A stretch of 27,444 bases of DNA from a virus. The stretch's first letter is position 1; every line of letters starts with the position of its first letter. This document shows positions 1 to 27,444 of the stretch, in pieces. A model generated the notes under the pieces. The model was not told the DNA's origin. It made no database searches and saw only the letters and a list, made by a program, of their open reading frames with translations. The stretch lies in the IMG/VR virus record IMGVR_UViG_3300030380_005469, positions 1-27,444 of that record, one strand, 5' to 3'. The position numbers and the translations under genes were made by a program.

Positions 1-292
1 GCTTGCCGTTACTTTCGACCTGGCGAAATGCTTCGAGCACTGCAGCAGGGATACCAGCGTCGACGGCTTCGGCTTTGCTCGGTGCCTGGAAGCCGTCAGC
101 CTGTGCGGCTCTAAGCGTAATCGGTCCGACAATGCCGTCAGCGAATACGCCCGCTTGCTCTTGGTAAGCTTTGGTCGCCTTGTCGATCGACACGCCAAAT
201 TTCCCGGATGCGCTGCACGTCGTCAGCCCTTGGCGGCGCAGGAATCGTTGCCACGCCTTCACGCCTTCGCCTTTGCTGCCGATCTTTAGCAT
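1..292 (-). CDS. Endolysin, N-terminal part (peptidoglycan-binding domain and start of N-acetylmuramidase domain)
   Basis: This is the 5' part of a phage endolysin that runs off the left edge and continues in frame at 27441-26992. It starts at ATG 292 behind a strong SD (GGAGGCAC). Residues about 4-65 form a PG_binding_1-type domain: LKIGSKGEGVKAWQRFL, then a FADGIVGPIT block near 50-59. The DUF3380-type muramidase domain begins near residue 82, and E93 in QVESNGK is the expected catalytic glutamate by family analogy. The whole protein would be 246 residues, cutting glycan strands of the host wall late in infection. It is the first gene of the long leftward late unit, directly downstream of the divergent control region. 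The identification is firm. The joining of the two parts assumes the sequence is circular. Confidence 0.9.
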   Translation of the reverse strand, partial: MLKIGSKGEGVKAWQRFLRRQGLTTCSASGKFGVSIDKATKAYQEQAGVFADGIVGPITLRAAQADGFQAPSKAEAVDAGIPAAVLEAFRQVESNGK

Positions 293-495
293 TGTGCCTC
301 CGCAAGCAACGCGCCCGCTGCCGATCCGAGGCAAAAGGACCGACAGCAGGCGCTACCTGATGCTGGCTGGTCGCTGTTTTGAGCTTGATTACGACGCAGC
401 CGGGCGCAGTCTAAGCGCTAGCGGTCGTTGTGGCAACCCTTGATTGTGAGGCGCTCGACCGGTCCCCCAAGGGACGGGAGGGAGAGCGACTGCCT

Positions 496-519
496 CGTGC
501 GTACGTGCGCGCACGCGCG
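496..519. other. 24-bp perfectly alternating pyrimidine-purine tract (Z-DNA-type)
   Basis: Every step from 496 to 519 alternates pyrimidine and purine, mostly CG and TG/CA steps. The tract contains the 12-bp perfect palindrome CGTGCGCGCACG at 504-515. Such sequences are known to favour left-handed DNA under negative supercoiling. Here it sits between the two divergent units, next to the AT-rich palindromes. A regulatory or topological role is inference only. Confidence 0.6.
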
Positions 520-535
520 GCCTTAAACGGCTTAT

Positions 536-548
536 AGCTTAAGCTTAA
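536..548. repeat. Overlapping palindromes AGCTTAAGCT and TTAAGCTTAA
   Basis: AGCTTAAGCT (536-545) and TTAAGCTTAA (539-548) are overlapping perfect 10-bp palindromes. The core GCTTAAGC recurs at 606-613, on the other side of the 553-591 hairpin, so the hairpin is flanked by two copies of the same palindromic core. This arrangement would suit a dimeric DNA-binding protein or an origin element. Confidence 0.55.
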
Positions 549-552
549 AGCT

Positions 553-591
553 GCTTATTTCTTCGGTTTGCTTGGGCAAACAGAAATAAGC
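553..591. promoter_or_regulatory. Long stem-loop in the divergent region
   Basis: GCTTATTTCT (553-562) pairs perfectly with AGAAATAAGC (582-591). Inside it, GTTTGC (566-571) pairs with GCAAAC (576-581) around a TTGG loop, leaving only TCG (563-565) as a 3-nt bulge. That gives 16 base pairs in all. There is no T-run on either side, so it is not a typical intrinsic terminator. It could be a protein-binding site, an origin cruciform, or an RNA structure in the leader of the leftward transcript. Confidence 0.7.
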
Positions 592-603
592 TTAATTGCT
601 GCA

Positions 604-615
604 ATGCTTAAGCAT
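604..615. repeat. 12-bp palindrome ATGCTTAAGCAT
   Basis: This perfect 12-bp palindrome contains the GCTTAAGC core also found at 537-544. The two cores flank the hairpin at 553-591. It is a candidate operator half-site pair for a dimeric regulator. Confidence 0.55.
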
Positions 616-676
616 GTGTTAGGGTTTGCCTGTAAGTTGTTGTTTGTGCTTGTTTATTTATTTGCGTGTTATTTAG

Positions 677-706
677 TTGACTATGGTGTGCTAATGGTCT
701 TATAAG
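677..706 (+). promoter_or_regulatory. Sigma70-type promoter for the early rightward unit
   Basis: TTGACT (677-682) matches the -35 consensus at five of six bases. It is followed after an 18-nt spacer by TATAAG (701-706) as the -10 element. Transcription would start near 713, about 37 nt before the first early gene at 750. No other equally good promoter was seen upstream of the early unit, so this probably drives much or all of 750-7665. Confidence 0.7.
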
Positions 707-724
707 GGGTTGAGCTTGATAAAC

Positions 725-746
725 GCCGAAAGGCAGAAAAGAGGCA
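725..746 (+). promoter_or_regulatory. Stem-loop plus AGAGGCA ribosome-binding leader (copy 1)
   Basis: GCC-GAAA-GGC (725-734) is a short stem capped by a GNRA tetraloop. It is followed by AGAAAA and the SD block GAGGCA (741-746), which sits just ahead of ATG 750. The same design recurs before several downstream early genes with different stem sequences. Confidence 0.6.
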
Positions 747-749
747 ACA

Positions 750-956
750 ATGCAAAACTTCGGAATTGATATTCACTCTATGGCGATGGTCCTGCAGGCT
801 TTAGAGCAAGCCGACAAAGCGCACGAAACGCCAGGCTCTAACGCTTATACCAAGGCGCGCAAGCTTTTGGCTGATGGTGGCGTTGATGCGTCGATCACCG
901 CTTATGAGAAGAACGCGAAGCCGTGGTTCGTGTTTGAGATTGGCACGCAAGAGTAA
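750..956 (+). CDS. Small early protein of unknown function (68 aa)
   Basis: This is the first gene of the rightward unit, behind the promoter at 677-706 and a strong SD (GAGGCAACA-ATG). The 68-residue product begins MQNFGIDIHSMAMVLQALEQ and has a mainly helical middle section rich in Ala, Lys and Glu, then a WFVFEI segment near the C-terminus. There is no signal peptide or membrane segment. I do not recognise the family. Its position makes it one of the earliest expressed products, where phages often place small host-takeover proteins, but that is inference from position only. Confidence 0.75.
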   Translation: MQNFGIDIHSMAMVLQALEQADKAHETPGSNAYTKARKLLADGGVDASITAYEKNAKPWFVFEIGTQE

Positions 957-961
957 ACCCC

Positions 962-990
962 AACGCCCTACGCCGGGATGGGCTCCGGCA
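962..990 (+). repeat. 29-nt intergenic direct repeat, copy A
   Basis: This 29-nt stretch recurs at 1235-1263 with a single mismatch (A at 970, G at 1243). Each copy holds a stem GCCGG...CCGGC (972-976 with 985-989), extendable by a G-T pair, around a purine-rich loop. Both copies lie in gaps between early genes, just ahead of the RBS. Confidence 0.8.
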
Positions 991-991
991 C

Positions 992-1012
992 GCCGCAAGG
1001 CAGAAAGAGGCA
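992..1012 (+). promoter_or_regulatory. Stem-loop plus AGAGGCA ribosome-binding leader (copy 2)
   Basis: GCC-GCAA-GGC (992-1001) is again a 3-bp stem with a GNRA tetraloop, followed by AGAAAGAGGCAACA and ATG 1016. It nearly duplicates the leader at 725-746, and differs inside the tetraloop and by one A in the spacer. Confidence 0.6.
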
Positions 1013-1015
1013 ACA

Positions 1016-1228
1016 ATGAAGCTACGCAAACCGCGCACGCTTGCAGATTTAAAGGCTGATCCTAGGGTTTCGCATATTGAGCACGAAGGCGCAGAGAGCG
1101 GCGTCTGGTGCGCTGAACTTGCTCCCGGTTGGGTCTTCGATCGTGAATGCGTCACGGTACTTGGCGATACGATCGCCGATGTCTGCGAGAGCATTCATCA
1201 AGAAACGTCTTATAAGCCGAGCACCTAA
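1016..1228 (+). CDS. Small conserved-looking phage protein (70 aa)
   Basis: The start is ATG 1016, behind an AGAGG SD. The 70-residue product begins MKLRKPRTLADLKADPRV and has a following WCAELAPGWVFD segment. This arrangement (a TLADLKADPRV helix followed by a short beta region ending in APGW) resembles a common group of small uncharacterised phage proteins, from general recollection rather than a search. No catalytic motif, membrane segment or cysteine cluster is visible. It lies between two copies of the 29-nt repeat. The function is unknown. Confidence 0.75.
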   Translation: MKLRKPRTLADLKADPRVSHIEHEGAESGVWCAELAPGWVFDRECVTVLGDTIADVCESIHQETSYKPST

Positions 1229-1234
1229 TAAGCT

Positions 1235-1263
1235 AACGCCCTGCGCCGGGATGGGCTCCGGCA
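1235..1263 (+). repeat. 29-nt intergenic direct repeat, copy B
   Basis: This is the second copy of the repeat at 962-990 (28 of 29 identical), with the GCCGG/CCGGC stem at 1245-1249 and 1258-1262. It ends 11 bases ahead of the methylase start codon, with the SD GGAGAGGCAG in between. Confidence 0.8.
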
Positions 1264-1274
1264 TGGAGAGGCAG

Positions 1275-1994
1275 ATGCGCCCCTTTTTCTCATATTTTGG
1301 TTCAAAGTACAGGCTGGCTCGCCAGTTGTACCCTGCGCCGACGCACGACACGATCATAGAGCCGTTTGCGGGCTCTGCCTGCTACTCTGTGGTAAACAAT
1401 GCGCCCAGCGTGCTGCTCAACGACGTAGACCCTATTATCTGCGCTGTCTGGTCTTTCCTGATCCGCTCAACGCCTCGGTGCATTATGTCGCTGCCGCTGA
1501 TCGAGCCAGGGCAAGACGTGGCAAATCTTGGCGTATGTCAAGAGGCGCAATGGTTTATCGGCTTTTGGCTGAATAAGGCAACGTCTAGTCCTAACCGTAA
1601 ACTATCAGCGTGGTCGCTTAAGTACCCTCAACAATTTTGGGGCGAGCACAAGCGCCAGCAAATCGCTAAACAGGTTAATGCCATTAATCATTGGCAGATT
1701 AGCAACAAGCAGTTTTACCAATTAGAAAATCAAACGGCTTGCTGGTTTATTGATCCGCCTTATCAAGTCGCAGGCAAGAACTACAGATGCGGCACAAAAG
1801 GTATTGATTACGCACAGCTCGGCGCCTGGTGCGCTAGCCGCAAGGGGCAGCTGATCGTCTGCGAAAACGAGGGCGCTGACTGGCTGCCGTTTAGCGGCGC
1901 AACTGTCCTGCGCAACGCTCGCAACAAAGGCACAAAAGAGGTTGCGTACGTTTCAAACGGCAAACAAGCAAATCTTTTTGGCGCTAAGATTTAG
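1275..1994 (+). CDS. DNA adenine methyltransferase, D12 class (Dam-like)
   Basis: This enzyme transfers a methyl group from S-adenosylmethionine to adenine N6 in DNA. The 239-residue product has the D12-class signatures: FFSYFGSKYR (residues 4-13), the SAM-binding EPFAGSACYS block (29-38) and the catalytic DPPY (160-163). It also has a late EVAYVSNG strand. The reading frame stays open upstream to 1077, but ATG 1275 has the proper SD (GGAGAGGCAG) and gives the normal family length, while the upstream extension overlaps the previous gene. No partner endonuclease is nearby, so it is probably an orphan methylase used for protection from restriction or for marking phage DNA. The target site cannot be read from the sequence; GATC is plentiful in this genome. 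Confidence 0.92.
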   Translation: MRPFFSYFGSKYRLARQLYPAPTHDTIIEPFAGSACYSVVNNAPSVLLNDVDPIICAVWSFLIRSTPRCIMSLPLIEPGQDVANLGVCQEAQWFIGFWLNKATSSPNRKLSAWSLKYPQQFWGEHKRQQIAKQVNAINHWQISNKQFYQLENQTACWFIDPPYQVAGKNYRCGTKGIDYAQLGAWCASRKGQLIVCENEGADWLPFSGATVLRNARNKGTKEVAYVSNGKQANLFGAKI

Positions 1995-1997
1995 CGC
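1981..1997 (+). terminator. Perfect 7-bp stem-loop at the methylase stop codon
   Basis: GCGCTAA (1981-1987) pairs perfectly with TTAGCGC (1991-1997) across a GAT loop, and the stem includes the TAG stop codon. TATTTAT follows rather than a pure T-run, so it is at best a weak terminator or attenuator. A role in mRNA processing between the methylase and the next gene is equally possible. Confidence 0.35.
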
Positions 1998-2006
1998 TAT
2001 TTATAA

Positions 2007-2029
2007 CGCCGCCCAGCGGCGGAGAGGCA
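2007..2029 (+). promoter_or_regulatory. Stem-loop plus AGAGGCA ribosome-binding leader (copy 3)
   Basis: CGCCGC (2007-2012) pairs perfectly with GCGGCG (2016-2021) around a CCA loop. It is followed at once by GAGAGGCAAATA and ATG 2034. The stem sequence differs from copies 1 and 2, while the layout AACG-hairpin-GAGGCA-start is kept. Confidence 0.65.
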
Positions 2030-2033
2030 AATA

Positions 2034-2540
2034 ATGTTTAATCAACGGTTATTAGGCAGAGAGCAAAGGGTCGTCTTTTACAGAGAAAACGGCGACTTCG
2101 AGCGTCAGAAAAAGGTGTTTGACCGCACCATGCGTGACTTGATCCCGCTGCATTGTGGCTACCGCAGCTACAAGCTTACGCCACACGGCAAGCACATGAC
2201 TATGGTATTTGTCGTCGATCCGACGCTTAAGCTGTCGGAGGGGCAAAAGAATACCCTTGAGTTGCTGGATGAGCACGGCAGCGTTAGCTACATTACGCAA
2301 CTACACTTTGTCTTTGTAGGCGAAGGCAAGAGAAAGCGGCTGGACTTTAAAGGCTGTTTTAAGAAGCCAAACAAAAGTAATTTTAACCGTAAATCACTGG
2401 ATAGCCTGATGGATCTAGGGCTTGTAAAAATGATCCGCACGATCGATCACAATGGGGATTTTACAAGCCGCACCTTTGAAGGCAGCGGCTTTCGTATCAT
2501 CGAGACATTTCGGCGTCCGGGAGAGTCGAGCGATACCTAA
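2034..2540 (+). CDS. Early protein of unknown function (168 aa)
   Basis: The start is ATG 2034, with an excellent SD (GGAGAGGCA). The product is basic, and its first half (residues 1-75) mixes helices and a beta segment (HMTMVFVVDP). The second half has a run LSEGQKNTLELLDEHG (about 68-83) and later KSLDSLMDLGLVKMIR, a spacing reminiscent of a winged-helix domain. I cannot make that assignment firmly. There is no membrane segment or catalytic motif. It sits between the methylase and small unknown genes, each with its own hairpin leader. It could be a DNA-binding early regulator, but that is conjecture. Confidence 0.75.
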   Translation: MFNQRLLGREQRVVFYRENGDFERQKKVFDRTMRDLIPLHCGYRSYKLTPHGKHMTMVFVVDPTLKLSEGQKNTLELLDEHGSVSYITQLHFVFVGEGKRKRLDFKGCFKKPNKSNFNRKSLDSLMDLGLVKMIRTIDHNGDFTSRTFEGSGFRIIETFRRPGESSDT

Positions 2541-2545
2541 ACAAC

Positions 2546-2567
2546 GTCGCACAGCGGCAGAGAGGCA
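2546..2567 (+). promoter_or_regulatory. Stem-loop plus AGAGGCA ribosome-binding leader (copy 4)
   Basis: GTCGC (2546-2550) pairs with GCGGC (2554-2558), with one G-T wobble, around an ACA loop. AGAGAGGCAG and ATG 2573 follow. Compared with copy 3 the bases differ but the pairing is kept, which is what selection on the structure would produce. Confidence 0.6.
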
Positions 2568-2572
2568 GTAAA

Positions 2573-2815
2573 ATGTCGGAAGAAGAGAAGAAATATAAAG
2601 CAGATTTTACGACAGACGAACTAGCGACCGTCATTTTGGCTTTAAATGAATTATCAGCCGAATTATCATCAAGAGTAGCAGACGCGAATGCTGCAGGTGA
2701 CAGAGATACGGTCGCAACCTACATGTCTGTTTGGGACATATCGGCACACCTTAGCGAATGGTTAGGGGCGTCACTACCGCCCGAATATGTGCGGGAAACT
2801 TTGCCCCATGGCTAA
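2573..2815 (+). CDS. Small acidic helical protein of unknown function (80 aa)
   Basis: The start is ATG 2573, behind AGAGGCAGTAAA. The 80-residue product opens with a highly charged MSEEEKKYK and is predicted to be almost all helix (FTTDELATVILALNELSAEL, then a DRDTVATYMSVWDIS helix). It has no cysteines, no hydrophobic span and no recognisable motif. Its 3' end overlaps the next gene by 8 nt, which suggests coupled translation. The function is unknown. Confidence 0.7.
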   Translation: MSEEEKKYKADFTTDELATVILALNELSAELSSRVADANAAGDRDTVATYMSVWDISAHLSEWLGASLPPEYVRETLPHG

Positions 2816-3029
2816 CAAATACACGACTAATAAGCGCGTATATCGTGGCGTGCTGCTGATGTACGAAAAGCCCGAGCTGGTGCAGATGATAAAGGATAAT
2901 CAAAACGGAAACCTGGCACGCGTCGATCGACGAGGGTTTCAGCAAAACGAAATTGACGACGTGCTGCGCGCTCATCGCTGGGCGCAGTTACACAACAATA
3001 TTGCGGACAGAATAGAGGCAAATAAATGA
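2808..3029 (+). CDS. Small basic protein of unknown function (73 aa)
   Basis: I chose ATG 2808 (MANKYTTNKRVYRG) over an upstream in-frame start at 2787. The later start gives a compact 8-nt overlap with the preceding gene and a better N-terminus. The product is basic and helical, with RRGFQQNEIDDVLRAHRWAQ near residues 42-61, which could be a small helix-turn-helix-like segment. That is weak evidence. The stop overlaps the next start as ATGA (3026-3029), so the two genes are probably coupled. Confidence 0.7.
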   Translation: MANKYTTNKRVYRGVLLMYEKPELVQMIKDNQNGNLARVDRRGFQQNEIDDVLRAHRWAQLHNNIADRIEANK

Positions 3030-3316
3030 CGCATCCCTATCTAGAAACCGAACGCTGCGGCGATTGCTTGCGCAACAGCTATCGATACGAAAACGCAGGC
3101 GATTGCGACAGTTGCAACGGGCGAGGCAGACGCTACGCCCTGACGACTCGGCGCATCAACAAAGGCGAAAGCATACGCATCCACGATCTGCTCTTGCAGA
3201 AAGACGCAGAAGGCATTCTGCAGGGGCGTTTCGACCATTGGGCAAATAACCAATGGGAAACGATTAACAGCAATAACCAGCTTGCACGCTTGCTGGATCG
3301 AGCAAGGGCTAACTGA
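3026..3316 (+). CDS. Small zinc-finger protein (96 aa)
   Basis: The start ATG 3026 overlaps the previous stop (ATGA) and has the common SD block AGAGGCAAATA. The product carries two CxxC pairs, C11-C14 and C27-C30. The second reads CDSCNGRGR, like one half of a DnaJ-type CxxCxGxG zinc ribbon. The rest (residues 40-96) is charged and probably alpha/beta, with WANNQWETINSNNQ near the end. A zinc-stabilised fold for nucleic acid or protein binding is likely. The specific role is unknown. It lies immediately upstream of the recombination/replication block. Confidence 0.75.
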   Translation: MTHPYLETERCGDCLRNSYRYENAGDCDSCNGRGRRYALTTRRINKGESIRIHDLLLQKDAEGILQGRFDHWANNQWETINSNNQLARLLDRARAN

Positions 3317-3387
3317 TGATCGTTGCCGCTAATATTTATCTTGCCGTCATCGTCATTGCTGCGTTCGTCGCAGGGATGGAAGGCTAG
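3316..3387 (+). CDS. Candidate 23-residue hydrophobic microprotein
   Basis: ATG 3316 overlaps the preceding stop as TGATG and the frame runs 23 codons to TAG 3385. The product MIVAANIYLAVIVIAAFVAG-MEG is a single hydrophobic span, enough to cross a membrane once. The 3' end of this frame supplies the GGAAGG SD used by the next gene. It may be a true membrane micropeptide, or a reinitiation relay that carries ribosomes from 3316 to the GTG at 3390. The tight stop-start overlap argues for translation; the function is unknown. Confidence 0.45.
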   Translation: MIVAANIYLAVIVIAAFVAGMEG

Positions 3388-3389
3388 TC

Positions 3390-4418
3390 GTGTTTATCCG
3401 TTACGTGATCGGGCGCCCTACCGTGCCGCAAGAGCCTAAGATTTTAAAGGCTGGCGGCGTTAGCCGTGACGCTCGAAGGGACACGACGCTTGAACTGTAC
3501 TTGCGCGCTTGCGAATATGAGCAGGTAACGCCTAACGTTGATTATGTGCAGCACCTAAAAGCGCGCGACTCGATCGCCTGGCAATACCGGCTCGACATTT
3601 ACGCCGGCAAAGATCAGGTGCTCGCAGCCATGCAAGACGCCTTGCACGCACAAAACGGCATAAGCAAAGCTTACGACGATGTAAGCCTAGCGCGCAACGC
3701 TTGGGCGTGCGAGCGTTGCCGCTGGTCGAGTTACTGCGAAGGCGACCCGTTAGCGCGAGACGTTGACAACTGGCACGACGTAGAGAGAGCCAAGCAGCCA
3801 AGCGAAATTAAAATCGCCTACGGGCGAAGCCGGCGAACGCTGCGACGTGATCGCTTTGGTTACTGCTGCAGCCCGTCAGAACTGCGCGCCTTTATGACCT
3901 GCCCACGCTTGCATTGGCTAGAATACGTCAAGCGCATTCGCCAGGTGCGCACCGATATTAAAAGCTTGCCGATGCTGCTCGGCTCCATCACGCACGAAGC
4001 GCTGCGCGTGGCTACGGTGCAACGCAACGCTGATCTGCAGGTTGAAATTGAAATACTGATCGCCGAAATGATGCGAGAAATGCGTCTAGCGCCTGACGTG
4101 CAAGCTGCGATTGCTGACCCTGCGCAGGTGCGAGCGATAGCAGATCGCACGCAAGCCATGCACGCGCTGGCAATGCACGGTGTCGCTGAGGTTATCGAAT
4201 GCGAGCAACGCAGGGCAATGGTTTTGCCTGGCACGAAAAAATGGCTGCACGGCATACCTGACGCCGTGGTGCGTATGCACGACGGTCGTGTCGGTGTGGT
4301 GGAGTATAAGACAACAAGCCGATCTAAGGACCTGATGAAACTTGCCGACAAATACCGAACGAACCCGCAAACCTATCTCTATGCTGCGCTCGTCGAGCGC
4401 GGCCAATTAACGCTCTAA
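3390..4418 (+). CDS. PD-(D/E)XK (RecB/Cas4-family) Fe-S nuclease with apparently permuted module order
   Basis: The start is GTG 3390 behind GGAAGG. The 342-residue protein has the catalytic motifs of a RecB/Cas4-type nuclease: CSPSELRAFMTCPRLHW (160-176), GSITHEA with H202, GIPDAVV with D291, EYK at 305-307, and the QTYLY motif (Q327, Y331). It ends 11 residues after that motif. The segment that normally follows in this family is instead at the N-terminus: a KILKAGGVSRDARRDTT stretch (18-33), then ELYLRACEYE and the Fe-S cysteines C107, C110 and C116. Together with C171 these give the usual four cluster ligands in rotated order. It probably resects or processes DNA ends for the Sak4-like protein and ssDNA-binding protein encoded next. 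The family is firm; the permutation is my reading of the motif order. Confidence 0.85.
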   Translation: MFIRYVIGRPTVPQEPKILKAGGVSRDARRDTTLELYLRACEYEQVTPNVDYVQHLKARDSIAWQYRLDIYAGKDQVLAAMQDALHAQNGISKAYDDVSLARNAWACERCRWSSYCEGDPLARDVDNWHDVERAKQPSEIKIAYGRSRRTLRRDRFGYCCSPSELRAFMTCPRLHWLEYVKRIRQVRTDIKSLPMLLGSITHEALRVATVQRNADLQVEIEILIAEMMREMRLAPDVQAAIADPAQVRAIADRTQAMHALAMHGVAEVIECEQRRAMVLPGTKKWLHGIPDAVVRMHDGRVGVVEYKTTSRSKDLMKLADKYRTNPQTYLYAALVERGQLTL

Positions 4419-4436
4419 CCATAGGAGGCAAATATT

Positions 4437-5222
4437 ATGGAGCGAATTGATTTAACGAAACCGCCAACGCAGGCAATGACCTTGTTGATTTACGGTCAGC
4501 CAGGCATAGGCAAAAGCACCGTCTGCGCGATGCTCGCAGCAGCAGCAGAGCAAGCAGGCGAAGGCGTCACGATGCTCGACAGCGAGCGAGGCTTGCTGCC
4601 CGCTGCTGTCGCTGCAGGCTTACGACAGAGCGAATTGCTAGCCGCTAGCGGTCAAGGCTCTGCGTTTGAAGTCTACAAGCGATTACAGGCGCTAATCACG
4701 CAACCGCAAGGGCTTGTTGTGCTCGATACTGTAACCGAGACTAGCGAAAGCATTTTGCGCGATCTAGCGAGCGACACAGGTACCGTGCAGATCCAGGCTT
4801 ACGGCGAACAAAAGCACCGCTTAGCGCGCATCGTGCGAGCGCTTCGAGATGCTGCTGGTGCTGGTACTTGCGCAGTAGCGACAGCCCAGCAAGATGCGCA
4901 AGACATTGAAGGGCTGCCGGGCAACTGGCACCCGGCGGTGCGCAAGTCGATGGTGACCGATCTAGTAAGTCAGTTTGACTGCGTCGCCAGGCTGCGACAG
5001 GTGCAGGACCACGAAAGCGAAGCGCTGAAGCTGGAAAGCGGCACACGCTATCTAGACTTTAGACCAACGCACCAGCAGGTTGCAAAATGTCGAACCGCAA
5101 GCGAGCTGTTCGCAGGGCGTGCCACGCAATGGCACATTTACCCTATGCGAAATCAAGAAGATGCAACGCAGCTATATGCTGCACTAAAGCGCCGAGCGGC
5201 GCAGAATAAAGGGGCAAAATAA
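4437..5222 (+). CDS. Sak4-like RecA-fold ATPase (phage recombinase/annealing factor)
   Basis: The start is ATG 4437 behind a near-perfect SD (AGGAGG). The 261-residue protein has an N-terminal Walker A GQPGIGKST (20-28, K26), an acidic MLDSERG block (46-52) and a Walker B LVVLD (93-97). It also has an EQKHRLARIVRALRD helix, typical of the short RecA-like AAA_24 ATPases found next to phage nucleases and ssDNA-binding proteins. Members of the Sak4 group promote single-strand annealing or strand exchange together with an SSB-like partner. The order nuclease, ATPase, DUF669-like protein and resolvase supports that role. A general DNA-repair ATPase is the alternative. The stop overlaps the next start as TAATG. 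Confidence 0.85.
   Translation: MERIDLTKPPTQAMTLLIYGQPGIGKSTVCAMLAAAAEQAGEGVTMLDSERGLLPAAVAAGLRQSELLAASGQGSAFEVYKRLQALITQPQGLVVLDTVTETSESILRDLASDTGTVQIQAYGEQKHRLARIVRALRDAAGAGTCAVATAQQDAQDIEGLPGNWHPAVRKSMVTDLVSQFDCVARLRQVQDHESEALKLESGTRYLDFRPTHQQVAKCRTASELFAGRATQWHIYPMRNQEDATQLYAALKRRAAQNKGAK
5189..5202 (+). promoter_or_regulatory. Stem-loop ahead of the ssDNA-binding protein gene
   Basis: GCGCC (5189-5193) pairs with GGCGC (5198-5202) around a GAGC loop, within the last codons of the ATPase gene. It is followed by AGAATAAAGGGGCAAAATA and ATG 5222. Its spacing to the SD matches the intergenic hairpin leaders further upstream, although here it lies inside coding sequence. Confidence 0.45.
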
Positions 5223-5695
5223 TGTCTAACAGTTGGGATGAATGGGAACAGAAAACGAAGACGGCTTTCGAGCCGTTACCGCCTGGGCAATATGTGGCGG
5301 TCATTGATAACGCGTCTGTTGAGTACAACGACAAAGGCGCAAGAACTAAGATAACGCTTAAGGTTGTCGAAGGGCAGCACAACGGTCGCTTGATCTGGGA
5401 AAGCTACCCGCACATTGACAAGTTCCGCTGGTTTGGTCGCATGGCTTGGGAATCGCTTGGCTTCCAGCATGTGCCCGAAGGCGACAGCATGGAACAGATG
5501 TTTTTGAGCATTAGCCGTGCGTTGACTGACTCGATCGGCAAAGCCGTGCGCGTCACGACCGATCAAAAGACAAGCACCTGGCAAGGTCAGGCACGCGTCA
5601 ACGTGATCGTACGCAGGCTGGAAGCTATGGCACCACCGCAGCAGCAGCAACAGCAGCCGCAGCAGGTGCCCGGCGGATATGATGCGCCATGGTGA
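5222..5695 (+). CDS. DUF669-like single-stranded DNA-binding protein with SSB-like C-terminal tip
   Basis: The 157-residue product begins after a TAATG overlap. Residues about 18-135 form a beta-rich domain with LPPGQYVAVIDNASVEYND (19-37), then KITLKVVEGQHNGRLIWE (43-60). This is the pattern of the DUF669-type proteins that act as phage ssDNA-binding proteins. A flexible glutamine tract (140-148, encoded by repeated CAG/CAA) leads to the final residues GGYDAPW. Bacterial SSBs end in an acidic tip with D-x-P-F that recruits partners; the DAPW ending looks like a variant of it. Neighbours are the annealing ATPase and a RuvC-like resolvase. The domain assignment is good but not certain. Confidence 0.8.
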   Translation: MSNSWDEWEQKTKTAFEPLPPGQYVAVIDNASVEYNDKGARTKITLKVVEGQHNGRLIWESYPHIDKFRWFGRMAWESLGFQHVPEGDSMEQMFLSISRALTDSIGKAVRVTTDQKTSTWQGQARVNVIVRRLEAMAPPQQQQQQPQQVPGGYDAPW

Positions 5696-6225
5696 TCCTT
5701 GGACTAGATCCAGGCTTTGCTAACCTTGGCTGGGCGTTGCTCGATTGCAGCAGCGCTCAGCCTCGGTGTCTAGCCGGCGGCGTGATTAGAACAAAGCCAG
5801 ACCGTAAGGTTGCGCGCTGTGACGATAACGTGCGTCGGTGCGGCGATCTGGCAGACGCAATTAACCAACTGCATAAAGAACACCGCTTTGCATTTATTGC
5901 GGCAGAGGCGCAGAGCTGGACAAGGCACGCAAACGCCGATCGTGCAGTCGCGCAAGCCTGGGGCGTGATTGCTGCGCTTAGCGAGGTTTACGGCTGCCCG
6001 GTGATCCAGATGCGACCGCAAGACGTTAAATTGAAAATTGCAGGCAGCCGCAGCGCGTCGAAAGGTGCTTTACAAAACATGCTTGAACATCAAGTCGGCA
6101 ACGCACGCGAAATGCTGCAGCAACTTGCCAAGTCACATCAAAATCATGCAAGCGACGCTTTAGGCGTTGCGCTTGCAAGTCAAACGCACCCGCTGGTGCA
6201 AACCGTTAAACGAATGAGAGGCTAA
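5689..6225 (+). CDS. RuvC-like Holliday-junction resolvase
   Basis: This enzyme cleaves four-way DNA junctions formed during recombination, or branches that would block packaging. The 178-residue protein has the RuvC RNase H-fold pattern: D7 in ILGLDPG (residues 3-9), E73 in IAAEAQSW, a QDVKLKIAGSRSASKGA segment (111-127) and a C-terminal HASDALGVAL with H153 and D156. These match the four acidic or His active-site positions of the family. The length is close to that of cellular RuvC. No RuvA or RuvB gene is present, as is usual in phages. It overlaps the ssDNA-binding protein gene by 7 nt. Its final codons provide the GAGAGGC SD for the helicase gene. Confidence 0.9.
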   Translation: MVILGLDPGFANLGWALLDCSSAQPRCLAGGVIRTKPDRKVARCDDNVRRCGDLADAINQLHKEHRFAFIAAEAQSWTRHANADRAVAQAWGVIAALSEVYGCPVIQMRPQDVKLKIAGSRSASKGALQNMLEHQVGNAREMLQQLAKSHQNHASDALGVALASQTHPLVQTVKRMRG

Positions 6226-6227
6226 CC

Positions 6228-7502
6228 TTGACACCTAATGAGGCAAACGCCCGGCAAGCGGAGCTTGGCTTGCTGGGGGCTCTGATGCTGGCTACGAAGA
6301 TCGACCCAGCAATAACCGAAACACTAACAAGCAACGATTTTGCAGACGCTCGGCACGCAGCAATCTGGCGTGCAATCTGCCAAGAGGTGCGAAGCGGTGG
6401 CGAAGATGCGCCCAGCTTAGTCGTCGTCGATTGGCTGCGACAAGCCGGCGATCTAGAACTTGCCGGCGGCTTAGAATACGTCGACAGCTTTAACAATCAC
6501 ACGATACAACGCAATTACGGCAGCGCCGCACAGTGTGCGCACGCTGTTAAACAATGCTCTAGGCTGCGCAGAATCGCCGCTAACGCAAAAGCAACGGCAG
6601 ACGCCGCCGAAGGTTACGCCGAAGGCTCAACGGCTGCCCTAATCGAACTGCAGCAATCGCTAGCAGCGCTGACCAATGACACGAAAAGCGAAACCGTCAA
6701 CGCCTGGCACGCCTTGACCTATGATCTTGAGCAAACCTTTCGCCCTGGCGTGCGCACGGCTACACCGCTCGATCAATATATGCCGCTTTCGCCCGGTCGC
6801 ATGTTTGTTTTAGGCGGTCGCCCCGGTCATGGCAAAACGACGTTGACGCTGCAGATTGCTTTGTCGCTGCTCAAGGCAAACCCTGGCGCACAAACGTTGG
6901 TGGCGAGCTGCGAAATGACAGAACCAGAACTAAGCCTAAAAGCGCTGTGCTGCTTAGAGGGTCGCAACTTTATTGATCAGGTGCGCAACAATAAAGAACA
7001 AGGGCTAATTGCTGTTGCGCACGCTGTGCAAGAGCACGCCGACACGTTGCAGCGGTTGCACCTAAAACCGACGCGCAGCATGGACGCTATTATTGCAGAG
7101 GCGCACGCTTTACACCGAACGCAACCGTTGACTTGCGTGGTTGTTGACTACCTAAGCGCAATGGACGCGCCAGGCGGTGGCAATCACGACACGCGTACGC
7201 GTGAGGTTGGCGCTGTGTCTCGATCGTGCAAAGCGCTGGCGCAAGCTTTAGACTGCATTGTTTTGGCAGCGTCACAGCTTAACCGTGGCGCTAAGGACAG
7301 CAGCAAGCCAACGCTTAAATCGTTGCGTGACAGCGGCGAAGTTGAACAAGACAGCGACGGCGTCGCATTGTTGCACCGACCAGACCACGACGACGACGAC
7401 GCAACAGCGCAATTGCTGATTGCTAAAAACCGCTGGGGAGAGTTAGCAACGATCAGCTTAGAACCTGATCTAGCTAACCACCGTTTTCAATGGGGCTTTT
7501 GA
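6228..7502 (+). CDS. DnaB-like replicative helicase
   Basis: The start is TTG 6228, with the common SD GAGAGGCTAACC. This places the DnaB N-terminal domain (AELGLLGALM, 11-20) right at the beginning as expected. The C-terminal RecA-fold core has Walker A GGRPGHGKT (196-204, K203) and CEMTEPEL (228-235). It then has Walker B VVVDYL (304-309), SQLNR (349-353) and a DSGEVEQDSDGVALLHRP stretch (368-385), all in DnaB order. The 424-residue length is slightly below that of cellular DnaB. It unwinds DNA at the fork as a hexamer. No phage primase, polymerase or helicase loader is visible, so it probably works with host primase and polymerase III. Confidence 0.92.
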   Translation: MTPNEANARQAELGLLGALMLATKIDPAITETLTSNDFADARHAAIWRAICQEVRSGGEDAPSLVVVDWLRQAGDLELAGGLEYVDSFNNHTIQRNYGSAAQCAHAVKQCSRLRRIAANAKATADAAEGYAEGSTAALIELQQSLAALTNDTKSETVNAWHALTYDLEQTFRPGVRTATPLDQYMPLSPGRMFVLGGRPGHGKTTLTLQIALSLLKANPGAQTLVASCEMTEPELSLKALCCLEGRNFIDQVRNNKEQGLIAVAHAVQEHADTLQRLHLKPTRSMDAIIAEAHALHRTQPLTCVVVDYLSAMDAPGGGNHDTRTREVGAVSRSCKALAQALDCIVLAASQLNRGAKDSSKPTLKSLRDSGEVEQDSDGVALLHRPDHDDDDATAQLLIAKNRWGELATISLEPDLANHRFQWGF

Positions 7503-7503
7503 T

Positions 7504-7665
7504 ATGATGGACGCAAGACAGATCATGCGCGCAATGTTGTTAGGGCTAGCGCCGCCAGAGCATCGAGCTTTGAGCGTGGCAGAACTGCAGCGGCTAGGAT
7601 ACCGGGCGAGCACCGCCGAAGCGCTGGCGCTAGCGGCTAAAGAACAGCAACAAACCGAAAACTAA
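7504..7665 (+). CDS. Candidate small helical protein at the end of the early unit (53 aa)
   Basis: One base after the helicase stop, ATG 7504 (or ATG 7507) opens a 53-codon frame ending at TAA 7663. The product begins MMDARQIMRAMLLGL and continues with two amphipathic helices (LSVAELQRLGYRASTAEALA) and a polar tail. Its 3' end overlaps the 3' end of the leftward gene at 7630-7899 by 36 bp, so the two transcription units collide inside coding sequence. No family is recognised. Support comes from tight spacing behind the helicase and an unbroken frame; the SD (GGGG, 9-12 nt upstream) is modest. Confidence 0.5.
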   Translation: MMDARQIMRAMLLGLAPPEHRALSVAELQRLGYRASTAEALALAAKEQQQTEN

Positions 7666-7899
7666 GCCGGTCACAAACGAGGCGCTAGCGATTTGCATAG
7701 TGCGATCAGGCGCCGGCTCTGGGCAAGCTGGGCAAGGGTCGCACTCGAAGGTTTTGCGTAACTCAACCTCACGCTTGCAGGCGATCGCTGCTTTAGCTCG
7801 CTTGGCGCTAATCAATACGCCGTCGCAAGGCACGGTGTCGCCTTGATCGACTGCCGCCGATGATACGCAGGGCGCTGACAATAAAATAACCGCTAGCAT
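7630..7899 (-). CDS. Cysteine-rich envelope protein with signal-like N-terminus and C-terminal membrane helix (spanin-like candidate)
   Basis: This is the last gene of the late unit. ATG 7899 overlaps the upstream gene's final codons (ATGCTAG). The 89-residue product has a hydrophobic signal-like start (MLAVILLSAPCVSSA). A soluble middle follows, with a VPCDGVLISAKRAKA motif (23-37) and a cysteine cluster C53-C56-C59 (ECDPCPACPEP), then a C-terminal membrane helix (about 69-87). A short exported segment held by a C-terminal helix is the layout of single-protein spanins, which fuse inner and outer membranes in lysis. C11 is a possible lipidation site, but the residues before it are a poor lipobox. 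Function is inferred from topology and position. Confidence 0.7.
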   Translation of the reverse strand: MLAVILLSAPCVSSAAVDQGDTVPCDGVLISAKRAKAAIACKREVELRKTFECDPCPACPEPAPDRTMQIASASFVTGLVFGLLLFFSR

Positions 7900-7982
7900 T
7901 TACCAGCCACGCGCGTAAACGCAGCAGCAAGCAGCGTGCCGATAATTGCCCAGATAAAAAGCACAACAAGCGCTAGCGTCAT
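7893..7982 (-). CDS. 29-residue single-pass membrane microprotein
   Basis: ATG 7982 overlaps the stop of the preceding 34-codon gene as ATGA, and the frame ends at TAG 7893. The product starts MTLALVVLFIWAIIGTLLAA and ends with a basic FTRVAGKC tail. It is one membrane helix with a positively charged end, expected to stay inside. A longer version in the same frame could start at 8087 (MNDDKPDRLAF), but that would displace the equally good overlapping gene at 7979-8083. It belongs to a chain of small membrane genes that probably make up a lysis cluster. Confidence 0.5.
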   Translation of the reverse strand: MTLALVVLFIWAIIGTLLAAAFTRVAGKC

Positions 7983-8083
7983 TTTGTACCCTTCTCGCCC
8001 CAATAAAAACCTATAAGGAAACCGAAGCAAACCCAGCTGCTGAGCATCGCCCAGAAAAGCCAATCGGTCAGGTTTATCGTCAT
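7979..8083 (-). CDS. 34-residue membrane microprotein
   Basis: ATG 8083 overlaps the stop of the upstream spanin-like gene as ATGA, and its own TGA stop (7981-7979) overlaps the next ATG the same way. The product begins MTINLTDWLFWAMLSSWVCF and ends LIGFYWGEKGTK. It is one Trp- and Phe-rich membrane helix with a charged tail. The perfect double ATGA coupling and the clear helix favour this over the overlapping frame starting at 8087. It may be a holin-type or antiholin-type micropeptide; that is inference. Confidence 0.5.
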   Translation of the reverse strand: MTINLTDWLFWAMLSSWVCFGFLIGFYWGEKGTK

Positions 8084-8355
8084 TCATCAAGCAGCGCCGC
8101 AAGTTCTTCTCGGTCGTCTCGGCTGTCGCCTAGATCACGCAAAGGCTCGACCGCTTGCGTTATTTCTTCTTCGAGCGCTTCTTGCCTTTTTTCGTTTTTG
8201 GCTTGGGCTTCTTGACGCGCTTTGAGTAGTTCGACCCGTGCATGTTTTCGCTCCATTCGTTTTAAAGAAAGCATAGCAACAAAAGCCGACACTGCGCCGA
8301 CCACTGCAAGCAAACCAGCAATAATCTTAGCTAGCACCGTCTCGACGCCTGCCAT
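8080..8355 (-). CDS. Membrane-anchored coiled-coil protein (Rz/i-spanin-like candidate)
   Basis: The 91-residue product from ATG 8355 (MAGVETVLAKIIAGLL) has one N-terminal membrane helix (about 9-32). A long, highly charged helix rich in Glu, Lys, Arg and Ala (about 33-75) follows, then an acidic C-terminal tail (REELAALLDE). This is the usual layout of inner-membrane spanins such as lambda Rz: short cytoplasmic end, one helix and a periplasmic coiled coil. A GTG at 8376 would add seven basic residues and is an alternative start; neither has a strong SD, so translation is probably coupled to the overlapping gene upstream. Family is inferred from topology, not sequence match. Confidence 0.65.
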   Translation of the reverse strand: MAGVETVLAKIIAGLLAVVGAVSAFVAMLSLKRMERKHARVELLKARQEAQAKNEKRQEALEEEITQAVEPLRDLGDSRDDREELAALLDE

Positions 8356-8518
8356 AATAAAGCGCCGACGCTGCACCTGTCAGCAAACCTGCGCCCACAT
8401 TATCAAACTCAGCCCAGCCAAAAGCCGCAGCCGTAAACGTAAACAAAGCAACGCCCCACGTAGCGCACAAGATAAGCGCTGTCGGTGCCTTGCCGCCTGA
8501 CTTCATAAAGCTTGGCAT
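8327..8518 (-). CDS. Small two-helix membrane protein (holin-like candidate)
   Basis: The 63-residue product from ATG 8518 begins MPSFMKSGGKAPTALI and has two hydrophobic spans, roughly 13-34 (ALILCATWGVALFTFTAAAF) and 40-55 (VGAGLLTGAASALYYG). They are joined by a short acidic turn and followed by a basic tail GRRRDGAS. Size, two helices and basic end fit a class II-type holin, and the next genes look like spanins. The endolysin itself lies far away at the head of the late unit, so a lysis role is plausible but unproven. A structural membrane protein is the alternative. Confidence 0.65.
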   Translation of the reverse strand: MPSFMKSGGKAPTALILCATWGVALFTFTAAAFGWAEFDNVGAGLLTGAASALYYGRRRDGAS

Positions 8519-8521
8519 GAT

Positions 8522-8812
8522 TTAGCCTACGTACTGAATAACATTGACGGTTTGCGCTGCGGTGCCGTTAACAAACAACGGTGAGCCTTTAATACAAGCT
8601 GTCTCAAACGTGCCGCCAGGTTGCACCAATACGCCCAGCACGCTGTTGCTCGGTCCGATGTTGACGTTGTTTGCGCCGGTGTTGCTAATAATCACATAGT
8701 AGCCTGTCACCGTGATTGCGTCATAGCCGCCCGTCAACGTTTCCTCGCTAACCGTTGTGTCATTATTCCAGATCGGCGCATTAGCTGCCTTTGCGTCTGT
8801 GGGGTTTGCCAT
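8522..8812 (-). CDS. Small beta-rich tail/virion-associated protein (96 aa)
   Basis: ATG 8812 follows a strong SD (AGGAGTTAAAACA). The 96-residue product is rich in Asn, Thr, Val and Gly, with alternating strand-like segments (AITVTGYYVIISNTGANNVN, then VLVQPGGTFETACI). It has no charged helices or membrane span. This composition is typical of small virion or tail-tip decoration proteins forming a beta-sandwich. Its place directly after the LamG-type adhesin gene supports attachment to the tail tip. I do not recognise the family. Confidence 0.7.
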   Translation of the reverse strand: MANPTDAKAANAPIWNNDTTVSEETLTGGYDAITVTGYYVIISNTGANNVNIGPSNSVLGVLVQPGGTFETACIKGSPLFVNGTAAQTVNVIQYVG

Positions 8813-8823
8813 TGTTTTAACTC

Positions 8824-9501
8824 CTAGGGATGCGCCGGCTTGCCGGCGTTATAGTCTCTTAAAATTTCGTCAGGTGATAAAGCGCGCCCGTAAAACCTGC
8901 CGGTGTCAATAATGCCTGTGAAATAATCTGTCGTGTTTCCTGAGATCTGGTGTCTGCCAAATTCAGTATTAAGTGTGCCCCAACTAGACACAGCTCCGCC
9001 ATCACCCGCTGCGGTGCCTTGTAATTCGCCGTCTATGTAAATTAACAAGTTGCCGCCTGGACCCTCGTTTACAACTGCCATGAAATGAAATGTCCCGGTT
9101 GCATAATTGCCGGACGCTTGCACATTATTTAAACCAGAGGTCGAAACAAAAGCCTGCGCTACTCCGGTGTTATCACTTTGACTTAATAAAAAAGGCCGAA
9201 CCCCAACATTGTCACGGCTTAAAATGCGTTCGTTTCCTTGTGTCGGTGGATCTGTGCTTTGATTGTACCAAACGCAAAGACTAAACGCCCCAGTGTATTG
9301 CAACTTTGTTGCATTGCCAATGCTTACAAAAGACTCACCGTTAAAATTAGGAAAAGTGAAGGCAGCGCCTATGGTGCCGTCAGTGCCATTAGCAGGCGTT
9401 GGCATTAAATCAAACCACGTTGATTCGCTGTGACTTAACCGCTCATAACGTGCTGTAGCGTCGCCGGTTGCTTGCGGTTGTTTGATGCGTTGCTTTCTCA
9501 T
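8824..9501 (-). CDS. LamG/concanavalin A-like tail adhesin (225 aa)
   Basis: ATG 9501 has an AAGGTG SD. After a basic N-terminus (MRKQRIKQPQATG), residues about 52-220 form a concanavalin A-like (laminin G_3) sandwich. The signatures are FVSIGNATKLQYTGAFSLCV (58-77), a central NLLIYIDGELQGTA strand pair, and the final GIIDTGRFYGRALSPDEI (196-213) with RDYNAGKP. Proteins with this fold bind carbohydrates and are common in phage tail fibres and tips, so this is a likely receptor-binding component. It is the last of the larger tail genes before the membrane-protein cluster. Confidence 0.85.
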   Translation of the reverse strand: MRKQRIKQPQATGDATARYERLSHSESTWFDLMPTPANGTDGTIGAAFTFPNFNGESFVSIGNATKLQYTGAFSLCVWYNQSTDPPTQGNERILSRDNVGVRPFLLSQSDNTGVAQAFVSTSGLNNVQASGNYATGTFHFMAVVNEGPGGNLLIYIDGELQGTAAGDGGAVSSWGTLNTEFGRHQISGNTTDYFTGIIDTGRFYGRALSPDEILRDYNAGKPAHP

Positions 9502-9516
9502 GCTGTCACCTTATCT

Positions 9517-10119
9517 CTAACGCTGCGGCACGACAAGCGCCAACCATTGCCAGCCCGTCACACCAAAGCTAAAGCATTCTATTTTGCAAAACCCTGGCGG
9601 CAAGTGCAAACCTACGTCGCCATTACTCCACACCTGACCACCGCCAGGTGCGCCAAAACTAACGACTGTTCTGATTGACGGTTGCCATTGTTCGTTACGC
9701 CATACGCTAACGTTAAGACGCAAAATATACTCGCTAACCTGACCGTCAGTGAATGCCTTAACGTCAACGTATGTATAGCCACCGTTTCCCGTTGCGTCTT
9801 GCAGTGTCTCGCCGGTCAACGCCTTAGGGTCTGGCACGTTGCAAAATGTCACCAGATCGAAGCGTGCGCTGCTTGATGTAGGGCGCACAGGACAACTAAA
9901 ACCAACGCCTAACGGTCTGCCCCAAATACCGCCACGGTGATCGTGCGAAACGCTAGGCGTGTCACCTGTACCGGTTGCTTGTCCGTCGATCCATTCCGCA
10001 ACGCCTCTTGCGCTTTGCTGTATGCTGCGCAGTGTGCTGTGCAAACCTTGGGCGCTGTTGCCAAACTTGGCATAGCCGCCAGGCGATACAGGCCCACGCT
10101 TTGCTGCTGGCTGACTCAT
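9517..10119 (-). CDS. Tail-tip protein with HDH motif, third of three similar genes
   Basis: ATG 10119 overlaps the previous stop (ATGA). The 200-residue product has a polar N-terminus, a helix with LRSIQQSARGVAEWIDGQ (30-47), then VSHDHRGGIWGRPL (57-70) with His59-Asp-His61. The rest is beta-rich, with a Trp-rich end (GVTGWQWLALVV). The same order (short N-terminal helix, an HxH-containing loop near residue 60, beta-rich C-terminal domain) is seen in the two genes just upstream. HxH loops in tail fibres are known to hold metal ions at trimer axes. A tail-tip or fibre role is inferred from position and layout. Confidence 0.75.
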   Translation of the reverse strand: MSQPAAKRGPVSPGGYAKFGNSAQGLHSTLRSIQQSARGVAEWIDGQATGTGDTPSVSHDHRGGIWGRPLGVGFSCPVRPTSSSARFDLVTFCNVPDPKALTGETLQDATGNGGYTYVDVKAFTDGQVSEYILRLNVSVWRNEQWQPSIRTVVSFGAPGGGQVWSNGDVGLHLPPGFCKIECFSFGVTGWQWLALVVPQR

Positions 10120-10781
10120 ACCGAATAAACCAAACTATGCCAGACACGGACAAAGTCGCCGCTTGGCACGCTAATCTGTACTAACATCTCTAAAGGTCCG
10201 CCGCTGGTTAGGCTTGCCGCTGCCCAGTCGCCAACTTGTATTGTCTCCAAACCTGCAGCAGCGTTTGCGCTGTTTGCAACAATCGCCGTGCCGTCAATCG
10301 TGACCGTTACCGTAACTGCTGCGGCAGCGCTAAGCGTTGCGCCTTTTTCGATTAACACCTGGCTGCGCAAGGTTGCGTTGGAACCGACAGCAGCAGGCGC
10401 AGCAGCAAACGGCGCGAAGATAAACGAGCGAATAGGCGTCAGCGTTGCGCTGCCATCTGCCCAGCCGCCATTAGGTGCGTAATGCGGCAACAATGAGCTA
10501 GGCGCTGCGCTGCTATCTGATCGCAAGAAAGGCGCGCCAAAACCTGTCGGGTAATCGGTCAAAATGAATGCGTCGGCTGTTAGCGTCTGATCGCGCACGC
10601 CGTCGTGCGTGTGCCCTTGTGGCGCGCTTAGCGCTGTGCCTCGACCGTCTGCGCTGTTTGTTGTGACTTGCCATAGATAATCAATAGACTCGACGCTGCG
10701 CCCCATTACGTCACCGCTAAGCGGCTGATCGGCTGCAACTAAGGCGCTTGGTAAGTGGTGGCGCGTAGGTGAAAACGTCAT
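10116..10781 (-). CDS. Tail-tip protein with HTH motif, second of three similar genes
   Basis: ATG 10781 overlaps the preceding stop (ATGA). The 221-residue product has SVESIDYLWQVTTNSADG (29-46) followed by PQGHTHDGVRDQTL (54-67), with His57-Thr-His59 in the typical phage-fibre GHTHDG setting. After that comes an Ala-, Thr- and Val-rich beta region with a VTVTVTIDGTAIVA strand pair and a final VRVWHSLVYSV. Its architecture parallels both neighbours, though overall identity between them is low by eye. It is a probable tail-tip component. Confidence 0.75.
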   Translation of the reverse strand: MTFSPTRHHLPSALVAADQPLSGDVMGRSVESIDYLWQVTTNSADGRGTALSAPQGHTHDGVRDQTLTADAFILTDYPTGFGAPFLRSDSSAAPSSLLPHYAPNGGWADGSATLTPIRSFIFAPFAAAPAAVGSNATLRSQVLIEKGATLSAAAAVTVTVTIDGTAIVANSANAAAGLETIQVGDWAAASLTSGGPLEMLVQISVPSGDFVRVWHSLVYSV

Positions 10782-11410
10782 TGGTTTAGCCTCACTTGGT
10801 CATTGTCTGCGCACCAAACCTCTGCACCATACACCGACCAGCAAAGCCCGTTTATGTATGCGCCTGTAAAGTTTAGCGCTAGTGTATGCAAGCCTGCAGA
10901 TACGCTGGCAAATTCTGCAGTAATAACCCACGCATTGCGATCTTGTGACGCAAGAAAGTTGTGCTCTGTTATCACGCCGTCTAGCTCAAGTTGTAAACCT
11001 GCCACGTCGATGCTTGGACGCTGCACGCCGTTTGCCTCGCCATCTCGACCGTACAAAACCAAAACGTAATCTTGCGCCGTGTATACTTGCAGCATAGCCG
11101 CCCAGCAAAAAGTGTTTGCTAAGCTAAACGGATGCGCCGTTGCTGCAACTTGCGGATCGCCCATAGACGCAAACCCTTGCCAACGACAAGCAGGCTGTGC
11201 CAGCATGGCGCCTTTGCTGCCTTTTAGATGGTCATGTACCTGCGCAACAACCCGACCGCCGTTGCCTGGTGCTATGCCTGTCGTCAACGTTTCGTAGCTG
11301 TTGCCAATTGTTTGCCAGGCTTGCTGGAAAGCGTCGGCGCGCACAGGTTGTTGCGGTGCGGCAAAGTTGCCTTGCTGCTCTGGTCTAGGGTCTAAAATTG
11401 CTGTGCTCAT
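10778..11410 (-). CDS. Tail-tip protein with HDH motif, first of three similar genes
   Basis: I chose ATG 11410 (MSTAILDPRPEQQ), which overlaps the hub gene's stop as TAATG and has AGGAG upstream, over an in-frame GTG at 11419. The 210-residue product has FQQAWQTIGNSYETL (about 28-42), then VAQVHDHLKGSKGAML (55-70) with His59-Asp-His61. A beta-rich C-terminal domain with several Trp residues follows. The HxH pair falls at almost the same residue number in all three consecutive genes. It is likely to be a tail-tip or fibre-base protein. Confidence 0.75.
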   Translation of the reverse strand: MSTAILDPRPEQQGNFAAPQQPVRADAFQQAWQTIGNSYETLTTGIAPGNGGRVVAQVHDHLKGSKGAMLAQPACRWQGFASMGDPQVAATAHPFSLANTFCWAAMLQVYTAQDYVLVLYGRDGEANGVQRPSIDVAGLQLELDGVITEHNFLASQDRNAWVITAEFASVSAGLHTLALNFTGAYINGLCWSVYGAEVWCADNDQVRLNQ

Positions 11411-13668
11411 TAGATCCACTCCTTAGCATTATCACCGCCTGCGCCTAGCGTATTGTTGGCGTCGGATAGCCACAAATAAGCCACTTCGTCAGCCGTCGGC
11501 TGCAAGCCTGGTCGGCGATTGCCTGACACGGCGTCAAGCGGTGGCTGCGTGCTTGGTGCGCTGCCGAACGTGCCGTAGTCTCTTGGCGTCATAATCTCGC
11601 CGACCAAAGGCGCAGCCGTTGCGCTAATCGTAATCTGCGCACCTGCGCCAATGCTTGTAACTTCGCCCGTCCACGTTACAGCGCCGGTATCTTTAGTATA
11701 GCCGTGTATTGCCCAGCCGACTGCAAAATATTCGTTTTCGTCAGCGTCAGCGCCGCCAGCTTTCAAACCTGACACAAGCCGGCTACTTGCTGCAGCCGTA
11801 AGCGTTAACAAATATTGACCACCGCCAAGCGCTGTAACTGCTGTGATAGCACCAGCCGGTGCGAAGTATCCGCCTGCGCTGTTGCCTACCGCCTCGGCTG
11901 TGATGCGCACTAAGCCGCTTTCTAGATCTGACTCTACGCCTGTCACAAGCGTTGCAACTGATACGCCTTGACCGCCTTTGGAGTCAGGCAGCCGTGCGTT
12001 AGTGACGCCTGCCGTATCACCGACGCGCACCAGGTGCTGCGTCCAGTCATGCTCAAGCGCAAACTCTGGTCGTGGCGTGTTCCATCGACCAAGGATTGCC
12101 GCAAGCTGCTCTTCGGTTGCTTCTAGTTCTTCAATCGTCGTTGGCTGCCGAAACCACGTTGGTGCAAATTCGTAATTGTCGCCGTCGTTATTTTCTGCCG
12201 TGCTAACGCCTGGTATATTCATGGTCAGGCGGTGCTCTTCGTCGATCACGTCATAATTGCCCTTAAGCACTATGCGCGTCACGATGCGACCGCCGATCCG
12301 CAACTCTTCGCTAGCTGTTGCTAGTAAGCTACTGTCAGTTAGTTGGTGGTCGCAGTTCTGCGTCGTGACGGCGTAATGCACCTGACGCACAGTCACCAGT
12401 CCGTCGCTGTCAATGTCAACAAACATATCGAGCAAACTTAGTTCGCGTTCTAAAATATCAAGCAGCAGCTCGCCGGGCTCGATTGAAATTTCAAAATCTT
12501 GTATGTCGCTTAGCAGGCGCGTTATTTCTAAGTCATTTACTAAACTCGACGGAATACCTGCGCCGAGCTGTGCCTGTCCGTTGCCAGGCAGCAAGTCATA
12601 GCTACCGTTTGACGTGTCACCTAGTCGGCTTGTCATTAGCTTTAAAACAACCTGATCGGCACGACCTCGCACCGTAATGCGTGGGCTTAGTTCTTCGCCT
12701 ATCCCGAAAGGCTGCCCACGGTTGCCGTCAAGCGTTGATATAGTAAAGCCGCTTTGTCCGTTATACGGGAAAAGGTACGCATCGGGCACGTTTGGACCTG
12801 TGAACTGCTCGCCTATGGCGTTGCCGTGCCGCTGCCTGTGCGTCAATATCTGATCGCTCGAAACGTAGACAGACGGCACCAGATGAAACCTTGCACCGTC
12901 AAGCGCTGCGTAACGATCGCCAACGACTAACAAGCCCTCGCTTGTTGTCGGCACGCGTGGCGCTGTGTAGCCTGCCGGGTCTGCAACCTTGATCGGTCCT
13001 AGCCCTCTGCCGATCGGCTTATTGAAAAAGCCAAGAGCGTCTTGCATTGGCAGCGTCCACACGCCGTCACGAAATGACGGGATGCCGTCAACAGCATAAA
13101 CAGCTGCTAGCCGCTCGTCGCCGTTAGGGTAGATCAAATATTCTTTAACTAAGCGACCGATAAAGCTTTGAGGTGATGCGCCGCAAGGCGTGCCGATAGC
13201 GTGACCGTACGGGTCGCTTTTGTAATCGCCAACGCCTGACGCACGCGTAACCGTTAGCGCGTCGTGATCTGCTGCGCCGGCGATGTTTGTTACTGTTACC
13301 GTCTCTGCGCCTACGTGCAGATCGAAAGGCACAGCGCCAAGGGCTGCAGTTAGCTTCGCGCCATCGCCTAGCCTGACCTTGAGCGTTGTTTGTACTTGGT
13401 CGGCTTCTTCAAAGAGAAACACCTGCACGCTGTAACCTGGCGCAAGCAGTTGTTGCACCGCCAGCGTATTGACTAGCGTCACTTCGACACCTGCTAGCGT
13501 CTTGCGTGTGCTCAACGGGTCGAGTTGCGAGCCTACACTAGTCAAACCTGCCAGCGGATACGTTGCGCCCGCTGCAGAGCTAAACGCCACAGCATACGAT
13601 CCAGACGCCACGCGCATCTCGACCGTCAAGCTGTGCACCGTGCCGGCTGCTTGCGTTTCGTAGGTCAA
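11410..13668 (-). CDS. Tail hub / baseplate protein (752 aa)
   Basis: The start is TTG 13668, overlapping the previous stop as TTGA, with an AGGAG SD 9 nt upstream. No ATG or GTG lies close by. The 752-residue product is the largest in the genome and mostly beta-rich. It has an N-terminal segment SLTVEMRVASGSYAVAFSS, a central acidic stretch (DILERELSLLDMFVDIDSDG) and a C-terminal region with repeated short strands and a QPPLDAVSGNRRPGLQPTAD linker. It sits directly after the distal-tail candidate, where siphoviruses encode the tail hub or tail-associated protein. No enzymatic domain was recognised. Role assigned from gene order and size. Confidence 0.7.
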   Translation of the reverse strand: MTYETQAAGTVHSLTVEMRVASGSYAVAFSSAAGATYPLAGLTSVGSQLDPLSTRKTLAGVEVTLVNTLAVQQLLAPGYSVQVFLFEEADQVQTTLKVRLGDGAKLTAALGAVPFDLHVGAETVTVTNIAGAADHDALTVTRASGVGDYKSDPYGHAIGTPCGASPQSFIGRLVKEYLIYPNGDERLAAVYAVDGIPSFRDGVWTLPMQDALGFFNKPIGRGLGPIKVADPAGYTAPRVPTTSEGLLVVGDRYAALDGARFHLVPSVYVSSDQILTHRQRHGNAIGEQFTGPNVPDAYLFPYNGQSGFTISTLDGNRGQPFGIGEELSPRITVRGRADQVVLKLMTSRLGDTSNGSYDLLPGNGQAQLGAGIPSSLVNDLEITRLLSDIQDFEISIEPGELLLDILERELSLLDMFVDIDSDGLVTVRQVHYAVTTQNCDHQLTDSSLLATASEELRIGGRIVTRIVLKGNYDVIDEEHRLTMNIPGVSTAENNDGDNYEFAPTWFRQPTTIEELEATEEQLAAILGRWNTPRPEFALEHDWTQHLVRVGDTAGVTNARLPDSKGGQGVSVATLVTGVESDLESGLVRITAEAVGNSAGGYFAPAGAITAVTALGGGQYLLTLTAAASSRLVSGLKAGGADADENEYFAVGWAIHGYTKDTGAVTWTGEVTSIGAGAQITISATAAPLVGEIMTPRDYGTFGSAPSTQPPLDAVSGNRRPGLQPTADEVAYLWLSDANNTLGAGGDNAKEWI

Positions 13669-14447
13669 GAGACGTAACTCCTAGAATCAAAACCAAACGT
13701 AAAAAACGGGAATCCGTCGATGCGACGAGTTGGCGCAAAGTCGGCTGACCCATCGAGCACCCAGACAGCGTCAGTTGTGCGCGTTGTTTTGTCTAAACAA
13801 TATTGCCATTGTGCGCCGTCGCTGCAGTCTTCAAACCAACGCTCGAAGGCGTCGGCGTCGTGCGTCGTTGCTGTCAACGCTGCGCCGCTATGGAAAACGC
13901 TAGCCTCTGGAACGTCGGTAAACTCAAAGCGCGTTGACAGGTGCACGCCACGGCGTACCGTTACGACGCGCCCTGACACGCTAACGGCTTGCGCTGATTG
14001 CGCAACGCGTCGGCGTAGATAGCCAGAGCCCAACGGCGTAGGGCTTGCCCATGTGCCAAGCGCTGCTTGCGGTGCTGTCGTAACTTGTGCCGCTACAGTG
14101 TCGACGCCTTGACTAAAGCCAAAGCGATGCAAGTCAAAAGTCGTTGCGGCGTCAGATCCCAGAATGCGCAGCGTATGCCCAGCGCCAACGTCAATAACAA
14201 CGCGCCAGGCTGTTGCATCCAGCGTAACCGTTGCAGCAGCTAGCGCAGCGTCTTGCGCTCTTATGTCTGTTTGCAGCACGGCGAGCAGATCGTTTGCTTC
14301 GCCATTGTCAGCCACAACGCCACTAGTCAAACCACCGCCGACCGTGTGCGTAAACTGCACAGCGCCACCGCCAACGTCATACTCAAAACGCACGTTTCCA
14401 AGCGTCTCTAAAACTCGAAAGATTGCCGGGCTTGCTGCAATAGCCAT
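13665..14447 (-). CDS. Distal tail protein candidate (260 aa)
   Basis: ATG 14447 follows the tape measure stop directly. The 260-residue product is beta-rich, with VRFEYDVGGGAVQFTHTVGG (19-38), a LRRRVAQSAQAVSVSG region and a C-terminal domain holding FERWFEDCSDGAQWQYCLD and an aromatic end (GFPFFTFGFDSRSYVS). The location between tape measure and hub is where siphoviruses encode the distal tail protein that caps the tube. Sequence alone does not prove this. Confidence 0.65.
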   Translation of the reverse strand: MAIAASPAIFRVLETLGNVRFEYDVGGGAVQFTHTVGGGLTSGVVADNGEANDLLAVLQTDIRAQDAALAAATVTLDATAWRVVIDVGAGHTLRILGSDAATTFDLHRFGFSQGVDTVAAQVTTAPQAALGTWASPTPLGSGYLRRRVAQSAQAVSVSGRVVTVRRGVHLSTRFEFTDVPEASVFHSGAALTATTHDADAFERWFEDCSDGAQWQYCLDKTTRTTDAVWVLDGSADFAPTRRIDGFPFFTFGFDSRSYVS

Positions 14448-16118
14448 CTACGCCCCCATCACTCGGCGATGCCTCGCCATCTTTAAACCGCTGTTCAAAA
14501 CGTTACTAACGCCACGGCGATCGTAAGCGTCGCCATTAAAGTTGATAACAGTCGTGCCGCCTTCGCTGCTGCCTGCTGTCGATGCTGCACGGCTTTGCCT
14601 GGTATCGGTCGGCGTGCTGCTTGGTGTTGCCGCTGGCTGCCCTGCTCGACTAACCGCACCGCTTGCTGCGCCCATAGCCAGACCGCTGGCTATCATCGCT
14701 GCGCCTGTGCCTGCCATAATCGGATTAGCCGTAGCCACGCCCTCGAAGGCGTGCAGCGTGCCACGCGCAACTAACTCTTGCCCGGTGCTAGCCAGCACAG
14801 CTTCGAGCAGCTTTGACGCGTTTAGCTCGCCGGCTTTGGCTTGCTCGAACAATGCGCCGGTCACCGTGTTGGCTGCTGCCATTGCCATCTGCGTGCGCTC
14901 TTCGGCTAGTTTGCGATCGAAAGCTATCGCCTCTTCGGCGCGCTGTCTGCGCTGATCGTGTGCCGCTTCGTCAAGAGCAGCTTGCTCTGCAAAAGCAGCA
15001 AAGCGTATGGCGCGCTCTGCTTCTGCTGTCTGCTGCGCTGTTTGCAGGTTAAAAGCTGCGTTGTCTTTGCGCACCTGGCGTTCAAAAGCGGCTTCTTGTA
15101 AAGTCTGTTTTCTAACGCGCTCAAGAGCGGCTTGCGCCTCTTTTTCAACGGCGGTTATTTCGCTGTCTGCCTTTTTCGATGTTTGCGGTTTTGTTATCTC
15201 TTTAATTGCCTGCTTAGTCGCTGCCGTGAGCCTACGCGCATCATCGATAATTCGCTTGGTTGCGGTATCGCTAAACCTTATACGCTCGTCTGCTGCTTTG
15301 CTGGATGCTTTCTCGACTTGCTTAGTAGTTTCAACCTGATCTTTTGATAGCTTTTTTTCTTCTTGGCGAAGTGTTCTTAACTCTGCAGACGCCTCTTTAC
15401 GAGCGTCGCCAAGTCGCAATTCGCCTGATTGAATATCAGCGAGTAAAATTCCGCTAGCTTCCGCTAGCCGAAGTTGTTCGTTTTCTGCTACGTCCAACTC
15501 TTTGAGCAGCTTAATTTGCTGCCTGCGATTCTCTAGAAGTTTATCGTCAACCTCCAAAAGCTTGGAGCTTTGAGCTGTGACTTCTTGCAGGCTTCGTTGC
15601 GCAGCAAGCGAAACGCCGGCGCTCAAGGCGGCGTCGGCTAACGCTTTGAGCGCTTCGGCTTGCTTTTTTGTTTCCTCTTCAGCTTTTTTTGCGGCCTCTG
15701 CTTCTTCGTTCATTGCTTGCACGAGCATCGACAGCCCGGCAACACCTGCGGCAATCGCAATGCCTACCACGCCACCAGACGCAAACGCCGCAATAGAATC
15801 ACCAGCAAGCAAAAAGCCTGCGCCGATCTTATCCGCAGCGGTGGCGCCCTCATTGCCAAACTCTATGACCGCCATCTGCGCACGCGCGAATGCGCCCTCG
15901 GAGTCGCGTAGCGGCGTTTCTAATTCTGACAGCCGACCGTGTAAGCCCTCGCCTGGTCCAAACGCTTTGCCTAGCTTCTCGCCGTAGCGATTAAGGTTTT
16001 TAGATTCCCGATCGACGCTGTCGCCTAAATCGCTAAGCGAATCTTTAGCTTGCTTAACGCCACGATCTACGCCGCTAGCGTCTGCTTCAATGCCTAAGCG
16101 TAATGTATCATCAGCCAT
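14448..16118 (-). CDS. Tape measure protein (556 aa)
   Basis: ATG 16118 has an AAAGG SD and overlaps the upstream chaperone frame by 8 nt. The 556-residue product starts with a MADDTLRLGIEADASGVDRG tail-length-protein type N-terminus. It has a hydrophobic, glycine-rich segment (about 103-134) and a very long Ala/Glu/Lys/Gln-rich coiled coil (about 135-420). A second small hydrophobic Gly/Ala region and a Ser/Thr-rich tail follow. The protein sets tail length. At about 0.15 nm per residue for a helix, 556 residues would give a tail of about 80 nm, which is short for a siphovirus. Its place after two chaperone frames is standard. Confidence 0.9.
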   Translation of the reverse strand: MADDTLRLGIEADASGVDRGVKQAKDSLSDLGDSVDRESKNLNRYGEKLGKAFGPGEGLHGRLSELETPLRDSEGAFARAQMAVIEFGNEGATAADKIGAGFLLAGDSIAAFASGGVVGIAIAAGVAGLSMLVQAMNEEAEAAKKAEEETKKQAEALKALADAALSAGVSLAAQRSLQEVTAQSSKLLEVDDKLLENRRQQIKLLKELDVAENEQLRLAEASGILLADIQSGELRLGDARKEASAELRTLRQEEKKLSKDQVETTKQVEKASSKAADERIRFSDTATKRIIDDARRLTAATKQAIKEITKPQTSKKADSEITAVEKEAQAALERVRKQTLQEAAFERQVRKDNAAFNLQTAQQTAEAERAIRFAAFAEQAALDEAAHDQRRQRAEEAIAFDRKLAEERTQMAMAAANTVTGALFEQAKAGELNASKLLEAVLASTGQELVARGTLHAFEGVATANPIMAGTGAAMIASGLAMGAASGAVSRAGQPAATPSSTPTDTRQSRAASTAGSSEGGTTVINFNGDAYDRRGVSNVLNSGLKMARHRRVMGA

Positions 16119-16374
16119 GGCTTAACCTTTCCATCTCTTGCCGATGCTGCGCAGCTCGTGCCGCCATCTGACCGCTTACATACGCTTCGACACGATCGAG
16201 CAGAATAGGGTTAGCCGTAGCGATCGACGCACCGAATCGCCCCTCGGTATGCCAAGCCCAGCGGCGCGCCTGTGATACTGCCAAGCGCTGCGACAACGAC
16301 CCGGGGCAGCCCGTCCAAGGTTTGCCGCCGATCGTCAAAGGCGGTGCAGGTTGCTTTGCTTGAAACCCTGGCAA
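16111..16374 (-). CDS. Second tail assembly chaperone frame (T-like; probably expressed by +1 frameshift)
   Basis: The earliest standard start in this frame is TTG 16374 (87 aa, with GAAGGG upstream). However, the frame is open further up to 16482 and encodes a convincing protein segment, ASQYDVFNCANCPEQARQL, then KGCTLPGF, with no start codon. This suggests that it is normally reached from the preceding gene by a +1 (or -2) frameshift, as a G/GT-type tail chaperone pair. The downstream part has an IGGKPWTGCPGSLSQRL stretch and a helical C-terminus. Several cysteines (C-x2-C-x10-C, then a later GCP) hint at metal binding. The tape measure gene follows with an 8-nt overlap. Confidence 0.65.
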   Translation of the reverse strand: MPGFQAKQPAPPLTIGGKPWTGCPGSLSQRLAVSQARRWAWHTEGRFGASIATANPILLDRVEAYVSGQMAARAAQHRQEMERLSHG

Positions 16375-16438
16375 GGTGCAGCCCTTCAGTTGTCGCGCCT
16401 GCTCTGGGCAGTTCGCGCAGTTAAAAACGTCGTACTGG

Positions 16439-16891
16439 CTAGCCCAGCCCGCTGCGAAACAGTGCTCGCGCTTGATCGGCGTCTACTAGGTGAGCCTGCA
16501 CGATTGCGCTGTAAGCTTCCCAGAAAATACCCTCAAGCGCGAGCGCCTCCAGATCGTCAGCGTGCAACGCATCACCCTCTAACCGCAACGGCTCGCGCCC
16601 CTCGATTTCTCGAAGACTAAAGCCGACCACCTCACCAGCAACTTGCAAAATGCCCTCTTTGAACTTGCCAAGCTTCGCAGCGTCAGCAACAGGATCATCG
16701 CTTGTTCCATCTTCTAGCCTGCTCTCGATTGCAGCCAAACCTTTGCGCAGCGACGTGTCCCGCCCTAAGATCGACGACCACCGACCAGCAGGAATAAACG
16801 CCAAGCGCGCACGCTTGCCGCTTTCTAGTTCAAGCCAGTCGGTCAACTCGTCGGCTGTCTCTGGCGTAATGTTGTCTAGCGCTTCGCTCAT
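16439..16891 (-). CDS. Tail assembly chaperone (G-like, 150 aa)
   Basis: ATG 16891 overlaps the tail tube gene's stop (ATGA). The acidic 150-residue product begins MSEALDNITPETADELTDWL and is mainly helical in its second half (DDLEALALEGIFWEAYSAIV). It lies between the major tail protein and tape measure, the fixed position of the first tail chaperone in siphoviruses and myoviruses. The chaperone coats the tape measure during tail assembly and is not in the virion. The last 44 nt of this frame overlap the open part of the next frame, and the codons CTG-TTT-CGC near its end offer a slippery +1 site. Confidence 0.75.
   Translation of the reverse strand: MSEALDNITPETADELTDWLELESGKRARLAFIPAGRWSSILGRDTSLRKGLAAIESRLEDGTSDDPVADAAKLGKFKEGILQVAGEVVGFSLREIEGREPLRLEGDALHADDLEALALEGIFWEAYSAIVQAHLVDADQARALFRSGLG
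16456..16459 (-). other. Candidate +1 ribosomal frameshift site (TTT C)
   Basis: In the G-like chaperone frame the phenylalanine codon TTT (16459-16457) is followed by C. A +1 slip places the same tRNA on TTC, a full match, and moves translation into the second frame (next codon GCA 16455). The sequence TTT-CGC resembles the UUU-CGU shift site known from influenza PA-X. The fusion product would be about 259 residues. A second option is the GGG-C stretch at 16450-16447. Confidence 0.5.
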
Positions 16892-18237
16892 AACAGGTGA
16901 ATGCGTGCCGTTGCTGTGCCGTGGGTCGGGCGGAAACCTCGACCGCTCATTTCAAGAGTAGCTAGACCGCCTTCTTCGCCAATGGTCGTGTTGCACTGAG
17001 CCGCCGGGATCTCGATCACCACCGTATTGCCTGGCGTGTCGCCAAACTGCATGAGCACAGCGAAAACTTGATTGTTCTGAAACGATAGCGCCGCACCGTC
17101 GCCAAAGGTTTGCGAGCCACTAGCCAACAGCTCGGCGGTTGTGCCGTCATGGTAAAGCCGCATCTCGGTGGTGCAGTTGTTCTGCACAGCAACAAAACCT
17201 TGCCGCCCGTTCGTGCCGGTTGCTGCCGTGCGTGGCTGCACGTCGGTCGCCGTGTCAAAGCCTGCGCTGATCGCAGTGGCTACGGCAACGCCTGTTGTAG
17301 CGCCAGGCGTAAAGTTGCCGCTACCATCGACGCCCCAACTATCGTCAGCGCAGATAAGAACACGAGCGCCACGGGTTGAAACCGGACCCAGATTAGGCGC
17401 AGTAAATGTGCCAAACGTTGGCGCCCCTGCTGCATTTTGGTCTGCCGTCCATGTTTGTGCTTGTGCTGAATAGGTCGCCAAAAGCAAGCCGTCAGCGTCG
17501 CTAAACGCAACCGAGCCCATGCAGCCTTGAAACAAGCGGTCAATGCCTGAATCAGCTAGCCGACCATGCACCGTAATATGCGCACGCTCGCCTGCGGTTT
17601 GGTCAATCGGATAGGTGCGCATCCCGTAAATGTCGTCACCAGCTACCGGTGCATCGCTAAAGCCGCCGGTCATATTTGCAGCGCTGTCGCCTGCTAACGT
17701 TACTGTGTCGCCGACGGCATCGACAGCAACGATCGGCGCTGTTTCCATTTTGCCGGCAGCGTTGACCCAGCCGACAACGTCGCCAATAGCGTAACCAACA
17801 ATGCCGACACGCCCAACGCCAAACTGCAAAACCCAACGCGTAGAACCTGCAATAACGTCTTCGCCTTGAATGTTGCGCTTCGTGCCGCCGGTGGCTTGCT
17901 CAATCAGCATATCGTACTGCGGCGCAGCCGTGGATGCGTTGACAGCGTTAGCAGCGCCGCCGCTAAGATCAAGCCCTCGCATGTAGAAAGCCAGCGACGG
18001 GCTAGCGTCTTTGTTGCCGCTGACACCTGCCGGCGTCTCGCCGTCACCACGCTGACCCGTGATGGCAATTTGCTCACGCGTAAACTCCATGGTCGTCGCG
18101 CTAGTAATTTCAAGGTCAATATAACCTGGCGGCACCATATCAGCAGCAGCATACTTTTCAGATAAATCCCAAGCCGTAGAGCCTACAACTGCGTTAATTT
18201 TGCCGATCTGCACGCGGTTAATTCGCTTCAGTGTCAT
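16888..18237 (-). CDS. Major tail (tube) protein candidate (449 aa)
   Basis: I start this at ATG 18237 (MTLKRINRVQIGKIN), just after the previous stop and with an AGGGAG SD. The frame extends upstream to 18318, but only through codons overlapping the preceding gene. The product has an N-terminal tube-like stretch (IDLEITSATTMEFTREQIAI) and a long Gly/Ala/Thr-rich beta middle. Its C-terminal part ends with a beta domain (EIPAAQCNTTIGEEGGLATL). It precedes the tail chaperones, the standard location for the tail tube. At 449 residues it is larger than a minimal tube protein, so extra surface domains are likely. Confidence 0.75.
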   Translation of the reverse strand: MTLKRINRVQIGKINAVVGSTAWDLSEKYAAADMVPPGYIDLEITSATTMEFTREQIAITGQRGDGETPAGVSGNKDASPSLAFYMRGLDLSGGAANAVNASTAAPQYDMLIEQATGGTKRNIQGEDVIAGSTRWVLQFGVGRVGIVGYAIGDVVGWVNAAGKMETAPIVAVDAVGDTVTLAGDSAANMTGGFSDAPVAGDDIYGMRTYPIDQTAGERAHITVHGRLADSGIDRLFQGCMGSVAFSDADGLLLATYSAQAQTWTADQNAAGAPTFGTFTAPNLGPVSTRGARVLICADDSWGVDGSGNFTPGATTGVAVATAISAGFDTATDVQPRTAATGTNGRQGFVAVQNNCTTEMRLYHDGTTAELLASGSQTFGDGAALSFQNNQVFAVLMQFGDTPGNTVVIEIPAAQCNTTIGEEGGLATLEMSGRGFRPTHGTATARIHLL

Positions 18238-18239
18238 TT

Positions 18240-18695
18240 TTACAACTCCCTCCGCACGCGTGCGGCTAATTCTATTTCTACAGAGTAAGCAGCCGTTGGC
18301 AATTGCGTAATGCGCCACGGTGCAGGTTTTAGGCTAAGCAGCCCGGTGTTTGTGTAATCGTAATTCATACGCAGCAAAGCGCCCATAATGCGCTCTGCGT
18401 CGTCGGTCATTGCGTCAGAATCTTTGCCTATGCTGCGCTGGTAGCGTCCCCGCTCATAGAAAATTTCGACCAGATAGGTGCGGTCAATATAAACGATACC
18501 GCCTGCACCGATTGCCGGCGCATCGGCTAAGCGCTGCAGGTTGCCGCCTGTAGCCAAAACCGAAAAGCGACGCCAAGCCTGGCGCCCTAAGTCTTCGATG
18601 CGGTCCCATTCAATAAGCGCAGGCGTACCGCTTAGCGTGGTGCCTGCAACTGTAGACGCAATCAGTGTTCGTATAGGATCGCTAGGCCAAGTCAT
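18240..18695 (-). CDS. Tail terminator / tail completion protein candidate (151 aa)
   Basis: ATG 18695 overlaps the preceding stop (ATGA). The 151-residue alpha/beta product has WRRFSVLATGG, YLVEIFYERGRYQRSIGKDS (about 74-93) and a final strand YSVEIELAARVRREL. Small proteins of this size, just before the tail tube gene and with this long strand plus charged loop, are usually the tail terminator (gpU-like) that caps the tube and joins it to the neck. The assignment rests on position and secondary-structure pattern, not a recognised motif. Confidence 0.65.
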   Translation of the reverse strand: MTWPSDPIRTLIASTVAGTTLSGTPALIEWDRIEDLGRQAWRRFSVLATGGNLQRLADAPAIGAGGIVYIDRTYLVEIFYERGRYQRSIGKDSDAMTDDAERIMGALLRMNYDYTNTGLLSLKPAPWRITQLPTAAYSVEIELAARVRREL

Positions 18696-19591
18696 CGGTC
18701 AATATAGACCTTTGCATGTTCGCTTTTGGTATCGCCTGACGGCGTGCCGTTTGCGTCGGTATCGACCCAGGCAAAGCGGTCCACGGTGTCACGCAAAAAG
18801 CTGTTTGCTTGATTGTTTGCCTCTTCGGCTAGGTCGACAAAGTCTGGTCCCATTGAACCAAACTCTTGCGCAGCGCAGCGAGCTGCTATCGCCGGCTCTA
18901 ACTGATCCCACGAGCGCAGGTTGTACCAGCCAAAACCTATTCGCTCCATTGATTCAATAACAAGCGTTAGCGCTGTGTCTAGGCTTACGCTAAAATCTGG
19001 ATCTTCCGGGCGCCCCTGATCGAGCAGCGCAGGGTATCGGCGCGTAAGGCTGGCATAGTCTGCAGGCTGCACGAGGTTTGCTGACGTGATCGCAATGCGC
19101 GTGACTTCTCTGTGCTCGTCGCCTGCTTCGTCGTTAGCGATAACCTCGAATAAATAAATCCCAGCGTCTAAAACGCTAGTCGTGCCTGATGCTAGATTGA
19201 CGACCACCTCGTTAACAACAATGCGGTCACCGCTCGCAATGTCGATCGGCAAAGGATCATACAACACTGCGTCGGTGTTGCTGTCGCCAACTTGGAACGG
19301 CAGCGAAAAGCTGCGCAGGCTTTCCATTGTTCCCAGGCTTTGCGGTTGCACCATCAAGTTGCGCCAACCGCCGGCTAGGCTGTCGACCGTGCGAATGACT
19401 CGGTCACCACGCTTGGCGGCGCTGTTGTGCGCTGTCGTGTCAGGCATTGAGCCGACAACGTTGTCTTGACTTGTGACTAGGTCGCCACCTTCTTCGTACA
19501 GCCGCCAACTGAAAGTCGCCGAGTTAGGACGACCAAAGCTGCAAACATGCCTGACGTTGCCGCCTGTGCTTTTGTGTATGGTCTGAATCAT
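18692..19591 (-). CDS. Neck / head-tail connector candidate, two-domain protein (299 aa)
   Basis: ATG 19591 overlaps the previous stop (ATGA). Residues 1 to about 165 are beta-rich (SATFSWRLYEEGGDLVTSQD near 24-43, then GIYLFEVIANDEAGDEHREV). Residues from about 170 on are helical (ADYASLTRRYPALLDQGRPE, then DTALTLVIESMERIGFGWYN) and resemble the head-tail connector proteins that follow capsid genes. An N-terminal beta domain fused to a connector-like helical domain is unusual and may combine two neck functions. The function is inferred from location between capsid and tail genes. Confidence 0.6.
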   Translation of the reverse strand: MIQTIHKSTGGNVRHVCSFGRPNSATFSWRLYEEGGDLVTSQDNVVGSMPDTTAHNSAAKRGDRVIRTVDSLAGGWRNLMVQPQSLGTMESLRSFSLPFQVGDSNTDAVLYDPLPIDIASGDRIVVNEVVVNLASGTTSVLDAGIYLFEVIANDEAGDEHREVTRIAITSANLVQPADYASLTRRYPALLDQGRPEDPDFSVSLDTALTLVIESMERIGFGWYNLRSWDQLEPAIAARCAAQEFGSMGPDFVDLAEEANNQANSFLRDTVDRFAWVDTDANGTPSGDTKSEHAKVYIDR

Positions 19592-19836
19592 CGCCGCTTT
19601 AGCTCCACCATGACGCCCGCCATATTCTCAGCAAGCCGATCCAGCTTGCCGTCTAACGCTTCAAGGCGTTCAATACGTCGGCTGTGATCGTCTAGCCGCT
19701 GTTCGATAACCGGCAGACGTTGAGCGGCAAGCACCGCACCGTCAACTTGTGCCTTTGCTGTACTGGCAAACCAGAGCAGTAACGCCCAAGTGACGACGTG
19801 CGACATAACGGTTAGGTGCTTGCCTTCGATGCTCAA
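19588..19836 (-). CDS. Signal/membrane helix plus coiled-coil protein of unknown role (82 aa)
   Basis: The best start is TTG 19836, overlapping the previous stop as TTGA, with AAGG upstream; ATG 19806 is an alternative. The product has one hydrophobic segment (MSHVVTWALLLWFAST, about 11-26) followed by AKAQ, a possible signal-peptidase site. After that comes a charged coiled coil (PVIEQRLDDHSRRIERLEAL, continuing to the end). This topology matches an exported or membrane-anchored coiled-coil protein, such as a spanin component. It is odd between capsid and neck genes. Function unknown. Confidence 0.65.
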   Translation of the reverse strand: MSIEGKHLTVMSHVVTWALLLWFASTAKAQVDGAVLAAQRLPVIEQRLDDHSRRIERLEALDGKLDRLAENMAGVMVELKRR

Positions 19837-20018
19837 TCTTTCGCCTTAGCTTTCTTTTTGGCTGGCGCCCGCTTCTTCGGTGCAGGCTTTGCCGGTACCT
19901 TCTCAACTTCGATCAGGCGCAAAATTTGCCAGCCATTTGCTTGATATTCTGCCACGTCAGCAGCAGCGACAAGCCTTTGCCTGCCGCTACCGCTGACCAT
20001 GTAAGCGTCAGCAGACAT
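19833..20018 (-). CDS. Small protein with basic Lys/Ala/Pro tail (61 aa)
   Basis: ATG 20018 overlaps the major capsid stop as TAATG. The 61-residue product has a compact N-terminal part (YMVSGSGRQRLVAAADVAEY, then GWQILRLIE) and a strongly basic tail (KPAPKKRAPAKKKAKAKD) like a histone tail. A small domain with such a tail directly after the capsid gene may bind DNA inside the head or act as a minor head protein. The basic tail is plain in the sequence; its role is inference. Confidence 0.7.
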   Translation of the reverse strand: MSADAYMVSGSGRQRLVAAADVAEYQANGWQILRLIEVEKVPAKPAPKKRAPAKKKAKAKD

Positions 20019-20965
20019 TATGCCGACTGCACGCAGACAAGCTGGTGACTCACCCTAGCAGCGCCGCCGACCATCGCAGCCACGGCGTTCATGCCCCCCG
20101 TGCCTATCAAGCACGATTCTTCCATTCGGATGTTCGGTGCTTTCTGCAGCACGAAACCGATCGAGTTGTCGATAGCAACTAAAGCACCTTTTCGCGTGTT
20201 GCCTGCAGCGAGCTGCACGCCGGTTTGCAATTCAGTGCCTGACCCTGCAGCGTTTACGAACGTGCTAGTTGCAACGCCAGCCGAAGAAATAACCGGCACG
20301 CCGTAATAACCGAACGCAACACCGTTACCGCTAAGCGCTGGAAACGTTGCCAAGATGTCTTCTCGGCTAATATAGTTCGACGAAGCGCGAACAGCAGCAC
20401 GAAGCGCAGACACCTGCGCCGGATGCAACACAAACGCAAGCTGTCCAGGCGTACCAAACGACTTGCTTAGCTTATTGTTGCCTTCGGCAATCTCAAGCGC
20501 CAGTTCTAGCGTTTGAATATCCATTGCTGCAGGGTTGCCGCCGCCGTCAGTGCTGGCTGCAACTTCACGAACGCCGGCTGTGCCGAAAGTGTCGTCGAAG
20601 GTTGCGCAAACCAAAGCGTTGGCACGATCGCCAAGAGCTTTGCCTAAAGCGCCCGACAAGTTGATCCAGTCAACCTCTTGCGTTTCCATTGCGAGGTTAG
20701 TGATCTGAATCGCAGGCACCTCTTGCGGCGTTGCAACGATGCGCACGCTCTCAGGCGTGACAGTCGAAGGTGTAAGCGCTGCGCCTTCGGTAACGCTAAC
20801 CGCTGCTAAGTTGTTAAGTTCTGCAAACTTATAAGCAACAAAACCCTGTTGCACGTTGCAGATGTCGAGGAGGTTAGCCTGATCGCCCATGCTTTGCTGC
20901 AAGACGCCAGACATTAGCTCGTGAGGGATTAACCCTGCTAAGCTGCTTGATGTAGTGGCTGACAT
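20018..20965 (-). CDS. Major capsid protein (HK97-fold type)
   Basis: ATG 20965 has an AAAGGAT SD. The 315-residue product has the make-up of an HK97-fold capsid protein. It has a short N-terminal arm, a long central helix region (MDIQTLELALEIAEGNNKLS), the strand LAFVLHPAQVSALRAAVRAS and a GYYGVPVISSAGVATSTFV stretch typical of the P-domain. The C-terminus is Gly/Ala-rich. It follows a separate scaffold gene, and no maturation protease gene is visible, so the scaffold is probably released without cleavage. It is the expected most abundant virion protein. Confidence 0.88.
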   Translation of the reverse strand: MSATTSSSLAGLIPHELMSGVLQQSMGDQANLLDICNVQQGFVAYKFAELNNLAAVSVTEGAALTPSTVTPESVRIVATPQEVPAIQITNLAMETQEVDWINLSGALGKALGDRANALVCATFDDTFGTAGVREVAASTDGGGNPAAMDIQTLELALEIAEGNNKLSKSFGTPGQLAFVLHPAQVSALRAAVRASSNYISREDILATFPALSGNGVAFGYYGVPVISSAGVATSTFVNAAGSGTELQTGVQLAAGNTRKGALVAIDNSIGFVLQKAPNIRMEESCLIGTGGMNAVAAMVGGAARVSHQLVCVQSA

Positions 20966-20977
20966 TGGTTTTATCCT

Positions 20978-21568
20978 TTATCCGTAATGTCGTTTTAAAT
21001 ATGCCCTCTGTTCTGACCTCGTCATTTTAGCGATCTCCTCAGCCGTCGCTTTGCCGCCATTGCTCACAGCGGTTACACGTCCGGCGCTTGGTTGTGCGCC
21101 AATACTTCGAGGCATAACAGCGGGCGCAGATTGCGCCTGCAATGACTCAGCGAGAGAAACCGCACTGTCAAAGGCGTCGAGATCCGGCGTGTCGCCTAAC
21201 TGCTGCTGCAGATGTTCGCGCACTGTATCCGGCAAAGCCTCGAATCGGCGATTGACCTGCTGCCTGTGCTTATTGCTTAGGCTGTTCAATCGTTGCTGGT
21301 TCGCTTCAAGCTTTGCAAATAGGTCGGCGGCTTTCGCCTCTGCCTCTTGTGCTAACTCTTGATAACGCCCCTGCGCCTCTTTTTCGGCTCTGTCCCTTTC
21401 TGCCTGCGCCGCTTCGAGCTGTGCTAGTCGTTCTTCGGCAGTTCGTGCCCTTTCCAGGGCGCTTTGTCTGCGTGCAATCGCTTCGTCTAGCTCTTTGCGG
21501 TTTACGGTTTGTACAGTTGCGTCCGCTACTGATTCGGTGGCGTCCACCACCTGGCTGCTGTCGGTCAT
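20978..21568 (-). CDS. Capsid scaffolding protein (196 aa)
   Basis: ATG 21568 follows a very strong SD (GGAGGG). The 196-residue product is acidic, with a long Glu/Ala/Arg/Gln coiled coil (about 24-108, for example RRQSALERARTAEERLAQLE). It has a Pro/Ala/Gly-rich linker and a short basic C-terminus (MTRSEQRAYLKRHYG), the segment that in scaffolds usually contacts the capsid protein. It lies immediately before the major capsid gene, the standard arrangement. The role is to guide procapsid assembly and then leave. Confidence 0.82.
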   Translation of the reverse strand: MTDSSQVVDATESVADATVQTVNRKELDEAIARRQSALERARTAEERLAQLEAAQAERDRAEKEAQGRYQELAQEAEAKAADLFAKLEANQQRLNSLSNKHRQQVNRRFEALPDTVREHLQQQLGDTPDLDAFDSAVSLAESLQAQSAPAVMPRSIGAQPSAGRVTAVSNGGKATAEEIAKMTRSEQRAYLKRHYG

Positions 21569-21586
21569 TGTTAGACCCTCCTTTGT

Positions 21587-22231
21587 TTATCGCCGTTGTC
21601 GGCGTTGGTCAAATATCTCTTGCAATAGGTTGATCGCTCGCCTGCTGATCTGCTGGCGGCGTTTGCTGTTCTTCGATCCAAAGCCAAACCACGGGCGCTG
21701 CCTGTTGGTATAGCGCGCTTTCTCGCTAGGCAGCGCTTGAGGATGCCCAGAGAACAACGGACCTTGTCGCCTGCCGCTCGTTGCGCTGCGGTTGCGCCTT
21801 GGTCCTGTGCCTGGTCGCTTGCCTGCTTTGCGCTTAGCCGCTGCGGCGATAGCGTAAAAGCTGCGCTTTGTGTTCTCGCTTAATTTTGGCCACGCCTTGG
21901 CTAAAATGCTTTTGCGATCAGGATTGACCGTGTCGATGAAACCAACGGTGACGCCGTTATTGCGTGCGTCGGTTACGCTAATTGCGTTCAGCATGTGCCC
22001 TGTGTCCGTCAGATCAACACGCGTGCCACGACCTGCTGCCTTGCGCACCTCTGCATACAGTTTGCTGTATGGTCGAAACCGTCGGTTATTCTTATCTTTG
22101 CCTAAGTCTTGCGTCTCAACAATAATGCGGCTGATTGCCTGCTCGCCAATAATGCGCATCGTCTGCTTACCTGGCGGCTCGCGCAAAAAGTCTAGATCGA
22201 CCGTGCCCTCTAGCTTAATGCCCCAGCTCAT
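21587..22231 (-). CDS. Virion morphogenesis / tail completion-like protein with Arg-rich insert (214 aa)
   Basis: ATG 22231 overlaps the preceding stop (ATGA). The 214-residue product has RPYSKLYAEVRKAAGRGTRV (53-72) and VDLTDTGHMLNAISVTDA, then a GVTVGFID strand, resembling virion morphogenesis (tail completion) proteins with the pattern of a conserved TG-x-L followed by a VGF strand. A strongly basic insert (about 130-165, KRPGTGPRRNRSATSGRR) precedes QRPWFGFG and a basic C-terminal helix. Lying between the minor head and scaffold genes is unusual for a tail-completion protein. Assignment is tentative. Confidence 0.6.
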   Translation of the reverse strand: MSWGIKLEGTVDLDFLREPPGKQTMRIIGEQAISRIIVETQDLGKDKNNRRFRPYSKLYAEVRKAAGRGTRVDLTDTGHMLNAISVTDARNNGVTVGFIDTVNPDRKSILAKAWPKLSENTKRSFYAIAAAAKRKAGKRPGTGPRRNRSATSGRRQGPLFSGHPQALPSEKARYTNRQRPWFGFGSKNSKRRQQISRRAINLLQEIFDQRRQRR

Positions 22232-23106
22232 AACAACGCCGCCGCTTCTCGGTTTAGATCGTCGCCGTCAAACTGAAAGATCTTGCGCCCGTCTTCTCTT
22301 GCGTCTCTAAGGCTAGTCGCAACTAACCGGTGACGACAACGCCAGCCGCCCAAGCTTGGAATGATCGGCGGCTGCCTGCCGTCTTTATCTCGCAGCTTGC
22401 GCAAGTTGCTGTAAGCCGGGTCATTATCGATCGCCGCTAAATCTTCGGCACGCACAACCACGCCTTGCATCAAACGGCAAAACGGGCGCGTCGTTGCAAT
22501 CTTTGTTCCTTGATAAATAAAGTAACGTATGCCGGCTTCGCTCGCCTCGATAAGCTGAATCTGCCGCACCATGCTCGCTAGCGCAGTCTGTACTGCGCTG
22601 CTTGCCCAGTTCAGCCATTGGCTAAACTCAGCATCGAGCGGCGCTGTGAGCTGTATGCTTGCGCGCCCTGGTCCTGCGATGCCTGCCACTAAATCATTGA
22701 TCGGCGCATTGGTCAGCATTGCTGCTTCTACCGTCTCTTGTATTCTGCCGGTCATCGTAAACCAGGCGTTATCAAGGTTGCGCGTCATGTTTGACGCAAA
22801 GGCGGCTAAGGCGCTTTCGCTAACGGCTAGCGCTTCGCTGTCGCCGTCTGCCTCTCGCTCTAGTTCGTCGGCTAGTTCGCTATACAGCGTGCGAACAGTG
22901 CTCTGAAAACCAAGCCTATTCAACTCGTCGGTTAAACGCTGACGAATCAAGACGGCGCGCTCTAGGTTTAGGCGCGTGGTTTCTAGCCTGCCTTCGTCGG
23001 TGTCGAGCTCAACGATTAGCTCTGCGGCGAAAGCTTCCAGCCGGTCGATCTGACGACGCAAGGCGCGCTCAAAGTTGTTCGCTATGCCTTTATCGTCGAT
23101 CGCCAT
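22228..23106 (-). CDS. Minor head / head morphogenesis protein (Mu gpF / SPP1 gp7-like)
   Basis: ATG 23106 has a GAGG SD. The 292-residue product has a long helical N-terminal part (about 1-125). Its C-terminal domain has RYFIYQGTKIATTRPFCRLM (about 195-214), QPPIIPSLGGWRCRHRLVA (246-264) and a basic tail. The pattern TTRPFC followed by GGWRCRH is the signature region of phage minor head proteins of the Mu gpF/SPP1 gp7 group. They bind the portal inside the procapsid and help head assembly and DNA release. It sits right after the portal gene, as in those phages. Confidence 0.82.
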   Translation of the reverse strand: MAIDDKGIANNFERALRRQIDRLEAFAAELIVELDTDEGRLETTRLNLERAVLIRQRLTDELNRLGFQSTVRTLYSELADELEREADGDSEALAVSESALAAFASNMTRNLDNAWFTMTGRIQETVEAAMLTNAPINDLVAGIAGPGRASIQLTAPLDAEFSQWLNWASSAVQTALASMVRQIQLIEASEAGIRYFIYQGTKIATTRPFCRLMQGVVVRAEDLAAIDNDPAYSNLRKLRDKDGRQPPIIPSLGGWRCRHRLVATSLRDAREDGRKIFQFDGDDLNREAAALL

Positions 23107-23109
23107 GCG

Positions 23110-24666
23110 CTACGCCTCGCCGTTGCCTACGATGCCTAGCGCCGCTTCGGCTAAGCCTTGCCCTGCTGGTCGTATCTGCTGGCGGTTGGTGTCGATGTTT
23201 GCCGCTAGCCTGTCTTCAGCTTCTTGCTCGCTAATGCTCAACGCTCGCGCCATAGCCTGCGCAGCGGTTAGCCAGTTTTTGCTTACGTCGTGATCGAGCA
23301 CGCGCCGCTGTGCCTCTTCGTCGCTTGGTATTGTCGTTGGTCCCGGTCGCCAGACTAAACGCATTGTTGGGTCTAGCGGTGTGTCGCCTGTCATTGGCGC
23401 GTAGGTGTTCCAAGTAGCAAGCGCAATTTCCCAAGCGTCGTCTTCCTCGATGCGCTCGAACCGATTTATCGACTGTGCGCGTGCTAACTCGCTTTCTAGA
23501 TTCTCAACCTTGAGCGCCACGCCGCTAAGTTGCGGTCTGTTCTTCGGCGCCCAGCTTGACGGTGGCAACCCTAGACGCTGCGCTTGCTGCAGCAAATAGT
23601 CTTGCAGCAACTCGACGTGCTCGGAAAGTCGGCTGTCTGCTGTGATGCTCTGCAAGCTTTCGCCCTCTTCGAGCACGCTGACACCGCCTGGCGTGATGTT
23701 TAGCGCGCCACGGGCTCGCTCGGTGTCTAGCGCTGTCGCAACGTAAGAGCCGTAGCCGCTCGTCTGCGCTCGCATGTTTATATCACACCAAGCGCTATTG
23801 ATTGCGTCTTGACTCTGCAGCAGGTCAACTGGCGGTCGAGGATAGACTACGCCGTGCCCTTTCTCGCGCTGCACCCAGATCATCGGCAACACCGTGTTGC
23901 CGTCTGCGTCTTTGATCGGTGCCGTAAAATCCATGGCGTCAGGTAATGCGCCAAGTTCAAGGCTACCATCTTCTCGCACGACCACAGCTTGCCAGTCTTC
24001 GCGACCGTTTTCATCGACGCCGCGCCAATAGGCTAGAAAGCGTCTGTTCTCTTGATTGTATCGCACACCCTTGTCTGTCGCTAACTCGATAAGCACGGCG
24101 TAGGCTGCGCTGATGTCGTCTGGTCGGTCTACGTCAGGCACGATGTGCACTAGATGCGGCTGCACAACGTTGCACTCTATGCGGTTGCGGAAGGTGTTCC
24201 AACTGTAGAGCATAAGCCCAGCGCCAAACAGATGCACCGTGCGGTCCAACCGTTGCCATACTTCCCAATAGGCTGCGTCTCGCTGCAGCTTCTCAAACGC
24301 TGCAATCTGCGCAGGGTCTTCGACAGCTTCGCCGCTTTGCTCGTCCATCAGCGTGCGCGCTGCTGGCGTCAAATACACGGTGGCTTGCTGGTCGATCCAG
24401 CGACGCAGCACAGGCAGCACCATGTTCGTCGGAAAGCGACGGAAGGTTTTCGGAAACTGCTTTTGCAACTGCGCCGTTAAGCCTTCTTGCTGTTCGCCTA
24501 AGTAGTAATCGTTGAGCATTTCGCAAGCGTGGCGGTAGCCGTAGGGTCGCCATTCGCTGCTCAACTCTAAGATCTGCTTTACCCAGTCGGCACGCGTCGT
24601 TATCGCTCGCTGCGATATGTCGCGCATCAACTGCTGCGCTGGTCCGTTGATTAGATCGAAATACAC
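23110..24666 (-). CDS. Portal protein (518 aa)
   Basis: The start is GTG 24666, whose G is the last base of the terminase stop (TAGTG), a one-base overlap. The 518-residue size fits a portal monomer; twelve form the ring through which DNA enters and leaves the head. Features are a helical N-terminal part with YRHACEMLNDYYLGE, and a central region VDLLQSQDAINSAWCDINMR followed by the QTSGYGS stretch. The helical crown is acidic and Gln-rich (SISEQEAEDRLAANIDTNRQ). Location between TerL and the minor head gene is the standard order. Confidence 0.9.
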   Translation of the reverse strand: MYFDLINGPAQQLMRDISQRAITTRADWVKQILELSSEWRPYGYRHACEMLNDYYLGEQQEGLTAQLQKQFPKTFRRFPTNMVLPVLRRWIDQQATVYLTPAARTLMDEQSGEAVEDPAQIAAFEKLQRDAAYWEVWQRLDRTVHLFGAGLMLYSWNTFRNRIECNVVQPHLVHIVPDVDRPDDISAAYAVLIELATDKGVRYNQENRRFLAYWRGVDENGREDWQAVVVREDGSLELGALPDAMDFTAPIKDADGNTVLPMIWVQREKGHGVVYPRPPVDLLQSQDAINSAWCDINMRAQTSGYGSYVATALDTERARGALNITPGGVSVLEEGESLQSITADSRLSEHVELLQDYLLQQAQRLGLPPSSWAPKNRPQLSGVALKVENLESELARAQSINRFERIEEDDAWEIALATWNTYAPMTGDTPLDPTMRLVWRPGPTTIPSDEEAQRRVLDHDVSKNWLTAAQAMARALSISEQEAEDRLAANIDTNRQQIRPAGQGLAEAALGIVGNGEA

Positions 24667-25970
24667 TATAGCCGCCTTTCTTCGTATCGGCGCGCAACAA
24701 ACTGTTGTTGCTCATGCGCCACCGTCCGGCGGCTGACTCCGTCCATGTTTGCCCAGAAATAGCGCGCAGCGTCGCAAGCGTGATCGTGCACGTTGTCCTT
24801 TTCTGGTGCTTCCGTGTTGCCCTTGAATCGATAAGAAAGCAACGACCTATGCAGCCCACGCTTGCCGCCAGTCGTTAGCCGCTCATGGACTAAGAAGCGT
24901 GGCGGCGAGCCGTCTGCCGGGTCCATTGCTGCGCGCATGACTTCAAGCCCGAAGGCAATGCGGCGCACCTTGCTACTTGTGCGATAGCGTGCCGGGATGC
25001 CTGCACGCCTTAGCACGTCAACGTCTGTGCGCCCTGCGGTTGTGGCTTGCTTGCCTGCAGGGTCGCACCATACCTCTTGCAAGTTGTAACCCTTCGCTAG
25101 GATGCGATCGGCGAGTTGTTCGGTAGTGGTGTCGTTTGGCATTAGCTCGTCGAAAGCTACCCAGGCTTCGCGCTCTGGATGCCGACGAAAGAAAACGACA
25201 GCCGGCGACCGGTAACCAAAGTCGAGCCCTGCGTAGGTTTCGGCGTCCTGCTGCCAGTTGCAAGTAACCACGTGCTGCCCTGGCTTGTAGTCAAACACCT
25301 GCCCTTCAAGGTGCACAACTTCGCCCGATAGCTCTTGCGCTGCTAGCCGTGCGCTGTAGAGCCCTCGCAGGCTGTCGATGTAGCCGTCTGGCAAGTTGTC
25401 GACGTTGTCCTCTGTCGCCGCTTTGACGACGTGCACGCCTTCGTCTAGCCGCTCGCCTGGATTGCCAAACGCATCGTGAACCCAATTGTAGCCGCTAGGC
25501 GTGCCGGTCAATAGCACTTGATGCAGCCAGCGCGTCTTCGATCGTATGCGCCCTGTGATGGTGGTCCATATTTCGGCTTTCATCTCTGCCGGCTCGTCAA
25601 GCCAAGCCCACGCAACCTGAATACCTCGCAGCCTGCCCGGTCGCTCTGCAGATCGCAGCAACACCTTGCTGCCGTTGCTCCACGTATACGATCGCTCTGT
25701 GCCGTGCCACGTTGCCACAACCTGACGCGGCCATAGCTCCTCGATCTGCGGGCGAATAACATCATCGAGCATCGAGTAAGTCGGCGAGATGATAACGCCT
25801 GTTGTACCTTCGGTGTGCAGCAGCACGTTAGCCGCTGCCCATTGGCAACCGACCCAAGTCTTACCCGTGCCTAACCCTGCTCTGAAATACACAAACCGAT
25901 GCGGTGACATGAGCACCTTAGCCTGTGCCTCGTGCGGCTCGCCAAACTGCCACCGCTCAACCGTCGCCAT
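24666..25970 (-). CDS. terL: Terminase large subunit
   Basis: The packaging motor uses ATP to pump DNA into the head and cuts concatemers. The 434-residue protein has Walker A AGLGTGKT (31-38), Walker B VAWAWLDE (119-126) and the coupling motif LLTGTPSG (153-160). The C-terminal RNase H-like nuclease has acidic residues D250 (YAGLDFGYRS), D303 (WCDPAGK) and D396/D400 (DNVHDHACDAARYF). All key residues are present. It overlaps the small subunit by 14 nt and the portal by one base. Headful packaging would fit the circular assembly, but packaging type cannot be read directly. Confidence 0.96.
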   Translation of the reverse strand: MATVERWQFGEPHEAQAKVLMSPHRFVYFRAGLGTGKTWVGCQWAAANVLLHTEGTTGVIISPTYSMLDDVIRPQIEELWPRQVVATWHGTERSYTWSNGSKVLLRSAERPGRLRGIQVAWAWLDEPAEMKAEIWTTITGRIRSKTRWLHQVLLTGTPSGYNWVHDAFGNPGERLDEGVHVVKAATEDNVDNLPDGYIDSLRGLYSARLAAQELSGEVVHLEGQVFDYKPGQHVVTCNWQQDAETYAGLDFGYRSPAVVFFRRHPEREAWVAFDELMPNDTTTEQLADRILAKGYNLQEVWCDPAGKQATTAGRTDVDVLRRAGIPARYRTSSKVRRIAFGLEVMRAAMDPADGSPPRFLVHERLTTGGKRGLHRSLLSYRFKGNTEAPEKDNVHDHACDAARYFWANMDGVSRRTVAHEQQQFVARRYEERRL

Positions 25971-26406
25971 CGGTGCGCCCTTTGCCTGCCTCTATGCGTC
26001 GATCAAGCCAACCGCAGCCCTCAACGATCAAACTGCCGTTAGCCTGTATGTCTAGCCGCTGTTTACCCCACTGCTCCGGCAACCGGCGTTCGAGCGTCCA
26101 CGCTGCAGCCTGCCAAGCGCCATCACGAGCTGCGCCGTCGATCAGGCGCAAGCGGTCAAGCTGGAAATCGCTGGTCGCCTTTTCATAGGCAAGCAGCAGT
26201 TTCAAGAAAGCGCTTTCGCGCTTACGTGGTTTCTTGCCGCTGTCAATGTGACGACGCTCAACGCCACCACGTCGCAACCATGCGTTGAGGCTTTCCGTCG
26301 AGATGCCCAAATGCAAAGCAGCGTCTTTCTTGCTTAGACCTAAGCGCACGCATTCAACGATGCGATCGATCACGCTTTCCGTAGGTCCAGAGCGTTTTGC
26401 TACCAT
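25957..26406 (-). CDS. Terminase small subunit (149 aa)
   Basis: ATG 26406 overlaps the preceding gene by 7 nt. The 149-residue product has an N-terminal helix-turn-helix (VRLGLSKKDAALHLGISTES, about 17-36) used to recognise the packaging start site. A central helical oligomerisation region (FLKLLLAYEKATSDFQLDRL) and a C-terminal part ending GKGRTDGDG follow. The order small subunit, large subunit, portal is standard. It binds phage DNA and hands it to the large subunit. The exact pac or cos site is not identifiable here. Confidence 0.85.
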   Translation of the reverse strand: MVAKRSGPTESVIDRIVECVRLGLSKKDAALHLGISTESLNAWLRRGGVERRHIDSGKKPRKRESAFLKLLLAYEKATSDFQLDRLRLIDGAARDGAWQAAAWTLERRLPEQWGKQRLDIQANGSLIVEGCGWLDRRIEAGKGRTDGDG

Positions 26407-26672
26407 TTCACCTTATCCGCCCAATAAGCTGCGCTCATTTTGCCTTTGGCAATGTTCTTGGCGTGCCTGGCTTTAAAGCTGGCACGGCGCGCTGCCTCTG
26501 CCTTGGTGCTGGTCTTCTTGCCCTCACCTCGCACGCCCTGCTGACCGAAGCGAATAAGCTTGATCTTGTCGCCTTCCTTGGCGAGCACAGCGTGGCTCTT
26601 CGTCTTGTGCTTCGGTGTGCGCTTCGGCTTGTTGTAGCCTTTGAACTTTTCGCCTGCTCGCTCTACGGTCAT
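26400..26672 (-). CDS. Small conserved basic phage protein (DUF6321-like, 90 aa)
   Basis: ATG 26672 overlaps the upstream stop (ATGA). The very basic 90-residue product has EKFKGYNKPKRTPKHKTKSH and VLAKEGDKIKLIRFGQQGVR, then an Arg/Lys/Ala helix and a final YWADKVKW. I recognise this as a small phage protein found near terminase genes in marine and other phages, which I believe is the DUF6321 family; that name is from memory. Function is unknown. The charge suggests nucleic acid binding, possibly in packaging. It lies just before the terminase small subunit. Confidence 0.75.
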   Translation of the reverse strand: MTVERAGEKFKGYNKPKRTPKHKTKSHAVLAKEGDKIKLIRFGQQGVRGEGKKTSTKAEAARRASFKARHAKNIAKGKMSAAYWADKVKW

Positions 26673-26989
26673 TTCAGCGCGATCCTCATTTCCCGTATTT
26701 GATTTTCTAGGTCTTCGAGCTTGTCAGCGCTACGGGTTAGCGCTGCTGTCATTTCGCTGCTCATGCTGTCACGGTGCCGGTTTAGATCGGCAATAACGGT
26801 ATCGTATCGAGCTCGCATGGCGTCTTCTCGCTGTTCGTGCCGATCTTGCAATGTGTCGATCTGCTTTTGAAACCTTAGCGTCAACGACTGCAGGGCTTGC
26901 TGCAACTTGTTCTGCTGCCATGCTAGATAACCAGCAAACAAGCCCAGAGCGCCGTAGTCGGTCAGCGTTTGCAAGATCGCATCTTCCAC
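26669..26989 (-). CDS. Membrane-anchored coiled-coil protein next to the endolysin (106 aa)
   Basis: The start is GTG 26989, two bases after the endolysin stop, with AAGGG upstream. The 106-residue product has a short hydrophobic N-terminal segment (TDYGALGLFAGYLAWQQNKL, 10-29). After it comes a long charged coiled coil to the end, including QIDTLQDRHEQREDAMRARY (43-62). One helix followed by a coiled coil is seen in small holin-like proteins and inner-membrane spanins. Being directly after the endolysin gene supports a lysis role, with no direct evidence. A second protein of the same type is encoded at 8080-8355. Confidence 0.7.
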   Translation of the reverse strand: MEDAILQTLTDYGALGLFAGYLAWQQNKLQQALQSLTLRFQKQIDTLQDRHEQREDAMRARYDTVIADLNRHRDSMSSEMTAALTRSADKLEDLENQIREMRIALK

Positions 26990-26991
26990 CG

Positions 26992-27444
26992 CTAGCCCTT
27001 GACGATCTTAGCCCACGCCTTGCGTAGCCTCGTGTGATAGCCGTGCTTTGCATAGGCTGGTCCGTTGTACAGGCGAGCTAAGCCCGTCCAGTCGATCGGC
27101 GTTTGATTTGCGGCGTAGCGTGCTCTTGGGTTAGCTGCGAACCATTGCGCAACCAGCTTGTTGCTAATGCTTTCCGGGTCATCGTCAAACGCCTGAACGG
27201 CTGCGATCGGGTCACCGTTGTACAGATCAAGCAGATGCGATCCGAGCACCTGAAATAAACCCCAACTCGTCGACTTTATCGCTGCTTCTGCGTCTAGGCT
27301 TGCGGCATGATCGAAGGCGGCTCTATTCGTCTCGCTCGGCTCTGTGCTCCAGACGTATTTAGCCCTTGTGTAGGGCACTTTGCTGCGCAAGTCTGGCGCT
27401 AAGCGCAGGAAGATGTGCGGCTCGAAGCGTACAGCGGCAGGCTT
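26992..27444 (-). CDS. Endolysin, C-terminal part (DUF3380-type N-acetylmuramidase domain)
   Basis: The frame is open from the right edge (27444) to TAG 26992 without a needed start codon. It reads KPAAVRFEPHIFLRL from the edge, then SLDAEAAIKSTSWGLFQVLG, and ends with WTGLARLYNGPAYAKHGYHT and a basic helix. This is the body of a DUF3380-type muramidase: an FEPHIF block, then SWGLFQ, then the YNGP block. It continues exactly from the N-terminal part at 292-1, whose last codon AAG (Lys97) is the same codon as 27444-27442. The full enzyme has 246 residues. An internal TTG at 27390 is not a start. Confidence 0.92.
   Translation of the reverse strand, partial: KPAAVRFEPHIFLRLAPDLRSKVPYTRAKYVWSTEPSETNRAAFDHAASLDAEAAIKSTSWGLFQVLGSHLLDLYNGDPIAAVQAFDDDPESISNKLVAQWFAANPRARYAANQTPIDWTGLARLYNGPAYAKHGYHTRLRKAWAKIVKG
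27441..27444. repeat. 4-bp terminal overlap with positions 1-4 (GCTT)
   Basis: The last four bases equal the first four. Overlapping them restores the endolysin reading frame through the motif VESNGKPAAVRFEPH; simply abutting the ends would shift the frame. This supports a circular molecule of about 27,440 bp. Confidence 0.75.

Follow-up and report, generated by a model that had tools for sequence, protein, structure and literature searches.

A probable natural circular permutant among the RecB/Cas4-like exonucleases of phages

The nucleases AddB and Cas4 need for their integrity a cluster (the "staple") that is formed by one N-terminal cysteine together with three C-terminal ones, and a related nuclease bears zinc instead (PMC3466216). 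The phage exonucleases of PHROG 1218 and PF12705, such as those of Pseudomonas phage Lebethron (XPB67147.1) and Bacillus phage BSTP12 (QRI44520.1), have a conserved head cysteine and a C-x2-C-x5-C triplet, and are encoded just 5' of a Sak4-like gene. The Sak4 protein from phage HK620 works with its single-strand DNA-binding protein (SSB) in annealing single strands (PMC5928155). A natural circular permutation has been described for another prokaryotic nuclease domain, the HD domain of Cas10, which differs in fold and family from the enzymes considered here (PMC3150331).

Here we analyse a gene in a stretch of 27,444 nucleotides from the IMG/VR virus record IMGVR_UViG_3300030380_005469 (hereafter, the window). 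On the sequence comparisons presented below, this gene very probably encodes a phage exonuclease of the RecB/Cas4-like type that has undergone natural circular permutation and whose unrotated form is usually encoded beside Sak4-type annealing genes. The encoded protein has in common with the PHROG 1218/PF12705 exonucleases both segments, the catalytic residues, the four cysteines and the place of the gene; it differs from them in that the segments are exchanged, the old termini are fused and the new termini lie before the last core strand, and PHROG 1218 covers no more than the head of the permuted members. With Cas4 (TIGR00372; Sso0001, 4ic1) it shares the catalytic head and the four-cysteine scheme, but it scores 48.3 on TIGR00372, under the cut-off of 65, and has extra tail helices in addition to the rotated order. 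The nuclease domains of AddB and AdnA, which contain the iron staple with one head and three tail cysteines, align with a model of a conventional (that is, unrotated) homologue over the whole domain; the window protein differs from them in lacking an attached helicase and in its order.

The features of the locus are given in Table 1. The gene starts with a GTG codon, and the position of the start is common to the homologues despite the use of ATG, GTG or TTG. The segment that has moved to the N-terminus contains the core strand that normally follows the QxxxY helix, the ILKAGG/DTT stretch, two helices and the cysteine triplet, and the head segment has the motif order SPSE...CPR...GxxTH...GxxD...ExK...QxxxY. 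All the motif positions given in the original prediction were correct (ILKAGG..S..DTT at residues 18-33, the triplet, CPR, GSITH, GIPD, EYK and QTYLY), as were the end of the chain 11 residues past Y331 and the single intact frame with its own likely Shine-Dalgarno sequence. The Gln of QxxxY is replaced by Gly or Ala in the relatives L022, L068, L014 and L027, which retain the Tyr and the set of H, D, E and K.

Table 1. Positions of the permuted nuclease gene, its parts and the genes downstream of it in the window
Feature	Position	Strand	Basis
GGAAGG, likely ribosome-binding site of permuted start	3378..3383	+	read from sequence; 6 nt 5' of GTG
Circularly permuted RecB/Cas4/AddB-type nuclease, 342 aa (very probable)	3390..4418	+	intact ORF; PF12705; homologues likewise permuted
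Moved tail segment, residues 1-116	3390..3737	+	hhalign, tblastn
C107-x2-C110-x5-C116, three predicted cluster ligands	3708..3737	+	conserved in permuted homologues
Linker, residues 117-158, old C-terminus to old N-terminus	3738..3863	+	C116-C171 spacing
Head/catalytic segment, residues 159-342	3864..4415	+	PF12705, PHROG 1218, hhalign
C171 of CPR motif, predicted fourth cluster ligand	3900..3902	+	family conservation
H202, catalytic GxxxH-type motif (GSITH202)	3993..3995	+	invariant in permuted alignment
D291, predicted metal ligand (GIPD291)	4260..4262	+	invariant in permuted alignment
E305-Y-K307, (D/E)xK half-motif	4302..4310	+	E and K invariant in permuted alignment
Q327-T-Y-L-Y331 (QxxxY)	4368..4382	+	Tyr kept in family, Gln not
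Sak4-like single-strand annealing protein	4437..5222	+	PHROG 124 E 1e-22
DUF669-type single-strand DNA-binding protein	5222..5695	+	PHROG 378 E 4.3e-10; PF05037 E 1.4e-4
RuvC-like Holliday junction resolvase	5689..6225	+	PHROG 159 E 3.5e-19
DnaB-like replicative helicase	6228..7502	+	PHROG 19 E 6.6e-63

Viewed through Pfam and PHROGs alone, the protein is a nuclease that ends after the QxxxY helix and has an unassigned N-terminal part. Positions 3-172 of 247 of the PF12705 profile cover residues 161-338 only (E 2e-19, 70.9 bits, against a cut-off of 22 bits), and residues 161-336 match positions 11-186 of 364 of PHROG 1218 (exonuclease), whereas conventional members span about positions 8-349. 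A family matching the whole protein collinearly was not found in Pfam, NCBIfam, PHROGs or PADLOC. Full-length tblastn against phages gave nothing at E 0.01 because the halves are diverged as well as swapped, and splitting the query solved this. When queried alone, residues 1-127 matched phage exonucleases over residues 9-70 (tblastn; Pseudomonas phage STP12, E 5e-4), including the Lebethron 'exonuclease' and, weakly, the 'Cas4 family exonuclease' of Bacillus phages, and the matched stretch lies in the C-terminal part of these exonucleases (Lebethron 199-263). Against individual conventional sequences, the N-terminal half shows modest similarity (34-46% over 50-65 residues).

The relationship is clearer in profile-profile comparisons (hhalign) between seven permuted and nine conventional proteins. 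Residues 1-125 match the conventional tail with E 1.3e-11 (residues 9-119 to residues 199-319 of the Lebethron exonuclease), and residues 150-342 match the conventional head with E 2.2e-10 (Lebethron 17-184); the separate searches proposed in the original prediction thus lead to the tail and the head of one nuclease family. The unrotated whole protein gives two matches in swapped order, with scores of 78.5 and 73.9, whereas the protein rotated at the linker gives one end-to-end match of 288 columns with a score of 141.5 (E 1.3e-19). In a scan of all rotations, only cuts placed in the linker raise the score, which then goes from 73.9 to 141.5. For the conventional protein, the reciprocal scan has its peak with a cut at about residue 182-208; the maximum score of column-shuffled controls was 22.7 (200 shuffles). 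In addition, an HMM of the conventional proteins matches all eight permuted proteins twice, with the order swapped, in a HMMER domain search, and the reverse search recovers conventional tails. The circular permutation proposed in the original prediction is supported by these results, in that rotation restores a single end-to-end match and about doubles the score.

The joints agree with this reading. In the eight conventional proteins for which a reliable measurement was obtained, the QxxxY Tyr and the conserved Pro in the motif after it are 24 residues apart, and in the permuted proteins the residues after the Tyr plus those before the Pro, which was placed by alignment of permuted with conventional proteins, add up to 23-25. 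The chain is cut after the QxxxY helix and before the strand that follows it, and a core strand has therefore moved to the N-terminus; on our reading, this is the last strand. As proposed before, all four predicted cysteine ligands are kept in rotated order: three as C-x2-C-x5-C, which is present in all permuted homologues that cover the region and has the same spacing in Lebethron (C-SW-C-DFAPL-C), and one with the CPR-type motif, C171, which aligns with the head cysteine of conventional homologues and is kept across the permuted family. C107, C110 and C116 precede C171, against the usual order of head cysteine first and triplet last, which was found in all of the about 30 conventional homologues checked. 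The equivalents of C116 and C171 are 54-57 residues apart in eight permuted proteins; the counterpart of this spacing, calculated from the conventional tail plus head, is mostly 35-84 residues.

AlphaFold2 modelled the conventional homologue L035 with confidence (pLDDT 89.8, pTM 0.85), and along about residues 1-321 the model matches AdnA (Z 17.5), AddB (15.5), ACE1 (14.7) and Cas4 (12.1). The tail thus belongs to the fold and is no add-on. For the permuted protein, AlphaFold gave a model of moderate quality (pLDDT 61.2, pTM 0.56); it was built from ten sequences, with conventional fragments left out of the alignment (MAFFT misplaced the head fragment), and residues 99-184, including all four cysteines, have a pLDDT below 50. 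Its tail elements are E2-8, H34-43, H50-61, E65-71 and H74-95 and its head elements H162-168 ... E265-271, E292-296, E301-308, H315-323 and H326-340; in the L035 model the corresponding elements are E192-201, H226-235, H240-252, E258-264 and H269-284 for the tail and H6-14 ... E117-129, E137-149, E154-162, H169-173 and H175-188 for the head. The structure prediction suggested earlier as a check thus yields, at a pLDDT of 61, an order of helices and strands that is a rotation of that of L035. A fold search with the whole permuted model gave weak matches (best Z 6.3, to the Cas4-family protein ACE1, and also to AddA and AdnA) that cover the catalytic half only. Among solved structures, the best sequence match is 4ic1 (E 4.6e-7).

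Eight permuted proteins from several metagenomes, with 88% to about 33% identity to that of the window, all have their segments swapped. The identities are 88% for L001, 76% for L020, 54% for L022, 36-39% for L027 and about 33-35% for L014, L024 and L025; L068 is 54% identical to L022, and partial permuted copies are present on the IMG/VR contigs L002, L003, L012, L017, L018 and L023. The L027 gene (1164-2372) encodes an Ala/Glu-rich insertion of about 35 residues between the DTT motif and the next tail helix. For those Sak4 relatives whose upstream sequence was available, the nuclease encoded there is permuted. Peptide-pattern scans of genome contigs revealed no relative; with L022 as query, no permuted relative was found in phages (three weak partial matches) and nothing in plasmids, and L027 gave one weak partial match in phages. 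In a tree of 39 rows, containing the rotated permuted proteins together with conventional ones, the permuted proteins form one clade (100/100) with one change of order, and the permutation therefore has a single origin on this tree. The branch leading to the clade is long, so which conventional protein is its closest sister is uncertain.

Tandem duplication with trimming and fission followed by fusion are both accepted routes to circular permutation (PMC3320104). That the rotation arose by fission of the gene and re-fusion of its parts in the other order, which concerns the route only, is possible, although we would not call it probable: no split halves were seen. Neither was a tandem intermediate, and each of the nine permuted records searched contains one copy of the gene. 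We therefore make no firm choice between the two routes.

No variation is seen at the catalytic H202, D291, E305 and K307 across the permuted alignment. The whole-gene dN/dS is about 0.07-0.25, with the tail similar to the core, and the linker reaches 0.4 in more diverged pairs; these values are approximate, as dS is near saturation in several pairs. Where this could be tested, the permuted proteins are under purifying selection in their rotated order. It is conceivable that the rotation is real but that nuclease activity has been lost and the protein has a structural or DNA-binding role instead. The missing QxxxY Gln in the four relatives mentioned above would fit this view, but the invariance of the catalytic residues and the low dN/dS of the core argue against it, and we consider it improbable. 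A pseudogene reading was also considered and rejected.

It is very unlikely that the protein consists of an ordinary nuclease head, with its tail lost, to which an unrelated cysteine-bearing domain was added at the N-terminus. Such a view may draw on the detection of the head alone by Pfam, and on a weak match of residues 19-87 to PHROG 4630 (primase; E 0.015). However, the N-terminal residues (9-125) correspond to the C-terminal region in members of this nuclease family, at the E value of 1.3e-11 given above, and residues 1-105, from which the cysteines are excluded, still match the conventional tail with E 1.8e-10 in the profile-profile comparison. Single-sequence BLAST concurs for all permuted proteins tested, and the cysteine spacing is the same. 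Of the outcomes that would have contradicted the original prediction, neither an unrelated domain at residues 1-125 nor, in the family libraries searched, a full-length collinear family was encountered. The window being a metagenome-derived virus record, one might suspect that two gene pieces were wrongly joined during assembly or binning, but this is ruled out by the same order on independent contigs from several IMG datasets (99 to 33% identity), by purifying selection across the joint and by the conserved order of the flanking genes.

Returning to the circular permutant, its surroundings suggest what it does. The gene order nuclease, Sak4-like, SSB-like is found in the complete permuted loci examined, followed by RuvC-like and DnaB-like genes as far as the contigs reach, and in Lebethron and BSTP12 the nuclease gene likewise lies directly 5' of a Sak4-like or RecA-like gene. 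Based on this operon context, the protein is likely the exonuclease partner of the Sak4-type annealing protein: it would resect phage DNA ends to single strands, which the Sak4-like protein and the SSB would then anneal.

Several other features of the region were observed. Just 5' of the nuclease gene, positions 3026-3316 encode a small protein with paired CxxC motifs that has a counterpart likewise 5' of the nuclease gene in L001 and no clear family match, and positions 1077-1994 encode a D12-class/type II adenine methyltransferase-like protein (PF02086 E 1.2e-8; PADLOC MTase_II E 5e-29). An ORF 3' of dnaB in L068 (7348-8232), which starts with an SGGKDS-type motif and is PAPS-reductase-like by eye, has no counterpart at the same place in the window. 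The large ORFs of the structural region at 23110-24666, 20018-20965, 16888-18318 and 13665-14447 have no PHROG match at E 0.001, so known families cover this phage group poorly. One endolysin gene, whole in L001 and L003, spans the window ends (26992-27444 and 1-about 650, minus strand), and the contig is therefore probably a complete circular or permuted genome of 27.4 kb; when the ends are joined, the frame KPAAVRFEPHIF results, although a frame shift lies immediately upstream of it, and an end repeat of 16 or more bases was not found in the window.

We propose that a linker of roughly 55 residues, adjoining the cysteine cluster, connects what were the N- and C-termini, and that the chain would adopt the normal AddB/Cas4-type nuclease fold. 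The one head and three tail cysteines would bind a metal cluster, possibly with zinc as in the related nuclease (PMC3466216), that pins the two ends together. If the old ends are linked and a distant loop preceding the last strand is opened, the fold and the active site would stay unchanged, and this may have been tolerated because the staple already sets the old termini side by side.

The titles, abstracts and selected openly accessible papers covered describe no permuted member of the RecB/Cas4/AddB branch, and the word stem 'permut' is absent from the Cas4 phylogenomics paper and two superfamily surveys. The permuted family also serves as a warning, in that its members look like nucleases with a truncation and an unassigned N-terminal domain in collinear profile searches. 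Judging from the retention of the core active-site residues and the four cysteines, this nuclease from a family of uncultivated phages would be a case of a widespread nuclease fold that has been re-wired in nature and is still in use, a natural experiment in which a core strand of this much-used fold is shifted between the chain ends with the catalytic residues intact. The rotation turns a cluster that bridges far chain ends into a nearly local one, and the permuted family thereby makes it testable whether the iron staple serves only for holding the ends together.
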